Origin: Halostagnicola kamekurae
GTDB taxonomy: Archaea > Halobacteriota > Halobacteria > Halobacteriales > Natrialbaceae
Length of the DNA: 64,000 nucleotides
Direction of reading: 5' to 3'
Assembly (NCBI RefSeq): GCF_900116205.1
Contig: NZ_FOZS01000002.1
Span: 62,001-126,000 of the forward strand
Numbering within the stretch: the stretch's first letter is position 1; each line of letters begins with the position of its first letter. The notes below the pieces were generated by a model. The model searched no databases and had not been told where the DNA came from. It saw only the letters and a program-made list of their open reading frames with translations. Positions 1 to 64,000 of the stretch are shown piece by piece. The position numbers and the translations under genes were made by a program.

Positions 1-252
1 TCGGTCGAGGAGACGCTCGAGGACCCCGCCTACGGCAATCTCACCGCGGTGTCCGTGCAAACGCAGTACTCAGACATGTCGCCGTACACCGGCCCGCGGA
101 GCGTGACGGTCGTGGTAACCCAAACGGGCGCTGCTGATACCGAGACGTTCGCGACCGATGTCGCCGAAACCATCGAAGAAACCACTGGCGAGGCTATCGA
201 CGTTCGCGTCGAACCGATTCAGTACGAATCGGCGTCTACAACCGCCCAGTAA
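1..252 (+). CDS. C-terminal end of an unidentified protein (5' end outside window)
   Basis: The frame is open from the first base and ends at TAA 250-252, giving 83 residues of a protein whose start lies upstream. The visible part contains two beta-strand-like stretches (around SVTVVVTQ and IDVRVEPI) separated by a helix rich in Asp, Glu and Thr, with the acidic composition of haloarchaeal proteins. It somewhat resembles the C-terminal soluble tail of haloarchaeal DUF389/TIGR00341 membrane proteins, but that is a weak impression and cannot be tested without the rest. It converges on the NOG1-type gene, whose stop is 15 bases away. Confidence 0.7.
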   Translation, partial: SVEETLEDPAYGNLTAVSVQTQYSDMSPYTGPRSVTVVVTQTGAADTETFATDVAETIEETTGEAIDVRVEPIQYESASTTAQ

Positions 253-267
253 CAGTCGGAACCGCCG

Positions 268-1284
268 TTAGCCGTCGAAGGGGAGTTCGGGTTCGTAGTC
301 TATTGCCTCTATCGCTGCCTCGAGCACTCGCTCGACGTTCTCGCCGGTTTCGACGCTCATGTAGTAGTCCGCCTCGACGTCTCTCGATCGGTCCGCTTTG
401 TTGCCGATCGTGAGGACGGGCGCGTCTTCGAACTGGGCCTCGATGGCGTCGCGCAACTCGAGTTGGGACTCGAGGGGGTAGCCACACTCGCCGCTGGGGT
501 CGAGCAAGACGAGGACGCAGTCGCCGAGGTGCTCTAGGGCGCTGACGGCCTGCGATTCGATCTCGTTTCGCTCCTGTGGGGGTCGGTCGAGCAGTCCCGG
601 CGTGTCGACGATCTGGTAGCGGATGTGGTCCCGCTCGAAGTGTCCGAGTCCGATCCCGGTCGTCGTGAAGGGATACGAGTCCGTCTCGCCGCGGGCGTTG
701 GTCACGTCGTTGACGAACGAGGATTTGCCGACGTTCGGGTAGCCGGCGACGACAATGGTGGGTTCGTCGGCGTTGATCTCGGGCAGGTCACGGAGTTCGT
801 TACGCGCGTCGTTTATCACCCGGAGGTGTTCGTCGACCTGTTCGACGATGTCGGCGAGTCGGGCGAACGCCTGCTGGCGGTGCTTCCGTGCGGTGTCGAC
901 GTCGGTCTTGCGGAGCCGCGACTGGTACTCCTCGTGGATCTCACGGGTCTTTCGGCCGGCCCAACTGACCTGCGAGAGGCTCTGGCGAAGGGCGTCGACG
1001 CCGGTCGTCGGTTCGTCGCCGTCCGATTCCTTCGAGTGGGTGATGGAAACGTCGAGGATCGCGTCTGCGAGTTCGTAGTAAAACGGGTCGACGTCGTACT
1101 CGAAATCCGGCCACGCGGTCACGACGTTCTCTAAGTTGTCCGACATGATGTTCGCCGCCGTCTGGAGCATCGACTGCTGGGCCTCGAGGCCGCTCTTGGC
1201 GTTGCCCGAGCGGGCCGCCCGGGAGAACGCCTTGTCGATCAGCTCTTCCGACGTCGGCGTCGTCGGAAGGTCTTCGAAAATCAT
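268..1284 (-). CDS. NOG1-family GTPase
   Basis: This is an Obg/HflX-superfamily GTPase of the NOG1 type, which in eukaryotes works in 60S ribosome assembly; a ribosome-biogenesis role in archaea is inferred. In the 340-residue reading the N-terminal half (to about 165) is the helical NOG1 N domain, followed by the G domain: G1 GYPNVGKSS at 183-191, G2 Thr near 209-211, G3 DTPG at 229-232 and G4 NKAD at 297-300. All nucleotide-binding motifs are intact. The reading frame can be opened by GTG at 1290, but ATG at 1284, two codons later, is preferred. The protein ends shortly after the G domain, so it lacks the C-terminal extension of eukaryotic NOG1. Confidence 0.9.
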   Translation of the reverse strand: MIFEDLPTTPTSEELIDKAFSRAARSGNAKSGLEAQQSMLQTAANIMSDNLENVVTAWPDFEYDVDPFYYELADAILDVSITHSKESDGDEPTTGVDALRQSLSQVSWAGRKTREIHEEYQSRLRKTDVDTARKHRQQAFARLADIVEQVDEHLRVINDARNELRDLPEINADEPTIVVAGYPNVGKSSFVNDVTNARGETDSYPFTTTGIGLGHFERDHIRYQIVDTPGLLDRPPQERNEIESQAVSALEHLGDCVLVLLDPSGECGYPLESQLELRDAIEAQFEDAPVLTIGNKADRSRDVEADYYMSVETGENVERVLEAAIEAIDYEPELPFDG

Positions 1285-1424
1285 AGTCACCAGTACAGCC
1301 TCGACACTAAAAGGGCGTTCGTTGTCGGTTCGTCCGCGAGGCCGCGTCTCTGTCCCATCGCTCGCCTGTGACTCGAGGCCGAACCCGCCCGTGGGCTTAT
1401 TCTACTGGGCGTCGTACTCTCTCT

Positions 1425-1784
1425 ATGACTAACTGGCGCGCCGTTTTCATCGGCTTTCTGGTCGCGATCGTCGTCTCGACTCTCGGGCTCGTACTCCCCG
1501 GGATCGGACAGCTCGCAGGCGGTCTCGCCGGCGGATTCGCCGCCGGGTTCATCGCCGGCGGCGGCCTGCTTCGGGGCTTCTGGCATGGCCTCCTCGCGGG
1601 CTCACTCGGAGGAATTATCGGCGCGTTCATCCTCGGCGTGGTCGTCGGTCTCACCGGTCTCACGCTGGGTCCGATCGGCGGCCTGCTCGGCGTCGGCATC
1701 TTCGTGTTCGTGGCGGGGCTCGCCCTGATCATGGCGATAGAGAGCGCGCTCGCCGGGGCGGTCGGCAGCCTGCTCGCAAACTGA
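1425..1784 (+). CDS. Small Gly-rich membrane protein, DUF5518-like
   Basis: A 119-residue hydrophobic protein with about four membrane segments (roughly residues 5-22, 25-45, 53-75 and 82-112). Gly repeats such as GGLAGGFAAGF are typical of the haloarchaeal DUF5518 group of small integral membrane proteins of unknown function. The frame extends upstream to 1368, but the upstream part is Arg-rich and unlike the rest. The ATG at 1425 directly precedes the first membrane helix, and an AT-rich stretch lies about 28 bases before it, fitting a leaderless start. The family name is from memory of the pattern; the function is unknown. Confidence 0.75.
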   Translation: MTNWRAVFIGFLVAIVVSTLGLVLPGIGQLAGGLAGGFAAGFIAGGGLLRGFWHGLLAGSLGGIIGAFILGVVVGLTGLTLGPIGGLLGVGIFVFVAGLALIMAIESALAGAVGSLLAN

Positions 1785-1898
1785 CTTCGACCGATCGATT
1801 CGATTCGTCGCCGTCGCTCGGAATCGCACTGATCGGTACGAAAAAACGGCCGCATGCATCCGACCGGCTCGTGTTCCGACGACCTGTCACGTGTCGAA

Positions 1899-2246
1899 TT
1901 AGGCCGACGCCATCTCCCGACAGCTCTCGGCGCACTCGGGCAGGATCTCTGCGCAGGCCTGACAGTGGTCGTGGTCGTGCTGTTCGCATTCCTCTGCACA
2001 CTCCTCGCAGGCGTCCGCACAGATCGACGCCAGCTCGCCGTGATAGCCCGAGTCTCGAGCCATGAACCGCGCGTGTAACGTCGCCAGGTCGGCCACGTCG
2101 CGGCAGAGTCGGATACAGCGGGCCATCTCCTCGCCCTCGTCCGCGCAGGCGTCCGCACACCACTCACAGACCTGCGCGGCTTCGAGACAGTTGTCGATAC
2201 ACTCTCGCATCTGCTCGTCTGCGTGCTCGAGTTGTTGGAGTGCCAT
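1899..2246 (-). CDS. Cys-rich four-helix-bundle copper-binding protein
   Basis: A 115-residue protein with fifteen Cys residues (16, 20, 27, 30, 34, 44, 48, 76, 80, 83, 87, 95, 98, 105, 109), mostly spaced three or four apart as on one face of helices. A His cluster (HDHDHC) lies near residue 92. This is the pattern of the DUF326/Csp-like four-helix bundles that store or buffer Cu(I). There is no signal peptide, so a cytosolic role in copper buffering is inferred. The start ATG at 2246 gives the usual family length. No copper ATPase or copper regulator lies nearby. Confidence 0.85.
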   Translation of the reverse strand: MALQQLEHADEQMRECIDNCLEAAQVCEWCADACADEGEEMARCIRLCRDVADLATLHARFMARDSGYHGELASICADACEECAEECEQHDHDHCQACAEILPECAESCREMASA

Positions 2247-2368
2247 CGCGTAGACGAACGCCAGCGTCGGGTATCAAACTGGCACGGGCGAGTGCAAGCG
2301 ACGGACGGACCGAGTAGTGTGGCTCCATCTACCCGAACTATCGGATAAATGCCAAAAACACGCCTCGG

Positions 2369-2890
2369 TTACTGCTCGACTCGCTCCCCCGGTACGTGGT
2401 CCCTGTGAACGAGACCGCGTTTTGCAGCGTTTTCGGCCGCCGATTCACACCGAGAGACCACCGTCCGGACGCGCTCGATCCGCTCCGCGCAGTCGAACTC
2501 ATCGGTTTCGTGTTCGGCTCTCGCGCGGCAGTATCGCACGTACAACGCGACTCGCCAGTCCGACTCGAGCGGCCACCAGACGGCCGACGGATCGCCATCT
2601 AGCTGCCCCTCCCAGGTCTCGACGAGTTCGTGGGCGAACGCCGCGAGATCGGCTTCCGTTTGCTGGAGTTCCAATCCACAATCTAGCTCTCGAGAGAGAA
2701 ACGTCGACTGTTCGACCACTGCCGTAGTCGCAGTCTCTCGTTCGATCAGCTCTCGGAACGCCGTTAGCTCGTCCTGAGAAACCGCGACGGCGCACGCGAC
2801 GCAGTAGGTATCCGCAGGAAAATGCTCATATTCCGGGACGGAGGGCCGTATCGCCTCGGCCTGGCTCCGGTCGTCTTCAAACGAACCCAT
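2369..2890 (-). CDS. Conserved haloarchaeal-type hypothetical protein
   Basis: A 173-residue acidic soluble protein that I do not recognise. It has a CVAC pair near residue 30, a long helical middle, and a Trp-rich patch (VWWPLESDW) near residue 100, followed by another helical stretch. The frame continues upstream to 3007, but ATG 2890 is preferred because an unusually good ribosome-binding site precedes it and the upstream part is Arg/Lys-rich and non-acidic. No membrane segment or signal is visible. It stands alone between the copper-binding protein gene and hisE. Confidence 0.7.
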   Translation of the reverse strand: MGSFEDDRSQAEAIRPSVPEYEHFPADTYCVACAVAVSQDELTAFRELIERETATTAVVEQSTFLSRELDCGLELQQTEADLAAFAHELVETWEGQLDGDPSAVWWPLESDWRVALYVRYCRARAEHETDEFDCAERIERVRTVVSRCESAAENAAKRGLVHRDHVPGERVEQ

Positions 2891-2891
2891 A

Positions 2892-2900
2892 GCACCTCCT
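2892..2900 (-). promoter_or_regulatory. Strong Shine-Dalgarno for the 2890 start
   Basis: On the minus strand AGGAGGTGC ends one base before the ATG at 2890. Most starts in this window look leaderless, so a near-perfect Shine-Dalgarno stands out and fixes the start of this gene. The spacing is shorter than usual. Confidence 0.55.
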
Positions 2901-3037
2901 CTGAGCCGTCTGGGATGAGTTTTGTGGTGATTTCTACGCGTAAAGTTTAACGAAGGTTTCAGTTTATCTGATCGACCGGTGCCTGTGCCCTCGAGTCGTC
3001 GGTCCATCGGCGAAGCGTCGGAAACGACTGTTCGAGC

Positions 3038-3322
3038 CTACCGGCGCGCTTCGAGTTCGTCCTCGAGCTCTGTGAGGTCCATATCTTTCATCGAGAGCAA
3101 AACGAGTAGATGATAGACGATATCGGCGGCCTCGTAGGCGATCTCCTCGCGGTCGTCGTCTTTGGCGGCCAACACCAGTTCGGTCGATTCCTCGCCGAGT
3201 TTCTCCAGCACGGCGTTTTCCCCCTTTTCGTGGGTGAACAGCGACGCGGTGTAGGAGTCGTCGGGTAGCGTTTCCTTGCGGTCTTCGATGACGGCGAACA
3301 GCTCCGCGAGTGTCTCGTCCAT
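3038..3322 (-). CDS. hisE: Phosphoribosyl-ATP pyrophosphatase
   Basis: HisE hydrolyses phosphoribosyl-ATP to phosphoribosyl-AMP and pyrophosphate, the second step of histidine synthesis. The 94-residue protein has the MazG-type all-helical fold, with metal-binding acidic motifs at E44-E45/E48 (GEESTELVLAAK) and E64-x-x-D67 (EAADIVYHLL). Its length is standard for stand-alone HisE. Its ATG at 3322 directly follows the TAA of the DUF151 nuclease gene with no spacer, so the two are almost certainly co-transcribed. No other his gene is in the window. Confidence 0.93.
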   Translation of the reverse strand: MDETLAELFAVIEDRKETLPDDSYTASLFTHEKGENAVLEKLGEESTELVLAAKDDDREEIAYEAADIVYHLLVLLSMKDMDLTELEDELEARR

Positions 3323-3790
3323 TTATAATTCACCGGGAACGTCACGGATGTCTTCGAGTTCGGCGAACTTCTCGCTGTCGTCTCGCCCGTCCTCGAAGAC
3401 CGCCTCCGTCACCTCGATCGGGACGTTGGTTCGGGCCGCGAGCGCGAGCGAATCGCTCGGTCTGGCGTCGATCACGGTTTCGCCGCGAGGCGTGTCGACG
3501 TGAATGTCCGCGATGTAGGTGCCGCCCTGTCCGTCGGCGCGCTCTTCGATCTCGTTGACGACGACGCGATCGACTCGCCCGCCGAGTTCCTCCATCACGT
3601 CGAGCAGGAGGTCGTGGGTCAGCGGCCGTCCGATGTCCTCGGCCTCGAGCCCTCGAGCGATGCTCGTCGCCTCGTTGAAGCCGATGAAGATCGGCACGAT
3701 GTCCTCCTCGCCGTCGACGGCGAGGATCAAGACCGGGACCGGGCCCTGCTGGGTGCCCGCGACGCGGACGGCGTCGATGGACGCGTTCAT
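3323..3790 (-). CDS. Bifunctional nuclease family protein (DUF151)
   Basis: A 155-residue DUF151/BFN-domain protein. Plant and bacterial relatives have reported DNase/RNase activity; the archaeal role is unknown. Family motifs visible are the GRPLTHDLL loop at 54-62 and the DARPSDSLALAARTNVPI core at 108-125. The ATG at 3790 was chosen because translation further upstream (to 4015) is Arg-rich and overlaps pdxT in an unlikely way. It is transcribed with hisE (TAA of this gene touches ATG of hisE) and lies 86 bases downstream of pdxT on the same strand. Confidence 0.87.
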   Translation of the reverse strand: MNASIDAVRVAGTQQGPVPVLILAVDGEEDIVPIFIGFNEATSIARGLEAEDIGRPLTHDLLLDVMEELGGRVDRVVVNEIEERADGQGGTYIADIHVDTPRGETVIDARPSDSLALAARTNVPIEVTEAVFEDGRDDSEKFAELEDIRDVPGEL

Positions 3791-3876
3791 ATCACGATAC
3801 ACGAAGGCGAACGGCAAAAGTCTGTACGCCTGCAACCGTCGTCTCTTGCGGAGCCGCGGGCGGGTCGTCCGCTGTT

Positions 3877-4491
3877 TTACTCGAGTCCTGGCACCGACGC
3901 GCCGTCGGTCTCGAAGAACGCCAGTTCGTGAATCCGTTCGTCGGTCGTCAACTCGGGATGAAACGACGTTCCGACGACGGGGCCGTCCCGTACCGCGACC
4001 GGGTTCCCGTCCCACGATGCGAGGACCGCCGCGTCGCCCACGTCGTCGATGACCGGCGCGCGGATGAACACGGCGGGAAACGGCTCCTCGTCCGCGAGCC
4101 CCGCCACCTCGAGGGGCGCTTCGAAGCTGTCTTTCTGTCGACCGAACGCGTTTCGCTCGACGGTCACGTCGATCAGATCGAGCGTCTCGACGCGGTCGTC
4201 GCCCGCGTCGCTCGAGGCGACGATGAGCCCGGCACAGGTCGCGAACAGCGGCTTCCCGGCGGCGACGTGGTCGCGAATCTCTCCGGCGATTCCCTCCGAG
4301 TGGACGAGCCTCGAGATGGTCGTCGACTCCCCGCCGGGCATCGCGAGCAGGTCACAGTCGGGGACGATACCCGATTCGCGGACCTCGCGGACCTCGACGG
4401 ATTCGCCGCGGGCCGCACTCGCCCGCTCGATCGCGGCTGCGTGTTCGGAGACGTCGCCCTGCACGGCGACGACGCCCGCTACCAGTGACAT
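3877..4491 (-). CDS. pdxT: Pyridoxal 5'-phosphate synthase glutaminase subunit
   Basis: PdxT releases ammonia from glutamine and passes it to PdxS for pyridoxal phosphate synthesis. The 204-residue class I glutamine amidotransferase has the oxyanion-strand motif GGES at 53-56, the nucleophile Cys86 in ATCAGLI, and the catalytic His178/Glu180 in TSFHPEL. All three catalytic residues are present. The ATG at 4491 gives the typical MxxVAGVVAVQGDV start. It is upstream of the DUF151 gene and hisE on the same strand. The partner pdxS is not in this window. Confidence 0.94.
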   Translation of the reverse strand: MSLVAGVVAVQGDVSEHAAAIERASAARGESVEVREVRESGIVPDCDLLAMPGGESTTISRLVHSEGIAGEIRDHVAAGKPLFATCAGLIVASSDAGDDRVETLDLIDVTVERNAFGRQKDSFEAPLEVAGLADEEPFPAVFIRAPVIDDVGDAAVLASWDGNPVAVRDGPVVGTSFHPELTTDERIHELAFFETDGASVPGLE

Positions 4492-4607
4492 AGCCGGAAT
4501 AGTGCGAGCAACGTGAAAAAACTCGCGTCACGGACGCACCGGACGCCCGAAGAGAATATAATCAGCCACAGTTCGTGACGAGTAAATATCGAAGTATCTA
4601 TATTGTT

Positions 4608-4621
4608 TTAGGCGAGCCTAA
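4608..4621 (+). promoter_or_regulatory. Perfect palindromic iron box (DtxR/IdeR/Idr-type operator)
   Basis: TTAGGCGAGCCTAA is a perfect inverted repeat apart from the central bases. It matches the type of operator bound by DtxR-family iron regulators (SirR/Idr1/Idr2 in haloarchaea). It ends five bases before the ATG at 4627 and lies just downstream of AT-rich sequence (AAATATCGAAG, CTATATTG), so it would overlap the transcription start of the solute-binding protein gene. Confidence 0.8.
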
Positions 4622-4626
4622 CTTTC

Positions 4627-5808
4627 ATGGTTCGAGCGACTAACGGAGATAAAACCCTGACGCGGCGTGACTGTGTGAAGTATAGTGGGTCGGTGATTGG
4701 CGGTGGAATCCTCGCGGGTTGTGTCGGCGATACTTCTCAGGAATCGACACCGTCGGACGAGTCCTACTCGGTAACGATGTCACCGATGGGGACAGTCTCG
4801 TTCGATAGCGTCCCGCAGAACGCACTAGCGAGTTCGACGTCCAACATCGATATCGTCGCGGCTCTCGGACACGGTTCTGCGGTACAATCGACGTCGAGTC
4901 CGTCGACTTCCACTCCATCATTGGAATTTTATTACTCTACGCTGGATGTCTCAACCGATTGGATCGATTTCAAGGAGGCGGGCAATTTCAGTAAGGAAAC
5001 GCTTTACGAACTCGACAGCGACGTTCACTTCCTCGATCCAGCGTACGTCAACTCACTCGACGACTGGAGCAAATCTGATATCGACGAGGTCGAAGAGACC
5101 GTCGGCCCTTTTTTCGGCAACATGTATAGCCGAAAGCACCGACAGCCGCCCGAATCTTGGCGCGATTCCTATCGGTACTACACCCTCTGGGAGCTTACTG
5201 AAAAATTCGCCGAGGTATTCGAAGAGCAGGACCGATTTGCGCAATTAAACACCGTCAGAGAAACGCTTCTGTCTGACATACGATCGAAACTCCCCGCATC
5301 GAGTGACCGGCCTACTGTCGGGATGGTGTACCCGAGACTTTCGGAGGACGCTTTTTATATCCACAAACTCAACCAACCGGGGTACTTCTTCGCACACACT
5401 CGCCCGCTGGAAGCAGTCGATGTCTTCGAGGATATCACGGCAGACGAATTCGGTGGTCAACTCGTGGATTATGAGGTGCTGCTCCAGGCCGACCCGGACG
5501 TACTCATCATGAATTACGGAATCTCGTCGTACTACGACGTCGCTTCTATCAAGCAGTCCCTTCGCGAGCACAGTGTCGGGTCGGAACTAACCGCCGTTCA
5601 GAACGACCGTCTCTACGCTTCTGGCAATCCACGCCAGGGTCCGCTTATGAACCTCTTCCAGCTGGAGATGACTGCTAAACAACTGTATCCGGCAGAGTTT
5701 GGTGAATGGCCGGGCTACGTCGATGGTGAGCCGTATCCAGATCTCCCCACGGACGAACACCTGTTCGACCGCCAGCGGGTTGCAGACATCATCAACGGGG
5801 ATTTCTAA
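4627..5808 (+). CDS. Iron-regulated ABC transporter substrate-binding lipoprotein
   Basis: A 393-residue secreted binding protein, probably for an Fe(III)-siderophore complex. The N-terminus has a twin-arginine signal (TRRDCVKY, Arg13-Arg14) followed by a hydrophobic stretch and a lipobox LAGC with Cys32 as the lipidation site. The mature part has the two-lobed helical-backbone features of FepB/FecB-type proteins: an N-lobe, a long central helix (about 180-220) and a C-lobe ending near NDRLYASGNPRQ. Iron control is suggested by the palindrome just upstream. No permease or ATPase gene is adjacent, so it must share a transporter encoded elsewhere. The ligand is inferred from the regulation. Confidence 0.87.
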   Translation: MVRATNGDKTLTRRDCVKYSGSVIGGGILAGCVGDTSQESTPSDESYSVTMSPMGTVSFDSVPQNALASSTSNIDIVAALGHGSAVQSTSSPSTSTPSLEFYYSTLDVSTDWIDFKEAGNFSKETLYELDSDVHFLDPAYVNSLDDWSKSDIDEVEETVGPFFGNMYSRKHRQPPESWRDSYRYYTLWELTEKFAEVFEEQDRFAQLNTVRETLLSDIRSKLPASSDRPTVGMVYPRLSEDAFYIHKLNQPGYFFAHTRPLEAVDVFEDITADEFGGQLVDYEVLLQADPDVLIMNYGISSYYDVASIKQSLREHSVGSELTAVQNDRLYASGNPRQGPLMNLFQLEMTAKQLYPAEFGEWPGYVDGEPYPDLPTDEHLFDRQRVADIINGDF

Positions 5809-5868
5809 CTCGGCGATCAAAAGAGAAACTACAACGGATCGAATATCTTCGCGAGACGTAGCGATTCG

Positions 5869-6030
5869 TTACGAAACGAACGTCAGCAACTGGACGAGCA
5901 CGCCGAGCATGACGCCGGTCGCGATGACGGTCTTGGGATCGATGCGAATCGCGTTCGAGTCTTCGGAGTCGAAGTACCGGATGAGGCCGGCACTGGACAT
6001 CAGCCCGCCAGTGTTCTGTCCTTTATCCAT
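5869..6030 (-). CDS. secG: Preprotein translocase subunit SecG (Sec61 beta)
   Basis: A 53-residue tail-anchored protein matching archaeal Sec61 beta, the small subunit of the SecYE-beta protein-conducting channel. It carries the family motif [20 protein letters not shown] near residues 12-31 and one C-terminal membrane helix (about 35-52, [18 protein letters not shown]). ATG at 6030 and TAA at 5869-5871 give the expected length. It is divergent from the thioredoxin gene, with 138 bases between the starts. Confidence 0.9.
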
Positions 6031-6168
6031 ACCCCCTCTTTCGCTCGCCGGGCACTAAATCTTTCGACCGTCCGCACGACCCGCGACCTATCGGCGTCGT
6101 CGGTCACGGCAAACACGCAGCAGTGGGAAACCCTTATGCGCGCAGCGCGGGAAACTCCACTGAACGGT

Positions 6169-6438
6169 ATGACTGTCACACTTAAAGACTTCCACGCAGA
6201 TTGGTGTGGCCCCTGCAAGACCCAGGATCCGATCCTCGAGGATCTCGAGGAAGACTGGGAGGGCCGATTCGAAGTCGAGAAAGTAAACGTCGACGAACAG
6301 CAAGACGTCGCAAACGAGTATCAGGTGCGTTCGCTCCCGACGCTCGTCATCGAGAACGACGACGAGATCGTCGAGCGCTTTGTCGGTGTTACGCAGCGAG
6401 AAGACATCGAAGACGCCCTCGAATCCGCCGGGGCCTGA
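6169..6438 (+). CDS. Thioredoxin family protein
   Basis: An 89-residue thioredoxin-fold protein with the redox-active WCGPC at residues 12-16 and the cis-Pro loop in RSLPTLVI near residue 57. It is shorter than the usual 105 residues because the first beta strand and helix are trimmed. The frame opens at 6136, but ATG 6169 is chosen: a TATA-like CTTATG lies about 35 bases upstream, and the reading from 6169 begins directly with the beta strand before WCGPC. It is likely a cytosolic disulfide reductase or electron carrier. No thioredoxin reductase gene is near. Confidence 0.9.
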   Translation: MTVTLKDFHADWCGPCKTQDPILEDLEEDWEGRFEVEKVNVDEQQDVANEYQVRSLPTLVIENDDEIVERFVGVTQREDIEDALESAGA

Positions 6439-6531
6439 TCGAGAGGGCGCCGTCGATTCGCTTTTTCTGCCGCCGAACCGCGACCGGTGACCCGCGGGTC
6501 CGTCGCCGATTTCGATCCGCCGTGACGCCGG

Positions 6532-7197
6532 TTACTGGAACTTGACGCCGACGTCGTGTAACTCCTCGTTGTGTTTCGCGATGTTGATCACCAGCGGCGT
6601 GATGCTCTCGACTTCGGCCGCGTTCGTAAGTGGGCCGGCGTCGAGGACACGAAGCCCGTCGATTTCGCTCGCCAGCGACGTGACTGTGTCCTTCGCAGAT
6701 CCTCCGCCGACGACGAGCGTATCGAGGTCGAGGTCGTGCTCGAGGTTCGAGAGTTCGCCCGCCGCGAGGTTGTGAAACGCGCCGACGACCGGAACCTCGT
6801 CAGGTGCGCGGCCCGCCACGAGTTCGGTGACGCTGCCGGCCGACGGCGGGTGGTAGTGCATCCCGTCCTCGTCGCCTTTCATCCCGACGGCGGGGGTGAC
6901 GAGAATCGTGTCCGCGTCGAGTTTTTCCGCGACGGCGTCGACGGTGTCGCCGGCGTAGTAGGGCGGTACCGAGAGGACGACGAGGTCCGCCCGATCGGTC
7001 GCCATCTCGTTCGTAAAGCCCTTGATCGACGCTTCGACGCCGCGTTCTGCGAGCCGCTCTTCGTACTCTTCGACCGCGTCTCGAGCTTTTTCGGGGTCTC
7101 GAGAGCCGATCAGGATCTCGTGGTCGGTATCGTGTGCAAACCGGAGCGCGAGCCCTTCTCCGATGTCGCCGGTTCCGCCGAGTAGTGCGATGCGCAT
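6532..7197 (-). CDS. npdG: F420H2:NADP+ oxidoreductase (NADPH-dependent F420 reductase)
   Basis: A 221-residue protein that transfers hydride between reduced coenzyme F420 and NADP+. The N-terminal Rossmann motif is GGTGDIGEG at 7-15, with the NADP-specific SR(D) after the second strand (IGSRDPEKA). The middle contains VLSVPPYYA and TPAVGMKG, and the C-terminal half has VVGAFHNLAA and GPLTNAAEVES, all typical of NpdG. The length matches the family. It is a single gene, with its start facing the 7253-7383 repeats. Confidence 0.9.
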   Translation of the reverse strand: MRIALLGGTGDIGEGLALRFAHDTDHEILIGSRDPEKARDAVEEYEERLAERGVEASIKGFTNEMATDRADLVVLSVPPYYAGDTVDAVAEKLDADTILVTPAVGMKGDEDGMHYHPPSAGSVTELVAGRAPDEVPVVGAFHNLAAGELSNLEHDLDLDTLVVGGGSAKDTVTSLASEIDGLRVLDAGPLTNAAEVESITPLVINIAKHNEELHDVGVKFQ

Positions 7198-7252
7198 GTC
7201 TCCCCATCAGTGTGGCGTCCGAATAAAGGGTGGGAGGATGGCCGAACTCGCC

Positions 7253-7383
7253 GGAACCGCGGTCGTCGGTCGATCATCTTCCCCGGAATCGCGGTTGTCT
7301 GTCGATCGTTCGCCACCGGAACCGCGATTGGTAGTCGGTGGCCCGCCGCCGGAACCGCGGCTGGCAGTCGGTCGCTGATTGTC
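7253..7383. repeat. Four imperfect 32-33-bp tandem repeats
   Basis: Four head-to-tail units begin at 7253, 7285, 7318 and 7351, each opening with GGAAYCGCG followed by a diverged 24-base remainder containing GTCGGTCG-like sequence. They lie between the divergent starts of npdG and the 7444 membrane-protein gene. The unit has no spacers and is not a CRISPR. Confidence 0.75.
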
Positions 7384-7443
7384 GTTCCGGCGGACGGCCT
7401 TCGCTCGCACCACATATTTGTCACTGCGGGTGTCAGTTCCGCC

Positions 7444-7845
7444 ATGGAGGTTTCTGTATCGGCACGAACCCGGCGCGCGATCCTGTTCGCCTGTCTGGCG
7501 TTCCTCGTCATCTCGAGCGCGGCCGATCTCCTCGCACACGGCTCGAGCGCGTGGCTCTGGGCCGCGGGGTACGCCCTCGGCTCGTTCCTCCTCGTCGGCC
7601 CGGTCGTCTGGGTCGCTCGCGATCGCATTCCGGCCTCTCGTCGCGAGAATCTTCTGTACCCGGTTCTCGGGGCGGTCTTTCTTTGTTTCTTCCTCACTCT
7701 CGGCGTCGACCTCGCACTGGGCGGCGTGTTGTTCTTCTTCGACGCATGGATCGCCGGCAGCATCGCCGGCTTCGCGCTCGCGTACCTCCTCGAGCGGACC
7801 GTCGTCCCCGAGCGGCTCCGGGCTCCCGAACACAGGCGAACGTAG
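7444..7845 (+). CDS. Small four-helix membrane protein, unknown function
   Basis: A 133-residue integral membrane protein with about four hydrophobic segments (roughly 12-30, 36-56, 70-90 and 92-116) and charged Arg-rich ends. I do not recognise a family. The frame extends upstream to 7210 across the tandem-repeat block, but that part is repeat-derived. ATG 7444 is preceded about 30 bases upstream by an AT-rich CACATATTTGTC, consistent with a leaderless start. It is convergent with the short 7898-8158 gene. Confidence 0.65.
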   Translation: MEVSVSARTRRAILFACLAFLVISSAADLLAHGSSAWLWAAGYALGSFLLVGPVVWVARDRIPASRRENLLYPVLGAVFLCFFLTLGVDLALGGVLFFFDAWIAGSIAGFALAYLLERTVVPERLRAPEHRRT

Positions 7846-7897
7846 CGCTTCGAAACGGGCGATCGCAGGCGCTTCGACCGCGGACGACAGCGGAGAG

Positions 7898-8158
7898 TCA
7901 CGGCGCGTTATCTTCGTCCGGATCCATCGCCGCGCCGAAGTCGCCGCCGTCGTAGGCGTCCCGATTCCGCAACTCGCGCATCCGCTGCTCGAGTCGGTTC
8001 TCGAGCGTCCGCCGGTGGTCCTGATCCACGCCGGGGTCATCCGCGAGCTCCGCGAGATCTCGGCGGGCGCGCTCGAGCAGTTCGACGGCCGCGCCGGTCT
8101 CGAGGTCCGCGGCTCGCTCGAGGTCTGACTCGATGTCGGGAAGGCTCCGATCCGTCAT
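7898..8158 (-). CDS. Short helical acidic protein, hypothetical
   Basis: An 86-residue, highly charged protein predicted to be a helical hairpin (residues 5-68, Leu/Glu/Arg heptad-like), ending in an acidic tail with DPDEDN. It resembles small haloarchaeal coiled-coil proteins of unknown function. ATG at 8158 is used; upstream translation in the same frame overlaps the GDPD promoter and is not acidic. Its start faces the GDPD start 116 bases away. Confidence 0.6.
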   Translation of the reverse strand: MTDRSLPDIESDLERAADLETGAAVELLERARRDLAELADDPGVDQDHRRTLENRLEQRMRELRNRDAYDGGDFGAAMDPDEDNAP

Positions 8159-8274
8159 GGACGGTGTCTCGACGGGGAGTGGTTTCAAGGTTTGCGCGCA
8201 TGTTCCCCGCTCGGTGCACAGATACCGGGCTCCGGGGAACAAATACAACAGGACCGCCCGCGTTCGTTCGCCCA

Positions 8275-9117
8275 ATGGCCGACCCCGCCGTCATCGCGCA
8301 TCGCGGATTCGCCGGCGTCGCCCCCGAGAACACCGTCGCCGCGGCGCGCACCGCCGTCGAGCGTACCGACGCGTCGATGCTCGAGATCGACGTTCAGCCG
8401 GCGGCCTGCGGAACTCCCGTCGTCGTCCACGACGAGCGACTCGAGGGGGCCCGCGACGGGCAGCCGCTGACGGACGCCGAGGGCCTCGTCTGGGAGACGC
8501 CTCTCGCTGAAATCCGGGACGCGAAGGTGCTCGGTACCGACGAGACGGTGCCGGCGCTCGCGGAGTTTCTCGAGGCGATTCCGCCGTCGATGGCGATCAA
8601 CGTCGAGTTGAAAAATCCCGGCACCGCGGCGATTCGGTTCGGCGAATCGCTCTCCGAAGACGACCGCGGAGAACGGAAAGCGGTCTGGGAGCCGTTCGTC
8701 GAACGGGTCGTCGCCGACTGCGACGCCTTCGCCGGCGAGATCCTCTTTTCGTCGTTCTGCGAGGGCGCGCTCGCGGCCGTCCGCGATGTCGCGCCGGCCT
8801 ACGCTGCCGCCCCGTTGATTTGGGACGACCTCGAGGCGGGCCTCGAAATCGCCCGCCGGTACGACTGCGAGGCGATCCACCCGCCGCGAAACGCCATCGC
8901 GGGAACGGGACTTGCGGGGACCGAGTACGCCGGATTCTCGAGGGACGACGAGCCGGCTTTCGACCTGCTCGAGACCGCCCACGACGAGGGACGGGCGGTG
9001 AACGTCTGGACCGCCGAGACGTGGACCCAGTTCGACCAGCTCGCCGAGGCGGGCGTCGACGGGATCATCGCCGACTATCCCGGACTGGGAACGGTCTCGA
9101 GCAGTAACCCACAGTGA
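8275..9117 (+). CDS. Glycerophosphodiester phosphodiesterase
   Basis: A 280-residue GDPD-family TIM-barrel enzyme that hydrolyses glycerophosphodiesters to glycerol 3-phosphate and an alcohol. In archaea the natural substrate may be a lipid headgroup diester. The catalytic signature is present: AHRG with His9/Arg10, PENT with Glu19/Asn20, LEIDV with Glu37/Asp39, and VVHD with His52. NVELKN near 107 and the C-terminal VNVWT also fit. No signal peptide is visible, so it is cytosolic. The start at 8275 is preceded by an AACAAATACAAC box about 30 bases upstream. Confidence 0.9.
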   Translation: MADPAVIAHRGFAGVAPENTVAAARTAVERTDASMLEIDVQPAACGTPVVVHDERLEGARDGQPLTDAEGLVWETPLAEIRDAKVLGTDETVPALAEFLEAIPPSMAINVELKNPGTAAIRFGESLSEDDRGERKAVWEPFVERVVADCDAFAGEILFSSFCEGALAAVRDVAPAYAAAPLIWDDLEAGLEIARRYDCEAIHPPRNAIAGTGLAGTEYAGFSRDDEPAFDLLETAHDEGRAVNVWTAETWTQFDQLAEAGVDGIIADYPGLGTVSSSNPQ

Positions 9118-9192
9118 GATTCGCGCGCCAGAACTCCCCTGCCGGCGACACGCACCGCGCGGATCGATTCCCGATCACAGAGGATCGTCCGT

Positions 9193-10791
9193 TTATCGAT
9201 CGCGATCGGACGCCGGCCCGGCGTCGCGGGTCGGCAGGTCGTCCGTCGCCGGGCCCTCGAGAAGCGTCCCGTCGGGGTCGAACCGCGAGCCGTGACACGG
9301 GCAGTCCCAGCTACATTCGGCGTCGTTCCAGTCGACGACGCAGTAGGTGTGAGGACATATCGCGGAAACGGCGTGGAGGTCGCCGTTGGCGTCGCGTGCG
9401 ACCGCGGTCGGCTTCGGCCCGTCGCGGACGACCCGCCCCTCGCCGCGCGCGATCGACTCGAGGTCGGGCGCGAACAGCGTTCGGAGCCAGTCGGTCGCGA
9501 ACTGGCTCGCGGCGTCCGCGTTCTCCGTGATCGCGTCGGCCGCCGAGGGTTTGGGCGTGAACCGGAGCGGATCGAACAGGTCGGCCTCCGGCGGGTGTTC
9601 GCCGTCGATGAGTCGGGCGAGCAGCCGACCGGCGGCGACGCCGTTCGTCATTCCCCAGCCACGAAAGCCGGTCGCGACGAAGACGTTCTCGGCGGCGACG
9701 CCGGCGCGGCCCACGAACGGCACTCGATCTGCGGTCACGTAGTCCTGGGTCGACCACCGGTAGTCGATCGATTCGACGGGAAACCGCTCGCGCGCCCAGC
9801 GCTCGAGCCTGCGATACCGGTCGGCGGTCGGCCCGCCCTGTCCCGTCTTGTGATTTTCGCCGCCGACCAGCACGAGCGCCCCCTCGCGGTCGTGGTGGGT
9901 CCGCACCGAGCGGTACGGCTCTCCGGGCCGATAGTACATCGCCGACGGCGGCTCGCCCCGAATCCGCAGCCCCAACACGTAGGACCGCTTCGGGTGCATC
10001 CTGGTGAAGTAGCCCGCCCGATCGAGGATCGGGTAGCCCGTCGCGAGGACGACCCGCTCAGCCGTGACGGTCTGGCCCCGCTCCGTTCGGAGCCGACAGG
10101 GGTTCCCCGGCGTCACGTCCGTCACTCGAGTGCGTTCGTAGACGCCTGTTTCGCCGGCCGAACCCGCGCTTTCGGTGTCACCGTTCACGTCCCCGCTCTC
10201 GTGGATTTCCTCTGCGAGCGCGAGCAGGTAGCGCCGCGGGTGAAACCACGCCTGGTCGTCGAATCGCAGCGCCGCCGCCGCCCGCTCGAACGGCGGGACC
10301 GACCGCACTTCGGTCGCCTCGAGCCCCGCCATCGCGGCCGCGTCGGCCTCCCGTTCGATCGCGTCGGGCTCGTCGCCGTAGAGGTACGACGGCCGGCGCT
10401 CGAACCCGCAGTCGATCCCGAGGTCGTCGATCCGGTCCTCGACGATGTCGATCGCTCGTTCGTTCACCGACGCGTAGTGGCGAGCGGCCTCGCGGCCGAA
10501 CTCCCGACGAAGGTGGTCGTATATCTGTCCGTGCTGGCTCGTCAGCTTCGCTGTCGACTTCCCGGTGACGCCCGCCGCGACCCGGTCGCGCTCGAGGACG
10601 ACGACCGATTTCCCGCGCTCTCGGAGCTCCAACGCCGTCGAGAGGCCGGCGATTCCGGCGCCCACGACGGCCGCGTCAACCGATCGGTTCGACTCGAGCG
10701 GATCGTATTCGGCCTCGAGCGGGCTCGCGAGCCAGGGAGAGACAGGCTCGCCGGGGAGGTCGTCGGCGGGCCGCCTGAAGGGTTCGGGCAT
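9193..10791 (-). CDS. FAD-dependent oxidoreductase with C-terminal Rieske domain
   Basis: A 532-residue fusion of a DAO/glycine-oxidase-type flavoprotein and a Rieske [2Fe-2S] domain. The FAD-binding GAGIAG is at 44-49, followed by the usual Glu of the second strand (VVLERD). A second nucleotide/FAD contact is near VFVATGFRGWGMTNG (about 375-390). The C-terminal Rieske ligands are C479-x-H481 and C497-x-x-H500 (CPHTYC, CPCHGSRF). The substrate is unknown; relatives act on amines or amino acids. The frame opens with a TTG at 10821, but ATG 10791 is preferred. Confidence 0.87.
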   Translation of the reverse strand: MPEPFRRPADDLPGEPVSPWLASPLEAEYDPLESNRSVDAAVVGAGIAGLSTALELRERGKSVVVLERDRVAAGVTGKSTAKLTSQHGQIYDHLRREFGREAARHYASVNERAIDIVEDRIDDLGIDCGFERRPSYLYGDEPDAIEREADAAAMAGLEATEVRSVPPFERAAAALRFDDQAWFHPRRYLLALAEEIHESGDVNGDTESAGSAGETGVYERTRVTDVTPGNPCRLRTERGQTVTAERVVLATGYPILDRAGYFTRMHPKRSYVLGLRIRGEPPSAMYYRPGEPYRSVRTHHDREGALVLVGGENHKTGQGGPTADRYRRLERWARERFPVESIDYRWSTQDYVTADRVPFVGRAGVAAENVFVATGFRGWGMTNGVAAGRLLARLIDGEHPPEADLFDPLRFTPKPSAADAITENADAASQFATDWLRTLFAPDLESIARGEGRVVRDGPKPTAVARDANGDLHAVSAICPHTYCVVDWNDAECSWDCPCHGSRFDPDGTLLEGPATDDLPTRDAGPASDRDR

Positions 10792-10969
10792 CTGACCCGG
10801 CGGTACCACGGCGGGCGGCAAAAAACGGGTGGGGCGGTGCGACGCCGAGACGTGGTCGAATCGCCGCCAACTCGGCCTTAGACGACCGAATCTCGGCGTC
10901 GGTGCGTCATCGTGCGGCAGAGCGATAGATTCGATCCCCCGATCGAAACTCTCCCGCTCCGGCTGGAGG

Positions 10970-11935
10970 TTACTCCCCGAGTGCGTCGGGCAACTCGTTT
11001 ACCGACTCGAGGACGAGCGACGCGCCCGCGGAGTCGTACTTCCGCCGCCCGTCGTCGCCGGTCAACCCGCCGGTGAGGACGCCGATCCCGTGGTAGGTAC
11101 GACCCGGGTCGGCCTCGCTCGCGTTGACGGCGGTCCGCACGTCGTCGAGCGTGTCGCCGACGAAGACGACGGTCTCGGCCTCGAACTGCGCCGCGAGGGT
11201 CGTCAACGCGCGCGGGTGCGGTTTGCCTTCCTCCCAGTCGTCCATCGTGAACCGGTCGCCGGGACCGATCTCGAGGCCGACCCGCTCGAGGGCGATCTCG
11301 GCTTCGGCCTCCGGCCGCCCGGTCACGACGCCCACGTCGTAGCCGTCGGTCAGCCGCTCTCGAGTGTCCTCCTCGAGCAATACCGGCTCGTCGTGGATGA
11401 ATCCGCGCGTCTCGCTCTCGGGCTCGCCGCCCTCGAGTCCGCGGTAGAGTTCGCTCCCCAGATAGAGTTGCTGGAAGACGTCCCGGAGCCGCTCGCGATC
11501 CCAGCGGTCTGTCACGCGCTGGGTCGCCGTCGCGCCGATCCCCTCGCGGACGACCGTCGTCGCGGCCTCGAGGCCCCCGCCGCGTTCGGCGATCTCGTCG
11601 GTGAACTCGTCGATCGAGCCGCGGTAGCCTTCCTCGGTCGCGAGCACGTACAGCGCCGCGGCGTAGGTGAGTTCCCAGTCGTTGTTGAACCCGCCGGCGT
11701 CTTTGAACCGCTGGATGTCCGCCTTCCGAATGGTTCGGTCGTAGACCCGCTCGACGGACTCGATGATCGCGCGCCGGTAGGAGTTTTCGACGTCGACGAG
11801 CACGCCGTCGATGTCGAGGACGACCGCGTCGGCATCGATGGCGGCGTTCGCGGCCGCGTCGTCGGCGTTGACGTCGACGGTACCGGCTGCTATCGCACCG
11901 TCGCCGTCTTCGTCCGGGCTCTCGTCTGTGGTCAT
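10970..11935 (-). CDS. HAD-superfamily hydrolase, TIGR01548-like
   Basis: A 321-residue HAD phosphatase-like protein. The nucleophile motif DIDGV has Asp41 and Asp43, and a short acidic N-terminal extension of about 35 residues precedes it. Motif II is VVTGRP; the later Lys is in EEGKPHP, and motif IV is VGDTLDDV. The type and size fit the TIGR01548 group found in haloarchaea and some bacteria, whose substrate is unknown. ATG 11935 is preferred over an upstream GTG because a TTTTATCAC box lies about 25 bases before it. It is divergent from the MATE gene. Confidence 0.8.
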
Positions 11936-12073
11936 ACGTCGAGACACGGGCTCGAGGTGATAAAACGCGCCGAATTCGGCCGGCGGTACACTCGACTACG
12001 CTGGCTCCGTTTACTACCGCTGCCTCGCGTCGAACCAGCAGAGAGAAGTCCGTGTCGCGAAAACGTCCTCGCT

Positions 12074-13510
12074 ATGAGCGGGGGACAGGGACGTATCGTC
12101 GATGCCGTCGCGCGGGGACTCGAGCGTCTCGGCATCATTTCCGCCGAGCGGTTCCGCCCGACGATGGAACTCGCGTTGCCTCGGATCGGGACCGGCTTCG
12201 CGATCATGTCCAAGCAGACGGCAGACCTGGCGATGGTCGGCATCGCCGTCGGCACGACGGGGACCGCCGGGCTCGCGTTCGCGCTTGCCTACTGGGAGGT
12301 GGTGACCATGCTCGGGCTGGGCCTCGCCGGCGGAACCGTCACCCTGGTCTCTCAGAATTACGGCGGCGAGCAGACCGGCCGCGCCTCGGTCGTGGTCAAA
12401 CAGAGCGCGTTGGTCGCCATCGCGTTCGCGTTGCCGGTGATGGCCGTCTTCACCCTCTTTACGGAGCCGTTGATCGGTCTCCTCGGTAACGATCCGGATT
12501 CGATCCGTCACGGGAGCACCTATCTGACCTTCGTCACGCCGGCGGTCCTCTTCGAGCTGTTGAACCTCATCGCGAGTCGAACGTACACCGGGATCGGCGA
12601 CACGTTCACGGAGATGATGGCCCGCGGCGGCGGCGCGGTTCTCAACGTCGTCCTCAGCGCGCTCTTCATCTTCGGGTTCGACATGGGCGTCGCCGGCGCG
12701 GCGATCGGCACGACGCTCTCGACGGGGTTCGTCACCGTCGTGCTCGCCTGGGGGATGTTCGGGCGGCGATACGGGGCGCTGGGGATGGAACCGAGTCCCG
12801 TTCCGCTCACCCGGACTGGGCCGCTGTTCGACGCGGGTATCGTCCGCCAGTTGATGGAGATATCGTTGCCGGAGATCGGCCGGCGACTCGCACAGGGCGT
12901 CGTCGTCTTCCCGCTGCTCTGGATCGCCGCCGCGTTCGGTCCGGTCATCGTCACCGCCTACGAGGTCGGCAGACGCATCCGCGGCCTGATAAACAGCATC
13001 AACTGGGGGATGTCCCTGGCCTCGAGTTCGCTGGTCGGCCAGCGTCTCGGTTCGAACGAGGAGGACGAGGCCGAAGCCTACGGCGAGGCGATCGTCCGGC
13101 TGTCGACGCTGTTCTACATCGTCGCGGCCGCGTTCGTCCTGATTTTTGCCGATCCGATCGCCAGCGTGTTCGTGAGCAGTCCCGCGGAGGTCGGTCAGGC
13201 CGGCACCTTCGTCGCGGTCGGCGCGATCAGCGCGATCGGGTTCGGGATCGACGGCGGTGCCGCTGGCGCGCTGTTGGGGGCGGGTGCGACCCGCTGGCCG
13301 TTCGTCGCCTCGCTGATCGGTCGCTACGCCTGCGCGCTCCCCGCCGCGGCGCTGGGACTCGTGACGCCGCTCGGCGTTTCGGCGCTCTATCTCGCGTTCT
13401 TACTCGAGACGTTCGTCCCGGGCGGGATCAACTACTGGCTCTTTCGCTCCGGTCGCTGGAAGGCCGTGAGCCGGCGGTATCGTCCCGGTTCGACGACAGA
13501 CGCGGATTGA
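12074..13510 (+). CDS. MATE-family efflux transporter
   Basis: A 478-residue, twelve-helix MATE (multidrug and toxin extrusion) exporter, usually driven by Na+ or H+. Two homologous six-helix halves are visible (break near residue 240), with typical segments such as LPRIGTGFAIMSKQTADLAMVG at the N-terminus, AGGTVTLVSQNYG in helix 3 and DMGVAGAAIGT. The same frame stays open back to 10829, but the part upstream of 12074 is antisense to the HAD gene. The ATG at 12074 precedes the first amphipathic helix. The substrate is unknown. Confidence 0.9.
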   Translation: MSGGQGRIVDAVARGLERLGIISAERFRPTMELALPRIGTGFAIMSKQTADLAMVGIAVGTTGTAGLAFALAYWEVVTMLGLGLAGGTVTLVSQNYGGEQTGRASVVVKQSALVAIAFALPVMAVFTLFTEPLIGLLGNDPDSIRHGSTYLTFVTPAVLFELLNLIASRTYTGIGDTFTEMMARGGGAVLNVVLSALFIFGFDMGVAGAAIGTTLSTGFVTVVLAWGMFGRRYGALGMEPSPVPLTRTGPLFDAGIVRQLMEISLPEIGRRLAQGVVVFPLLWIAAAFGPVIVTAYEVGRRIRGLINSINWGMSLASSSLVGQRLGSNEEDEAEAYGEAIVRLSTLFYIVAAAFVLIFADPIASVFVSSPAEVGQAGTFVAVGAISAIGFGIDGGAAGALLGAGATRWPFVASLIGRYACALPAAALGLVTPLGVSALYLAFLLETFVPGGINYWLFRSGRWKAVSRRYRPGSTTDAD

Positions 13511-13513
13511 CGG

Positions 13514-13548
13514 CCGATTCTACAGACGGAACAGGCCGAGACGGTTCA
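13514..13548. repeat. 35-bp dispersed repeat, copy 1
   Basis: This stretch is 32/35 identical to 58,771-58,805. It fills the gap between two convergent genes and reaches the stop codon of the metalloprotease gene. On the minus strand both copies encode the same tiny open frame: a start, Asn/Asp, RLGLFRL, stop. Confidence 0.85.
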
Positions 13549-14124
13549 CAGGCCGAGCGAGAGCGTCAACCACGACGCGAGGGCTAACAACCCGATCGCG
13601 TAGAGCGTATCGAGGAAAAACCAAGAGAGCAGATTCGCGACGTAAATCGCGATCACGAACGGAATTCCGAAGAGTACGGACGGCGAGCGGCGCCACTCCG
13701 ATCGTGTCCGGTTCCACAGCGTCCTCGCGTCGCCCGTGCTCGGAAACGCCTGCGAGCCGATGCTGAAGCCGAGCCAGCCCAACGCGACCGTCGTTGCGAC
13801 GATCTCCTCGCCCGGAAGTGTCATGCCGGGCCCGATACCGCCCGCGAGCGCGCCGCTCGAGCGGACGACGACGGCGAGAGCGACGAACAGACAGAACGCG
13901 ATCGCGGTGTTGAACGCGAACGGTGCAACGCTGACGACGAACGACTCCCGATAGCGATCGGGTTCGCGGTGGGTGACGTAGCCGGCGGGCGTTCCGAGTC
14001 GAAAGTACGCGACGTCGACGACGGGAACCCCCATCGCGTCACAGGCCTTCTTGTGTGCGAACTCGTGGACGACCACGCCGGGGATAGTCAGCAGACTGAT
14101 GAGAAACCCGATGAGCACGAGCAT
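13546..14124 (-). CDS. Membrane-embedded zinc metalloprotease-like protein (M50-like)
   Basis: A 192-residue membrane protein with the zinc-binding HEFAH motif at residues 20-24 inside the first hydrophobic segment (residues 2-22), as in small site-2-protease/DUF3267-like proteins. Further membrane segments lie at about 63-85, 105-125 and 150-190. The usual downstream metal ligand (Asp or His in an NPxD-like motif) is not obvious; SVAPFAFNTAI near 66-76 occupies a similar place. Activity is therefore uncertain. The start ATG at 14124 gives an N-terminus that enters the membrane at once. The target is unknown. Confidence 0.75.
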   Translation of the reverse strand: MLVLIGFLISLLTIPGVVVHEFAHKKACDAMGVPVVDVAYFRLGTPAGYVTHREPDRYRESFVVSVAPFAFNTAIAFCLFVALAVVVRSSGALAGGIGPGMTLPGEEIVATTVALGWLGFSIGSQAFPSTGDARTLWNRTRSEWRRSPSVLFGIPFVIAIYVANLLSWFFLDTLYAIGLLALASWLTLSLGL

Positions 14125-14184
14125 GTCCCAGAACGTTCGTACCCCGGCCTAAGTGTTCTGGATCGGCCTCTCGTCTTCGACTGC

Positions 14185-14577
14185 TCAGTCCGCGACGAAC
14201 AGCGTCCCGCCCGGAATCGTCTTCCGTTCGACCGGCACGGTCGGCTGGTCGCCGCCGAGGGTCGTAAACGCGAACGTCGCGTCGACCGCTCGAGCGACCG
14301 TGAGCGTCGGTCGGTGGAGTTCCGGCGGCAGGTTTCGCGCGACCAGCGCGTCGGCCCCCTCGTAGACGCCCATTTCCGGCTCGACGATGTCGTCGCGAAC
14401 GAACCGCACCGCGTCGGGGACGGATCGGTCGTGAACGTCGGTTGCGGTGACGGAAACCCCGGATTTCGACAGCACGCTCGCCAGATCGGTTCGGCGGCCG
14501 ATCCCCACCTCGACCACCCGATCCGCGTCCGAGAGGTAATCGCGGATTGCCTCCGTATTCCGACGAGAGTGTGCCAT
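14185..14577 (-). CDS. UPF0146 family protein
   Basis: A 130-residue protein with a truncated Rossmann-like core: VVEVGIGRRTDLA at 21-33 resembles the SAM-binding loop of methyltransferases, then VTATDVHDR, FVRDDIVEP and ALVARNLPPEL. This is the pattern of UPF0146, an archaeal family of unknown function. No catalytic motif of a specific methyltransferase is visible. The ATG at 14577 was chosen because translation upstream overlaps the archaemetzincin promoter and coding region. It is divergent from the archaemetzincin gene, 39 bases between starts, a pairing that suggests shared control. Confidence 0.8.
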   Translation of the reverse strand: MAHSRRNTEAIRDYLSDADRVVEVGIGRRTDLASVLSKSGVSVTATDVHDRSVPDAVRFVRDDIVEPEMGVYEGADALVARNLPPELHRPTLTVARAVDATFAFTTLGGDQPTVPVERKTIPGGTLFVAD

Positions 14578-14616
14578 GGCGGGACGTTTATGGCACCTGC
14601 GGCCATAGTCGTTTCC

Positions 14617-15138
14617 ATGCTCGTCGATATCGTTCCGGTGGGGTCGGTCTCCGCGGAGGTCAAGCGGGCGGCCTCGACGGCGCTGCGTTCCGTCTACGAC
14701 TGCGACGTCGCGATCAACGACTCGCAGTCGATTCCGAGCGGCGCCTACGACGACGGACGGAACCAGTACTCTGCGGAGGCGTTTATCCAGCTTGCAGAAC
14801 GAACCGGCCGGGGCGAGAAGAACATCGCGATCACGCCGCACGATCTGTTCTACCGGCGCCGAAACTACGTCTTCGGGCTCGCGTACCTGGACGGCAGCGG
14901 GAGCGTCGTCTCGACCTATCGGCTCCAGACGTCCTCGGACGGCGGCTTCTCGAACAAGAGCGCCGCCGACATCTTTCAGGACCGCGTCCGAAAGGAGATC
15001 GTCCACGAGATCGGCCACACCTACGGCCTCGAACACTGCGACAACAACCGCTGCGTGATGAACTTCTCCCCGACGGTGCGCGAAGTCGACATCAAAGAGG
15101 AGAACCTCTGTGGGAGCTGTCAACGGCTGATAACGTAG
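14617..15138 (+). CDS. amzA: Archaemetzincin zinc metalloprotease
   Basis: A 173-residue archaemetzincin-type metallopeptidase. The catalytic zinc site HEIGHTYGLEHC has His130, Glu131, His134 and His140. A second structural zinc is bound by Cys141, Cys146, Cys165 and Cys168 (CX4C plus CX2C), and the Met-turn residue is probably Met148. ATG 14617 is chosen over the in-frame ATG at 14590 because a GTTTATGGC box sits 28-34 bases before it and the family usually begins MLVDIVPVG. Physiological substrates are unknown. It is divergent from the UPF0146 gene. Confidence 0.93.
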   Translation: MLVDIVPVGSVSAEVKRAASTALRSVYDCDVAINDSQSIPSGAYDDGRNQYSAEAFIQLAERTGRGEKNIAITPHDLFYRRRNYVFGLAYLDGSGSVVSTYRLQTSSDGGFSNKSAADIFQDRVRKEIVHEIGHTYGLEHCDNNRCVMNFSPTVREVDIKEENLCGSCQRLIT

Positions 15139-15207
15139 TTCGCACGCCAACCGCTCTCCTCGAGAGCGGACCTAACCTTTCTTTACTGCCACGACGTATT
15201 CGAACCA

Positions 15208-15939
15208 GTGCCTACCACTGCCCCCTTCGAGACGCTCACCGACGAGTACGACGCGTGGTTCGAATCGAACTCCGACGCCTATCGGGCTGAACTGGCCGCG
15301 CTCGAGCGTTTGCTCCCCGAGAAGATCGGTTCTATAGACGATGAAGACGACGCTACCGGCCCCACCACGCTCGAGGTCGGCGTCGGCACCGGCCGCTTTG
15401 CCGGCCCGCTCGGGATTCCGGTCGGGATCGATCCGGCGGCGAATCCGCTTTCGGAAGCGCGAGAGCGGGGCGTCGAACCGATTCGGGGCGTCGCCGAACG
15501 GCTTCCAGTGCGCGACGGCGCGCTCGAGCGGGTCCTGTTCGTTACCGTCTGGTGTTTCCTCGATGATCTCGAGCGAACGCTCGCGGAAACCCGACGCGTG
15601 CTCGCTGTTGACGGCGAACTCGTCGTCGCCTTTCTCGACCGCTCGAGTCCGCTCGGACAGGGCTATCAGGCGACCAAAGACGAGAGCCCGTTCTACGCGG
15701 ACGCACAGTTCGTCACCGGCGAGGAGGTCTGCGCTGCCCTCGAGGACGCGGGATTCGTCGTTCGCGATCGGCTCCAGACGGTGTTCGACGAATCGAGTGG
15801 CGACGGACCGGATGGTGACGGACTGGACGGTGACGAACCGGGCGGCGACGAACTGGCGGCCGAACCGACGGCGACCGGTCGCGTTCGATCGGGACACGGC
15901 GACGGACTGTTCGGCGTCGTTCGCGCCACGCTCGAGTAG
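15208..15939 (+). CDS. Class I SAM-dependent methyltransferase
   Basis: A 243-residue UbiE/Ubie-like methyltransferase. Motif I is LEVGVGTGRF at 55-64, motif II follows at GIDPAANPL, and LERVLFVTVWCFLDDLERTLAETRRVL is the motif IV-V region (about 109-135). The C-terminal part contains an unusual acidic low-complexity loop made of repeated GDG/DGDE units near residues 196-215, encoded by short near-repeats and perhaps produced by slippage. The start is a GTG at 15208; no ATG gives a sensible N-terminus. The methyl acceptor is unknown. Confidence 0.83.
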   Translation: MPTTAPFETLTDEYDAWFESNSDAYRAELAALERLLPEKIGSIDDEDDATGPTTLEVGVGTGRFAGPLGIPVGIDPAANPLSEARERGVEPIRGVAERLPVRDGALERVLFVTVWCFLDDLERTLAETRRVLAVDGELVVAFLDRSSPLGQGYQATKDESPFYADAQFVTGEEVCAALEDAGFVVRDRLQTVFDESSGDGPDGDGLDGDEPGGDELAAEPTATGRVRSGHGDGLFGVVRATLE

Positions 15940-16101
15940 CTCGCTCGCTCCGGCCGGTTCACGGATCACCGTCGGGAACAACGATTTAGGCACCAATCTC
16001 GTACGGCCGCCTAAGATCACCGCCGTGATACCCGCCATCTTCTCGCGGAACGGTACGGCTGATTCGGCCCCGTGTAGCGGCGGGAACGGGGGTGAGCGTC
16101 G

Positions 16102-16911
16102 ATGACGGACGACGAGCGGGAGATCGAAATCGACGTCGAAACCGAGGGCGATCGTTCCGTCGACGAGTCGTCGGACGACGGGACTCCGTCCGAGGGTGAA
16201 TTCGAGACCGCGCCGTGGCGTCGCGATTCGAGCTTGTTCGAGGACAGCGATGGGTCACGGCCGCGCGACCTCGAGGACGAACTCGGCCGGGTCGACGTCA
16301 TGTCGACGCCGGAGGGCTACGTCGAGGGCCGCGTCACCGACCTCGAGACCGTCGACGAGACGACGGTGCGTCTCGAGGTCGCGCTGCCCCACGGCCGGAC
16401 GACGTCGTTCGAACTCGAGAAGCCGATTCCCTGGTCCGAGGAGTATCTGCTGGCCCGGATCGTCGAGGACGTCGGCTACGACGCGGCCTCCGTCGGCCAC
16501 CTCGTCGGCGAATCGGTGTACCTCGCGCGTGCGGACCGCGAGCACGACGCCGACGAGTGGGACGGCCTCCGGGGGACCGCTGCCAGGGCGGCGGGTCGAA
16601 CGGTGAACTCGCTGCTCGAGGCCTCGCTTGGCGGGCGCTTCGAGCGGACGGGGACGGGGCCGACGTGGCGGCTCGTCGACCCGCCGGAACGTCCCGACCC
16701 CGTCGAGAAAGACGGATTCGACGCCCTGAGCGTCTCGATCGCTCTCGGGCTGGTTCTGGCCGGCGTTCTCGTCGCTGCCGCCGGGGCGGTGTTCGGCGCG
16801 ACGGGGGGCGTGGCCGTCTCGAGTGCGATGGTCGCGTACGCGTTGCCTGGCGTTATTATCGCACTTGTCGGCGGTCTGGTCGCGTATTCGCTGGATGGCA
16901 ACGGAGAATAA
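16102..16911 (+). CDS. Haloarchaeal membrane-anchored hypothetical protein
   Basis: A 269-residue protein I do not recognise. The first 60 residues are very acidic and disordered. A soluble middle domain follows (about 65-190: repeated beta strands, GRVTDLETVDETTVRLEVALP, then a helical part), and two C-terminal membrane helices (about 212-236 and 242-263). A good GGGGTGAG ribosome-binding site lies ten bases before the ATG. The tail meets the RLI gene convergently. A cytoplasmic domain tethered to the membrane by a C-terminal hairpin is inferred. Confidence 0.65.
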   Translation: MTDDEREIEIDVETEGDRSVDESSDDGTPSEGEFETAPWRRDSSLFEDSDGSRPRDLEDELGRVDVMSTPEGYVEGRVTDLETVDETTVRLEVALPHGRTTSFELEKPIPWSEEYLLARIVEDVGYDAASVGHLVGESVYLARADREHDADEWDGLRGTAARAAGRTVNSLLEASLGGRFERTGTGPTWRLVDPPERPDPVEKDGFDALSVSIALGLVLAGVLVAAAGAVFGATGGVAVSSAMVAYALPGVIIALVGGLVAYSLDGNGE

Positions 16912-16939
16912 GCCGTGGTTCGATCGAGTCGCGTCGCGG

Positions 16940-18754
16940 TCAGACCGAGTAGTAGTACTCGCCTTCGCGTTTCTGCTCGCGATCCAACTGCGAATCCGGT
17001 TTGTTGATCCGCGGGCGCGAGGTCCGCTTGTCGCGACGGAACGTGATCTCGAGGTTCTCGAGGAAGTCGTTCATCCCCTCGCGCATCGGCTGTGGCGTTC
17101 CGGCGCGGCCTTCCACGGCGGGTTCGCCGTCGAAGACCATCAGGCGGTCCGCGAGCAGGTCGATCACGTACGTGTCGTGGTCGATCACGAGCACGGTGGC
17201 GTCTTGCATCTCGGCGTGGCGTCGGATCGCGCTCGTCGCCTGCACCCGCTGTTCGACGTCGAGGTGGGCCGACGGCTCGTCGAGCAAGTACAGGTCGGCG
17301 GTATCGGAGAGACAGGCCGCGATGGCCACCCGCTGGCGCTCGCCGCCCGAGAGGTCCGAGAGGTTCTGTTCCATGATCCGCTCGAGTTGCAGCGGCTGGG
17401 CGATTTCGGTGTTCCAGTGTGAGGAACCGAACTGGTCGGTGATCGACGAGAGGAACACGTCGACGCGCATGTGCTGGTCGATGGTGACGTACTGGGGTTT
17501 ATACGAGATGTCGAGGTCTAGGTCCGTTTCGCCCGTTGTGGGCTCGAGGTCGCCGGTGAGCAACTGGGCGAACGTCGACTTCCCGATGCCGTTCGGGCCG
17601 ACGATACCGAGCACTTCCCCTTCCATGATCTCGCCGCCCTCGACCGCGAGTTCGAATTCGCCGTCGCCGTAGGACTTCGTCATATCCGGATACTCGACGA
17701 GGGTGTCGCGGTGGGTCGCCGTCCGCGGGGCGTGTTCTTCGAACTCGATCTGGCTCGGGCGAATCCGCATGTTCTCGTTCTCGAGGTAACCCGAGAGGTA
17801 CTCGTTGATCCCGTTGCGGACCGATTTGGGCGTCGTGATGACACCGTAGGCACCGGGCTCACCGTAGGCGACGTGGAGGGTGTCACAGAGCAGGTCGAGA
17901 ATCGCGAGGTCGTGTTCGACGACCAGGACGGATTTGCCCTCCTCTTCGGCGAGTTCGCGGATGAGCCGCGCGGCGGTCACTCGCTGCCCGATGTCGAGGT
18001 ACGGCGTCACCTCGTCGAGGAAGTAGAAGTCGGTGTCCCGAGCCAGCGTGGCCGCGATGGCCACGCGCTGGAGTTCCCCGCCCGAGAGGTCGTCGATGGA
18101 CTGGTCCATGACCGGCCCGATCGAGAGTCGTTCGACCAGCGAGTCGAGCGCGCCGCGTTCGTCGGTTCGCTCGAGCAGTTCCCGCGTGTTGCCGTCGAAC
18201 TGGTTGGGGATCTGATCGACGTACTGGGGCTTTCTCGAGACAGTCACGTCGCCGTCGCGCACGTCTGCGATGTAGTCCTGCAGTTCGGTGCCGCGGTAGG
18301 CGTCGAGCACTTCTTCCCAGCCGGGCGATTCGTCGTATCGGCCGAGATTCGGCTCGAGTTCGCCCGCGAGGATGCGAACGGCAGTCGTCTTCCCGATCCC
18401 GTTCGGGCCGAGGATACCGGTCACCTGCCCTTCCTGTGGGGCGGGAAGCCCGTACAGGGAAAAGGCGTTCTCGCCGTAGCGGTGGACCGGATCGTCCTCG
18501 AGTTCCTGCGGGAGGTTGATGATCTCGATGGCGTCGAAGGGGCACTTCTCGACGCAGATACCGCAGGTTTCGCCGAGACAGATCTCCTCGGAGATGCGGA
18601 CCTGTTCCGGCTGGCCCTGGTCGGGTTCCTCGCCGCGGAGGGTGATACACTCCTTGCCCGTTCGGTTCGGCGGACAGTAGTTCTTGCACTCGTAGTTACA
18701 CCGATCCGGCTGGCATCGGTCTAGGTCTACGACGGCGATGCTATCGTCTGCCAT
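16940..18754 (-). CDS. Ribosome-recycling ATPase ABCE1/RLI
   Basis: A 604-residue ABCE1 (Rli1) protein, which splits 70S-type archaeal ribosomes after termination. The N-terminal ferredoxin-like domain has two [4Fe-4S] Cys sets (C14, C19, C23, C27 and C59, C64, C67, C71). Two ATPase domains follow: Walker A GPNGIGKTT at 116-124 and a second GPNGIGKST near 400, each with a signature motif (DLSGGELQRV and DLSGGERQRV) and Walker B. ATG 18754 is preferred over upstream frame extension, giving the standard MADDSIAVVDLDRC start. It follows the EMC6-like gene by two bases, so the pair forms an operon. Confidence 0.96.
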   Translation of the reverse strand: MADDSIAVVDLDRCQPDRCNYECKNYCPPNRTGKECITLRGEEPDQGQPEQVRISEEICLGETCGICVEKCPFDAIEIINLPQELEDDPVHRYGENAFSLYGLPAPQEGQVTGILGPNGIGKTTAVRILAGELEPNLGRYDESPGWEEVLDAYRGTELQDYIADVRDGDVTVSRKPQYVDQIPNQFDGNTRELLERTDERGALDSLVERLSIGPVMDQSIDDLSGGELQRVAIAATLARDTDFYFLDEVTPYLDIGQRVTAARLIRELAEEEGKSVLVVEHDLAILDLLCDTLHVAYGEPGAYGVITTPKSVRNGINEYLSGYLENENMRIRPSQIEFEEHAPRTATHRDTLVEYPDMTKSYGDGEFELAVEGGEIMEGEVLGIVGPNGIGKSTFAQLLTGDLEPTTGETDLDLDISYKPQYVTIDQHMRVDVFLSSITDQFGSSHWNTEIAQPLQLERIMEQNLSDLSGGERQRVAIAACLSDTADLYLLDEPSAHLDVEQRVQATSAIRRHAEMQDATVLVIDHDTYVIDLLADRLMVFDGEPAVEGRAGTPQPMREGMNDFLENLEITFRRDKRTSRPRINKPDSQLDREQKREGEYYYSV

Positions 18755-18756
18755 CG

Positions 18757-19074
18757 TCAGATCGTGACCCCCGTGGTGAGCAGGATTCCCCACGTCACGA
18801 ACCACAGGGAGAAGGTCATGAACGCGATGAACAGGTAGTGTTTGGCTCCGAACTCGTCCTCGTTGTAGATTCCGGAGAGCTTGATGAGTGGGAACTGAAT
18901 CACGATCGCTCCGAGGACGACCAATAGCGCCTCCTGGTTTTGCGCGCCCGCCTCGCCGGTCCCGTACAGCGAGAGGCAGACGAACGCGGTTGCGACCCCG
19001 AGCAGCGCTGACAGCGCCGTCACGCTGACCGAGCGTATGTGCTCGTATCGGTCGCTAATCGATTCCGTCGACAT
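18757..19074 (-). CDS. Small three-helix membrane protein, EMC6-like
   Basis: A 105-residue membrane protein with three predicted helices (about 17-36, 47-65 and 80-101) and a conserved-looking FMTFSLWFVTWGILLTT end. It resembles the archaeal EMC6-like small membrane proteins related to the ER membrane complex subunit EMC6; this assignment is from pattern memory and moderate. Its stop lies two bases before the RLI start, so the two genes are co-transcribed, linking a possible membrane-insertion factor with ribosome recycling. ATG at 19074. Confidence 0.72.
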   Translation of the reverse strand: MSTESISDRYEHIRSVSVTALSALLGVATAFVCLSLYGTGEAGAQNQEALLVVLGAIVIQFPLIKLSGIYNEDEFGAKHYLFIAFMTFSLWFVTWGILLTTGVTI

Positions 19075-19216
19075 ACGCCGAACTCAGTCGCCGTCGGTGA
19101 AAAGCCGTTCGCATTGGCTGGGACGCGATTTAGTGATCCGAGTCGTCCTCGAGACGTCCCGAGGACGCACCCTAAATCGCAATATTAATCATTATCGTTT
19201 AGAGAGAACGTGCTGT

Positions 19217-20827
19217 ATGGAGACACCACTGCTCGTCACGGATTTTCTGGATCAGGCGCGGACGTACTACGCGGAGGAGGAGGCGATCGTCGGCGCGGAC
19301 GGCGATCGATTCACCTACGGGGAGTTCGGCGAGCGAGCCGATCGGTTCTCCGCGGCGTTACGGGATCGTGGCGTCGAGAAGGGCGACCGGGTCGCGGTGC
19401 TCGATCCGAACACCCACTACCACCTCGAGGCGGCCTACGGAGCCATGCAGATCGGCGCGGTCCACACGCCGCTTAACTACCGGCTGACGCCGTCGGATTA
19501 CGAGTACATCCTCTCGGACGCCGGCGTCGACGTCGTCGTCGCCGACTACGAGTACGCGGAGAAAATAGAGACGATTCGCGAGGACGTGCCGACCGAGACG
19601 TTTATCACGAACGACGCGGACGCGGTTGACGGCCGCTGGGAGTCGTTCGACGACGCCCTCGAAGCGGCGAGTCCCGAGTACGACCGACCGGAGATGGCCG
19701 AGGACGACGTTATCACGATCAACTACACGTCGGGGACGACGGGCGATCCGAAGGGCGTCTGTCGAACCCATCGGACCGAAACGCTGCACGCGTACCTCGT
19801 CTCGATCTATCACGAGCTCACCGACGACGACGTCTACCTCTGGACCCTGCCGATGTTCCACGTCAACGGCTGGGGACACATCTACGCCGTGACCGGGATC
19901 GGCGCGACGCACGTCTGCACGCGCGGGGTCTCGCCAGACTCCGTCGTCGAGACGATAACGAGCGAAGACGTCTCGTTCCTGTGTGCCGCCCCCGCCGTCC
20001 TCAACCAGTTGCTCGAGTACTACGAGTCCGAGGGCCAGCCCGCGATGGCCGGGGCGAACGACGTCCGGGTGACGACCGCCGGCAGCGCGCCGCCGGAGGC
20101 CACGATCCGCGCCGTCGAAGACGAGTTCGACTGGTATCTCAAACACCTCTACGGGGCGACCGAGACCGGCCCGCTGATCACGATCTCGGACGCCAAACGC
20201 CTCATCGACGAGGAGAACCGCCTCGAGATAAAGAAACGCCAGGGCTTTGGCATCCTCGGGAGCGACGTTCGCGTCGTCGACGAGGACGGGGAGGACGTTC
20301 CGCGCGACGACGAGACGCTCGGGGAAGTCGTCGTTCGTGGTAATCAGGTGATGGACCGCTACTGGAACAAGCCCGAGGCGACCGAGGAGGCCTTCTCGGA
20401 CCGTCTCGAGGGCTACTACCACATGGGCGATCTGGCGACCGTCGACGAGAACGGCATGATCGCGATCCGGGATCGGAAGAAAGACATCATCGTCTCCGGC
20501 GGCGAGAACATCTCGAGCATCGAACTCGAGGACGCGCTGTTCGACCACGACGCGGTCGCGGACGTGGCTGTGATCCCGGCGCCGAGCGACGAGTGGGGTG
20601 AGACGCCGAAGGCGTTCGTCGTCCCATCGTCGGGGGATGTCGCCAACCCGCCGGTTTCGGCCGACGAACTGACCGCCTACACGCGAGCGGAACTCGCGAG
20701 TTACAAGGCCGTTCGCCGAATCGAGTACGTCGAAACGCTCCCGAAAACCGCGACCGGAAAGACCCAGAAGTACGAACTCAGAGAGCAGGAGTGGGCCGAC
20801 GAGGACCGACTGATCGGTGAAGGGTAG
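19217..20827 (+). CDS. Acyl-CoA synthetase (AMP-forming)
   Basis: A 536-residue ANL-superfamily ligase that activates a carboxylic acid to its acyl-CoA through an acyl-AMP. The P-loop YTSGTTGDPKG is at 170-180. Further motifs are YGATETGP (A5), GYYHMGDLA (A7), RKKDIIVSGGENISSIELE (A8) and the C-terminal lysine in LPKTATGK (A10). Sequence of these motifs resembles medium/long-chain fatty-acid-CoA ligases of haloarchaea; the exact chain is not predictable. The frame opens at 19037, but ATG 19217 is preferred, with an ATTAATCATTATC promoter about 30 bases upstream. Confidence 0.9.
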   Translation: METPLLVTDFLDQARTYYAEEEAIVGADGDRFTYGEFGERADRFSAALRDRGVEKGDRVAVLDPNTHYHLEAAYGAMQIGAVHTPLNYRLTPSDYEYILSDAGVDVVVADYEYAEKIETIREDVPTETFITNDADAVDGRWESFDDALEAASPEYDRPEMAEDDVITINYTSGTTGDPKGVCRTHRTETLHAYLVSIYHELTDDDVYLWTLPMFHVNGWGHIYAVTGIGATHVCTRGVSPDSVVETITSEDVSFLCAAPAVLNQLLEYYESEGQPAMAGANDVRVTTAGSAPPEATIRAVEDEFDWYLKHLYGATETGPLITISDAKRLIDEENRLEIKKRQGFGILGSDVRVVDEDGEDVPRDDETLGEVVVRGNQVMDRYWNKPEATEEAFSDRLEGYYHMGDLATVDENGMIAIRDRKKDIIVSGGENISSIELEDALFDHDAVADVAVIPAPSDEWGETPKAFVVPSSGDVANPPVSADELTAYTRAELASYKAVRRIEYVETLPKTATGKTQKYELREQEWADEDRLIGEG

Positions 20828-21160
20828 TCCGAGGCCCTTCGCGGGCCACGAGGGGCCAGGGACGACGTTTCGCCCGTATATTCAACAGGCTCAGTCGTTT
20901 GCGTCGTGTCCGCAGACGGTTTTGGGCCGCTTTCGATCTCCGAACGGTTCCCCCGATCTCGTGTGAATTCTGCCCGACGTGAACTGATTCGACAGTTGCG
21001 TCCGACTTACAACGGGTCCTGACTGACTGGTCAATTAGCTCGATATCCCGCTCGTAACGACCCATAACGGTATTTTTCGATCATTTATTTCGAATACTTA
21101 CGTCCGAACCACTCGAGTAAGGCTCAACTTTTATGCGTCTGGGAGTTTTCGATTCGTAGT
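20828..21160. other. 333-bp intergenic region with one promoter
   Basis: No convincing gene is seen. The right end carries a CTTTTATGC box about 28 bases before the HTH gene's ATG. The middle is AT-richer (TATTTTTCGATCATTTATTTCG). A minus-strand frame of 95 codons across the acyl-CoA synthetase end is basic and poorly haloarchaeal in composition, and is judged non-coding. Confidence 0.5.
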
Positions 21161-21457
21161 ATGGAAGAGACCGACGGAGAGGAAATCGAAGACCTGCCGC
21201 CGAGCGCCAAACTCGTTTTCAAAGTGCTCGAGTACGATGGTCCGTTGACCCAGAAACAGATCGTTCAGGAGTCGATGCTCTCTGCTCGAACCGTTCGCTA
21301 CGCCCTCGAGCGACTCGAGGACATCGGCATCGTCGACGAGGACATCTACTTCGCGGACGCGCGCCAGAGCCTGTATCGGATCGAGGAACCGGTCGCGGCC
21401 GACGGTAACGGCGTCGAGGAGGCCCCCGCGGAGAAAGACGCCTGCTGTGCCGAGTAA
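21161..21457 (+). CDS. Winged-helix transcriptional regulator
   Basis: A 98-residue protein with a MarR/TrmB-like winged helix at residues 12-68: helix SAKLVFKVLEYDG, turn LTQKQIVQES, recognition helix SARTVRYALERLEDIGIV and a wing DIYFADARQSLYRI. The acidic tail ends in DACCAE, a Cys pair that could sense metal or redox state (inference). The gene is leaderless: a CTTTTATGC box sits 26-34 bases before the ATG. The targets are unknown; the next gene, a membrane protein 61 bases downstream on the same strand, is the obvious candidate. Confidence 0.8.
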   Translation: MEETDGEEIEDLPPSAKLVFKVLEYDGPLTQKQIVQESMLSARTVRYALERLEDIGIVDEDIYFADARQSLYRIEEPVAADGNGVEEAPAEKDACCAE

Positions 21458-21518
21458 TCGGCCTCGAGCGTAATCGGGAGAGCGGCAGGATTATTTTCGC
21501 GCGGTGACGTTCTCGTCT

Positions 21519-21935
21519 ATGGACAAAGAGCGACTTCCACAGTGGGGCTGGCTGTTACTCGGGTTGTTCGCGATGGCGGTTTTCGCGCAACTGCTCAACG
21601 CCTTCGTACTCGGCCGAATCGGCCTGCCGCCGGAGTACTACGTCGTGACGCTCATCAGCGGAATGTCACTCGTCGTCATCTACGTCAGCGTCTGGTACGA
21701 AGACGACCGCGCCGCCTACTGGGAGGGCTCTTCGGCGAGTTACTTCGGCGACGTCTTTTTCGTAGTGGTCGGCTCGGCTATCGCCGCCGGGTTTGCCGTC
21801 GCGGTGACACTCGAAGCCGGACTGGGCCGACTCGTTCGTGAACTACTCGCGATGATCGCCGGATTCGTGACCGCCTGGGGGGCGTTCTACTGGCGAAATA
21901 CCGGCCTGTACCGGTCCGACGACGACTCGCGATAA
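21519..21935 (+). CDS. Four-helix membrane protein, unknown function
   Basis: A 138-residue membrane protein with helices at about 11-31, 44-62, 82-102 and 105-125, and a charged C-terminus. I do not recognise a family. A GTG at 21504 in frame is possible, but ATG 21519 is preferred, because an AT-rich GATTATTTTCGC lies 25-35 bases before it. It lies just after the winged-helix regulator and is convergent with nadE. Confidence 0.65.
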   Translation: MDKERLPQWGWLLLGLFAMAVFAQLLNAFVLGRIGLPPEYYVVTLISGMSLVVIYVSVWYEDDRAAYWEGSSASYFGDVFFVVVGSAIAAGFAVAVTLEAGLGRLVRELLAMIAGFVTAWGAFYWRNTGLYRSDDDSR

Positions 21936-21956
21936 TCGGACTCACGAGGGTTCGCG

Positions 21957-22829
21957 TTAGAGCCGCTTTCCGTCGCCGATACCTGGGGTCTGTAGGATGG
22001 TCCGCTTGTGTTTGGACGAGTCGTACATCCCCAACACTTCCCGTGCGGTATCCCGGTCGATACCCATCTCGTCGGCGGCGTGCTCGAGCGATTGACCTCG
22101 GTCGACGACACGCTCGAGGAGGGGATCGATGACGGCGTAGGGGGCCCCGAGTTCGTCCGCGTCGGTCTGGCCGACGTAAAAGCCAGCCGTCGGTTCCTTG
22201 TCGATGATCCTATCGGGAACGTCGAGGTAGTCCGCGAGCGCGCGCACCTCGGTCTTGTAGAGGTCGCCGATCGGATACCAGTCGGCGGCGCCGTCGCCGT
22301 ACTTCGTGAAGTACCCCAGCAGCGACTCGGAGCGGTTCGCCGTTCCTAGGACGATCCGCGACTGGCGGTTGGCCGCGTAGTACAGGGTAACCATCCGCAT
22401 GCGGGCAGCCACGTTCCCGAGCGCGTGGTTTCGCTGGTTCGGACGGGACAGCGACTCTCGGTCCGGCTCGAGCGCCGGCGAGATCGACTCGTCGAACGCG
22501 TCGATCAGCGACCGGAGGTGGATCTCGCGAAAGTCGATCTCGCGGTTCTCGGCGACCGCTCGAGCGTCGACCATCCCCGCCTGTTCGGTCTTGTGGTAGG
22601 GCATCCCGAGCGCGAGGACGTTCTCGCCCCCGACCGCGTCGGCGGCCAGCGTCGCGGTCAGCGTCGAGTCGACGCCGCCGCTCATCGCGACGACGACCCC
22701 GTCGGCACCCGCCTCGGTGACCAGCGATTCGACGGACGATGTGATCCGTTCGTACACCGCCGCCAGACTCTCCCGGTCGGTCAGGAACGGCCGTCCGTCC
22801 GACTCGAGGTCGGCGTCCTCAGTTGGCAT
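21957..22829 (-). CDS. nadE: NAD+ synthase (ammonia-dependent type)
   Basis: A 290-residue NAD synthetase converting nicotinic acid adenine dinucleotide to NAD+ with ATP and ammonia. The ATP-pyrophosphatase P-loop SGGVDST is at 50-56, and further family motifs are GTANRSE and LGYFTKYGDGAADWYPIGDLYKTEV in the middle. There is no glutaminase domain, so it uses free ammonia or a separate glutaminase. ATG 22829 was chosen over an in-frame GTG three codons upstream. It is a single gene. Confidence 0.94.
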   Translation of the reverse strand: MPTEDADLESDGRPFLTDRESLAAVYERITSSVESLVTEAGADGVVVAMSGGVDSTLTATLAADAVGGENVLALGMPYHKTEQAGMVDARAVAENREIDFREIHLRSLIDAFDESISPALEPDRESLSRPNQRNHALGNVAARMRMVTLYYAANRQSRIVLGTANRSESLLGYFTKYGDGAADWYPIGDLYKTEVRALADYLDVPDRIIDKEPTAGFYVGQTDADELGAPYAVIDPLLERVVDRGQSLEHAADEMGIDRDTAREVLGMYDSSKHKRTILQTPGIGDGKRL

Positions 22830-23085
22830 GCAGTTCACCGCTGCAGCGCAGCACGTACCCCGTCATTTGATGACTGAATCGAGATGCTACTCGTATAAAG
22901 GAGTGCGCCTTAAACAACTAGTAGCGAGAAAGGGCGTCGGGCTCTCACTCGATTCGCTGGAGTGAGCAGTAGATGCTTCTCGAGAACCCTCCATGGTTCG
23001 AAGCAGTTTTTCGCCTCGAGCTACCCGGACGCTCAAAATCTGAAAACCGCTTCCCACGTATCGTTTCGAGCGCTCTTGTTCGTCT

Positions 23086-23358
23086 CTATTCCGTCTTCAC
23101 GAACTTCGCTGTGCCGTCCTGATTGACGGTGATTCGATACGTTCTGTAACTGAATTCGATTATCATCTGTGCTTCGGGCGCGGGCGGATCGGAAAAGAGG
23201 TTTTTGAGAACGCCGTCGATACAGTTGTACATCGGTGGCAGTTCGCTTTGATCGATTCCCTCGAGACTGGCGACGATTTCTACGATCTGTACGGTCGGCG
23301 TCTCGCCGTCCGTGTCCAGCTCTCGACGAATGACTTCGGCATCAGTTTGATCTGCCAT
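23086..23358 (-). CDS. HalOD1 output-domain protein
   Basis: A 90-residue protein that consists of one HalOD1 domain, a haloarchaeal output domain found alone or behind receiver domains and thought to act in signalling. Characteristic features are the N-terminal VxIVEIVASLEGID region, the LPPMYNCIDGVLKNLF helix and a final beta hairpin (MIIEFSYRTYRITVNQDG). ATG 23358 is preferred over GTG 23382. It lies near the left end of element A. The partner sensor is not obvious here. Confidence 0.83.
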   Translation of the reverse strand: MADQTDAEVIRRELDTDGETPTVQIVEIVASLEGIDQSELPPMYNCIDGVLKNLFSDPPAPEAQMIIEFSYRTYRITVNQDGTAKFVKTE

Positions 23359-23486
23359 CGTGGCACTTGCTAATGTGAACACCCACTATAGGTCTTGGTC
23401 TATATAAATTGAATATTAAAACTTCTATCTATTTATATGGAATCAATTAACGGTCTTGTACTGTCGATGAAAGCGTTATTTCACGC

Positions 23487-23970
23487 GTAACAGTAGATAA
23501 TAGCACGTTTTCTTTATCCAGTACTATTCCTGAAACTGAATCGGGTAATTCAGTAACTACGGATACGAACTGAGCGTTACTGATAGACTTCTCGAGGAAA
23601 ACATATAGTGATACAGGTAGAATTGATAACGAGATGGCACTCAATCACCTCCAACACCGCCGCCCGCTAGCAACGTCCAGTGTGGTCTATTTTGGTTCTG
23701 TACTCATAATTGGTCTCCCCGTCACGTTTTTTGTTTACGAGTTTTTTGCAGGGATACTCCGTCTCCTCCAACTCAATTGGCTTGTTACCTCTGCTGCAGG
23801 AATCACAGTCCTTGCCGCAGCGTTTGTAGTCGGTATGTGGGTCGCTGGCCACGTCGCCGAGCGGGTCGTCAATAGATTCTCTTAAACAGCCCGATAGTAC
23901 GTCCCTCTCCTGTACCACTGGATTTCACGACGAGCTCTGGATAAAGAAACCGTATTACCAACTACTGGAC
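23487..23970. mobile_element. Element A: 484-bp segment bounded by imperfect inverted repeats, with one small membrane-protein gene
   Basis: The left end (23487-23521) reads GTAACAGTAGATAATAGCAC... and ends in TCTTTATCCAG. The right end (23935-23970), read on the minus strand, is GTCCAGTAGTTGGTAATACGG...TTTATCCAGAG. The two ends match each other in an inverted sense. More strikingly, the left end matches the left end of the 61,816-62,777 element for about 85 bases, and the right end matches its right end for about 65 bases. Between them is one small gene (23634-23885) and no transposase. A non-autonomous mobile element is the simplest reading, but no clear target duplication was found. Confidence 0.5.
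23634..23885 (+). CDS. Small two-helix membrane protein inside element A
   Basis: An 83-residue protein with two hydrophobic segments (about 15-37 and 47-72) and a basic N-terminus (HLQHRRPLA). No family is recognised. The AT-rich box ACATATAGTG sits 25-34 bases upstream of the ATG, so it has its own promoter. It is flanked by the two inverted ends of element A and codon use is less GC-rich than its neighbours, both suggesting acquired DNA. A role in the host or in the element is unknown. Confidence 0.6.
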   Translation: MALNHLQHRRPLATSSVVYFGSVLIIGLPVTFFVYEFFAGILRLLQLNWLVTSAAGITVLAAAFVVGMWVAGHVAERVVNRFS

Positions 23971-24108
23971 GTGCGTTTTTCGCTGACTCGTCCATTCGGC
24001 TTGTCTGCTCTCGATTCCAAAAACGCTGTTACCACCGTTTTCAGGCCTGCCCTCGCCCCTTCTGTAAAACGGCCGCTCGTTCGCTTCGCTCACTCGCAGT
24101 CGGAGTTC

Positions 24109-26010
24109 TTACGACGGAACGACGGTGATCGGATCTTTCTGGTCGATCGCCTGCTCAAGTTCATCCGCAATGGCACTCCCTCGAGACACCTGTATTTCGC
24201 CGCCGCGGCTCACCGTCGCCGTGAACAGGTACTCGCCGTTTGCCTGCACTTCGACGGTCTCGCTCTGGTGGCCGTCGACGGGGACGACGATGTGCCTCGA
24301 GGTAATCTCGGGCTGGACGATCTGCCCGGCGGACTGGCCGCCATCTGCCCCGCCGCTTGCGTCTGCGGGGCCGCTTCCGCCAGCATGTCGGGTTCCGCCG
24401 CCTCCGCCCGCCCCGGCGTGGGGGTTCTCGTCGTGGGTCCGAACGTCGATGTCGATGCCGAGCCGGTTCTCGACGTCGTTGATCCGACCGCCGCCCTTCC
24501 CGATGACGCTCGAGATGTCGTCGTCGGTGACGTAGACGACCGCCCGGTCCTGGCCCTTGAGCTGGACGTCGACGTAGCCGTGGGCGATCGAGCGAATCTC
24601 CCGTTCGATCTCCTGTTTGGCGATGCGGTCGACGCCGGATTCCGAACCGGGCCCGCCCTCGTCGTCGTCGAGCGGGACGGTGACGACCTGTCGGTTGAAC
24701 GTGTAGATCTCGTACTCAGGAACGCCGGTTTCGAACTCCGTGACCTGAATCACCGGCCGGGCGAGGTCCTCCTCGGTGAGCCCCGCGGGGACCTTGACCT
24801 CCGTCCGGACGTCGTAGACCTTTGCGACTTCCCCGGCCTCGATGTAGACGACGGTGTCGACGACCTGCGGGATCATCCCGAGTTCGACCCGACCGATGAG
24901 CCGCTGGAGGGCGTCGATCGGCCGCGTGGCGTGGACGACGCCGAGCATGCCGACGCCCGCGAGTCGCATGTCCGCGAAGACCTCGAAGTCGTTGGTCTTT
25001 CGCACCTCGTCGTAGATGGTGTAGTCGGGTCGGACCATCAACAGGGCGTCCGCGGTCTTTTCCATCTCGCCGCCGAGTTCGGTGTACTGGGTGATCTCGG
25101 GACCGACCTGCAGGTCCCGGGGCTTTTCCATCGTCTTCACCGAGTAATCGTTCTCGGAGATGTACCGCGCCACCGCCTGCGCGAACGTCGACTTGCCCGC
25201 CCCCGGCGCGCCGGAGATCAGGACCCCGCGCTGGTGCTCGAGCAGTCGATCTTTCAACTCGTCGGCGTGCTCGTAGTCCTCGATGTCGGTCTGGGCGATC
25301 GGTCGAACGGCGGTGATCTCGATGCCGTCCGAGAAGGGCGGTCGAGCGATGGCGATCCGGAAGTCCCGGAACTGGACGATCTGCATGCCCGGCTCTTTCA
25401 GTTCGATAAAGCCGTCGCTCGACTCCTTGGCCCCGTCGACGACCTCGCGGGCGTACTCGTCCATCGTCGCCTCATCGAGCGGCTCGTCGGCGATCTCCTC
25501 GTAGCGCATCTCGCCGAGCGCGCCGCGTTTGGCCATCGGTACCGTGTCCGTCTTGAGGTGGACGCTCATCGTCTCCTCGTCGAAGTAGTCCTCGACGGTG
25601 AGGGTGCCCACTTCCCGAGTCTCGGGCGAGACGTACTCGACCTCGAGGCCTTTCGCTCGCGCGACCTCAGCCTGGACGATGTCGCTCGTGATGAAGGTGG
25701 CCTCGAGTTCCTCGGCCAGATCTCGGATCAGGGCGTCGATCTCGCCCTCGGAGGCGTGGCCGCGTTCGATGGCGTTGGGCCGTTCACCGACGTACTCCAC
25801 GTCGACGACGCCGTCGTCGGCGAGATCGGCCAGCCGCTTGAGTTCCGAGAGGCCGTCCCAGCCGCTATCGTAGCCGTCGTTGGCCTGCGCCTCGAGTTCC
25901 GCGACGACGGGTTCCGGTATCGAAACCGTCGCTCCCTCGAACTGCCCGTCTTCGATCGTCTTCGAGACGCGGCCGTCGATGACCACGCTCGTGTCCGGCA
26001 CGACGTTCAT
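24109..26010 (-). CDS. PINc/VapC-type ATPase with PilT-like and KH domains
   Basis: A 633-residue conserved archaeal ATPase. The N-terminal PIN nuclease domain (1-125) keeps acidic residues typical of the metal site (Asp6, Glu39, Asp110). A PilT/VirB11-like ATPase follows with P-loop GAPGAGKST at 267-275, Walker B-like DYTIYDEVR and a His box (GVVHATR). Near 490-515 there is a KH domain (SVIGKGGGRINDVENRLG). A Gly/Ala-rich linker (about 525-560) precedes a C-terminal extension. Function is unknown; RNA processing or assembly of a membrane machine has been suggested for the family. Stand-alone gene. Confidence 0.92.
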   Translation of the reverse strand: MNVVPDTSVVIDGRVSKTIEDGQFEGATVSIPEPVVAELEAQANDGYDSGWDGLSELKRLADLADDGVVDVEYVGERPNAIERGHASEGEIDALIRDLAEELEATFITSDIVQAEVARAKGLEVEYVSPETREVGTLTVEDYFDEETMSVHLKTDTVPMAKRGALGEMRYEEIADEPLDEATMDEYAREVVDGAKESSDGFIELKEPGMQIVQFRDFRIAIARPPFSDGIEITAVRPIAQTDIEDYEHADELKDRLLEHQRGVLISGAPGAGKSTFAQAVARYISENDYSVKTMEKPRDLQVGPEITQYTELGGEMEKTADALLMVRPDYTIYDEVRKTNDFEVFADMRLAGVGMLGVVHATRPIDALQRLIGRVELGMIPQVVDTVVYIEAGEVAKVYDVRTEVKVPAGLTEEDLARPVIQVTEFETGVPEYEIYTFNRQVVTVPLDDDEGGPGSESGVDRIAKQEIEREIRSIAHGYVDVQLKGQDRAVVYVTDDDISSVIGKGGGRINDVENRLGIDIDVRTHDENPHAGAGGGGGTRHAGGSGPADASGGADGGQSAGQIVQPEITSRHIVVPVDGHQSETVEVQANGEYLFTATVSRGGEIQVSRGSAIADELEQAIDQKDPITVVPS

Positions 26011-26196
26011 GTGTCAATCTACGGTACCCGACGCCAATAAGGGTGTTCAACGAGCGGGACGGTGGTTGGCGGGCTCGAGCGCTATTCGCGAACCGTCGAA
26101 GTCGAGTCGCCGACTAACGGGGGTACGCTGAGTCGATGCGGTCTCACTTCGATGTGTTCCGGTGGAACGAACACCCTCGAGACCGTACCGCTCGCT

Positions 26197-27396
26197 ATGT
26201 CTGTCGTCGATCTCACCCGGACGCTGGTCTCGATTCCGAGCCACGAGGACGAGACCGCGGCGGGCGACGCGCTCGAGGAGTGGCTCCGGACCGAAACCGA
26301 CGCGACGGTCACGCGGGACGAACTCGGAAACGTCATCGCCCGGCGACGCTCGAGCGAGGCAGTCGGCACTGCGGAGGCCGAAGCGGCTGACCCGCGAACG
26401 CTCGCGCTCGTCGGCCACCACGACGTCGTCCCACCGGACGACTCCCAGATCGAAAACGGCGAGTACGTCGTCGAGGAACGCGACGGCAGGCTCTACGGCC
26501 GCGGGACCGCGGACATGAAAGGATCGCTCGCGGCGGCGGCCGTCGCGTTCCGAGACGCCGACCTCGAGTCGGCTCCAGACACTGGCCTCGAGTCGCCCTC
26601 CGGTGCTGACTCGACCCCGGGTGCGAACTCCGGTTCGAACGTCGACTCTGAACCTCGGCCCGGCGAACTCGTCTTCGCGAGTTTCGTCGGCGAGGAAGAC
26701 GGCGGTATCGGCGCTCGCCACGCGATCGAGAACGGGTTTGCGCCCGACCACGCCGTCGTCGGCGAAGGCTCGACGAACTACTCCGGGCCCGACGTCACGG
26801 ACGTCGCCGTCGCCCACAAGGGTCGGCGCGCGAGCACGATCACCGCCCGCGGCACCGCCGCCCACGCGAGCGAACCCGAGGCCGGCGAGAACGCGATCTA
26901 CCGCGCCGCGGACGCGGTCGACGCGATTCGCGATCTCGAGGCCCCGTCACTCGAGGTCGCGGGCGATCGACTCGAGGGCAGTCTCGTCGTCACCGAGATC
27001 GAGGGGGGCTCGGCGTGGAACGTCGTTCCCGAGAACTGTACGATCACGGTAGACGAGCGAACGGTGCCGGGCGAGCGGGCGTCTCTCGAGACGGTGGCGG
27101 ACCTCGAGGGCGTGGAATGGACGGTCGACCAGGACCTGCCGCCGATGCGGTGTGACGACGGCGCGTTCGCGGACGCGGTCCGCGAGGCCGCAGACCGGTC
27201 CCAATCGGCCGCTCCCGAACTCGTGACGAAACCCCACGCGACGGACGCGGGCTGGCTCTCGCGGGCCGGCACGGAGTGTGTCATCTACGGCGCGTCCGAG
27301 CCCGGCGAGGCCCACACGAAAACCGAGAGCGTCTCGATTTCGGTCCTCGAGCGGTGTCTCGAGACCTATCGGCGACTCGCAGAGCGGTGGCTGTGA
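26197..27396 (+). CDS. M20-family peptidase/deacylase (DapE/ArgE-like)
   Basis: A 399-residue M20 metallopeptidase-like enzyme. Zinc ligands visible are His74-x-Asp76 (GHHDVVP), Asp106 in GTADMKG, and the catalytic/metal Glu pair in GEEDGGIGA. The lid domain carries the HKGRRA motif and the distal His is in TKTES vicinity (AHTKTES). The annotation could be succinyl-diaminopimelate desuccinylase or acetylornithine deacetylase; sequence alone does not decide. A low-complexity Ser/Asp-rich insert at about 130-155 is unusual. ATG 26197 is chosen; the upstream open frame lacks the family start. Confidence 0.87.
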   Translation: MSVVDLTRTLVSIPSHEDETAAGDALEEWLRTETDATVTRDELGNVIARRRSSEAVGTAEAEAADPRTLALVGHHDVVPPDDSQIENGEYVVEERDGRLYGRGTADMKGSLAAAAVAFRDADLESAPDTGLESPSGADSTPGANSGSNVDSEPRPGELVFASFVGEEDGGIGARHAIENGFAPDHAVVGEGSTNYSGPDVTDVAVAHKGRRASTITARGTAAHASEPEAGENAIYRAADAVDAIRDLEAPSLEVAGDRLEGSLVVTEIEGGSAWNVVPENCTITVDERTVPGERASLETVADLEGVEWTVDQDLPPMRCDDGAFADAVREAADRSQSAAPELVTKPHATDAGWLSRAGTECVIYGASEPGEAHTKTESVSISVLERCLETYRRLAERWL

Positions 27397-27507
27397 GTTC
27401 GACGACGCCCTCGCTCGAGCAGGGTTGATGTGGACCGTTACCTTGTCAGATGCGATCGATTCGTCCGGTAGGGATGGTTTAAGCTCCCGTCCGTGGTGGA
27501 TGATCTC

Positions 27508-27939
27508 ATGGTCGAGCAAATCCTGGTTCCGATGGACGATTCGCCGCAGGCGACGGCCGCGCTCGAGTACGCGCTCGCGGAGTTCCCCGAGGCGTCGATC
27601 ACCGCGATACACGTCATCGAACTCCCCGAGGGGTACTGGGCGGCGTTCGTCAAGTCCGAAGACGATTTCCCCGGACACGAGCAAGCGCACAACCGTGCGA
27701 ACGACCTCCTCGAGGAGACGGTCGAGCGGGCGTCCGACGCGGATCGCGACATCGAGACGGTCGTCGAAACGGGGAAACCGGCACACGAGATCGTCGAGCA
27801 CGCCGTCGAAAACGACGTCGATCAGATCGTGATTGGCAGTCACGGCCGCAAACGAGCCGGGCGACTCCTCTTTGGCAGCGTCTCCGAATCGGTCGTCCGA
27901 ACCGCACCGATGACGGTCGTGGTCGTCCACGACGCCTGA
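27508..27939 (+). CDS. Universal stress protein, UspA family
   Basis: A 143-residue single-domain Usp protein. It begins EQILVPMDDSPQA with the Asp of the nucleotide pocket, and the C-terminal ATP-binding signature G-x2-G-x9-G-S is present as GSHGRKRAGRLLFGSVSESV. An ATP-binding subtype is therefore likely. The gene appears leaderless: GGTTTAAGC sits about 30 bases before ATG 27508, and the upstream GTG at 27493 is not needed. Role in stress response is inferred from the family. Confidence 0.9.
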   Translation: MVEQILVPMDDSPQATAALEYALAEFPEASITAIHVIELPEGYWAAFVKSEDDFPGHEQAHNRANDLLEETVERASDADRDIETVVETGKPAHEIVEHAVENDVDQIVIGSHGRKRAGRLLFGSVSESVVRTAPMTVVVVHDA

Positions 27940-28006
27940 TGAGTCGGTCGTTCGCGAGTGTCGTCCTTCGGTGGACTTAGGCTCCTCGAGACTGTCAATT
28001 CGTTCA

Positions 28007-28267
28007 ATGGACACCGGTGGAACCGACCGGAAGCGACTCGACGACTCGCCGAGTTCGTCGGCCTCGAGGGGGTGGCTCTGGCGCATCGCGATGGCGATGC
28101 AAAACGGGGCGCCCGTCTTGCTTTCCGTCGGATTCATCGGGCTAACGCTGACCGACTCGTGGCTCGCGCCCGAGGAATCGCCGTACTCGCTGCTCTTTGC
28201 CGGCGGGATTCTCTGTGCGATCGGCTCCATCTATCTCGCGATCTACCAGCACGATATCGACGAGTGA
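28007..28267 (+). CDS. Small two-helix membrane protein, unknown
   Basis: An 86-residue protein with a hydrophilic N-terminus (1-28) and two predicted membrane helices (about 33-50 and 58-80), ending YQHDIDE. No family is recognised. ATG 28007 follows a short AT-rich stretch; an upstream GTG at 27971 would add 12 residues without a motif. It lies between the universal stress protein and the carboxypeptidase genes on the same strand, with independent promoters likely. Confidence 0.55.
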   Translation: MDTGGTDRKRLDDSPSSSASRGWLWRIAMAMQNGAPVLLSVGFIGLTLTDSWLAPEESPYSLLFAGGILCAIGSIYLAIYQHDIDE

Positions 28268-28341
28268 CGACGAGTCTGGTCGGTTCGCCGCTTCCACCGG
28301 AACCCGGACGTTGATGGGTGAGTCACTCATACTGTGTTCTA

Positions 28342-29874
28342 ATGACAGCAGATCAGACACAGACGGCGACCGACGCGACCGCGGCGTACGACCGCCTCGA
28401 GGAGCGCGTCGAGCGGATTTCGAACATCGGCAACGCCGCGGGCGTCCTGCGGTGGGACCAGGAAGTTATCATGCCCGACGCGGGGACGCCAGCGCGGGCG
28501 AAACAGCTTTCCACACTGTCGTCGCTCAGCCACGAACTGCTGACCGACGAGGAGACGGGCGACCTTCTCGCGGAACTCGAGGCCGCGGATGCGGATCTCA
28601 CCGACGACCAGCGGGCGGTCGTCCGCGAGGTCCGCCGGCAGTACGACCGCGCGACCAGCGTGCCACAGGAACTCGTCGAGGAGATTTCGGAGACGACCTC
28701 GAACGCGCATCCAACGTGGATGCAGGCCCGCGAGGAGGACGACTTCGAGCAGTTCGCGCCGACGCTCGAGAAACTTGTCGACCTCAAACGCGAGTACGCC
28801 GCCCACATCGACCCCGACGCGGACCCCTACGAGGTCCTGTTCGCCAACTACGAGCCGTATCTGGACCTCGAGACCGCAGAGGAAATCCTCGCGCAGTTGC
28901 GCGATACTCTCGTCCCGTTGCTCGAGGCGATCGACGAGAGCGACGCGGACCTCGCGACCGACGCGTTCGCCGGCCAGTTCGACGACGACGACCAGGAGGC
29001 GCTGGCCCGCGATGCCCTCGACGCCTTGGGCTACGACTGGAGTCGCGGTCGCCTCGATACGGCACCGCACCCGTTCTCGTCGGGGACGCAGTTCGACGCG
29101 CGGGTGACGACCCGGTTCGACGAGGAGGACCTGCTGGGTTCGATCACGTCGGTCATCCACGAGTTCGGCCACGCGAACTACACGATCGGCCTCCCCGACG
29201 AGGAGTACGCCACGCCGCTCGGCGAGGCTCGAGACCTCACGGTCCACGAGTCCCAGTCGCGACTCTGGGAGAATCACGTCGGCCGCTCCCGGCCGTTCTG
29301 GGATCGGTTCCTGCCGACCGCCAGAGAGCGGTTCCCCGAGCTCGAGGACGTCTCCCCGCGGGAGGCCTATGAGGCCGCGAATCAGGTGTACGACGACAAC
29401 CTGATCCGCGTCGACGCGGACGAGTTGACCTACCACCTCCACATCGTGATCCGCTTTGAAATCGAACGGGGCCTGATCTCGGGCGACCTCGAAGTTTCCG
29501 AGGTTCCCCAGGTCTGGAACGACAAGTACGAGGAGTATCTCGGCGTGCGCCCCGAGACCGACGCCGAGGGCTGTCTGCAGGACATCCACTGGTCGCACGG
29601 CTCCTTTGGTTACTTCCCGACGTACTCACTGGGATCGGTGCTCGCGGCCCAGCTCTACGCGGCCGCCGAGGACGAACTCGGCGATCTCGACGACCAGATT
29701 CGAGCGGGCGAGTTCGACGATCTCAACGGCTGGCTCCGCGAGAACGTCCACCAGCACGGAAAGCGCTACACCACGCCCGACCTGATCGAGTCGGCAACCG
29801 GCGAGCCGTTCACGGCGGAGTACTTCCTCGAGTACGTCGACGCGAAGTACGGCGACCTCTACGACCTCGAGTAG
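28342..29874 (+). CDS. Carboxypeptidase M32 (thermostable carboxypeptidase family)
   Basis: A 510-residue metallocarboxypeptidase of family M32 (Taq type), cytosolic, broad-specificity removal of C-terminal residues. The zinc site HEFGH has His273, Glu274 and His277, followed by the third ligand Glu in HESQSR about 25 residues later. Also family-typical are LRWDQEVIMP near 36-45, HPFSSGTQFDARVTTR at 243-258 and DIHWSHGSFGYFPTYSLG. All expected catalytic parts are intact. ATG 28342 is preferred over an upstream start at 28318. Confidence 0.95.
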   Translation: MTADQTQTATDATAAYDRLEERVERISNIGNAAGVLRWDQEVIMPDAGTPARAKQLSTLSSLSHELLTDEETGDLLAELEAADADLTDDQRAVVREVRRQYDRATSVPQELVEEISETTSNAHPTWMQAREEDDFEQFAPTLEKLVDLKREYAAHIDPDADPYEVLFANYEPYLDLETAEEILAQLRDTLVPLLEAIDESDADLATDAFAGQFDDDDQEALARDALDALGYDWSRGRLDTAPHPFSSGTQFDARVTTRFDEEDLLGSITSVIHEFGHANYTIGLPDEEYATPLGEARDLTVHESQSRLWENHVGRSRPFWDRFLPTARERFPELEDVSPREAYEAANQVYDDNLIRVDADELTYHLHIVIRFEIERGLISGDLEVSEVPQVWNDKYEEYLGVRPETDAEGCLQDIHWSHGSFGYFPTYSLGSVLAAQLYAAAEDELGDLDDQIRAGEFDDLNGWLRENVHQHGKRYTTPDLIESATGEPFTAEYFLEYVDAKYGDLYDLE

Positions 29875-29902
29875 GCCGCACGCGGAGCCGTCGCCGTCGA
29901 AC

Positions 29903-29974
29903 AACCGCTGAACGTCCAGCAATCGCTGAACGCACAGCCACCGCCGAACGTACAGCCGTCTTCGAGCGTACCCA
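29903..29974. repeat. 18-bp tandem repeat, about four units
   Basis: Units begin at 29903, 29921, 29939 and 29957. The first three share AACG/AACGC around CCGCTGAACGTCCAGC-type sequence; the fourth is more diverged. They lie downstream of the M32 stop codon, before a CCCCG-ATAAAA-CGGGG hairpin (29976-29991), and are not translated in the M32 frame. Confidence 0.7.
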
Positions 29975-30040
29975 CCCCGATAAAACGGGGTTGGCTGTGC
30001 CGGGTACAGACTCTCGAGCGGGTGCCCCTAGGCTTCTCCC

Positions 30041-30499
30041 GTGAAAGTCTCAATTCCGGGCCTCGAGGGGGTCTACTACGATACGAGCGCAGAAAGCACG
30101 GCCGCGACGGTCGCGCTGACCGCCGCCGGGCGGCGAGCGCCGAAACCGCACGGGTACGCCGTCCAGTTGCTGCCGTACCTGTGGTCGTTCGACGTCGACC
30201 TCCAGGAGGTACCGAACGATCACCCGATCCAGTACCTGCATCCGGAGGGCGCACAGAGCCTCGGAGAACTCGCGAACGACGGCGTCGGTCGCGCCGCCGG
30301 AACCGACTTCGAGACCGTCCTACGATTCGTGTGGGCGATCAACGAGCAAACCGAGTCGGCCGCCATGCGCGTTCTCGGGCGCGGCGAACCCTCGGAGGAG
30401 GGCGTCGTCATCGAGATCGAGGACGGCACCGTCGACGTCGATGGCGACGAACTCGAGACCGACGAGTTCGACATCGAAGCGGACTCCCCTGAGCGGTAA
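30041..30499 (+). CDS. Conserved acidic hypothetical protein
   Basis: A 152-residue acidic soluble protein from a GTG start at 30041 (no ATG fits). The first 15 residues (KVSIPGLEGVYYDTSA) and the core YLWSFDVDLQEVPNDHPIQYL look like a conserved domain, but I cannot name it. The last 40 residues are mostly Asp/Glu. A +2-frame open reading overlaps it but is Arg-rich and rejected. It stands between the M32 gene and the BtuF-like gene, with no shared operon evident. Confidence 0.55.
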   Translation: MKVSIPGLEGVYYDTSAESTAATVALTAAGRRAPKPHGYAVQLLPYLWSFDVDLQEVPNDHPIQYLHPEGAQSLGELANDGVGRAAGTDFETVLRFVWAINEQTESAAMRVLGRGEPSEEGVVIEIEDGTVDVDGDELETDEFDIEADSPER

Positions 30500-30579
30500 G
30501 TGCTGGCAGTGTCGTCGGCTCGAGATTCGAGTCGACGTCGAGGGTCCCGTTTTTAGGCCTGTAGATCGACCATCCAGCT

Positions 30580-31581
30580 ATGCGAATCGTCACGACGCTG
30601 CCGTCCGCGACTGAGATCGTGACCGCGCTCGGTCTCGAGCCGGTCGGCGTCTCCCACGAGTGCGATTATCCGCCGTCGGTGAGCTCGCTACCCGCGGTGA
30701 CGGCCTCGAGCGTCGACGCCGACGCCGGCAGCTCCGAGATCGACCGACAGGTCCTCGAGTCGGTCGCCGATGGCGACGGCGTCTACGACATCGATATCGA
30801 GACGCTCGAGGAACTCGACCCCGATCTGATAGTCACGCAGGGAGTTTGCGACGTCTGTGCGGTCGACGAGGTCGTCGTCGAGCGAGCGGCCGAACGGATC
30901 GACGCCGAGCCGGAGATTCTGACGACTGATCCCCACACCGTCGGCGACGTGTTGGACGACGTCGAGCGCATTGGCGAAGTGACTGGAAAGGCCGAACGAG
31001 CCCGCACAGTGGTCGACGACCTCGAGAATCGGATCGAATCGGTCCGCTCCCGGGCGAACGACGAACGCCGCGACTCGAGTGACGCCGCCACCGACTCGAG
31101 CGCCACTGTAACCCACTCGAGCACTCAACCGAGAGGCTCGAGCGACCGACCGCGCGTCGCCGTCTTCGACTGGACCGATCCGGTCATGGTCGCGGGCCAC
31201 TGGACGGCGGACCTCGTCGAGTGGGCCGGCGGCGAGTACGGACTCGCAGACCCCGGCGAGGCCTCGAGGCCCCGCGAATGGGGCGAGATCCGCGCGTACG
31301 ACCCCGAGGTCATCGTCGTCGCGCCGTGTGGGTTCGACCTCGCGCAGACGGCCGCGAACCTGTCGGATCTGACGTCGCTCGAGGGGTGGGCGGAGCTTTC
31401 GGCCGTTCGGAACGACCGCGTCTGGGCGATGGACGGCAACCACTATCTCAACCGACCCGGTCCGCGTCTGGTCGAGACACTCGAGGCCCTCGCACCGATT
31501 ATCTCCCCCGACCGGTTCGAGCGATCCCCTGAGGTGTCGGTCGCGGTGCCCCTGGAGCGTCTCGAGAGAACGCGAGTCTGA
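30580..31581 (+). CDS. Cobalamin/metal-chelate binding protein, BtuF-like
   Basis: A 333-residue protein with the helical-backbone periplasmic-binding fold of BtuF/FhuD: two lobes (N-lobe MRIVTTLPSATEIVTALG to about 130; C-lobe from 185) joined by a long helix. Unlike classical binding proteins it has no signal peptide or lipobox; it begins directly with the first beta strand. It may therefore be a cytoplasmic relative, as is common in haloarchaea, where such proteins are annotated as cobalamin-binding. A Ser-rich insert lies at about 163-185. Ligand is inferred. No transporter genes adjoin. Confidence 0.8.
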   Translation: MRIVTTLPSATEIVTALGLEPVGVSHECDYPPSVSSLPAVTASSVDADAGSSEIDRQVLESVADGDGVYDIDIETLEELDPDLIVTQGVCDVCAVDEVVVERAAERIDAEPEILTTDPHTVGDVLDDVERIGEVTGKAERARTVVDDLENRIESVRSRANDERRDSSDAATDSSATVTHSSTQPRGSSDRPRVAVFDWTDPVMVAGHWTADLVEWAGGEYGLADPGEASRPREWGEIRAYDPEVIVVAPCGFDLAQTAANLSDLTSLEGWAELSAVRNDRVWAMDGNHYLNRPGPRLVETLEALAPIISPDRFERSPEVSVAVPLERLERTRV

Positions 31582-31595
31582 TCTCAGCTGGTGGG

Positions 31596-34121
31596 TTACA
31601 GTTCGCCGATCCGAATGCCGTCCGGTTGGAGGACGACGCCGATATCGCTGGTGGCACCCTGAAAGACCTCCGAGTGTGATGCGACATCGTCGACGCCGAC
31701 GCCGACTTCGAACTGTCCGTCGCCCGGAAGCGATGGAAACTCTCGCTGTTCGCCATCTGCGAGCTGGAGGTCTTCCTGGAACACGACTCCGCTCTCGTCT
31801 TTGATCTGCAGCCGAACCGTCGAATCTCTCGGCAGGCCGTTTTCGACGATGACGCTGCCGCCACCTCCAACGACTCCCTGTACGGCGTTTTGTACGCGCG
31901 ACTTCGCCGTGAGTAACTGCGCCTGAAGCGCTTCGGGATCGTCGCGGTATTTGAGTGCGACGGCGGCGATCGCGAGTAGCGCGAGCACCGCGAGCAGCGC
32001 CAGCGGGAGGCCAAGCGAGGTGACCCGGTCGAGGATCGACTTGCCGGAGACGTTGATCTGTGCGCTCTTCTGGGCGGACTCGGCTCCACTCACGTTGAGT
32101 GCCGTCATATTGTAGCTATACTCGCCGTTTTCCGCCGGCGGTTCGATCGACGTTTCGACCGTCTTCGATTCGCCGGCCGCGAGTGTGACGCTCTCCTCGG
32201 CGACGAGTTCGTCGCCCAAGTTGAATTGTACGGACTGGGTGTCCGCCCGCTCGCCCGTGTTCGTCACGTTCCCGCTCATGGTCAGCCCCGAATTCGCGTT
32301 GTCGGCTCCTTCGAGCTTGACGTCTTCGACGGTGAACGCCGGTCGAATCGCTACGGCCGTATCGCTTGAGACATCTGTCTCCGCCGTGAGTTCGATCTCC
32401 GACGGCGCGTCTTCGGTTGGTTCGAAGGAAAAGCCCTTTTCGACAGATTCGCCCGGATTCACCGTCACCATCACCGTCTCGCTGCCGTCGTCGGCGACGC
32501 CGTCTGGATCGTCGACCGCCACCGTGAGTTCGACGACCTCCGGCGTCTCGCCGTCGTTCTCGACTGTGACGACGGCATCTAGCGACTCTTCAGACCCGAA
32601 CGACTCGTCGACATCGGTAAATTTCGTCGACAGGTTACGCTCGAACTCGAGCGTGTCGCTCTGGCCTGGCGTTTCGACCGTCACGCTCGTCAGCGGGACG
32701 GACCCGCTGTCGAGATACGTCGAGAACGTCGCTTCGGTCGGAGCGCCGTCCTCGACGGTGACGTTGCGCTCGCCTTCGACCGAGTCGCCGATGCGGAAGG
32801 TCGTGGGGACGACGGTCTCGCCGCCCGGAACCGTCCCGTCATAGTCGATATTTGCGACGACCTCGAGTTCTTCTGAGAGGCTCGCAGTCGGCTCGTTGAT
32901 GACCGTTGCGGACATCCGTTCATTGTGGGCATCCTTCGACACGACCGTCACGGCCTTTCGCTCGGTGTTCGAGTCTTCCGGGACCGCGACCGCTATGTCG
33001 ACTTCCGAGGCGTTGATGTCTCCCGTGTCGTAGCTGAACTCTTCGGTGGTACTAGCGCCCTGGGCAAGGGTGATCGAGCGCGACTCCACCTCGGTTCCGT
33101 CGACCGAGAGCGTCACGGTCCGATCGCCGAGATCCAGTGCGCCGCGTCGCTCAAGGTCGGCGGCGACGGTGAGGGGTTCGCCAGCGACCGGATCGTTGGT
33201 TTCGACGTTCGTGATCGCAATTTCGGATTTCGTGATGTTGATCGGCGTCGTGAACTGCTCGGAGAGGATGTCGAGGCGAAGTTCGTCGATCTGGTGATCC
33301 CCCGCCACGAGTTCGCGCTCGAACGTCAGCGATGTGGTATTGCCACCGGATTCGTTGATGAATTCAGGTTCGCCAATCAACCGATCCTCGACGTTTCCGT
33401 CGGTATCAACTCCGTAGAGTTCGACTTCGTCTCGAATATTTCCGTATCCAACGTTCGTGATGTCGACAGTGACTGACAGTTGCTCACCCTCGGAGTAGTC
33501 TCCATCCGCAGAAACGTTCGTGGATGGAATCCCCTGGTCGTACGCACTGTACTCTATCGAGGCCCCATCGACCTCGAGGGAAGTACCATCCGCTAACTCC
33601 ACGATTCCGTCATCGGTGACCACGAGGTTGTCGTCGATGGTGACCGTTTTATTGCCATCGCTCGTCGTCACATGTCGTCCGTCGGTTATCGTTTCGACGG
33701 TGCCGTCATCTGCGACCATTAAATCCTCGCCATTGACGGTGATGGTCGGGTCTTTAGGCGTTTCGTCCCCCGCTGCGTTTTCGCCGCGAACGATATCGCC
33801 ATCGAAGGTCACTACCGCGTCATGACCGTAGTACCCCGTGTCGTCGAACGATCCCGTGGCTAGTGGCACGTTGGTCTGGTTCTCGATTTCGAGCAGTTCG
33901 CCGGACTCAAAGTCGTCGGTCGTATTGTCCGTCTCCGCGCCCGCCGCGGTGCCGATTCCCGCCGTGAGTAACAGTCCACAGAGGACCACGCTTAGCAAGA
34001 CACCGATCGCTAGCGAGGATCGGACCGCTCGCAGGTCGTGTCTTTTCGATCGAAGACAATCTCCTATAGCGGCATACCTGTCGGAACTGACTAGCGAGTG
34101 CGGGGGTGGATTCGTTCTCAT
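31596..34121 (-). CDS. Secreted CARDB-like multi-domain surface protein with C-terminal TM
   Basis: An 841-residue cell-surface protein. An N-terminal hydrophobic signal segment lies at about 34-60 after a 33-residue hydrophilic start. Four to five Ig-like, CARDB-type repeats follow (each with a GExxTVxxxLxNxG core), then one membrane helix at about 702-722. The cytoplasmic tail of about 120 residues contains another small beta-rich domain (SVIVENGLPRDSTVRLQI). Such proteins often act in S-layer-associated or adhesin roles; that is inference. The ATG at 34121 is preferred, as the further upstream TTG lacks support. It is divergent from the 34263 lipoprotein gene around a shared TATATAA-rich region. 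Confidence 0.8.
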   Translation of the reverse strand: MRTNPPPHSLVSSDRYAAIGDCLRSKRHDLRAVRSSLAIGVLLSVVLCGLLLTAGIGTAAGAETDNTTDDFESGELLEIENQTNVPLATGSFDDTGYYGHDAVVTFDGDIVRGENAAGDETPKDPTITVNGEDLMVADDGTVETITDGRHVTTSDGNKTVTIDDNLVVTDDGIVELADGTSLEVDGASIEYSAYDQGIPSTNVSADGDYSEGEQLSVTVDITNVGYGNIRDEVELYGVDTDGNVEDRLIGEPEFINESGGNTTSLTFERELVAGDHQIDELRLDILSEQFTTPINITKSEIAITNVETNDPVAGEPLTVAADLERRGALDLGDRTVTLSVDGTEVESRSITLAQGASTTEEFSYDTGDINASEVDIAVAVPEDSNTERKAVTVVSKDAHNERMSATVINEPTASLSEELEVVANIDYDGTVPGGETVVPTTFRIGDSVEGERNVTVEDGAPTEATFSTYLDSGSVPLTSVTVETPGQSDTLEFERNLSTKFTDVDESFGSEESLDAVVTVENDGETPEVVELTVAVDDPDGVADDGSETVMVTVNPGESVEKGFSFEPTEDAPSEIELTAETDVSSDTAVAIRPAFTVEDVKLEGADNANSGLTMSGNVTNTGERADTQSVQFNLGDELVAEESVTLAAGESKTVETSIEPPAENGEYSYNMTALNVSGAESAQKSAQINVSGKSILDRVTSLGLPLALLAVLALLAIAAVALKYRDDPEALQAQLLTAKSRVQNAVQGVVGGGGSVIVENGLPRDSTVRLQIKDESGVVFQEDLQLADGEQREFPSLPGDGQFEVGVGVDDVASHSEVFQGATSDIGVVLQPDGIRIGEL

Positions 34122-34262
34122 CCAGACGACACCAATCGTATGTTTCAATCTGTTTGGATGGGGTGTTGAAATACTCTCTGGGCGATTATTATTGGGTATA
34201 TTATATAAACGGCCGGACGGCCAACGCGCTTTTCACGTAGTTGGTGCTACGCTGACGTATAG

Positions 34263-35042
34263 ATGTCACGGGAAGCCGACTCTCCCAGCAGGAACGACGA
34301 CGGCGGGCTGGGCGCGAATTCCGGGTCGTCACAGTCGCGTGGGGCGACCGATACGACTCGAGCGACACACTCGCTCAGCCGTCGCGGGGCGCTTGCGGGC
34401 GTCGGAACGCTTTCGCTGGGAGCAGTCGCCGGCTGTCTCGGCTCGATTCCGGGGCTCGAGGGCTCATCAGGACAGCGGTTGGTTGAACCGGAAGATCCGG
34501 GCGAAAACCCGGACGCGACGCCGGGCGAGTTCTATCATCTGATCGAAGAACACGATATCGTCGTCGACGAGCTCTATCACACGCCTGAGGAAAACCGACT
34601 CGATCTGTTCTACGATTCGAGCGCGGAGACTCGCTCCGAATCCGACGAGGAGATCGTTGTCATCTATCAGGCCTATCAGGAATTGATCGACCATGGCTCC
34701 TCGCTCGAGAACCTCTATACCGAGATCGTCGACCCGTTCGAGGAGCAAGCCCGTGGCTGGGGCATCGACACCGACTGGGTCGAGCGGTATCTCGACGGCG
34801 AAATCAACGAAAACGAGCTGTGGGGGACGATCGTGGAGTCGAAATCCTACGGGGATGGAAACGACCCAGCGGTTTCGAACGAGAGCGATCCGCCGACGGG
34901 TGATGACGGCACCACGTCGGATGGAAACGAGACGTCCGGTGAGACGGGTGAGACCGACCCGGCCAATCGAACGAATTCGTCCGAAATAAGCGACTCGTCG
35001 GTAGACGGCGGGTCGGGTGGCAACGAGAGCGATGGGGAATAA
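34263..35042 (+). CDS. Tat-secreted lipoprotein, unknown function
   Basis: A 259-residue protein with a twin-arginine signal (SRR at 39-41, then GALAGVGTLSLGAVAGC) and a lipobox with Cys58 as the anchor. The mature part starts with an acidic linker, then a helical domain (about 90-190) I do not recognise, and ends in a Ser/Asp/Gly/Asn-rich low-complexity tail of about 60 residues. The first 35 residues before the signal are unusually long. Its promoter, TTATATAAAC around 34198-34207, could also serve the divergent CARDB-like gene. Confidence 0.77.
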   Translation: MSREADSPSRNDDGGLGANSGSSQSRGATDTTRATHSLSRRGALAGVGTLSLGAVAGCLGSIPGLEGSSGQRLVEPEDPGENPDATPGEFYHLIEEHDIVVDELYHTPEENRLDLFYDSSAETRSESDEEIVVIYQAYQELIDHGSSLENLYTEIVDPFEEQARGWGIDTDWVERYLDGEINENELWGTIVESKSYGDGNDPAVSNESDPPTGDDGTTSDGNETSGETGETDPANRTNSSEISDSSVDGGSGGNESDGE

Positions 35043-35200
35043 CGCTCTCTGGCATCGGTGGTCCGCAAACTGGGCGGTCACACGCAACGCCAGTCCGGGC
35101 GTGTCAACTACCAAAGGCAAGATTAAGGACCAGTGGGGGAAATAGTTGGCCATGTATCGGTTGGTGGGACATTTCCCTCGAGGAAGGTGATAACGAAACA

Positions 35201-36463
35201 ATGACGCTATTCGAACTCGAGCGGAACGCGGACTTCGAGAAACTCGTCGAGCTCCTCGAGTCGAGCTCGAACCCGAACGTCCGGAGTCGGGCCTGCGAGA
35301 TTATCGGGAGTCTCGAATCCGAGCACGAAGACAGCAAATTTCCCAGAGACGAACTCGTCGACGCCCTGGTGGGGGCGGCAAACGAGGACGAGAGCGAGGA
35401 CGTCCGCGCGACCGCGATCGACGCGCTCGATCAGTACGGACAGGCGGCGCTCGAACAGCTCATCGGCGAGATCATTGGCCAGCCGCTCGAGGACGTCGCC
35501 GAGTGGAAGAAGGCTCAGGCGCTGGCACAGAGTCTGAGCGCGGATCGGCCCGAACTGCGGATGGCCGCCGCGACGGGACTCGGCAAGATCGGCGAGGACA
35601 ACGTCGTCGGGCCACTGGTCAATCAGCTCGGCGATCCCGATCCGCGGGTGCGCAAACGGGTCGCTCGAGCCTGCGGTCGCATCGGTGCCGCAGAGAGCGT
35701 TCCGGGGCTCTCGAAGATCCTCCACGAGGATCAGTACGACGTGCGCGTCGAGGCGGCCTACGCGCTCGCGGACATCGGGTCCGATAACGCCATCCGGGAA
35801 CTCTCGGGGGTCGCCGACGCCGACGACGAGACGCTCCGGCGGATCGCGGTCGACGCGCTCGGCCGTCTCGGAAGCGTCGAGGCGGTCGAACTGCTCGCGG
35901 AGGCGTTGCGTGACGACTCCGAGACCGTTCGCCGGACGGCGATGTTCTCGCTCGTCCAACTGCTCTCGGAAGCGCCGGCGGACGCGAGCCACCAGGTACG
36001 CGAGAAGATCGTCGGCGAGCTAGAGCAGGCAAACGCCAGCGAGTCCGTCCAACCGCTGGTCGACATTTTGACCCAAAGCACCGAGACTGCCCAGCGCCGG
36101 AACGCCGCCTGGTTGCTCGGTCGCGTGGCGGACGACGATCATCGAAGCCAGGCTCAGGACGCGCTGATCGATACGCTCGGTGACGACGATACGATGACCT
36201 CGAAATTCGCGGCGACGAGTCTTTCGATGTTGGATGGAAACGAATTAGAAACCCGCTTGCTCGATCTCGTCGAAAACGAGCACGTCGACGTGGAAACGCG
36301 CGTGCGGGCCCTGTTCGTCCTCGGGAAGATAGGCGGGGATTTATCGCGAGACCGGCTTTCGGGGTTCGTCGACCGAGTGGAGAACGACCGACTGCGAAAG
36401 CGTGGCTTCTCGGCGCTGTCGAAACTCGGCGGCGTCGGCGCGCCAACTGGTGACTTCGCATGA
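35201..36463 (+). CDS. HEAT/PBS-lyase repeat protein of the archaellum-taxis group
   Basis: A 420-residue protein made almost wholly of HEAT-like repeats (about ten, e.g. RMAAATGLGKIGEDNVVGPL, RKRVARACGRIG, RVEAAYALADIG, RRIAVDALGRLG). It forms a translational pair with CheF: its stop TGA overlaps the CheF ATG (ATGA at 36460). In Halobacterium a similar HEAT protein (OE2401F) is encoded next to CheF and interacts with it and CheY in coupling the chemotaxis system to the archaellum; this gene matches that arrangement. Its start, ATG 35201, follows an AT-rich stretch. Confidence 0.84.
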   Translation: MTLFELERNADFEKLVELLESSSNPNVRSRACEIIGSLESEHEDSKFPRDELVDALVGAANEDESEDVRATAIDALDQYGQAALEQLIGEIIGQPLEDVAEWKKAQALAQSLSADRPELRMAAATGLGKIGEDNVVGPLVNQLGDPDPRVRKRVARACGRIGAAESVPGLSKILHEDQYDVRVEAAYALADIGSDNAIRELSGVADADDETLRRIAVDALGRLGSVEAVELLAEALRDDSETVRRTAMFSLVQLLSEAPADASHQVREKIVGELEQANASESVQPLVDILTQSTETAQRRNAAWLLGRVADDDHRSQAQDALIDTLGDDDTMTSKFAATSLSMLDGNELETRLLDLVENEHVDVETRVRALFVLGKIGGDLSRDRLSGFVDRVENDRLRKRGFSALSKLGGVGAPTGDFA

Positions 36464-37323
36464 GCAAATCCGAGACGAAACTCGCGGACGTGACCGGCCA
36501 GTTCACCCAGGTCGTCAAGGATGGGCGAAAGCTCTCCGATACCGACTGGTCGAACGGCCGGATCGTCCTCTCGAACAAGCGGCTGGTGATCGCGAGCAAC
36601 AGCGGCAAGCAGACGGTGCCGCTCGCGCAGATCCAGTCCATCCGCGGTCGGTACGACGTCAACCGAACGATCGCGAAAGTGTCGGACTACATCAGCGTCA
36701 ACGCCGGCCAGAACGTGTATTTGATCTCGATGGGCGAGGTCGAGGAGTTCGAACTCCAGATCCAGAAGGCGATTCTCGACGGGGAAATCGTCCTGGTGAA
36801 ACACCCGGCGGTCAAAGGCGGCGTGGTACAGGATTCCGCCTGGAAGAAAGCCCGCGTCAAGATCAACGAGGGCGTGGCGAACTTCGCCGTCGAGAACGGC
36901 AACTTCGTCCAGATCGAAGTCGACGACGTCGGTACGGTCGAGAGCGACGAACGAGCAGTCCGAGGACAGGAGCGCCCGGTCGTCGAAGCCGAACACACGG
37001 AGGAGGGAACCAGCGTCCAGACGTACCTCTCCGGGGGCGGGCAAAACTGCGCGATGCTCAAGTCCGTCCTCGACCGAGGTGCGGAGAAAAACGCCTCGCA
37101 GATAGACCTCTCGAGTCAGGAACAGGAGGTGCTGATGGCGATCTACTCCGGCGTGTCGCCGTTCGAAGTGCCCGAGTTCCTCGACATCGATACCGACGAC
37201 GTCGAGGAGATGTACGAGCGCATGATCGAACTCGACGTGTTAGAGGAGGTCCGAGTCCGCCGGGAGGTCGCGTTGAAACCCCGCGGGCGAAATATCGCCA
37301 GCGAGTCGATGAACAGCAAGTAG
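36460..37323 (+). CDS. cheF: Taxis protein CheF
   Basis: A 287-residue CheF (DUF439), the archaea-specific adaptor that links phosphorylated CheY to the archaellum switch complex (ArlCE). It has the N-terminal pleckstrin-like half (WSNGRIVLSNKRLVIAS to about 110) and a C-terminal winged-helix-like half (about 215-275). It overlaps the HEAT-protein gene by four bases, as in other haloarchaea, so both are co-translated. The next gene on this strand, 38497, is separated by a divergent unit. The archaellum operon itself begins about 6 kb downstream. Confidence 0.87.
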   Translation: MSKSETKLADVTGQFTQVVKDGRKLSDTDWSNGRIVLSNKRLVIASNSGKQTVPLAQIQSIRGRYDVNRTIAKVSDYISVNAGQNVYLISMGEVEEFELQIQKAILDGEIVLVKHPAVKGGVVQDSAWKKARVKINEGVANFAVENGNFVQIEVDDVGTVESDERAVRGQERPVVEAEHTEEGTSVQTYLSGGGQNCAMLKSVLDRGAEKNASQIDLSSQEQEVLMAIYSGVSPFEVPEFLDIDTDDVEEMYERMIELDVLEEVRVRREVALKPRGRNIASESMNSK

Positions 37324-37324
37324 G

Positions 37325-38053
37325 TCAGGGCTCCGGTTCGTTTTCACCCGTCTCTTTCCACTCGCCGGGCTCCTCGCCGTGTATCTCTCCTTTCGCCTCG
37401 CGCGACCCCGGCCACTTCGCCAGCACGACGAGTCCGAGGAAAAACAGGGCGAGGAGCCCGGCCACGACGGGCCCGGGGATACCCGGTAGTTCGGCGGCCT
37501 CCGTCCATCGGGATTCCGGGGTGAACAGCGTGACCTTCGCAACCCACGAGACCCCGAGCACCGCGAACAACAGCGCGTAGATACGACGCACGCGTCGGGA
37601 GAGCGCCTCGAGCAGCGTCACTTTGAACGTCGGATACCGGAGGTCCTCGCCCAGTTCCTCGCGCCAGTTGGCGTGTTCGACGCCCCGGGGATCGAGGGCG
37701 TTCGCGAAGACGTTCTCCTGAACGAAGCGCACTCGAGACCGGTAGAGGTCGTAGAATCGGTACCTACGAACCTCGAACGAGAGGAAGACCGCCAGAATGA
37801 CCATGCCGACCAGCAAGAGGTAGGCGGGCATGTCGGGACTCGAGAAGACCACGGAAAGCAGGGCCGCGAGCACCGTGATCGCCCAGTTGGTCGTCTGGTC
37901 GATCCGATCCTGTGCGGTGGTCGTTTGGGCAACTTCGCCTCTGTAGTAGTGGGGGAGCGCATCGAGCAGCGACTCGGCGTCGCCCGCGATTTCGGCGGCG
38001 ATCTCCTGGTCCTCGCGCTCGAGGGTGTCGTCGGTTGAGCGGTCGTCGGGCAT
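37325..38053 (-). CDS. DUF2270 membrane protein
   Basis: A 242-residue protein with four predicted membrane helices (about 57-75, 78-97, 158-178 and 190-215) and a soluble loop between the pairs (EVRRYRFYDLYRSRVRFVQ), matching the haloarchaeal DUF2270 family of unknown function. ATG 38053 is preferred over an upstream alternative. It is convergent with cheF (stops 2 bases apart), so it is not part of that operon. Confidence 0.75.
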   Translation of the reverse strand: MPDDRSTDDTLEREDQEIAAEIAGDAESLLDALPHYYRGEVAQTTTAQDRIDQTTNWAITVLAALLSVVFSSPDMPAYLLLVGMVILAVFLSFEVRRYRFYDLYRSRVRFVQENVFANALDPRGVEHANWREELGEDLRYPTFKVTLLEALSRRVRRIYALLFAVLGVSWVAKVTLFTPESRWTEAAELPGIPGPVVAGLLALFFLGLVVLAKWPGSREAKGEIHGEEPGEWKETGENEPEP

Positions 38054-38496
38054 ACGTGTTCGCACGGATCCGACCGCCAAAATCCCGCCACGGACCCGTC
38101 GACTGTGTGTACTGTCTTGGGTCGGGTACTCTCTGCGTTCGTGAAAAGCGTTATCGACGAGTTCTCTGAAATAGACGGCGAATCGTCCGAAAACGAGTCG
38201 ACTGAGGACGTAACCGGTGATAGGCTGATGGAAACGAAGCTATCGACGGCCAAACCGATGACAGCGACGATAGCATCGATCTCTGACGATTCTCCGTCTC
38301 GAGAACAAAGCGATATGCTCTGGCGATCTGTCCTCGAAACCTCATACTGACGGCTGATAAGGAATTAATGTTGACAATATGGTTCTGTGTGAACTGAGTG
38401 TTTTGGATATCGGCCCATATGGGGCGATCTGTGCCATTATAGCTGAATACCACCTATTCCGAATATTTTATACGAAGTTCTTCACACAGGTTCCGT
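38054..38496. other. 443-bp intergenic region
   Basis: No convincing gene. Weak open frames exist on both strands (for example + 38105-38350 and - 38151-38453), but their composition is not acidic and they lack recognisable domains. The right end has a TTTTATACG box about 28 bases before the ATG of the 38497 gene. The AT content is higher than that of flanking genes, consistent with regulatory or decayed sequence. Confidence 0.45.
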
Positions 38497-39555
38497 ATGG
38501 ACGTTCGTTTGGGTCTGTTGGTTTTTCTCATCGTGGGTCCGGTCATGCTGAGTGGACCGGCTGTGGCAGGTTCTACAGCATCGAACCCGCTCGTCTCACA
38601 ACCCGAAAACGTCGACTCGGACGAAATCAGGATGAATGTCGCCGTAGACTCGAACGGGTCTGCTACGTGGAGGATCGAACTCTGGGTTCATCTCGACGAC
38701 AACGAAACAATCGAGGCGTTCGAATCGCTCGAGGACGAAATCGACGAGAACCCGTCGGCTCACACGCAGGAATTTTCAGAGCGAATCGAGACGACCGTCG
38801 ATAGTGCAAGCGAGACAACAAACAGAGAGATGACGGCGAACGAGTTTCGCGTGGCCACCTCGCGTCAATCGTTCGCGCGCGAGTACGGCGTTATCAGCTA
38901 TACGTTCCGGTGGACAGGCTTTGCCGCTGTCGACGGCGACCGATTGCACGTCGGGGACGCAATCGAGGGGATCAATATCGACGATGGCTCGCGCCTGCTG
39001 ATCGAATGGCCGGAAGAGTACGAGCTCGAGTCGATTTCTCCTACTCCGGATACCCAACGCAATCAGGCGGCGCTTTGGCACGGAGGCGAAACCGATTTTA
39101 TATCCGGCGAACCGACGCTCGTTCTCTCGGCAGATGACGGTAGAGCAGTTGCACCTGTGGCCGCAGTCAGTGCTGGCATCGCCGGCGTTGCCGTGATTGG
39201 TGCCGGTTGGTGGTACCGAACTCGTGAAAGCGAGTCCGATCACTCTCCCCCTGTTGACCGGGACACGGAACCGGATGGTGTAATACCTGACACTTCCTCG
39301 GATGACTCGTCTTCGAGCCCGCCTCCGTCACTTATGAGTAACGAAGAACGGCTCCTGTCGCTGCTCGAGGAAAACGGTGGACGAATGAAACAACAAACAG
39401 TCGTGACGGAACTCGGCTGGACAGACGCAAAGACGAGTAAGGTGGTAACCGGATTGCGCGACGAGAACGAACTCGAGTCGTTCCGCATCGGTCGGGAAAA
39501 CGTGCTTTCGCTTCCGAACGCGGATGCGGAGACGTTGGATGATCGATCTGAGTAA
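38497..39555 (+). CDS. Membrane-spanning protein with extracellular domain and cytoplasmic winged helix
   Basis: A 352-residue protein: signal peptide (1-25), extracellular beta-rich domain (about 40-215, homologous in style to the 40643 gene: both have a TIEAFESLED/DAFESLRED motif), one membrane helix (218-240), an acidic Ser/Pro linker, and a cytoplasmic winged helix at 281-340 (EERLLSLLEENGGRMKQQTV, then LGWTDAKTSKVVTGLRDE). This is the haloarchaeal DUF7345-DUF7343 architecture. It could read an external signal and act on DNA directly, a membrane-tethered regulator. Targets are unknown; the neighbouring archaellum and surface genes are candidates. The promoter TTTTATAC is 25-32 bases upstream. 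Confidence 0.77.
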   Translation: MDVRLGLLVFLIVGPVMLSGPAVAGSTASNPLVSQPENVDSDEIRMNVAVDSNGSATWRIELWVHLDDNETIEAFESLEDEIDENPSAHTQEFSERIETTVDSASETTNREMTANEFRVATSRQSFAREYGVISYTFRWTGFAAVDGDRLHVGDAIEGINIDDGSRLLIEWPEEYELESISPTPDTQRNQAALWHGGETDFISGEPTLVLSADDGRAVAPVAAVSAGIAGVAVIGAGWWYRTRESESDHSPPVDRDTEPDGVIPDTSSDDSSSSPPPSLMSNEERLLSLLEENGGRMKQQTVVTELGWTDAKTSKVVTGLRDENELESFRIGRENVLSLPNADAETLDDRSE

Positions 39556-39716
39556 CTCGCTGCGCTCGCCTCTCGGCTGGAACGTGACCGCTTTGTCACC
39601 GGCGAAATCGACAGCAGGAATCGGGGTGAAAAACGAATAAAATCGGCGAAACGGTCGTTGAACCCGGGTGATTATCGCACCGGTCTATTACGGGGGGACA
39701 GCTATGCTCGAGTGCA

Positions 39717-40640
39717 ATGGACCGAACTCCAACGATTACATTGGCATTGGTACTCATTGTCTCTCTGGCAATATTGCCAGTCGGGACGGCGACTGCTCAG
39801 CCAGAGAAGGTACAAGCCGCACAGAACGACCAAGCGACGAACGAATCGATCGCACCCGGTGCGCAGTTAACTGGTGTCCTCGGCGTTCAGAACGCGGAAG
39901 TCAACGGCGCGGTCACCGAGCGAGCATACGGTATCAAAATCGCGAACGCACAGACCGCGGATGCAGAGGCCGCTGTTATCGGCGAGCAATTCGAGGATAT
40001 CGACGATCGGCTCGAGGATCTGGAGGACCGTCGCGACGAACTCGAAGACGAGCGTGACACGGGGAACATTAGCGAGGGAGAATACCGAGCGGAGATTGCC
40101 ACGATTCGGGCCGAACAGGCGACCGCCGAACGATTAGCTGCCGACGCTGAATCCAACGCAAGCGAGTTGCCGGCGGATCTGCTCGAAGAACAGGGAGTCA
40201 ACGCCAGCGCGATTCAAGAACTTAGCGAGCGCGCCGACGAACTCACCGGACCGGAAACCGCTGAGATCGCACAATCGATAGCGGGTAATTCGGCTGGGAG
40301 TCCAGTCGCGGGCGACAACGGTCCCGCTGACGTCCCGGCCGGCCCGCCGGTCGATACCGAGTCGAACCGAACTGAGGCCTCGGTTCCCGCTGCCGAGAAC
40401 ACCCCACGAGAGCGAGGAAACGCCAGCGCTGGTGACTCCTCTTCAGAGCGACCGATTGATGGTGATTCCACGAGCGAATCGGAGCCAAAAGCCGATGAAG
40501 GCGACGAATCGGAGCCAGAAGCTTCCACAAGCAAACCGGAGCCAAAAGCCGATGAAGGCGACGAATCGGAAACAGATCATGGTTCGGAGTCCGACACGTC
40601 GAACAGAGACGACGGTAACTCTCGGCCGGCCTTCGCCTGA
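39717..40640 (+). CDS. Secreted coiled-coil protein with Ser/Glu-rich tail (DUF7096-like)
   Basis: A 307-residue secreted protein. Signal peptide 1-27 (ALVLIVSLAILPVGTATA), a helical coiled coil at about 88-145 (EDIDDRLEDLEDRRDELEDE), and an acidic Ser/Glu/Asp-rich C-terminal tail from about 185. The tail contains a direct repeat, EPKADEGDESE twice (about residues 259-285), encoded by a 32-base DNA repeat. It is probably linked to the cell surface. The stop is two bases before the start of the 40643 gene, so they are co-transcribed. Function is unknown. Confidence 0.7.
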   Translation: MDRTPTITLALVLIVSLAILPVGTATAQPEKVQAAQNDQATNESIAPGAQLTGVLGVQNAEVNGAVTERAYGIKIANAQTADAEAAVIGEQFEDIDDRLEDLEDRRDELEDERDTGNISEGEYRAEIATIRAEQATAERLAADAESNASELPADLLEEQGVNASAIQELSERADELTGPETAEIAQSIAGNSAGSPVAGDNGPADVPAGPPVDTESNRTEASVPAAENTPRERGNASAGDSSSERPIDGDSTSESEPKADEGDESEPEASTSKPEPKADEGDESETDHGSESDTSNRDDGNSRPAFA

Positions 40641-40642
40641 CA

Positions 40643-41362
40643 ATGCGCAGTAGGCTCGCCGCTTTGTGTATCGCCTCGATACTGTTGTCGAGCGGTATCG
40701 CGGCTCCGGTAGCCGGATCGAGTGCCAGCCACGATGGCCCCACCCTCGAGGACGGAGCGGAATCGACCCTCCACATTAACCTGTCCGAGGGCGGTGACGC
40801 AACGGTAACGCTGGTAACCGGCTACAATTTCACGCAGGCCGATGAGCGCGACGCGTTCGAATCGCTTCGCGAAGACGAGGGGGCACAATCGGACTTACTC
40901 GAGCGATTCACCGGCCGGCTCCAGTCGGTCGCGGCCGCTGTCGATAACGATAGCGAACAAGCGGTTTCCGAACACTCAGTCGACCTGCGAACGACCGACG
41001 AACGCGGTTTAGCGGCCTTTTCGGTGACGTGGGACGGACTGGCGACAGTCGACGACCGAACGCTTACCGTCACGGAACCGTTTGCCAGCGGCTTCGAAAC
41101 CGACAGGACTGTCGTTCTCGAAGGACCTGCGAACGCAACGCTCGAGTCGGCTTCGCACGATCCGACAGTTGAAACGGACAATCGGGCAACGTGGGATGCG
41201 GGAACCGATTTCGATGGGTTCGAAGCGGTCCTCTCGCTGCCAACCGAGGATTCCGATACCGGTGTGACCGGGGCCGACGACACGTCAGGGTTGGGTGGCC
41301 TCGTTTCGGTCGCGACGCTCGCCGTGTTCCTCGGCGGGAAAACGCATCTCGCTCGGGAGTAG
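40643..41362 (+). CDS. Secreted DUF7345-like domain protein
   Basis: A 239-residue secreted protein: signal peptide about 1-27, a single beta-rich domain (30-200) of the same kind as in the 38497 protein (motifs NLSEGGDATVTLVTGYNFT and DAFESLRED match NVAVDSNGSATWRIELWVH and EAFESLEDE there), and a short C-terminal hydrophobic segment (about 210-232, GLGGLVSVATLAVFLGG), giving a probable membrane anchor. It lacks the winged helix of its relative. It follows the 39717 gene by two bases and forms a unit with it. The pair may act with the 38497 protein in one pathway (inference). Confidence 0.7.
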   Translation: MRSRLAALCIASILLSSGIAAPVAGSSASHDGPTLEDGAESTLHINLSEGGDATVTLVTGYNFTQADERDAFESLREDEGAQSDLLERFTGRLQSVAAAVDNDSEQAVSEHSVDLRTTDERGLAAFSVTWDGLATVDDRTLTVTEPFASGFETDRTVVLEGPANATLESASHDPTVETDNRATWDAGTDFDGFEAVLSLPTEDSDTGVTGADDTSGLGGLVSVATLAVFLGGKTHLARE

Positions 41363-41400
41363 TCCCGGTCAGTTGCCGGATACAGCTGTCCGAGTACCCC

Positions 41401-41736
41401 TCACTCGAGCAAGTTCGGGCTCACGCGACAGCCACAGGGACTCGCGGTGTGGTCGGTCGGTCCGGTGGAGGTCACGCGAGTGACGGGCCGGCCACAACGG
41501 GGACACTGCGGAAACGGCGACTCGGCGGGGTCCAGATCGGTCTGGCTCTCCCAGTCGTCGGTCGAATTCGCAGCGTTCGAATCGGCGGCACTCGCGTCCG
41601 CAGCGCCCGCGGCGTCGTCGCCCGAATCGGCGCTCGAGCGGTCCTCGCTCGAGTCCACGGTGTCCGCGTGGTCGGTCTCGCGTTCGGTCCCCGAATCGGA
41701 CCGCTCCGCGCTCGAGTCGCGTTCGGACTCGCTCAC
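41401..41736 (-). CDS. Small protein with acidic disordered N-terminus and zinc-ribbon C-terminus
   Basis: A 111-residue protein. The first 70 residues are a Ser/Asp/Ala-rich disordered stretch; the last 40 contain CPRCGRPV and a SPCGCR pair, which could bind one zinc ion (CX2C plus CXC). The start is GTG at 41736, overlapping the stop of the 41733-41948 gene as GTGA, so the two are translationally coupled. Function is unknown; similar short zinc-ribbon proteins are common in haloarchaea. Confidence 0.58.
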   Translation of the reverse strand: MSESERDSSAERSDSGTERETDHADTVDSSEDRSSADSGDDAAGAADASAADSNAANSTDDWESQTDLDPAESPFPQCPRCGRPVTRVTSTGPTDHTASPCGCRVSPNLLE

Positions 41737-41948
41737 GCCGCACTCACCCGTGGACCGTCGGCGGTAATCACCAGCGACACGTCTCGAACCGAACAGCGGA
41801 CCTCGGTTTCGGGCCCGTCGGAGCCGAGCACGCGTTCGACCGCCTCGGGGTCGATTTCGTCGGCCAGTCGGTAGTCATCCGGCGGCAGGCCGTGGCGCTC
41901 GAGGGTCGCGGCGATGTCGACGAGGAGCGGGCGCCTCGAGCCGGTCAC
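41733..41948 (-). CDS. Small conserved haloarchaeal-type protein
   Basis: A 71-residue protein: helix (LLVDIAATLERHGLPPDDY), acidic middle, then beta hairpin (TEVRCSVRDVSLVITADG). The start is a GTG at 41948, supported by GGGAGGTGG about 7 bases upstream on the minus strand, an uncommon but clear ribosome-binding site. Its stop overlaps the GTG of the zinc-ribbon gene. Size and fold resemble the HalOD1-like or similar short haloarchaeal modules, but no name is claimed. Confidence 0.55.
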   Translation of the reverse strand: MTGSRRPLLVDIAATLERHGLPPDDYRLADEIDPEAVERVLGSDGPETEVRCSVRDVSLVITADGPRVSAA

Positions 41949-42065
41949 TGTCGCCCACCTCCCGCGGTCGTCGCTGGCGGTCCCAATCGCTCGAGGGCAG
42001 CGGTATTGGTGGTTCGATTCGTCTGTCGGACGGGATGTTTAAGCCCGCGGAGAATAGATCCGAAC

Positions 42066-42176
42066 ATGGTTGACAAACCCTCTCGGGTTTGGAAGCCACG
42101 TCTCGGGTGCTCTGACCACCCGGGGCATTTCAAATTCAATATGCCCCCGTGCGCGGAGTCCATGACTTCCATTTGA
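42066..42176 (+). CDS. Candidate 36-residue small protein
   Basis: ATG at 42066 opens a 36-codon frame encoding a short basic/neutral protein with two Cys (CSDHPGHFKFNMPPC) and a His pair. A promoter-like TGTTTAAGCCC sits 24-34 bases upstream, exactly as expected for a leaderless gene. Third-position GC is moderate rather than high, so coding status is open. It is antisense to the first part of a longer minus-strand frame, which is judged spurious because the plus-strand promoter lies inside it. Metal binding is a guess. Confidence 0.4.
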   Translation: MVDKPSRVWKPRLGCSDHPGHFKFNMPPCAESMTSI

Positions 42177-42608
42177 GCGATTGTACTGTAGTGTCATATA
42201 GCTACTGTTTCGGAGTGAAAATAACGTCCGACGAGACTAACTTTTCGTCGCCTGTCCCGGTGTGGACTCCAGTGCCTCACTTAATTTAATCTACGCGCAC
42301 GCGAAGCCAGCTTTCGAAGTTCGCGCGAGTTCCGTTCGAGATCCGAAACGCTACCGGCGGTCGTCAGCACTCTACTCGAATCACTCGAGGCCTCCAAACT
42401 CCACTCGCGACGTTCTCGACCGTCCGTTTCGGGTGGAACCGTAATCGGCGTTGCCGACCGTCCATCGGGGCTACGTCACGGGGTTTGGGAACGGTTCTCG
42501 AGTCGAAGCCAACGGGTTCGAGTTCGGGGGCGATTCGTCGAAATTCGGGCTCGAAACGGGGGTGAAACCGACATTCTATATATTTCTATCCATGATTTTC
42601 ACTCACAG
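42177..42608. other. 432-bp region without a confident gene
   Basis: Only short, non-acidic open frames are seen. A TCTATATATTTC box at 42576-42587 precedes the broken AbrB-like gene fragment at 42609. The left part is GC-rich with repeated TCGAG runs; its purpose is not evident. Confidence 0.4.
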
Positions 42609-42874
42609 ATGAGTACTCGGGAGTTGGTGACGCAGGGTACTTGGATTGGGTCGGACTGACTCCCAGAACGGAAGTCGAAATCTCCGAACGGGATGGAACG
42701 GTGATCGTCGAACCCGAAGGCGATCCCGAACGGATTATCGAACGCATGAACCGACTCGTCGAGAAAACAGCTTCAGGACGGAAGACAACCTCGCTCGAGG
42801 ACGCCGTCGGACCGGTTGCCCAGAACCACTGGGCCGCTGTTCGAAACAGTGGGGAGACGGACACTGACGACTGA
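42609..42874 (+). pseudogene. Remnant of an AbrB/SpoVT-type antitoxin-like protein
   Basis: A well-placed promoter (CTATATATTT at about 42577) and an ATG at 42609 lead into a frame that stops after 16 codons. In another frame, without ATG, the sequence continues as LTPRTEVEISERDGTVIVEPEG..., the C-terminal half of an AbrB/MazE-like DNA-binding swapped-hairpin protein followed by a helical tail (ERMNRLVEKTAS). The N-terminal half of the domain is missing. Thus a frameshifted or truncated gene is likely; no toxin gene is next to it. The assignment rests on a short motif. Confidence 0.42.
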
Positions 42875-42955
42875 TACAGGCGGTTCGAATCTTTTCGAGC
42901 CGTCGGCTCCCCAATCTGCGCGCGAGTCACAAAAGACAGGTTCGACCGGCGGTGC

Positions 42956-43168
42956 TCAGGAGTGGGTTTCGTCCGTGCCCTCCTTAAGATAGCTCACGTC
43001 GCGCTCGAGTTCGTAGCCCCGCGGAACGCCGATGCCGTCGAGACAGTCGTCACAGACCGGTTTCGCGTAGGTCCGATTGTTTCGCTTCCCGAGGACGTTG
43101 ACCTCCTCGAGATCTGTGATTTCATCACAGCGGCTACACTCGACTTTCTCTCCGTCGATGATGTCCAT
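42956..43168 (-). CDS. Small zinc-binding protein
   Basis: A 70-residue protein with CSRC near residue 11-14 and CDDC near 39-42, a typical CX2C...CX2C zinc ribbon, flanked by a helical C-terminus. ATG 43168 is used. It belongs to a large, mostly unnamed set of haloarchaeal short zinc-finger proteins. The gene is oriented away from the archaellin operon, with which it shares a 274-base upstream region. Confidence 0.65.
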   Translation of the reverse strand: MDIIDGEKVECSRCDEITDLEEVNVLGKRNNRTYAKPVCDDCLDGIGVPRGYELERDVSYLKEGTDETHS

Positions 43169-43242
43169 AGCTGTGAAATTCGGGTCGTCGGTCTTAAGTG
43201 TCTCGCCCGATCACCATGATGAATTTATTATATCTTGGCCAG

Positions 43243-43315
43243 TCGGCAAGTAGTATTATATACCAAAAGGCCTCGTCGGCAAGTAGATTTAAGGGATAGA
43301 GCGCTCGGCAAGTAG
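43243..43315. repeat. Three copies of TCGGCAAGTAG upstream of archaellin genes
   Basis: TCGGCAAGTAG occurs at 43243, 43276 and 43305. Each is followed by AT-rich TATA-like sequence (TATTATATA, ATTTAAGG, AGTTATATA). They sit 130-200 bases before the first archaellin start and may be promoter copies or operator sites. Confidence 0.6.
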
Positions 43316-43442
43316 AGTTATATAGTGTCAGATATGGCGAATAGACTTAATACAGATTAGTTAAATATCGATCATACGTTCCGGCTACCCAGCGGAGGCG
43401 CACATATACTTTCGAGGGGTGCTGGAGCAGACACAAACAATA

Positions 43443-44681
43443 ATGTTCGAACAAATCACGGACGAAGAAGAGCGCGGTCAGGTGGGTATCGGTACACTCA
43501 TCGTGTTCATCGCGATGGTACTTGTCGCAGCGATTGCGGCAGGTGTACTGATCAACACCGCCGGTCTTCTGCAGTCCCAGGCGGAGGCAACGGGTCAAGA
43601 AAGTACAGCGCAGGTCTCGAACGTCGTCGAGATCGAGTCGGCGACAGGACAGGTCGCTGGCTCGGGTGCTCCCCTTGAAGATGTTGATATTGTCTTCACT
43701 GAGGTGAACTCTGCACCAAACGAAGAGATTACAGTTTCCACCGGCAGTGGTGAAGAACTAGCGTCAAGTTCCTCACTGACCACTCTCGAAGAGAACCTAG
43801 CCGGATTGGATCTCTCCGATGAGGATACCCTAGAATTTACGACTGCGAGTGGAGGGGACGACCAGACGTACACTATTAGTGCGAACGACGTGAACGAAGA
43901 TGGTGCTATTGATCTCCAGTTTGATCACGATGGCGCCGGTTCGCTGGCTGGTGTGTACAGTCCCTTGAATTTCGATTCCGGAACTTACGGTACCGTCACA
44001 TTCTATGACGAGATCGGACAGCTCGAATCCGTCACCGTCGAGTACAGTGGTTCTGCTGTTACCGGAGCTGACGGGTCCACGCCTCACCTCGATGCAGAAT
44101 TCGGCACTGATGCCTTGGACCTCTCTAGTGATAGCGAAATCACAATCACTGTCGATGACGATGCTTCGAACCCAGAATCCCTCCGTGGTGAATCCGTAAC
44201 TCTCGATCTTGATGCACGAGCACTCGATAATGGAGTCAACATCATTGAAGACAGCGAAGGCGGGATTACTGCTGCAATGGGTGCCGACTACCCAGATAAC
44301 GGCGGCACCGGTGACTACATCGAGACTGCATCGCTGATGGTTTCGCTCGGCCCTGGTGCAGATGCTGTCGACCTCGAAGCAGCAACCTTCGAATACGTCG
44401 GTGAGGAGACCCAGCGCGGTCAGGCTGGTAACCTTGAGCACCTCGACATCGAGAACCTCCAAGGCGACAGTCTCGCTGAGGGTGAACTCGACGACGCTGT
44501 GCTCACCTCCGACGAGCGCTACCAGATCGAACTCGAACTCAACGGCGGTAACAATGAAGACTTCACGCCGATTCAGGCAGGCGAATCTGCAGAATTCTCG
44601 ATTGTCACTGCAGACAACGCACAGACGACTGAAGTGCTGATGGCACCGTCGACGCTGACGTCCGACGCGATCACTCTCTAA
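43443..44681 (+). CDS. Archaellin 1
   Basis: A 412-residue archaellin, the filament subunit of the archaellum. The class III signal is cleaved by the prepilin-like peptidase after Gly12 ([14 protein letters not shown]), followed by the long hydrophobic helix [22 protein letters not shown] that packs in the filament core. The variable surface region (about 60-280) is far longer than that of archaellin 2, with less GC-rich codon use, as in hypervariable filaments. The conserved C-terminus includes [18 protein letters not shown] 43443 is chosen over a start at 43419 because it gives the usual short leader. The three repeats upstream probably hold its promoter. Confidence 0.93.
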
Positions 44682-44725
44682 AACCGGTTTAGAGATAGCT
44701 ACCACACTTCAGGTTTTATTTATTG

Positions 44726-45280
44726 ATGTTCGAGACGGTCTCTGACGGAGATAGACGTGCACAAGTAGGCATTGGGACACTAGTCCTGTTCGTAGCGATG
44801 GTACTCGTCGCTGCGCTCACGGCGGGCGTCCTGATGGGCACTGCTGGCGTCCTTCAGTCACAGGCCGAAGCAACCGGGCAGGAAAGCATCGCACAGGTTT
44901 CGAATAGCCTCAACATTTACACCACGACCGGGACCGTCGACGCCGACGGCAACGTCGACACCCTCGAGATGACGGTGAGCCTGGGCCCCGGATCCAAGCC
45001 AATCGATCTTGACAACGCTGTTATCGACTATGTCGGGCCATCGGGCAGCGCCTATGTGAACGGAATGCCGGTCACCGTCCACGGAACCGACAGCACTATT
45101 CTCGAAGACGATGACGACCGCGGCACGATCACCCTCGATATCGAGTCCAAAGTGGGTGTCCTCGAGCCGGGCGACGAAGCGATAATCAAAATCGTCACCA
45201 ACGACGGCGCACAGATCACTACGGAACTCTCGGTACCGACCACGCTCGACGGCGCCGACGGTGACACGGTTCGGCTGTAG
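44726..45280 (+). CDS. Archaellin 2
   Basis: A 184-residue archaellin with the same core helix ([22 protein letters not shown]) as archaellin 1 but with a much shorter surface domain. The residue at the cleavage position is Ala12 (RRA/QVGIG), where Gly is usual; signal peptidase still often accepts Ala. The gene begins 44 bases after archaellin 1, with an AT-rich TTTTATTTATTG just before ATG 44726; it may be transcribed with archaellin 1 or have its own start. It could be a minor or cap-proximal filament component (inference). Confidence 0.92.
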
Positions 45281-45415
45281 GTTCGGCTGACAAATTTTCG
45301 TGTGCTATCCCCATCTGCAGCGAAAAATCAATCACAACCAATATCCGAGGAAACTCGATTCTGCTGGACGGCAGATAATAATCGATTCGAAAACGAATAC
45401 GCCTCTGACAAACCA

Positions 45416-45956
45416 ATGACCGACCCAGAGCTACTGACGAAGTGTTCTGTAAGTCGTGTGGTGAACCGATGAAGAAACGCACAGAAATCTGTCCCGAGTG
45501 TGGCGTCCGAAACACCATCAGTACGATCGGGTCGGGGACCTCGACGGTCAGTGTTGAAACCGATGTCATTCCCTCGAGCAGCAGCTATCTCAGCACGATC
45601 ATCGTCTGGGGCGACGGTATCTTCCTGTTGCTGGCCGGACTGGGTGCGTTTACGTACTCGAGCGAGCAGCCCTCCGAGCGATACTCGGCGGGGGCATCGT
45701 CGCCTCTACCGGCCTGTTCTGCCTCCCGCCGGTTCGCAACCAATTCGGTCTTGGCCTCTCGCGGGGTTTCGTGGTCGTCGTCGCGCTCGTCGATGCACTT
45801 CTCTCGGTGCGTGCTCGCCCTCGACCCCCGCTACCATCCTCGAGTGTCCGACTCGAGACGCAGTACGACCGACTTTCTCGTCCTTCACCCGCATATTCGG
45901 CCGCTACACGTCCGCTCACTCACAGGTGGATCACATCGCGTCGTGTCACGGTTTGA
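45416..45956 (+). pseudogene. Frameshifted zinc-ribbon membrane protein gene
   Basis: Coding character shifts frame twice. ATG 45416 gives MTDPELLTK; one base lost near 45443 leads into FCKSCGEPMKKRTEICPECG with a zinc ribbon and then LSTIIVWGDGIFLLLAGLGAFTYS; a second loss near 45660 leads into ERAALRAILGGGIVASTGLF and an LSRGFVVVVALVDALL membrane segment. Together these form the recognisable haloarchaeal zinc-ribbon plus two-helix protein, so the copy is probably inactive. It sits between archaellin 2 and arlF inside the archaellum cluster. The breakpoints are approximate. Confidence 0.6.
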
Positions 45957-46087
45957 TTATTCTCTGTTCCGTATCAAAATGTCCGGACCTCGAGGGTCTG
46001 TCTCCGCCGAACGCGGCAAACTCTTGTGACACCCATCCGCACGATGGCCAGAGCGTTTTTGCATATGGATTGTCTCTCGAGGACGTA

Positions 46088-46603
46088 ATGGGGTTTAGCA
46101 CGAGCGGTGCAGTTGCGATTATGCTCATCGGCTTTCTGCTAGCGGCCGGTGTGTTGTTCCCCACGGTGTTTACGGCCGGAAGCAACGTCGGCGACGCGTT
46201 CTCCGGGCAGTCGGACCAAACGCGAGATCTGGTAAACACCGACATCGAACTCGAGACCGTCGAGACTGTGAATAACTCCTCTGGTGACCTCGAGTCGATC
46301 ACCGTCGTCGCCGACAATCGCGGAACGACCGCCCTCGATGTGATGAAGACTGATCTCATGCTCAATGGCGAATACGTCTCTAAGAACGAGTACGAAACCG
46401 CCGTCGCCGAGGTCAACGCGAGTGAGTCGATTACCGACGCCGACCGAATCGATACCGACGTCTGGTATCCAGGCTCTCGACTCGAGATCCGGATCGATCA
46501 GGACCCCGATCAGATGGCTACACTCTTTGACGGCGACGAACTTGAGCGGGTAAAACTGGTCACCGAACACGGCATCAGCGACACAACGGAGGAAATTCGA
46601 TAG
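46088..46603 (+). CDS. arlF: Archaellum stator-type protein ArlF
   Basis: A 171-residue ArlF (FlaF). A hydrophobic N-terminal helix (residues 8-30) anchors a beta-sandwich domain (about 50-165), exposed outside the membrane, where ArlF binds the S-layer as part of the stator with ArlG. The frame opens upstream at 45500 inside the zinc-ribbon remnant, but the ATG at 46088 gives the standard MGFSTSGAVAIMLIG start. Its stop TAG touches the ATG of arlG, so they are co-translated. Confidence 0.9.
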   Translation: MGFSTSGAVAIMLIGFLLAAGVLFPTVFTAGSNVGDAFSGQSDQTRDLVNTDIELETVETVNNSSGDLESITVVADNRGTTALDVMKTDLMLNGEYVSKNEYETAVAEVNASESITDADRIDTDVWYPGSRLEIRIDQDPDQMATLFDGDELERVKLVTEHGISDTTEEIR

Positions 46604-47101
46604 ATGGCAAGCGTTTCTGCGACACACATGATCTTGTTTATCGCGAGCATGGTCGTCGCGGCGGGCATCGCGGGGACGGTGGTTCTCGAGGTCAACGATT
46701 TGAGCGAGGCGATCGAAACCCAGGGGTCGGCGACTGCGGCGGAGATCGGAACCGATATCGACATCGTTAGTGACGCCGGCCACTCCGAGGCAATCTACGA
46801 TCCGACAGCTGGCGACGAGGCCGTCACGGTCTATGTCAAGAACGTGGGCAAGGAGCATCTCGAAGTTCATCACTCGTCGGTCGACGTGTTACTAGACGGC
46901 CAGTACGTCTCCCACGACTATATCGAACTCGAACACCTGTATGGCGAAAGTAGCACCTGGCAGACGGGTGATGTGGTCGCGCTCCGAATCAACGTGGGAG
47001 CGGCCAACAACCTCGAGGCCACGGGCGATACGACCGTGACGGTCATCGCGAACGACAACGAGGACAGCATCGACTTCTACGTCGACGGCGGCTCGAACTA
47101 G
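46604..47101 (+). CDS. arlG: Archaellum stator-type protein ArlG
   Basis: A 165-residue ArlG (FlaG), partner of ArlF. One N-terminal membrane helix (about 8-28, ATHMILFIASMVVAAGIAG) is followed by a beta-sandwich domain (TAGDEAVTVYVKNVGKEHLE and VVALRINVG) that interacts with ArlF in the extracellular space. The ATG immediately follows the arlF stop. arlD follows 11 bases downstream. Length and topology match the family. Confidence 0.9.
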   Translation: MASVSATHMILFIASMVVAAGIAGTVVLEVNDLSEAIETQGSATAAEIGTDIDIVSDAGHSEAIYDPTAGDEAVTVYVKNVGKEHLEVHHSSVDVLLDGQYVSHDYIELEHLYGESSTWQTGDVVALRINVGAANNLEATGDTTVTVIANDNEDSIDFYVDGGSN

Positions 47102-47112
47102 GTGAAACACGC

Positions 47113-48195
47113 ATGGTACTGAACTTCGGCGGACTCGGCGGTGGCGAAGACGAATCGGACACGCAAAGCGGCGACGACCTGATGGGTGGTGCCGACGAGG
47201 GGTTGATGGGCGACGACGCGATGTTTGCCGAGGACGAGGACGAAGACTCGGAGATGGAGATCACCTACAAACTCGACGAGATCGAAAAGGAGGTCGACTC
47301 CCTCGAGAACCAGGTCGAGACCGTTCGCAGCGAGAACGAGCGGATAAGCGACTCGATCTCGACTGTCGAGCGCAACGTCGACAAACTCGTCGACCTCTAT
47401 GAGATTGTCACTGAAGGCGTCAATCCCTTTGCAGCCGATCAGGAGATCGGCAACGCCTTCGACACTGATGGCGGCATCTTCACCGACGACGATGACGACC
47501 TCGGCGAGGCGATCGATGACGATCTCGTCGATGCCGAAGCGGACGAGTTCCTCGACGACGAGATCGCAGACGACGAGGACGACGAGACGTTCGGCGACGA
47601 GTTCGACGACGATGGATCGTTCGAGGACGGTATCGAAGACGACGAGTTCGGCGCTGATCCGGATGACGCGTTCGAGGACGAGTCGGTCGACGAGGAAACG
47701 ACGGTGCCACTCGAGCTCGACGACGATACCGCGGACGGTGATCTCGCTGCCAGCGACGATGTGGGTTCCGACGAACCGGATCGGTCGGCCGTCGACGCGC
47801 TCGCGCTCGGCGAGAACGGCGAAGTCGGCGATCCGCCGTATCTCGCCACTCAGCCATCGCGAAACGACGCCGAGTTGATGACGATCGAGTGGCTCGACTT
47901 CCTCGTCGAGACGGTCGGCGTCTCCGGCGCGGCCCAGACGCTCGCGTACTACGAATCGGTCGGGTGGATCTCCGCCCCGGTCGAGACCTACCTCCAATCG
48001 ATGCTCAACGGCTTCGGTGATGATTCGCAACCAGCGACCGAACTGGCAACGGATCCCGAACCGCGATCGGTCCTCGAGACTGACGAGCACAAGCGAAGCT
48101 TGCAGTATATCGCCTGGATTGCGACACCAGAGCAGGCACCCGAACTACTGGTCGATTCGACACCCGAAGACGCGCTGCCGATTCCGGGCCAGTAG
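47113..48195 (+). CDS. arlD: Archaellum cytoplasmic ring protein ArlD (FlaD/E)
   Basis: A 360-residue ArlD-type protein: Gly/Asp-rich N-terminus, coiled coil at about 50-98 (YKLDEIEKEVDSLENQVETV), a very acidic linker (115-230) and the C-terminal FlaD/E domain (about 238-300: LMTIEWLDFLVETVGVSGAA, YLQSMLNGF). ArlD, ArlC and ArlE form the cytoplasmic ring that receives the chemotaxis signal below ArlH/ArlI. The tail after the domain is short. It follows arlG by 11 bases and precedes arlJ by 134. Confidence 0.85.
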   Translation: MVLNFGGLGGGEDESDTQSGDDLMGGADEGLMGDDAMFAEDEDEDSEMEITYKLDEIEKEVDSLENQVETVRSENERISDSISTVERNVDKLVDLYEIVTEGVNPFAADQEIGNAFDTDGGIFTDDDDDLGEAIDDDLVDAEADEFLDDEIADDEDDETFGDEFDDDGSFEDGIEDDEFGADPDDAFEDESVDEETTVPLELDDDTADGDLAASDDVGSDEPDRSAVDALALGENGEVGDPPYLATQPSRNDAELMTIEWLDFLVETVGVSGAAQTLAYYESVGWISAPVETYLQSMLNGFGDDSQPATELATDPEPRSVLETDEHKRSLQYIAWIATPEQAPELLVDSTPEDALPIPGQ

Positions 48196-48329
48196 GCCGG
48201 CCAGAAATTTTGTATACGGCGCGCGGACACGTATCGAACGTCGAACGAAATCGAGTGGGGGCGTCGGTCTCCCCGGCGACGATCGCTGAACGACCGAACT
48301 GACCGGCCCCCGAAGGGGTTGCAGACATC

Positions 48330-50051
48330 ATGGGAATCGCAGACAACACGGCGGCAGCAGCCACCCTCGGCGACTCTATTATCCGTTCGTACGACGAGAT
48401 GGAACTCCCCGCGAAGTACTACATCTTTGGGGTTTTGTTCCCCGCCTTCCTGCTTTTCCTCGTGACGGTCGTCGTCGCCGTCGTCGTAAATGTACCCCTG
48501 ATCGTCCGGTTGTTGCTGCCTGTTCTTGGTCTGTTGATCCTCGCGACGGCCATCGGCTACCCGCGGCTTGCAATCGACAACCGCCGGATCGAGATGGAAA
48601 AGCGATTTCACCTGCTCGTGATCCACATGACCGTCCTGTCGACGACCAACATCGACCGGATGGAAGTGTTTCGACAACTCGCAGCCGAGGATCAGTACGG
48701 GGAGCTGGCCGACGAGATTCAGCGAATCGTCGATTTGGTCGACGTCTGGCACCTGAGCCTCGGCGACGCATGTCGGCGGCGCGCGAAGGAAGTCCCCAGC
48801 GAGTCCGTCACCGACCTTTTCGAGCGATTAGCCTACACACTCGAGGCCGGTCAGGAACTGGATAAGTTCCTGCTCGAGGAACAGGAGGTGCTGATCGAGA
48901 AGTATTCGACGGTGTACAAACAGTCGCTGAACAACCTCGACGTCATCAAGGATCTGTACCTTTCGATGCTTATTTCGATGACGTTCGCGCTGGTGTTCGC
49001 TATCGTCCTCCCCTTGCTGTCGGGGACAAACCCGACGATGACCGTAAGCCTCGTCATCGTCCTGTTCATCTTCGTGCAAGTCGGCTTTTTCTTCGTGATT
49101 CAGGCGGTCGTCCCGAGCGATCCGATCTGGTACTTAGAAGACGGCTACCGGACGACGACGAAACAACGGATGCTCGTCTCGACGATCGTTGGCTTTGCGT
49201 TGAGTCTCCTGTTTGTGGTCGCGATGATGCTGGTGTTTTTCGGGCTGCTCCCGCCGCTGTTTCCGGTGCATTCGATCCCGCTTTTGTTGTACATGCCAGT
49301 AGCGACCACCCCGATGTTTATTCCCGGCGCGGTGTTTTGGTATGAGGAGAAAAAGACCTTCGAGCGGGATCAGGAGTTCCCGAACTTCATCCGGGCCCTC
49401 GGGACAACCGAGAGCGCGAAACAGGCCACGACCAGCGAGGTGCTTGAGAGCCTCCGCGCGAAGAACTTCGGGCCACTGACCGAGGACATCGACAACCTCT
49501 ATCGCCGGCTAAATATGCGATTGAGCACCGAGAAGTCTTGGCGGTACTTCACCGGCGAGGCGAGTTCGTTCCTGATCCAGAAGTTCAGCAACATGTATCT
49601 GGTCGGCCGCGAGATGGGCGGCGGACCGAAGCGACTCGGCGGGCTCATTAGCACCAACATGAACGCGATCCTCAATCTTCGAGAACAGCGAAAGCAGAAG
49701 GTAACGACGCTTATCGGCGTTGTATACGGAATCTCTGTCGCCGCGATGTTCGCGCTGTTCATCGGGTTGGAACTGGCCGTTATGCTATCGGGATTCGACA
49801 TCGATACGGGCGGTCAAATCGCCGCGGGATCGCTGATCCACACCGGCCACTATAACGTTCCCGTCCTCCGATTCCTGATGGTTCTGGTGTTGATATTCAA
49901 CGCGTTCATTTCGTCGCTCGTGCTTCGGGTCGCCGATGGCGGTCACTTCGGTAACTCCTACCTTCATTTCACGGCGTTGCTCTGGATCGGCGGGGTCACC
50001 GGCGAGCTCACTCGACGGCTGGTCGAGACACTCATTTCGGTCGATATGTGA
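48330..50051 (+). CDS. arlJ: Archaellum platform membrane protein ArlJ
   Basis: A 573-residue ArlJ (FlaJ), the polytopic membrane platform of the archaellum motor that binds the ATPase ArlI. There are about nine membrane helices arranged as TadC/GspF-type repeats, with two cytoplasmic helical domains (about 75-200 and 335-455, e.g. RLAYTLEAGQELDKFLLEEQ and IRALGTTESAKQATTSEVLE). It is usually encoded after arlI; here it lies ahead of arlCE, arlH and arlI and is separated from them by a divergent gene. The start ATG at 48330 is well placed. Confidence 0.93.
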   Translation: MGIADNTAAAATLGDSIIRSYDEMELPAKYYIFGVLFPAFLLFLVTVVVAVVVNVPLIVRLLLPVLGLLILATAIGYPRLAIDNRRIEMEKRFHLLVIHMTVLSTTNIDRMEVFRQLAAEDQYGELADEIQRIVDLVDVWHLSLGDACRRRAKEVPSESVTDLFERLAYTLEAGQELDKFLLEEQEVLIEKYSTVYKQSLNNLDVIKDLYLSMLISMTFALVFAIVLPLLSGTNPTMTVSLVIVLFIFVQVGFFFVIQAVVPSDPIWYLEDGYRTTTKQRMLVSTIVGFALSLLFVVAMMLVFFGLLPPLFPVHSIPLLLYMPVATTPMFIPGAVFWYEEKKTFERDQEFPNFIRALGTTESAKQATTSEVLESLRAKNFGPLTEDIDNLYRRLNMRLSTEKSWRYFTGEASSFLIQKFSNMYLVGREMGGGPKRLGGLISTNMNAILNLREQRKQKVTTLIGVVYGISVAAMFALFIGLELAVMLSGFDIDTGGQIAAGSLIHTGHYNVPVLRFLMVLVLIFNAFISSLVLRVADGGHFGNSYLHFTALLWIGGVTGELTRRLVETLISVDM

Positions 50052-50126
50052 CCTGGACGGTGTGTACGGCCGGACGATGTCTGCGGCCGGAAGACCAATA
50101 ATGCTCACACCGAAAGGACGGTACGA

Positions 50127-50261
50127 ATGAGGCGACCTCCACGCTCTTTCGGAACGGACTCGCGCGCGGTCGAATCGATACACAGCGGCCTGCTCCTGTT
50201 CGGATACGCGATCGTCCTATCGCTGTTTATGGCGGCGGTTATCCTGATAAACGGCGGGTGA
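50127..50261 (+). CDS. Candidate 44-residue single-helix membrane protein
   Basis: ATG 50127 opens a 44-codon frame with a basic start (MRRPPRSFGTDSR) and one hydrophobic helix (about 22-42: GLLLFGYAIVLSLFMAAVIL). It follows arlJ by 75 bases on the same strand and has a GGACGG-type ribosome-binding site. Short membrane proteins next to archaellum genes are plausible accessory factors; no family is recognised. Coding-looking base use and a clear topology favour reality. Confidence 0.5.
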   Translation: MRRPPRSFGTDSRAVESIHSGLLLFGYAIVLSLFMAAVILINGG

Positions 50262-50365
50262 GTGCAGGCGGAACGGTCGCCCACGACCGTGTCTCTCGGA
50301 CGATGTCGTCGCGCTCTTGTCTATAAACCGTCACAATGACTGTCGTTCGGATTCACGCTCGAACC

Positions 50366-50571
50366 ATGAACGTTAGGTTCGCCTCTCGCTGGTCGGGTCC
50401 GGGTTGGTGGTCCTGTGGGCTCTCGCCGTCATCCCTTTCGTCCTCGGTCGGTACACACCCGTTCCGCTTCTGTCTGGCGTGCAAACGACCGTCACTGCCG
50501 GTGCTATGGTCTTCACGCTTTTCGGTGTGGTATTGCTCCTCTGGACCGGGTATCGCCGCGTCGTCGGCTGA
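50366..50571 (+). pseudogene. Probable frameshifted two-helix membrane protein
   Basis: From ATG 50366 a frame starts MNVRFAS but soon becomes non-hydrophobic. One frame away, without ATG, lies VGSGLVVLWALAVIPFVLGR and AGAMVFTLFGVVLLLW, two clear membrane helices, ending at TGA 50569-50571. A single-base loss near 50385 would join them. A GTG at 50407 could also start a shortened version. The TATA-like TCTATAAACC is at 50319. It sits between arlJ and the divergent 50698 gene. Confidence 0.4.
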
Positions 50572-50697
50572 GCTGCCCGTCAGCCCGGAGGACCCGACAC
50601 TCTCGAGCACACCCGTGGCTCCCGCTCAGTTCCGTCAGAATCGTCGCAACGGAGTCGCGGGCCTAGAGAACTCCCAGATCAATCCCGACGCGGCGGC

Positions 50698-51327
50698 TCA
50701 CTCGAGTTGCTCGAGCAAGTCGCCGATCGTGTCCGATTCGCCGAGACCGTGTTTCCCGATCGTGCGCCGAAGGCGGTTCTCGGTCAACGGCGCGTTGAAC
50801 TCGGACCGAGAGAGCAACAGCGAAATCGCGCGGGTCGTCGGCGTGTTCTGTGATACGCTCTGGGCGTACCAGAGCACGAGGTTGTCGAACGTCCCGACGA
50901 CGTCGTCGGAGGCGGTTCGCTGTCGGATCGTATTCCCGTCGAACTGGGCGATGAGATCGACCGCGTATCGAGACTCGAGACGCTCGAGTTCGTCGGCGAG
51001 GACGCTTCGTGCGGCCTCAGGGCTTTGGATCCGCTCGCCCGCGTCCGCCCGCCCGGCGGGATCGCCTCGACCATCGCGAGCGCGGGACGGTTCCCCCGAC
51101 TGCGATTGCGTCGCCAGCGACTCCTGCTGGGCGACGTTCGGCGGGCTCTTATCGGGCGAGACGACGTATCGCCCGTCGGAGATTTCCGCGACATAGGGGC
51201 TCTCGGAGATGTCGAGGTCGTCGGGCGAGAGAACGCCGCCGGCGTCGGCGGACGGCTGTTGCTCCTCGGGGAGTACGGGCGGAACGTCTGCGTTGTCTTT
51301 CGGATTGTCGGGGTTACCGTCTGTCAT
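50698..51327 (-). CDS. Acidic protein encoded between the two archaellum blocks
   Basis: A 209-residue protein. The N-terminal 110 residues are acidic and largely disordered (with SPDDLDISESPYVAEISDGRYVVSP as a possible short motif), and the C-terminal 100 residues form a helical domain (SPEAARSVLADELERLESRY, then DNLVLWYAQSVSQNTPTTRA and FNAPLTENRLRRTIGKHGLG). It runs against the archaellum genes, between arlJ and arlCE. Similar proteins occur in haloarchaeal archaellum clusters, so a role in motility is likely but unproven. ATG 51327. Confidence 0.68.
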   Translation of the reverse strand: MTDGNPDNPKDNADVPPVLPEEQQPSADAGGVLSPDDLDISESPYVAEISDGRYVVSPDKSPPNVAQQESLATQSQSGEPSRARDGRGDPAGRADAGERIQSPEAARSVLADELERLESRYAVDLIAQFDGNTIRQRTASDDVVGTFDNLVLWYAQSVSQNTPTTRAISLLLSRSEFNAPLTENRLRRTIGKHGLGESDTIGDLLEQLE

Positions 51328-51727
51328 GGCCCATCCCTATCCACTCTTTCGACCCGAGGGAGAAAGAAACCTTCGCCCACGCTGAGAGTCTGTGAATCGA
51401 AAAATAACGATTTCGAGACGTCCGTACCGATGCGGTCTGTCACGGTCAATCCGCTGCTAAATTCTGTAAAATAACTGTGGAACGAACGTCACACTCCTGA
51501 TAGTGGTATCGGCTAAATCCGTCTCTAAACCCTCTATAACGGGGATAAGATCATTCAATACGATCGAATGTCGGCGGCCACAATACCTTAATACATACGT
51601 TCATAGTTACATACCATATGGGTACTCTCGTCGTTGAGCACAACGGAGATGACGACCTCCGCCGCAGACGAACCAGTCCGCTGGGGCGACGAGGGACACA
51701 AACACCCGTTTGAGGGATGAATTGGTT
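51328..51727 (+). promoter_or_regulatory. Promoter region and possible leader of arlCE
   Basis: This 400-base gap contains a TATA-like CCTTAATACATACG at about 51585. An ATG at 51618 lies 33 bases from it and opens a 32-codon basic frame (stop at 51714-51716). The arlCE start at 51728 is 110 bases beyond the expected transcript start, so either arlCE has a long leader or the short frame is a translated leader peptide. The left part holds the divergent promoter of the 50698 gene. Confidence 0.4.
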
Positions 51728-54547
51728 ATGCTATCTAAAATAGGTGATATGCTCGGTGGCGGCAACGACGATAGCTCGGGGGGTGGTGACGACCTGATGG
51801 GCGACGATAGCCTCTCGAGCAGTTCGAGCGGTGGGCTCTCCGGCGAATCGAACGGCGGCGGACTGATGCCCGACTCGAATTCCGGTGGCGGAATGGACGG
51901 CGGCGGCATGGGCGGCGGCGATGACTTACTCGACGGTGGCAATTCGATGGGCGGCGACGATATGATGGGCGGAGACGACATGATGGGCGGAGACGACATG
52001 ATGGGCGGCGACGACATGATGGGCGGCGACGATGCGATGGGGGGCGAGATGTCCTTCGACGAGATGGACGACGGCGGCGACGACGGGGCCTCGAGCGAGA
52101 TCGAAGCGCGGGTCGAGGAGATGGAAAACGACGTCGGATCGCTCGCTTCGACGGTCAACACCGTTCAAAGCGAGAACGAGAAGATCAGCGAGTCACTCGA
52201 GGACATCGAAGAGAACATTCGGAAACTGCTAGAAGTCTACGAGATGGTGACACAGGGGGTAAACCCCTTCGTGGAGGACGATTCGCTGAACGATTCGTTC
52301 GACGACGGCGCTCAAGGCGCACAGGGAAGCGGTAATTTCGGTGGCAACAGCCTATTCGACGGCGATGACGAGGAGGAAGCCGATGTCGACGAGGATATCT
52401 CGTCGGCGGACGCAGAGGAATTCCTCGACGAAGACGTGATCGAAGACGACACGGAGGACGACTTCGGTGACGAATTCGCCGATGCAGACGACGACTTCGG
52501 CGACGAAACCGACTCGGACGACGAGGTCGGCGGCGGTGACCTTTCGTTCGACGAACTCAAAGACGAATACGAGTCGGGTTCGGCTGAGTGGGACGAAGAG
52601 AGCGATCAGACAGACGAATTAGACGACGACCTCGCGGGCGCGGACGACAATAGCGATTCGGATCAGGGGGCGACGACCGCGTCCGATGTCTTCGAACCGG
52701 ACGAGTCGACGACCGACCAATCCGTCGACTCGTCGTCCGCTGACGGCCTCGAGAGCGCTTGGAACGACGGCGGTAGACCGTACCTCGAGTCGCTCCCCTC
52801 CGAGTACGACACCGAATTTCTCGTCATGGAGTGGTTGGACTACCTCGTCGAGGAGGTCGGCCTCGACGGCGCCGCGGAGACGGTTCGGTTCTACGGCTCG
52901 ATCCGCTGGGTCGACGACCCCGTCGAGGAGTACTTGCAGACGATGCTCAACGGCTTCGGCGGCGGCCCGGATCTCGAGGATCCACAGCCCAACTCCTCGC
53001 TCGGTATCGACCACCGTCGAAGCCTGTGGTGGATCAGTCAGGCCGCCTCGCCGAAGAAGAAACGACGCACGTTCGGCGAGTGGGTACGCGAGGAAGGTAT
53101 CCCGACGAGTCGACTCGAGACCGAACTTGACGCCGAGGCGATCGAGAAACGAATGGCGGACGCGGAAGCCGACGCCGACGACGAGGCCGACTCGCCTGTC
53201 GCCGAAGCCGAGTCGACGCCCCCGACCGGCGTGGCAGGCTCGAGCGAGGGTGGGGCTTCGAATCAGATGTCGCCGGCGACCGAGGAAGGCGAATCGGACG
53301 GTACCGGAACGGAACTGACGTTCGTGAGTTACGTCGGCGTCGGTGGCGAGGACGGGTCGTTCGATCCATCCTCGAACGGCCTGATCGTCGACGCTGAACC
53401 AGACCGATCCTCGGCCGACGACGAACCCGACTCGCGCGGTGAGCAGACCAGTTCGGCCGATGGAGCGACTCAATCCGATGCGGACCGTTCGGACGATGAT
53501 TTCACACTCGAGCGCGAGGATGCGACCGACGACGTCGAACCGATCGCGGGGCAGTCCGAGGGTCTCGAGCACACCACGGACTCGGAGACCGACGACTCCC
53601 TCGAGTCGGCCGAGACGGACGAACGGGCGGTCGCCGCGGCCGCAGTTACTGCCGAGACGACGGCGGCCGACGCCGCCGAATCGGCGACCGCCGAACCAAC
53701 GGTCGCCGGCGCGGACCCGGCCGCCGAATTCGACGGCGAGGCTTCAACTGCCGAACTCGAGCGAGAGGAGCGCAGCGACGAGACGCTGGCCGACGACGGT
53801 CGGGCGGCGGACGCGCTGGAAGCGGATGCGGCAAGCGGGGAACCGACCGACTCGGGCTCGATTGGTGCAGAGCCGGTCGACCCGGAACCGATCGACGCTG
53901 CCCGCCCGAACGAATCCGAGTCCGAGGACGAGCAAGCGTCCGGGGATTTCGCTTGGGAAACCCCCGAACCAACCCCGCAGGACGCTCCGGCCGACAACCT
54001 CGAACCCAGATCACAGGACGATTCGGCCGACGACTCCGAGTCGACCCAGCAGGGCGTCGATTGGGTTTCGGCCGAGACGGACTCGGCGTCGACCGACGGC
54101 GAGGACGGAGACGAGTCGATAGGTGGTGAGGACGTGCCAGAACGTGACGATACCGACGAAGACATAGACTGGCTCGTCGAGTCGGACGACGACGGAGACG
54201 ACGATCCGGACGACCTGTGGGGCGGGTCGGCCGACGATTCGACCGGCGACGATGCGATATGGAACGATGGAGGCGACGATTCCGGACAGGACGACGGGTT
54301 CTGGGCTCCATCGAACGAATCGGGAAACGGCCCTGAGGCGTCCGAATCGGAGAGCGAGCCGCACGCTGGAAACGCGTCGGACGCTACGCCACAGGGCGTC
54401 GACACCGACGGCGGACAGGCGATGTGGGACGACGCGGCTGACTCCTCGAGTAGCGCCCACGGCTCCTGGGAGACCCACCGCGACGTGATGCTCGAGGAGC
54501 GCGACGGCGTCGTCGTCGACGAGGAGACGGAGGGTGAAGACGAATGA
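51728..54547 (+). CDS. arlCE: Archaellum switch/ring protein ArlCE, with long acidic extension
   Basis: A 939-residue fusion that combines ArlC-like and ArlE-like parts, the archaellum ring that contacts CheF. Order: MLSKIGDMLGGG start, a Gly/Asp/Met tandem repeat (GGDDMM, about residues 75-106, from a 15-bp DNA repeat), coiled coil (122-175, ENDVGSLASTVNTVQSEN), acidic linker, FlaD/E domain (about 348-412, TEFLVMEWLDYLVEEVGLDG, YLQTMLNGFGG), then an Asp/Ser/Thr/Glu-rich extension of over 450 residues to the end. Typical ArlCE is about half this length. ATG 51728 is chosen over an upstream TTG. It overlaps arlH by ATGA. Confidence 0.82.
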   Translation: MLSKIGDMLGGGNDDSSGGGDDLMGDDSLSSSSSGGLSGESNGGGLMPDSNSGGGMDGGGMGGGDDLLDGGNSMGGDDMMGGDDMMGGDDMMGGDDMMGGDDAMGGEMSFDEMDDGGDDGASSEIEARVEEMENDVGSLASTVNTVQSENEKISESLEDIEENIRKLLEVYEMVTQGVNPFVEDDSLNDSFDDGAQGAQGSGNFGGNSLFDGDDEEEADVDEDISSADAEEFLDEDVIEDDTEDDFGDEFADADDDFGDETDSDDEVGGGDLSFDELKDEYESGSAEWDEESDQTDELDDDLAGADDNSDSDQGATTASDVFEPDESTTDQSVDSSSADGLESAWNDGGRPYLESLPSEYDTEFLVMEWLDYLVEEVGLDGAAETVRFYGSIRWVDDPVEEYLQTMLNGFGGGPDLEDPQPNSSLGIDHRRSLWWISQAASPKKKRRTFGEWVREEGIPTSRLETELDAEAIEKRMADAEADADDEADSPVAEAESTPPTGVAGSSEGGASNQMSPATEEGESDGTGTELTFVSYVGVGGEDGSFDPSSNGLIVDAEPDRSSADDEPDSRGEQTSSADGATQSDADRSDDDFTLEREDATDDVEPIAGQSEGLEHTTDSETDDSLESAETDERAVAAAAVTAETTAADAAESATAEPTVAGADPAAEFDGEASTAELEREERSDETLADDGRAADALEADAASGEPTDSGSIGAEPVDPEPIDAARPNESESEDEQASGDFAWETPEPTPQDAPADNLEPRSQDDSADDSESTQQGVDWVSAETDSASTDGEDGDESIGGEDVPERDDTDEDIDWLVESDDDGDDDPDDLWGGSADDSTGDDAIWNDGGDDSGQDDGFWAPSNESGNGPEASESESEPHAGNASDATPQGVDTDGGQAMWDDAADSSSSAHGSWETHRDVMLEERDGVVVDEETEGEDE

Positions 54548-55302
54548 GTCAAATGAATAATATATTTTCGATCGGCCTCGACGACCGGGACCGGTTGAAC
54601 AAGGAACTCGGTGGCGGCATTCCGACCGGGAGCATCGTGCTCATGGAGGGCGACTACGGTGCCGGCAAGAGCGCGATCTCCCAGCGGTTCGCCTACGGCC
54701 TCTGTGAGACCGGCAAGTCGGTCTCCTTTCTCTCGACGGAACTCGAGGTGCAGGGCTTTGTCAAGCAGATGCACTCGCTGAACTACAACGTCGAGGAACA
54801 CCTCTTGTTCGAGAACATGCTGTTTCTCCACGGCGACTTAGACAGCGGGAGCGTGTTGTCTGCGAGCGACGACGAGCAGAACCGACAGGATCTGCTGACG
54901 GATCTGATGGACGAGGAGACGATCTGGACGGCCGACGTCGTGATCATCGACACGTTCGACGCGATCTTGCGGAACGATCCGAAGTTCGAAGCGCTCGTCA
55001 GACAGAACGAGGAACGCCAGGCCGCACTCGAGATCATCTCCTTTCTCCGAGACATCATCTCGCAGGGGAAAGTCGTCGTGCTGACCGTCGACCCCTCGAC
55101 CGTCGGTGAGGAGGCGATCGGTCCCTTCCGGTCTATCGCCGACGTCTTCATCGAACTCGAGATGATCGAGGTGGGCAACGATATCCGTCGACAGTTGTTC
55201 ATCAAGCGCTTTGCGGGGATGGGCGAACAGGTCGGTGATCGGATCGGGTACTCGGTTCGGTCCGGCACGGGAATCGTGATCGAAAACCGGAGCGTCGCCT
55301 AA
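54544..55302 (+). CDS. arlH: Archaellum motor regulatory ATPase-like protein ArlH
   Basis: A 252-residue RecA/KaiC-like ArlH (FlaH). Walker A is GDYGAGKS at 36-43 and Walker B is VVIIDTFDA near 138-147. ArlH binds ATP, forms a ring on ArlI and helps switch between filament assembly and rotation. All key motifs are present. Its ATG overlaps the arlCE stop (ATGA), and arlI begins 9 bases after its stop. Length is standard. Confidence 0.94.
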   Translation: MSQMNNIFSIGLDDRDRLNKELGGGIPTGSIVLMEGDYGAGKSAISQRFAYGLCETGKSVSFLSTELEVQGFVKQMHSLNYNVEEHLLFENMLFLHGDLDSGSVLSASDDEQNRQDLLTDLMDEETIWTADVVIIDTFDAILRNDPKFEALVRQNEERQAALEIISFLRDIISQGKVVVLTVDPSTVGEEAIGPFRSIADVFIELEMIEVGNDIRRQLFIKRFAGMGEQVGDRIGYSVRSGTGIVIENRSVA

Positions 55303-55310
55303 CTCCCGCA

Positions 55311-56984
55311 ATGACAGAGCTGGGAACACCGAAGCCGTCGGACGAGTTACGAGAACTCGCCGCCCGGCGGCCACACCTCCGAAATCACCTGAAGAAGTTC
55401 CGCCAGATCACTGGCGAGTTTCCGATTCTGATCGACGAGCCCTCTGCCGAGTACGAGACGGATCACCCGAACGTGTTGTACCCTGTCGGCGGTCCAATTT
55501 TCAGCCACATTTACGGCGATGTTGGGGCGAAGATGCAGTATTTCACCGTCGAACCGACGCTTTCGGAAGAAGAGCAGGAGGTCTTCCAGACGGTCAAAGA
55601 CTCGCTGTTGCGCCGGAGTACGAGCAAGTCAGCGCCAGAAAACGACGCCGAGTACGACGACCAAATCGAGGAGTTGCTTCAGGAATCGACCCACATCAAG
55701 GGCGACGAACTGAACAACATCATCGATCGGTTGAAAGTCCGGTTCCACCCGGGGATACAGGAGATACCTCAGGAAACCTACGAGAACATTCGCTACCGAT
55801 TGAACCGTGATATCGTCGGCCTCGGTCCGCTCGAGCCGGTCATGCGCGACCCGGCCAACGAGGACATTCACGTGATCGGCCCCAACGAGTGTTACGTCGA
55901 TCACGGCACCTACGGCATGGTCGAGACGACCGTCGACTTCGGCACGCAGGAGGAGTTCGATAGCTGGCTGAGCAACATGGGCGAGCGGATCGGGAACCCG
56001 ATGACCGACGCGGAACCGATCATCGACTCGACGCTGCCGGACGGCTCGCGTCTGAACGTGATTTACAGCGACGACGTGAGCGTGAAGGGACCGAGTCTCA
56101 CCATCCGTCAGGGCGACGAGGTGCCCCTGTCGGTCACCCAGATTACGAACTGGGGGACCCTGTCGCCCGAACTCGCGGCGTACCTGTGGCTCTGTCTCGA
56201 GAACGAGCGGACGGTGTTCGTCGTCGGCGAGACGGCGTCGGGGAAGACGACGACGCTGAACTCGATCATGTCGTTCATCCCGCGGGACTCGAAGATTTAC
56301 ACCGCGGAGGACACGGCCGAGGTGTTGCCGCCCCACGACACCTGGCAGCAGCTATTGACTCGAGAGAGCCGCAGCGAGGACAGCGCCGACGTCGACATGT
56401 TCAACCTGGTCGAGGCGGCGCTGCGGTCTCGTCCGGAATACATCGTCGTGGGTGAGGTCCGCGGTGAGGAGGGACGGATGGCGTTCCAGGCGGCCCAGAC
56501 CGGCCACCCTGTTATGCTCACCTTCCACGCGAGCGACATCGTCTCGATGATCCAGCGCTTTACTGGGGACCCGATCAACGTTCCCGAGACGTTCATGGAC
56601 AACGCCGACGTGGCGCTGTTCCAGAACCGGGTGAAACAGGGCGACGACGTCCTGCGACGGGTCACGAGCGTTCAAGAGATCGAGGGCTACTCCGATCAGA
56701 TGGACGGCGTCGTCACTCGGCAGGTGTTCTACTGGGATCCCGTCGAGGACGAGATCATCTTCCAGGGGATGAACAACTCCTACGTGCTCGAAGAACAGAT
56801 CGCGACGCTGCTCGGGTACGCGGACACGCGAGACATCTACGACGACCTGCAGTTCCGCTCTGACATCATCGAGCGGATGATCCAGGAGAACATCCTCGAG
56901 TACCACGAGGTCAACTCGACGATCGACCAGTTCCAGCGCGACGGCGTCGAAGGGCTTCCCTTCCACATTACGCGGCCGGACTGA
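55311..56984 (+). CDS. arlI: Archaellum motor ATPase ArlI
   Basis: A 557-residue VirB11/GspE-type ATPase that powers archaellum assembly and rotation. The N-terminal domain (1-250) ends before Walker A GETASGKTTT at 306-315; the Asp box DTAEVLPPHDTWQQLL, Walker B YIVVGEVRGEE and His box LTFHAS follow. It acts on the inner face of the membrane with ArlJ. The first 20 residues contain an extra acidic/charged start. It is downstream of arlH by 8 bases. Its usual neighbour arlJ lies elsewhere in this window (48330). Confidence 0.95.
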   Translation: MTELGTPKPSDELRELAARRPHLRNHLKKFRQITGEFPILIDEPSAEYETDHPNVLYPVGGPIFSHIYGDVGAKMQYFTVEPTLSEEEQEVFQTVKDSLLRRSTSKSAPENDAEYDDQIEELLQESTHIKGDELNNIIDRLKVRFHPGIQEIPQETYENIRYRLNRDIVGLGPLEPVMRDPANEDIHVIGPNECYVDHGTYGMVETTVDFGTQEEFDSWLSNMGERIGNPMTDAEPIIDSTLPDGSRLNVIYSDDVSVKGPSLTIRQGDEVPLSVTQITNWGTLSPELAAYLWLCLENERTVFVVGETASGKTTTLNSIMSFIPRDSKIYTAEDTAEVLPPHDTWQQLLTRESRSEDSADVDMFNLVEAALRSRPEYIVVGEVRGEEGRMAFQAAQTGHPVMLTFHASDIVSMIQRFTGDPINVPETFMDNADVALFQNRVKQGDDVLRRVTSVQEIEGYSDQMDGVVTRQVFYWDPVEDEIIFQGMNNSYVLEEQIATLLGYADTRDIYDDLQFRSDIIERMIQENILEYHEVNSTIDQFQRDGVEGLPFHITRPD

Positions 56985-57109
56985 ACAGGCAGATAAATGC
57001 CCGTCGCTTCGTCGCGAGCCGTTCGTCCCAGCCGTTCTCTCGCCCGCTCGCTGAACGGGCGAGCGAAACGGCCAATCTTATTAAGTAAACTGAGTGTGTC
57101 GAACCGCTT

Positions 57110-57466
57110 ATGGACGTACTAATCACGGACGATTCCGGATTTATGCGGGATCTGCTTCGAGAAATTCTCGAGGAAGAACACAACATCGTTGGGGAGGCCG
57201 AAAACGGCGTCGAGGCGGTCGAGTTGTACCAACAGGAGCAACCTGACATCGCCTTCATGGACATCGTCATGCCGATCAAAGACGGGATCGAGGCGACCGA
57301 CGAGATCACCGACCTCGATCCGGACGCGACGGTCGTGATGTGTACGAGCGTCGAGCAGGCCGAGCAGATGAAAGACTCGATCAAGGCCGGGGCGGACGGC
57401 TACATCACGAAGCCGTTCCAGAAAGAGAGCGTACTCGAGGAAGTAAACAGCATCACGGCCGGGTAA
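57110..57466 (+). CDS. cheY: Chemotaxis response regulator CheY
   Basis: A 118-residue stand-alone receiver domain. Phospho-acceptor Asp51 (FMDIVMP), acidic pair Asp7-Asp8, Thr79 (VVMCTS) and Lys101 (YITKPF) are all in place. In archaea phospho-CheY binds CheF, which then acts on the archaellum ring. It starts 125 bases after arlI and seven bases before cheC, so cheY and cheC are co-transcribed. Confidence 0.93.
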   Translation: MDVLITDDSGFMRDLLREILEEEHNIVGEAENGVEAVELYQQEQPDIAFMDIVMPIKDGIEATDEITDLDPDATVVMCTSVEQAEQMKDSIKAGADGYITKPFQKESVLEEVNSITAG

Positions 57467-57472
57467 TCTCCC

Positions 57473-58681
57473 ATGGAAATCGATATTCGAGCGCTGGAGA
57501 CGTACAACAAACTCGCTCACGACGGCGCGCAGTCGGCCGTCAAGTCACTGTCGCAACTGACGGGCATTAGCACCCGCGTCGAGGTGACCGACGTTTCGCT
57601 GATGTCGCCGTCCGATCTGCAGTACGAGTTCATCGGCAACGAGTACGCGGGCGTCAGCATCGACCTGTCGGGCGAGATCCGCGGAGAGACGGTCCTCGCG
57701 TTCGACGAACAGGCCCGAACCGCGGTGACGGACGTGCTCGTCCCGGCCGACGACCCCGAGATGAAAAAGAGCAGCATCAAGGAGGTCGGCAACATCATGA
57801 CCAGCGGTTTCATCGACGGCTGGGCCAACCACCTCAACACGAAGATCAAGAGTTCGCCGCCGACCTACATCGAAGGAACCGGGACGGAAGTCCTCCCGCG
57901 TTCGGCGACGGAGGGCGACAGTCACTTGCTCGTCTTCCGCAGCCGCGTCGAGGCCTCCCGCGGCGGCGTCAACGAACCCGTCGACTTTCGCATCCTGCTC
58001 GTTCCCGACCAGACCTCCCTCGAGACCGCCCTCGAGCCCCAGGCCGACACGAGCATCTCCTTCGAGAAACTCGAGGTATTCAACGAGATGACCAAAGAGG
58101 GCGCGGAGAAATCCGCGGCTAACATCACCTCGATGACGGGCATCGAGACGAGCGTCAACATCAGCCGGCTGAGTCTCGTTCCGCTCGAGGACATTCCGGC
58201 GGAGGTCGGCACCAAACGCTACGTCGGGACCGTCATGGAGTTCGAGGGGAAACTCGGGGGGTATCTGGTGATCCTCTTCGACCAGCCCTCAGGTCGGGCG
58301 GTCGTCGACTCGCTCGTGCCGATGGAGACCGAAGGCGAGTGGGGCGAGATGGAACAGGGGGCCCTGCAGGAACTTGGCAACATCATGACCAGCGGCTTCA
58401 TCGACGGCTGGGCGAACGTGTTGAACGCGGAGATCAAACACTCGCCGCCGAAGTTCGTCGCCGACATCGGCTCGTCGATCATGAGCCCGATCATCGCCCA
58501 GATCGCCCAGACCGACGACCACGCGTTCTTGCTCGACTCGAGCATCGAAACGGACAGCGACCGGGTGTTCACCTGCCAGATGCTCGCCCTGCCACGTCGG
58601 GACGAACTCGAGGAAGCGCTCGACGAAATCCTCGTCGAGAACTCCGGGAACACGGAAGCCGATCCGAACGATCTGTTCTAG
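57473..58681 (+). CDS. cheC: CheC phosphatase with two CheC domains
   Basis: A 402-residue protein with two CheC domains in tandem. The first has EVGNIMTSGFIDGWANHLN (active-site Glu104/Asn107), the second ELGNIMTSGFIDGWANVLN near 302-320, both with the E-x-x-N pair needed to dephosphorylate CheY. Most CheC proteins are single-domain and about 200 residues, so this is a duplication, as in some haloarchaea. It follows cheY by six bases. The stop is followed by a convergent gap carrying the 35-bp repeat. Confidence 0.9.
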   Translation: MEIDIRALETYNKLAHDGAQSAVKSLSQLTGISTRVEVTDVSLMSPSDLQYEFIGNEYAGVSIDLSGEIRGETVLAFDEQARTAVTDVLVPADDPEMKKSSIKEVGNIMTSGFIDGWANHLNTKIKSSPPTYIEGTGTEVLPRSATEGDSHLLVFRSRVEASRGGVNEPVDFRILLVPDQTSLETALEPQADTSISFEKLEVFNEMTKEGAEKSAANITSMTGIETSVNISRLSLVPLEDIPAEVGTKRYVGTVMEFEGKLGGYLVILFDQPSGRAVVDSLVPMETEGEWGEMEQGALQELGNIMTSGFIDGWANVLNAEIKHSPPKFVADIGSSIMSPIIAQIAQTDDHAFLLDSSIETDSDRVFTCQMLALPRRDELEEALDEILVENSGNTEADPNDLF

Positions 58682-58770
58682 GCGATATCGCCGTTTTCGA
58701 ACGTACCGCTCGTCGCTCCATCGGTGCGAACCGATTCCTTCTTTGACTCGAGTCTGTCTCCCACTCGAGT

Positions 58771-58805
58771 CCGGTTCTACAGACGGAACAGGCCGAGGCG
58801 GTCCA
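58771..58805. repeat. 35-bp dispersed repeat, copy 2
   Basis: Copy of 13,514-13,548 (32/35 identical). It is again in a gap between two convergent genes (cheC and the BofA-like gene). On the minus strand it reads ATG GAC CGC CTC GGC CTG TTC CGT CTG TAG, i.e. MDRLGLFRL followed by stop. Confidence 0.85.
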
Positions 58806-58829
58806 TCCTTCGGAAGGGGTTGCCTCGCT

Positions 58830-59084
58830 TTAAACGAACGCGATCTCGAGGACCGACAGGAGGATAACCAGTATCGAACCGGGAAGCCCGCCGAGGGCCA
58901 CGACCAACAGCGCGATGGGTGTGATAGCCACCGAAATGTCGAACACGGCCTGGGCGAGAAAGAGGGCGATCAGGCCGACGATCGCGTTGACGATAAACGG
59001 CCGCACGGCTTGGATGACACGCGACGCGCCGACGATGGCTGCGAGTACCAGCGCCAGAAGGAGTATCTCGAGTCCGGTTACCAT
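58830..59084 (-). CDS. BofA-family small membrane protein
   Basis: An 84-residue protein with three predicted helices (about 2-22, 28-47 and 52-82), including VRPFIVNAIVGLIALFLAQAV, the pattern of the BofA (pro-sigma-K processing inhibitor) family, which is widespread in haloarchaea though its role there is unknown. ATG 59084. It lies between the 35-bp repeat and the tRNA gene. Confidence 0.75.
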   Translation of the reverse strand: MVTGLEILLLALVLAAIVGASRVIQAVRPFIVNAIVGLIALFLAQAVFDISVAITPIALLVVALGGLPGSILVILLSVLEIAFV

Positions 59085-59167
59085 GAGTGGTATTTCGTGA
59101 CGAGGTGGGAAAATCGTTCGCTCGCGGAACGAAACCCTTTAACCCGTTTACCCGAAACAGTGAGTAC

Positions 59168-59240
59168 GGGATCGTGGGTTAGCTTGGTATACTTCGGGCC
59201 TTGGGTGCCCGTGACCCCGGTTCAAATCCGGGCGATCCCA
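59168..59240 (+). tRNA. tRNA-Pro (anticodon TGG)
   Basis: The sequence folds as a tRNA: acceptor stem GGGATCG (59168-59174) pairs with CGATCCC (59233-59239), with discriminator A at 59240. The D arm is present, the anticodon stem CGGGC/GCCCG encloses loop CTTGGGT with anticodon TGG, and the T arm is CCCGGTTCAAATCCGGG. It reads CCA (and other CCN by wobble) codons. No intron is seen. CTTTAACCCG upstream resembles its promoter. The sequence to its right looks like a foreign insertion. Confidence 0.96.
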
Positions 59241-59315
59241 TCCTCTTATACGGGTTTTCGCTAAAACAGTTAGCACTGCAACAGGATTTCGGCTACCTGT
59301 TACGGGGTGGTCGCA

Positions 59316-59405
59316 GTGAGTCTCACCGTCAAACTGGACCCGCCAGTTTGCGAGTTCTGCGGGTGCTACATTCAGGATATCTCAGTCTTGACCTGCACTC
59401 GATGA
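59316..59405 (+). CDS. Candidate 29-residue Cys-rich small protein
   Basis: From a GTG at 59316 a short frame encodes SLTVKLDPPVCEFCGCYIQD and more, with Cys residues in CX2CXC plus a final Cys, suggesting a tiny zinc-binding protein. It ends just before a GGGAGGTG ribosome-binding site that serves the next frame (GTG 59421), so the two are arranged as an operon. Coding status is uncertain. Such short proteins precede primase genes in some haloarchaeal plasmids. Confidence 0.42.
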   Translation: MSLTVKLDPPVCEFCGCYIQDISVLTCTR

Positions 59406-59420
59406 CGGGAGGTGTTCGCC

Positions 59421-60035
59421 GTGACCTCTGCCGAATGCTTCCAGTGTGGTGGGCCGGCAGGTCACAAATTCGGGAACAACTACCTCTGTGAGAGCTGTAT
59501 TCCCTCTTCGGACGCCGAATCGTCCAACTCAGAGGCAGAGGAAGCCACCGAATCCAGTGAGTCCGATACAAGTAGCACGTTCGGGGCTCCAACGACCGTA
59601 TTCCCTGAACAACTGAAGGATGTCGATCAGTGGGTATGCTGGAAGTACATCGACGATACGAAGAAGGCGTTTGCGCCATGGTCTGACCGGAATCACACAG
59701 ATATCGATCTGGAGGCAGACGCCCGTTATTCGTGGTCACTCCCTGCCAATTGGACCTCGTTCACCAAAGCAAAGGAATGGGCCAGTATGGTCCCTGATAT
59801 TGACGGTGTTGGCTTCGTCCTTCAGAAAACATCTGAGCCCTACACCGAAGGGGACGCTGATCCGTTTGCGTTCATCGAAATACACATTGTTGAAGAGCCA
59901 TTTGAAAAGGTTATCAACCGCCACTGTGAGCAGTGTACCAATCAAAACTTCCAGTTTGACAACCAAAATGATGAGCGAAAACTCGTCCTGTTCACGCGGT
60001 GGTTTGGAAAAAGAGCAACAGTTCCATTGACGACC
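59421..60035 (+). pseudogene. Truncated plasmid/provirus primase-like protein
   Basis: A GTG start with GGGAGGTG seven bases before it opens a protein with a zinc ribbon (CFQC at 6-9, CESC at 23-26), an acidic Ser-rich linker and then PEQLKDVDQWVCWKYIDD...KKAFAPWSDRN, DIDGVGFVLQKTSEPYTEGDADPFAFIEI, the N-terminal part of the haloarchaeal primase/polymerase family typical of plasmids and proviruses. After about residue 155 the sequence loses this character, and the catalytic core is missing. It is best read as a broken replication gene. Confidence 0.6.
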
Positions 60036-60096
60036 AGATGGGGATCTCAATTGAGATCATTGCCTCACCTAGGTAGGCATGGCACTTCCGATTTCG

Positions 60097-60759
60097 TCAC
60101 TCAGACGTTTGGAGCCTTATGTTGTCGTACATGTGTTTCACGCCCGTTTCCCAGACAATGTTCATCCCGACTGCGACGGTCGCGGCCCCGTCAATGTCGC
60201 TCACATCGTAGCGAAACGTCTTCCAGCCGGAATGGGCCTCGACATCGTTGCTCCGGTCGAAATCCGTTTCGACGAGTTCATCCGACTCCTTCGATCCGGC
60301 GTAGAACGCGACCTGCGTGAGGATGTTGAACGACTTCTGTTCGTTGTACACGTCGAAGAGCACTGAATCAGCGTCCGAGAGATCGACTGTCTGGGCGACC
60401 CAGATCGTCCCGTCGTCGGCGCTCCCGTCGAGGTAGAACTCGACTGAGGCGCACCCGTCGGAGGCTTTCCGAGTGACCGTCTTCACGCTGTGGTCGATCT
60501 TATCAGACGAGTCACCCGGCTCCTCGGGGAGATCCTTACCGATCATCCAGCTGTCGAGGCCGCACTCGAACGAACCGTTCTGCACGGTCGTCGGCACCGT
60601 GGGATCTAGATCTGGATTGCCGTCCCTCGGGTCCTGATTCGGACCGGAGTGGAGTTCCTTATTTTCATCTGATGATTTACTTTGCGACACGCCCATGTGA
60701 CCGGCGAGAGCCACACCGAGAGCGGCTGTGCCAGCGTTCAGGATTTTTCTACGTCGCAT
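60097..60759 (-). CDS. Secreted protein with a carbohydrate-binding-like beta domain
   Basis: A 220-residue protein with an N-terminal Tat-like signal (MRRRKILNAGTAALGVALAG; one RRR run, not a classical lipobox) and, after an acidic linker, a jelly-roll-like domain (about 60-215: VQNGSFECGLDSWMIG, SVEFYLDGSADDGTIWVAQTV, VLFDVYNEQKSFNILTQV), similar in style to carbohydrate-binding modules. The two Cys could form a disulfide. It is antisense to the end of the broken primase frame and lies in the foreign segment. Ligand unknown. Confidence 0.6.
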   Translation of the reverse strand: MRRRKILNAGTAALGVALAGHMGVSQSKSSDENKELHSGPNQDPRDGNPDLDPTVPTTVQNGSFECGLDSWMIGKDLPEEPGDSSDKIDHSVKTVTRKASDGCASVEFYLDGSADDGTIWVAQTVDLSDADSVLFDVYNEQKSFNILTQVAFYAGSKESDELVETDFDRSNDVEAHSGWKTFRYDVSDIDGAATVAVGMNIVWETGVKHMYDNIRLQTSE

Positions 60760-60892
60760 CAATCATGCCTTTTGATGACTGGGATAAGGTATCTTGTGTA
60801 AGCTAAAACAATCCTTTGAGTTAACCTCCAAACGGTCGAACACACAGCGATTATTTAGCAACTCAAACTGAGCCACAGAGGGGCAAGCTCAA

Positions 60893-61033
60893 ATGGCAGA
60901 CTCGAATCGAAAGCAAGCGCTCGCGGTCAGCGTATTGTTCGCCTTTGATGCCTACATAGCCCCAATCTCTTGCCCTTGATGGTACATTGCAGGGATTGTC
61001 GTTACGGTCATCAGTATCTTCCTCCCCTGGTAA
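60893..61033 (+). pseudogene. Small membrane protein broken by an in-frame stop
   Basis: From ATG 60893 the frame encodes MADSNRKQALAVSVLFAFDA plus IAPISCP, then TGA, then in the same frame WYIAGIVVTVISIFLPW, then TAA. The two halves look like the two membrane helices of one 46-residue protein, split by a single stop codon. This is most simply a recent inactivation. No family is named. Confidence 0.38.
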
Positions 61034-61815
61034 GTCAACTACACCCTGAACTCAATGCTATAGTTTGTTATAGGTGTGGTTCCACGCGGACCACGTCTTT
61101 CCTCGTTGAAGGGGCTATGTGACCCATGCCGAATACCCATGTCTAAACGTCTCCATGAGAGCAGTAGAGTATATCAATAAACGTTTGCCACAGAGCAAAA
61201 GACAGTAACTCCTATGCAGTCTTGTGGTTTCCTGTAAGCGGTAGGGTTCGGACTATCTATTGAAGAACCAGATCACACAGTACAAGTCTCGAGAGCCCCC
61301 CATTCTACAGAAAGAGGTAGTCAACCCACCCCTCAATTGGAGTGGCCTAATGTCCGTGATATACTCGTCAGAAGGCTTCTGAAACAAGAATTGTGTCAGT
61401 ATGCCACGGCGCAAAACTCATCGGATGGTACACAGAGAATTGGTGAAAGAACCGAGTGTGTCCCGTCCCCTCCCTCGAGAGACGCGATACACATCACCGT
61501 GAATCCGGTCGGGGACATTCTCGGCTGACGTATCCCGATCAGGGTCGGGCATAACTCGAGGATGCATCCACACCGTCGTTGGACCTACCTTCTTAGACCA
61601 AATCTTTTCCCGGAGATCGAGTAGGGTGCCAACGACCTCGGGATCGCCCCACCGGAGGAGGCGACTGTAGTTGATGAATAAGTCCGACACGCTGACCCCG
61701 CTTGACGATCGTCCTGGTGACGACGGCAACTGATCTTTTCGTGGACTACTGTTCCCGTCGACGCCCTCGAGTCACATCTTAACCAACTTTTCTAGACGGC
61801 GCTTCGAACCCGTTG
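61034..61815. other. 782-bp degenerate region
   Basis: No intact gene is seen. A minus-strand frame at 61418-61729 (103 codons) contains LLDLREKIWSKKVGP and a helical stretch but is not recognised. The plus-strand frame at 61337-61528 is equally weak. Base composition is less GC-rich than that of the core genes. The region is likely decayed foreign DNA. Confidence 0.45.
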
Positions 61816-62777
61816 GTTAACAGTAGATAGTAGTACGATTTCTTTATTCAGTTCGAACCTGAAACGGGCGATCGGTGGCTACGTATGCAAATCTCCCGCG
61901 GTAACAGCGCACAGCACTATATCGTGGGACGGATATATTTAGAGGAGGAAAACCGTCTATTGGTTGGCCAATAGAAAGGCAGTGACTCTGCCGTGGGCGG
62001 TCGCCAGCAAATTCGAACCGTGGAAACCGACCAATAGAACTGCGAGTCCGACCAGTGAAGCAACCACTGCCTCCGGCAAGGTGTTGATGACGATGGGACC
62101 AGCTCCCGAGTCGAATAGAGGAATCTCATACTGTGTGAACGGTAGAGGGTACACGAGTGGTGCCACGATCAGCGCCATCCCGAGGCTCGCTACTACGACC
62201 ACAAACAGGAACGTGCCGATGCCGACGAACAGGGAGACCAGGAAGTATCCGACCAGTAGATACGACTGTGGATCGGTCAATATCGTCTTTATGTACGAAA
62301 CAAGCGGCTCCGTGGTCGGATCATGGACCAAGGTGTGACCAACCTCTATCCCGAGTAGTCGGCTGATAACCTTGGCTTCGAATGTGCTGGCGTAGTCGGT
62401 CAGACCGAGCACGAAACCGAGTACTGGGATACCAACGAGTACTGGCGTCAGTGCGACACCGATAGCGAGTCCGGTCAGAAAGACGGTGAAGTACCCGACA
62501 CCAAGCGGGAGACGCAATAGGAGGAAGGCGACGTTACGGTACGTCTGTGGGTCGGTAACTGGGGACCAAAGCCGTTTATGGCCCGAATCCGGTGTGAATT
62601 CAGTCGAGTGGGAGGGCATCTTTAGGTGGATTCTGGTTGGCACACAGTATATTTCTATCGACATTTTAAGACCGCTCGCCGGCAACGAGACCACTATACT
62701 GACTACGCGCTCTGTACTTACCATGGGTTTCACGGAGAACTCTGAATAAAAAAACCGTGCTACCAACTACTGTTAAC
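61816..62777. mobile_element. Element B: 962-bp segment with the same end sequences as element A, carrying a sensor-domain gene
   Basis: Left end (61816-61851) reads GTTAACAGTAGATAGTAGTACG... and ends in TCTTTATTCAG; right end (62739-62777) on the minus strand reads GTTAACAGTAGTTGGTAGCACGG...TTTATTCAGAG. The outermost 11 bases (GTTAACAGTAG) are identical at both ends, in inverted orientation. The ends match those of element A (left with left, right with right). The single gene inside (61957-62619) is unlike that in element A and points the other way. No transposase is present. A family of non-autonomous elements with exchangeable cargo is one explanation. Confidence 0.52.
61957..62619 (-). 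CDS. Sensor-domain membrane protein in element B
   Basis: A 220-residue polytopic membrane protein resembling the Pfam putative sensor domain: YRNVAFLLLRLPLGVGYFTVFLTGLAIG, an amphipathic loop (DYASTFEAKVISRLLGIEVG) and a second pair of helices (SYLLVGYFLVSLFVGIGTFLF), then a final helix near VIVNTLPEAVVASLVGLAVLL. In bacteria the domain sits in front of histidine kinases; here it stands alone with no output domain. ATG 62619 is chosen (AAATATACTG box about 30 bases upstream); the frame extends upstream into the end repeat. It lies between the two ends of element B. Confidence 0.65.
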   Translation of the reverse strand: MPSHSTEFTPDSGHKRLWSPVTDPQTYRNVAFLLLRLPLGVGYFTVFLTGLAIGVALTPVLVGIPVLGFVLGLTDYASTFEAKVISRLLGIEVGHTLVHDPTTEPLVSYIKTILTDPQSYLLVGYFLVSLFVGIGTFLFVVVVASLGMALIVAPLVYPLPFTQYEIPLFDSGAGPIVINTLPEAVVASLVGLAVLLVGFHGSNLLATAHGRVTAFLLANQ

Positions 62778-63121
62778 ATCGGGGCAAATTCCGGGGTTAC
62801 TGCACTTATTTGGAGTTTGGTGCAGTGAGGACTGATTTAGAAAAACACGGGACGGCGATACGGTAGGTGTGTTCGAACCCTACTTTGTTTTTTCTCGAGA
62901 AATATAATCTGAACTCTGATAGAACCCGAACCGATCGTCGCATACATCATCGTTCTGTTGTAACCGTAACAACAAAATTAGCACCACTCCATAGATTCTG
63001 TTTTTCTCAAAGCGCATCAACTTCGAGACCAGATTGACCGTATATAGGTAGTGTTCGGGAATGTATCTCGGGTAATTTATAGCCCTAAAGTGAGAACGTA
63101 ACCGACGAGAGTATATTTAGC
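62778..63121. other. 344-bp AT-rich intergenic region
   Basis: No gene is evident. AATTTATAGCC at about 63074 and GTATATTTAGC at 63111 are TATA-like; the former fits a leader of about 20-25 bases for the ParB-like gene. The rest is AT-rich and less GC-biased than core DNA. Confidence 0.45.
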
Positions 63122-63808
63122 ATGAGTAATGGTCACAACCCATTCAACGATCGGCTCGATTGGACGTTTCAGGGCTCTCGCTGTGTTGTCCATGGAGAGA
63201 ACGAAAAGGTGTACGAAGGTTACGTCGAAATGGTCCACCATAACCGTGGGAGTGTGATTATGCATAACTGTCGCGAACTCACGGAAGGACAGAAAGTAGG
63301 TTCAGTGTTCGTTCGTATCGTAGACGAGATTATTCAACTTGAGAGTCATAAGGAAATTCAAGAGCTTAATCCTGAGAGGGTTGCTAATTCACCCCACTAT
63401 GAAGCCAAAATCATACCTCGTGACTATCATATGCGACTCGCTTACCGAAATGGATACACCGGCTCATTCCCGGTTGCTCGAAAGCTAGAGAAGGATCATC
63501 CCCGGTTTGATCCGAGTCAGCAGTACGAACTTGTCAATGGGCACAAGAGGGTCGCTGCGATGAAGCGCGTTGGGCTACAGAAGCATCCTTTTGAAGTAAT
63601 CCAGTGTACGGATGAGGAAGCAAAGGAGCTGTATGAACTTGCTCACCGCGATCAAGACTCAGAGGATAGCGAGGATGACTCTACAGATGAAATGTTGGAA
63701 GAAGGTCTCTCGAGCAGCCGCACAACCCAGGGAGTACGTCGGCCAACGGCTACCACCGGCCAGCGAATTCAACCACGAGAACATATGATCGACCGGCAAT
63801 CTTCTTGA
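63122..63808 (+). CDS. ParB-like nuclease-domain protein
   Basis: A 228-residue protein with a ParB/Srx-type motif YELVNGHKRVAAMKRVGL (GHKR at 140-143) in an N-terminal-to-middle ParB-like domain, an ERVANSPHYEAKIIPRDYHMR stretch before it, and a hydrophilic acidic then basic C-terminal third (about 175-228) with Ser/Thr/Arg runs. Such proteins are common on haloarchaeal plasmids and proviruses, where they may act in partition or replication; the role here is inferred. Codon use is less GC-rich than core genes. The gene lies in the segment right of the tRNA. Confidence 0.65.
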   Translation: MSNGHNPFNDRLDWTFQGSRCVVHGENEKVYEGYVEMVHHNRGSVIMHNCRELTEGQKVGSVFVRIVDEIIQLESHKEIQELNPERVANSPHYEAKIIPRDYHMRLAYRNGYTGSFPVARKLEKDHPRFDPSQQYELVNGHKRVAAMKRVGLQKHPFEVIQCTDEEAKELYELAHRDQDSEDSEDDSTDEMLEEGLSSSRTTQGVRRPTATTGQRIQPREHMIDRQSS

Positions 63809-63913
63809 GGAGAGACGTTCGTTCCGGTTTTCCTCCCATGGAGGCAAGGTATTCGTAGACGACAATCACGACACAGATATCTATTCTACCGTGTAGAGTA
63901 ACTCGAGCGGGAA

Positions 63914-64000
63914 ACACCCTTCACGGGTGTAATGTAAATATACTGGTGCGCGTCTTGGTGCACTTCGCGGACTCGATATCGAGGACTACAACCGAGACGA
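63914..64000 (+). other. Inverted repeat and possible start of another gene at the window edge
   Basis: ACACCCTTCACGGGTGT (about 63915-63931) is an inverted repeat with a 5-base loop and a 6-base stem. After it TAATGTAAATATACTGGTGCG runs to the window end. In one frame the last 20 codons (KYTGARLGALRGLDIEDYNR) look protein-like but no start or stop is visible. It may be the beginning of a gene, or a regulatory or replication site; the window ends too soon to say. Confidence 0.35.

Follow-up and report, generated by a model that had tools for sequence, protein, structure and literature searches.

Haloarchaea are known for very high gene exchange. Among described systems, the mobile insertion cassette MIC231 of Bacillus cereus is built on the ends of IS231, whose target duplication measures 10–12 bp (PMC2266710), while in Halobacterium the miniature inverted-repeat element (MITE) ISH2 is mobilized in trans by ISH8 (PMC10264941), and ISH3 elements typically generate direct repeats of 5 bp (PMC2266710). 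HRAMP loci, CRISPR derivatives of haloarchaea that lack an array, are described, in the available passages of two reports, as associated with nucleases (PMC8730458, PMC12669027). Here, we analysed a stretch of 64,000 nucleotides from Halostagnicola kamekurae (‘the window’; contig NZ_FOZS01000002.1, positions 62,001 to 126,000) that holds two elements, A and B, with the same ends and different genes between them. On comparative sequence evidence, we consider it quite likely that both are non-autonomous transposable gene cassettes, moved in trans by the DDE transposase of a transposon lineage in which HRAMP-like Cas genes are usually present.

A first-pass annotation of the window had placed element A at 23487–23970 and seen in it imperfect inverted ends, a single gene for an 83-residue membrane protein and no transposase. 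Our comparison confirms these ends: the terminal repeat itself spans 31 bp, from CAGTAG to TTTCTTTATCCAG, with 25 of 31 positions identical between the left and right ends of A and 26 of 31 in B, and same-side ends of the two elements agree at 27 of 31 positions both on the left and on the right. Aligning A with copies that bear a target site duplication (TSD) puts the true limits slightly inside those first given, at 23491–23967 (Table 1). Column information from 40 TSD-verified copies extends the conservation approximately 70 bp inward on each side, close to the roughly 85 (left) and 65 (right) bases over which A had been said to match B. The cargo protein has two predicted hydrophobic segments, in keeping with the membrane protein originally described, and no match in a Pfam scan. 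Its homologues (51–77% identity) occur in five other genera; one of 70% identity, in genome G106 (L329), is again enclosed by family ends and the others are without them, so that this type of gene is both cassette-borne and free-standing. Next to A lie a 98-aa open reading frame (ORF; 23086–23382) and a PIN/KH ATPase-like gene (24109–26010), an order kept in the sister species G018.

Table 1 Coordinates of elements A and B in the window, other two-ended copies in the H. kamekurae genome and intact larger transposons.
Feature	Position	Length	Strand	Duplication or flanks	Basis or content
Element A, whole cassette	23491..23967	477 bp	.		family end motif; limits from alignment with TSD-bearing copies
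A, presumed left target copy	23487..23490		.	GTAA	right flank 23968-23971 is GACG
A, left terminal inverted repeat CAGTAGATAATAGCACGTTTTCTTTATCCAG	23491..23521		+		family motif, end alignment
A, left subterminal conserved stretch with TGAAACTGAATCGG motif	23522..23560		+		column information, 40 TSD-verified copies
A, cargo gene	23634..23885		+		83-aa protein, two predicted membrane segments, no known family
A, right subterminal conserved stretch, family motif GTGAAACTC read end-inward	23898..23936		-		column information
A, right terminal inverted repeat	23937..23967		-		family motif, end alignment
Element B, second cassette	61821..62772	952 bp	.		different cargo
B, left copy of target duplication	61817..61820		.	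TTAA	right copy 62773-62776
B, left terminal inverted repeat	61821..61851		+
B, cargo gene	61957..62619		-		220-aa multi-span membrane protein, Pfam PF13796 Sensor (E 8e-31)
B, right terminal inverted repeat	62742..62772		-
Copy C	C3:99114-99482			TTAT
Copy D	C3:390385-390862			CTAT
Copy E	C4:107183-108081			TTAA
Copy F	C1:929982-931091			ATAA/GTAA
Copy G	C1:526785-527358
Copy J	C8:33195-35481			CTAC
L263		6341 bp		ATAA	transposase and cas7-X-cas5
L264		6469 bp		GTAA	transposase and cas7-X-cas5
L265 (Natrinema pellirubrum pNATPE01)		6569 bp		ATAC	transposase and cas7-X-cas5
L268		7274 bp		TTAT	transposase and cas7-X-cas5
L270		5757 bp		ATAT	transposase and cas7-X-cas5
L272		7292 bp		GTAA	transposase and cas7-X-cas5

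Further copies, which the mobile reading had led the first-pass annotation to expect, are present in the same genome and in its relatives. With up to 3 mismatches, the 31-bp end motif matches the 4.1-Mb genome at 15 places, against 0 for the reversed control, in line with the earlier judgement that the likeness of the ends is not chance. We count approximately ten copies, eight of them two-ended (A, B, C, D, E, F, G and J); H and I are further right ends, the left end of I being degenerate and that of H sought and not found. Exact 4-bp NTAN duplications flank five of the eight (B, C, D, E and J), which overturns the previous report that target duplications are lacking. The flanks of F are mismatched, and those of A, GTAA and GACG, indicate that its duplication has decayed or been lost. 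The cargo is different in all eight copies and includes small membrane proteins, a Sensor-domain protein, an HTH membrane protein and a cupin, among others.

Across 125 genomes of the host family Natrialbaceae, the right-end 32-mer (up to 3 mismatches) was found in 64, representing 16 of 29 genera, and the left-end motif in 76, while the reversed-control motif was absent from every one. An exact end scan of 84,980 species additionally recovered copies in Halorussus, Salinibaculum, Halostella, Halegenticoccus, Halohasta and Haloglomus. Starting from 100 right-end loci, we delimited 65 two-ended elements of 173–3939 bp; 41 carry an exact 4-bp target duplication, which is NTAN in 40 and GTTT in one. 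Registers of 2, 3 and 5–8 bp matched in 0–3 cases and eight shifted controls in 0, and a relaxed left-end search brought more matched duplications (for example, CTAG, GTAT, TTAA and TTAT). Outside the duplication there is a weak symmetrical preference for C two bases before (21 of 41) and G two bases after (17 of 41). Empty sites, proposed earlier as a check on mobility, were sought with joined-flank queries against four sister species, and precise ones were recovered for copies E and F. The E site is uninterrupted in G019, with 93% identity over 466 bp and a single target TTTA instead of TTAA; the F site is empty in G018, and G019 also contains the left flank of F and its left end. At the A locus, both neighbours are present in G018 without element ends; the spacer there has diverged and holds a duplication, so we do not treat it as an exact empty site.

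Several members of the family are unusual in size or arrangement. Those at L158, L164, L157, L105, L071 and L144 are uniformly 280–302 bp long, have no clear gene and are MITE-like. Two 480-bp cassettes in G018 (L072 and L073; C1:896065 and 918348) lie about 22 kb apart with an identical cargo ORF and the same flank bases, and probably represent a segmental duplication. On a contig of Natronococcus pandeyae (L214, 5900–10900), several cassettes are adjacent and apparently nested in each other.

The suggestion that the contents are exchangeable is borne out by dozens of unrelated cargos between the same ends, each cassette usually holding one or a few unrelated host-type genes. We surveyed the longest ORFs of 61 elements and of seven from the H. 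kamekurae genome; among these 68, one or more hydrophobic segments are present in 31, and about seven begin with a lipobox-like sequence. Pfam-type matches among the scanned members comprise Response_reg, Usp, maltose-type acetyltransferase, Asp/Glu racemase, PAP2, EamA, F420 oxidoreductase with HTH_10, AsnC, MOSC, a Cys/Met PLP enzyme, cupin and Sensor. Closely related cargo recurs in different species and at different sites, as with a lipoprotein that is 96.5% identical between L160 and L163 (duplications TTAA and CTAA, respectively) and a PLP enzyme that is 92% identical between L078 and L123. Neither A nor B nor any other intact small copy was seen to encode its own transposase; the transposases met inside cassette copies read as nested insertion sequences, and a search for an autonomous copy inside Natrialbaceae cassettes of up to 4 kb found none. 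The family would constitute a concrete vehicle for moving single ordinary genes between haloarchaeal genera, among them genes for regulators, stress proteins, transporters, enzymes and small membrane proteins, and many orphan genes become interpretable as cassette cargo.

A transposase with similar ends, also anticipated by the first-pass annotation, exists in larger elements. On a plasmid of Haloglomus halophilum, a 1970-bp element with a TTAC duplication (L239) contains the C-terminal half of a transposase, flanked by ends that agree with the right-end consensus of the cassettes at 29–30 of 31 positions. Its relatives are transposases of approximately 618 aa with a Pfam DDE_Tnp_1 domain (PF01609, E 2.7e-9), and a search of solved structures (Protein Data Bank, PDB) with the transposase gave no credible match. 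Invariant alignment columns offer D335, D414 and E528 (numbering of alignment A4) as a guess at its catalytic residues. Six intact larger elements (Table 1) have the DDE transposase at one end and a divergent cas7-X-cas5 operon at the other; in L265 and L312, a MarR-type regulator and an RHH/ParE-like toxin–antitoxin pair lie between the two. Exact duplications also flank two elements of about 10–11 kb (L266 and L269), a decayed 6008-bp copy on Halobacterium NRC-1 pNRC200 (L313, TTAC) and Cas genes without a complete transposase at L367, L368, L372, L374, L377, L378 and L315. On Halobacterium sp. GSL-19 pGSL19_284, an element of 4917 bp with a TTAT duplication (L314, 13438–18354) has a transposase without Cas genes; two unknown proteins and a metallophosphoesterase stand where others carry them. 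Exact 4-bp NTAN duplications flank 18 distinct larger elements, L239 included; L262 and L380 have no exact duplication. An Rfam search of the autonomous elements returned no match.

The Cas-like proteins of these transposons give weak but consistent matches to PADLOC models of type III RAMP proteins: 11 of 11 Cas5-like proteins match Cmr3 models (best 9e-8) and several Cas7-like proteins match Csm3 models (best 7e-7). A type IV (csf) identity for the operon was considered and dropped, as the matches are to type III RAMP models. Protein X has no match in Pfam, PADLOC, NCBIfam or PDB, and its structure model (pLDDT 42) is too poor to carry weight. PDB searches returned nothing for the Cas7-like protein and a weak Csm4 match alone (E 0.14) for the Cas5-like one, and in a Foldseek search with a poor Cas7-like model (pLDDT 55) CRISPR effector subunits lead the hits, none passing E 0.001. 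No CRISPR-like array was seen among the direct repeats of L265, L263 and L272; L263 has one loose 22-nt repeat in 3 copies. The operon fits the published description of HRAMP, and from the passages of PMC8730458 and PMC12669027 that describe it we infer that identity. Of 392 genomes in the order, 90 have a Cas7-like homologue. Within the closer clade, 16 of 18 loci with fetched surroundings (in the range L367–L384) have a transposon end at most about 200 bp from the cas5 stop, while the two loci of a distant clade have none; when these 20 loci were scanned in 200-bp windows, only 27 of 2620 reached as high a score, a figure that counts the true ends. This suggests that the closer HRAMP-like clade as a whole is transposon-borne, and linking one HRAMP-like Cas5/Cas7 clade to a transposon whose ends and target duplication are known makes its role testable.

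As a default, we regard the Cas-like genes as cargo or a defence module, because the insertion targets are dispersed NTAN sites (with the weak C/G preference two bases outside), an element shares no excess identity with its own target flank (mean 10.3 nt for own pairs and 10.0 nt for other pairs) and L314, which lacks Cas genes, has a clean duplication. That Cas7-X-Cas5 is instead a working part of transposition, serving target choice, self-insertion immunity or transposase control, seems to us unlikely. Were it so, this would be an array-less, CRISPR-derived transposon system with a DDE_Tnp_1-type transposase and no relation to Tn7 or Mu, and its ends would in addition distribute single-gene cassettes among haloarchaea.

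The case for the ~618-aa transposase as the helper lies in the ends and the target duplication, from which mobilization of the cassettes in trans appears probable. On its transposase side, L263 has an end that agrees with the two cassette end consensuses at 29 and 28 of 31 positions, L262/L263-type elements have transposase-side ends close to those of the cassettes, and the Cas-side end of several larger elements matches the cassette right end at 29 of 31. This end identity and the identical 4-bp NTAN rule make the cassettes readable as derivatives in which the interior was replaced and both ends were kept. A different, unseen transposase, for example from a relative on a Natrialbaceae plasmid, might instead serve the cassettes, the HRAMP-carrying transposons being mere cousins with similar ends. 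In its favour, most cassettes belong to a family in which the ~618-aa transposase is rare, with five good matches in 125 genomes, and the intact Natrialbaceae elements L265 and L268 have transposase-side ends that are only 23 of 31 like the cassette end. We nevertheless judge such a helper improbable, given the close ends of the L262/L263 type, the NTAN duplication that L263 has in common with the cassettes, the half transposase enclosed by cassette-like ends in L239 and the finding that intact copies contain no other transposase, nested insertion sequences apart. ISH3 transposases were also considered as helpers and rejected: among 30 fetched loci, none has family ends beside it, and the ISH3 copy within one cassette locus has its own terminal inverted repeat. 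In H. kamekurae itself, no transposase of the ~618-aa group was found at E 1e-10 with ten of 13 candidates scored, which agrees with the earlier description of A as non-autonomous. Since most cassette-bearing genomes likewise have no recognizable member of the group, a helper would have to be transient, carried on plasmids or so diverged that it escapes recognition.

Two further readings bear on the ends themselves. With constant ends and one variable gene per unit, the cassettes look somewhat like those of integrons, and the adjacent copies in N. pandeyae add to this impression; the ends might then be site-specific recombination sites at which an integrase exchanges cassettes. The 4-bp duplications at separate NTAN sites, the dispersed single insertions and the precise empty sites are, however, what DDE transposition leaves behind, unlike cassette recombination at one attI site, and we hold integrase exchange to be highly improbable. 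The other reading is that the ends are ordinary promoter and terminator sequences, alike by coincidence, a prospect that the first-pass annotation had raised for promoters. The ends are AT-rich and adjoin genes, as this would have it, but they form asymmetric inverted pairs of 31 bp at the exact limits of the elements and reversed controls give 0; the exact 4-bp duplications and the empty sites exclude coincidence for practical purposes.

Returning to transposition in trans, we propose that in a cassette two unlike ends of about 70 bp, each a 31-bp terminal inverted repeat followed by a subterminal GAAACT-type motif, enclose a cargo that is usually a single host-type gene together with the region upstream of it. 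Both ends would be recognized by a DDE transposase acting in trans, which would excise the cassette and join it to a target at NTAN, leaving the 4-bp duplication; the likeliest supplier would be the ~618-aa enzyme of haloarchaeal transposons of about 6–7 kb with common ends and target rule, which usually carry cas7-X-cas5. We infer both this cut-and-paste chemistry and the route of cargo capture, in which host DNA probably replaced the transposon interior. The resulting cassettes would now circulate among genera and spread single accessory genes.

Compared with known systems, the cassettes resemble MIC231 in their IS-type ends, passenger genes, lack of a transposase and presumed mobilization in trans. 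They have inverted ends in common with an autonomous element (28–29 of 31) and passenger genes without a transposase, and at the level of the family they have target duplications and empty sites, A’s own duplication not being intact; in these sequence-testable features, they are MIC-like (PMC2266710, PMC6542083). Unlike MIC231, they are archaeal, have ends of an ISH3-like lineage and a 4-bp NTAN duplication, and carry many unrelated cargos, and their probable helper transposon bears Cas-like genes. ISH2 is likewise a haloarchaeal transposase-less element served in trans, but by another transposase family, with a 10-bp duplication (ISH2/ISH8A unit, PMC10264941) and no gene cargo. The probable helper transposase is distantly related to ISH3 in its catalytic part, whereas it has ~618 aa against ~390 in ISH3; we do not place it in that family because its NF033541 (ISH3) score (E 4.4e-38, 131 bits) falls below the 225-bit cut-off and its duplication, in 18 larger elements, is 4-bp NTAN rather than 5 bp. 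Like HRAMP as portrayed in passages of PMC8730458 and PMC12669027, the operon combines a Cas5-like, a Cas7-like and one conserved unknown protein with no CRISPR array; here, by contrast, it sits inside a transposon with defined ends and a target duplication, a context that those passages do not mention. By uniting Cas effector genes with a transposase, the larger elements recall the Tn7-like and Mu-like CRISPR-associated transposons (CASTs), from which they differ by a single DDE_Tnp_1-type transposase and short NTAN targets; no CRISPR array was seen in them, and insertion showed no sign of being guided. No TnsC- or TniQ-like gene was recognized among the scanned ORFs of the Cas-bearing transposons, and since their transposase belongs to PF01609 and TnsB/TnsC/TniQ-type machinery was not detected, we do not class them as CASTs. 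Overall, A, B and their kin are best described as MIC-like cassettes that probably receive their transposase in trans from a transposon lineage in which HRAMP-like genes are the usual companions.

Follow-up and report, generated by a model that had tools for sequence, protein, structure and literature searches.

Membrane-bound one-component regulators are already a known kind of protein, and in the ToxR-ToxS pairing a partner protein modulates the membrane regulator. ToxR and CadC are membrane-integrated, carry a sensor domain outside the membrane, and have an N-terminal, cytoplasmic DNA-binding domain and a C-terminal periplasmic domain (partial text of PMC5936718). Among the transmembrane transcription regulators (TTRs) covered by a survey, which join a DNA-binding domain and a membrane helix in one polypeptide, single-pass forms are the commonest, and the partial text of that survey names no haloarchaeal DUF7345 group (PMC10269533). 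In the archaea, ArnR and ArnR1 of Sulfolobus are membrane-bound, with an N-terminal HTH, a HAMP domain and two C-terminal TM helices; their boxes are inverted repeats, TCGAC-N5-GTCGA, located just upstream of BRE/TATA (-43 to -84) at an archaellum target (partial text of PMC6396743). Haloarchaeal type IV pili loci encode a predicted membrane-bound regulator, arCOG00381 (pfam11748; partial text of PMC4858521), and the motility regulator CsmR (hvo_1209) is a winged-helix protein of 13 kDa whose gene precedes the archaellin genes. For the families that concern us here, DUF7345, DUF7343 and DUF7096, Pfam states no function. Our literature search under these names and under PF24034 and PF24036, with most subscription journals outside its scope, found no paper, while other searches returned analogues only.

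Here we describe a locus of Halostagnicola kamekurae that compares with these systems in part. The window, the whole stretch of 64,000 nucleotides that was analysed (contig NZ_FOZS01000002.1, positions 62,001 to 126,000), carries on its plus strand the genes that we call R (38497..39555), CC (39717..40640) and S (40643..41362). R encodes a protein of 352 aa that consists of a signal peptide, a DUF7345 ectodomain (residues 48-175, 38638..39021; Pfam PF24036, E 1.5e-29), one TM helix (residues ~218-240, 39148..39216), a disordered linker and a C-terminal DUF7343 winged helix (residues 279-340, 39331..39516; PF24034, E 2.8e-27). Both Pfam matches exceed Pfam's cut-offs, and hydrophobic 19-mers occur in R at residues 5-23 and 218-236 only. 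In the AlphaFold2 model, predicted as a single chain from an input of 45 sequences, the beta-rich ectodomain is ordered over ~43-212 and is followed by a helix (220-243), a linker that is disordered (245-271) and the winged helix (282-338), where pLDDT is mostly >90. The winged helix superposes on MarR/ArsR-type DNA-binding proteins (Z ~10; at rank 2, rmsd 1.5 over 60 residues) and is nearly invariant in the alignment of R orthologues. Identity between R and 44 aligned relatives is 31-66%, which excludes a chance ORF. A predicted DNA-binding domain (PF24034, winged-helix fold) and a predicted TM region are therefore present in the same polypeptide.

In a search for a known fold of the ectodomain, Foldseek ranked FMO proteins first for the R model (E 3.7e-7), but with a TM-score of 0.17 and an rmsd of 13.7, and listed mycobacterial LppM (2nc8) lower down (prob 0.99, TM 0.40 by target); the closer structural alignment list was taken up by winged-helix matches. 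By sequence, no relative with a solved structure was found (best E 0.65 and 0.28), and NCBIfam and PADLOC scans gave nothing informative. In 32 of 120 genomes from the phylum's other families, DUF7345 is present too.

R is like ToxR and CadC in being a membrane-integrated one-component regulator with an outside sensor domain, but the order of its parts is reversed, its MarR/ArsR-like domain being C-terminal. It shares with the TTRs a DNA-binding domain and a membrane helix in one chain, whereas its signal peptide, C-terminal winged helix, co-conserved secreted partner and predicted repeat operator set it apart from those in the partial text of the survey. Its predicted sites resemble those of ArnR and ArnR1 in their place just upstream of BRE/TATA; R does not have the domain order of these two proteins, and its module carries 10-bp tandem repeats in place of inverted ones. 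Like arCOG00381, R is predicted to be membrane-bound, yet that regulator belongs to a different family, and PF11748 has no match in R at E up to 1. Unlike the small CsmR, R is a protein of 352 aa with a signal peptide and a TM helix. The R-CC module is a variant of the known kind, with new features.

CC encodes the partner of R, a secreted helical (coiled-coil) protein and distant DUF7096 relative. Its one hydrophobic stretch is the signal peptide, and a helical bundle is predicted over residues 47-189; its structure matches (BAG, STAT, CorA and designed bundles) are the typical list for any three-helix bundle. Pfam has no match for CC, and PF23379 (DUF7096) is absent from it at E up to 1. The domain is found (E 1.8e-13) in CC', the counterpart beside a paralogous regulator, R', and CC' matches the CC profile at E 1e-10 to 2e-16 in 13 loci. 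S starts 2 bp past CC and has a signal peptide, a DUF7345 domain (PF24036, E 6.6e-11) and a C-terminal hydrophobic 19-mer at 214-232, with no winged helix. S is therefore best seen as an ectodomain of the R type on a membrane anchor. In Pfam terms, R is DUF7345 plus DUF7343, S is DUF7345, and the partners of R' and of a further paralogue, R4, are DUF7096. An earlier sequence-only reading of this DNA had described R as a signal peptide, ectodomain, single membrane helix and winged helix, and had seen between R and S a gene for a secreted coiled-coil protein, S itself being a related extracellular domain without the winged helix. The domain, hydrophobicity and model evidence confirms this for all three genes, and adds the C-terminal segment of S that the reading had missed.

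We then asked how widely these genes occur together. In a family search of 125 genomes, where a match at E below 1e-20 was taken as a CC place, there are 66 such places in 63 genomes. R is located upstream of CC, on the same strand and within 2.5 kb, at 64 of the 66; the remaining two, in G081 and G119, are CC-S copies whose genomes carry an R-CC pair besides, and R is present in each of the 63 genomes with CC. Among the best 70 R-type places of a longer list, six are without CC, all of which were also found by the query for another paralogue, R2. Across 80 named haloarchaeal loci (Natrialbaceae, Haloferax, Halorussus, Halonotius, Halolamina, Halobaculum and others), CC is downstream of R in 73 and absent at seven (L175, L186, L190, L193, L215, L217 and L218), some of them shortened by contig ends. 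A separate S gene follows CC in 12 of the 80, and S is an optional third gene. These two locus sets and the 94 loci of the motility search described below overlap in genomes, and counts of R, CC and operator are not independent since the loci are related by descent. The co-occurrence of the three genes across haloarchaea, which the earlier reading had proposed as a check, is thus widely kept for R and CC and not for S.

A block of ~90 bp in the R-CC intergenic region is kept in 32 loci and ends ~30 bp before the CC start. In the window this conserved promoter and candidate operator of CC(-S), our block model R1, occupies 39602..39691 on the plus strand. At its core, TTRAWYSG units are repeated in tandem every 10 bp, immediately before the TATA box of CC. 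With this consensus, which was fixed after viewing the alignments, there are 41 unit pairs at exactly 10 bp vs 0.3 in shuffles, and 15 at 20 bp vs 0.1 expected. Chained units occur in 35 of 72 CC upstream regions vs 3 of 62 R upstream regions (shuffle mean 1.24); the simple rule of paired units is satisfied by only about half of the CC upstream regions, and the block model matches more. The starts of the units fall into clusters at 56-59, 66-67 and 75-79 bp before the start of CC, which is upstream of the TATA position. The window's own copy has diverged: the units TAAAATCG (39638..39645, 79 bp before the CC start) and TTGAACCC (39658..39665, 59 bp before it) stand 20 bp apart with a degenerate middle unit between them, and a TATA-like element, TCTATTA, follows at 39684..39690 in the conserved position. 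Upstream of R, the core promoter alone is conserved (TATA-like, 38464..38473 on the plus strand), with no conserved repeat units. The three paired cases among 62 R upstream regions give no sign of autoregulation of R via TTRAWYSG repeats.

The block goes with CC. In L170, L219 and L220, which have 1.3-1.6 kb between R and CC, it stays at CC. In G081 and G119 it stands before the CC-S copies that have no R ahead of them, with four units in a row at 10-bp steps in G119. We thus ruled out that it is a terminator or 3' element of R. In the genome of the window, the CC site scores 59.5 bits; the next best match (18.1 bits, E 0.008) lies inside an ORF and was taken as chance. Every match below an E of 1e-7 in the family search, with block-model E-values being rough, is a CC promoter, so the strong matches are in genomes with R. 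Similarly, 44 of the 51 block-model matches in the 80 named loci are at CC promoters; these include all 14 held-out matches (E up to 0.5), which come from CC loci beyond the training family. The family search also gave weak matches, of which those in G059, G123 and G124 (E 8e-5 to 1e-3) fall inside ORFs. Repeat-like matches are intergenic in G120 and G018, and one in G082 overlaps an ORF start, in genomes with R2-type matches only, or none seen; the weak matches examined leave out some, such as G084:C1:1231634 and G114:C1:163841. Operator-like intergenic repeats in genomes without CC (L138:4194-4239 and L136:4494-4566), one of them in the same genus and upstream of another HTH-like gene, may be chance or R2 sites.

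The paralogous regulators provided a comparison. R' is divergent from a CC'-S' pair in 13 of 13 loci; these were picked via S-type matches, so the S' part of this count is by selection. A 14th locus, L126, has CC'-S' without a regulator match in the stretch examined. Paired TGCAAAYC units are found in 11 of 14 CC' upstream regions vs none of 72 CC upstream regions, all 20 pairs at CC' being at exactly 10 bp, while the TTRAWYSG unit is paired in 1 of 14 CC' regions vs the 35 of 72 at CC. The recognition helices differ along with the repeat and read WTDAKTSKVV in R and WSASKTSRVV in R'. Thus, the 10-bp spacing is kept, the repeat sequence switches between R and R', and operator type tracks regulator type. 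This switch is the best indirect evidence that the R winged helix may read the repeat, and through such operator evidence, which is indirect, R is a putative regulator that controls transcription from the membrane.

At 29 of 30 loci, R4 and a DUF7096 gene are divergently arranged, and unit pairs at the promoter of this R4 partner, 1/29 and 0/29 for the two units, do not go beyond shuffles. The R4-proximal intergenic stretch GGTTTCCC..GGGGAAAAAACACTTTCCAT, which is very conserved beside the R4 start (L231-L260, e.g. L045:9700-10110), is apparently R4's own promoter or leader. R2 has no CC or DUF7096 gene within flanks of ~1.5 kb in 30 of 30 loci, indicating that an R-type winged helix can work without such a partner, and 10-bp units are absent from its own promoter (0/22). 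R2 is found in most family genomes examined, and in L043:7976-10646 it is directly upstream of an argininosuccinate synthase gene.

Other genes of relatives carry the block as well. It precedes F2 in L051, L056 and L145, and by position in L055, and it is at the promoter of a DUF4382-type lipoprotein gene in L140, L141, L148, L151 and L156, the name coming from the Pfam match of a homologue in L051. The products of both genes are exported or lipid-anchored and are encoded in the same island. Given the block at the DUF4382-type promoter, a wider regulon is predicted for Natrinema and Natronorubrum than for the genome of the window. F2 is a small secreted protein with the motif GPPxxLPxPVPxFVSxxLxxIxxF (L151:5532-5810, L056:8429-8707, L060:8156-8542 and others) and no Pfam match at cut-off. 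It is upstream of R in 13 of 13 loci L050-L062, five of which built the F2 model, and in 26 of the 80 named loci. Most loci of Natrialbaceae have it upstream of R, but the Halostagnicola genomes do not; their best match is partial (E 0.0019), and none falls in the window. A Tat/lipoprotein-like DUF4382-type gene is near R at L151:4215-5020, L148:4695 onward and L156:4233 onward. F3, a small multi-helix membrane protein ending GVPG (L047:6661-7996, L053:8928-9302 and L054), is encoded next to DUF7343 proteins of two kinds: R and, in the window's genome, one that has no DUF7345.

We hypothesize that R, anchored in the membrane, is a one-component regulator of the CC promoter, where it acts on the repeats and sets the expression of CC, and of S where present, in a circuit with partner feedback; on the sequence evidence, we regard this as probable. 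The DUF7345 domain would be outside the membrane and the C-terminal winged helix inside, where it would bind the tandem 10-bp repeats just upstream of the BRE/TATA of the CC promoter. R would probably bind as a head-to-tail oligomer, the winged helices of several R molecules being placed on one DNA face with units one helical turn apart. Because the predicted sites are upstream of the TATA element, the usual archaeal activator place (as with the ArnR boxes), activation is the likelier sign, and by this analogy the site position suggests that R activates the CC promoter. CC would most likely act outside the cell on the R ectodomain, or in the same complex, and S may be a co-receptor or decoy. 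In our model, CC, S or both would bind to the ectodomain of R and modulate R, which would make R-CC-S a self-contained circuit. The sequence-only reading had proposed a one-component membrane regulator with secreted partners, and the R-CC adjacency and the operator-like repeat at the CC promoter support that proposal. Against our model stand the 7 of 80 R loci that show no CC, the lack of S at most loci, the diverged operator of the window, and the promoter of the R4 partner, where neither unit forms a 10-bp array.

More tentatively, and as something that we consider possible rather than likely, haloarchaea may hold duplicated autocrine-like circuits, in which R, R' and R4 each serve one secreted helical partner, some with a titrating truncated receptor, S, and which are insulated by different 10-bp tandem-repeat operators. 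If so, a receptor would control the supply of its own ligand, and the cell would read its own surface state, or neighbours making the same secreted protein. Little is known about how archaea read the state of the envelope and pass it to the genome. If the model is true, haloarchaea would have a widespread signalling module for which the receptor, the secreted partner and the exact DNA site can all be named, and a single reporter experiment could test the path from receptor to promoter. The paralogous modules of R and R', which differ in their repeats, would offer a natural specificity test and possible orthogonal parts for haloarchaeal genetics. It is also a first hypothesis for three Pfam families without a stated function, DUF7345, DUF7343 and DUF7096.

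The conserved block at the CC promoter could instead be the operator of another, soluble regulator, with R and CC only functionally linked and the R winged helix contacting other DNA or a protein. R binding to the block is a prediction from sequence, DUF7343 proteins without DUF7345 are encoded in the window's own genome (L046, L047 and L048), and R2 has a recognition helix similar to that of R without having a CC; each of these would fit such a regulator. It would have to accommodate, however, a repeat that switches between R and R' while the 10-bp spacing is kept, and block matches that at E below 1e-7 are all at CC promoters, in genomes with R. We therefore consider a separate soluble regulator unlikely. 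Regulated proteolysis would retain R as the regulator in another form: an outside signal would lead to cleavage of R, and the freed linker and winged helix would act on the CC promoter from the cytoplasm. The disordered linker at 245-271, between the TM helix and the winged helix, would suit cleavage, and a CAAX-type protease family gene (PF02517) is near R in L058, with a homologue near R in L061. As this gene family is near R in only 2 of the 14 R loci compared, we judge this quite improbable.

The circuit with partner feedback, which we prefer, also has to be set against one in which R controls CC and S as surface proteins that exert no feedback on it. In favour of control without feedback, the other likely targets in relatives, F2 and the DUF4382 lipoprotein, carry the block and are exported too. 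Feedback is favoured by the recurrence of CC or DUF7096 relatives beside three regulator subfamilies and by S, an R-type ectodomain that has no winged helix; control without feedback is, in our opinion, a doubtful but serious alternative. A further reading concerns motility, since R had been described as next to the motility region. This is true in the window, where CheF at 36460, archaellins from 43446 and other archaellum genes flank R-CC-S. Yet when 12 proteins of the archaellum/chemotaxis region of the window were compared with 94 R loci (13-19 kb or shorter), 92 had no match, and the matching loci, L049 and L144, are one place in Halostagnicola sp. A-GB9-2. Thus, the archaellum neighbourhood is a feature of the genus and not a property of the family, and the link between R and motility fails in these 92 loci. 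We rejected R as a motility regulator as a family property; such a role might exist in Halostagnicola only. From its place between cheF and the archaellins, R might regulate motility or surface structures of H. kamekurae, and the same gene position in its genome and in Halostagnicola sp. A-GB9-2 would agree with this. With no archaellum or chemotaxis match in the flanks of the 92 loci, and with one strong operator-model site in the window's genome, at CC, such a role appears very improbable, and we caution that a gene's place beside archaellum genes should not be read as its function.

The two Halostagnicola loci differ in other genes. A DUF6517 lipoprotein gene, absent from the window, is directly upstream of R in Halostagnicola sp. 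A-GB9-2 (L049:7148-7912), and this genome has four archaellin-like genes (L049:12826-16921) vs two in the window (43419-45280).
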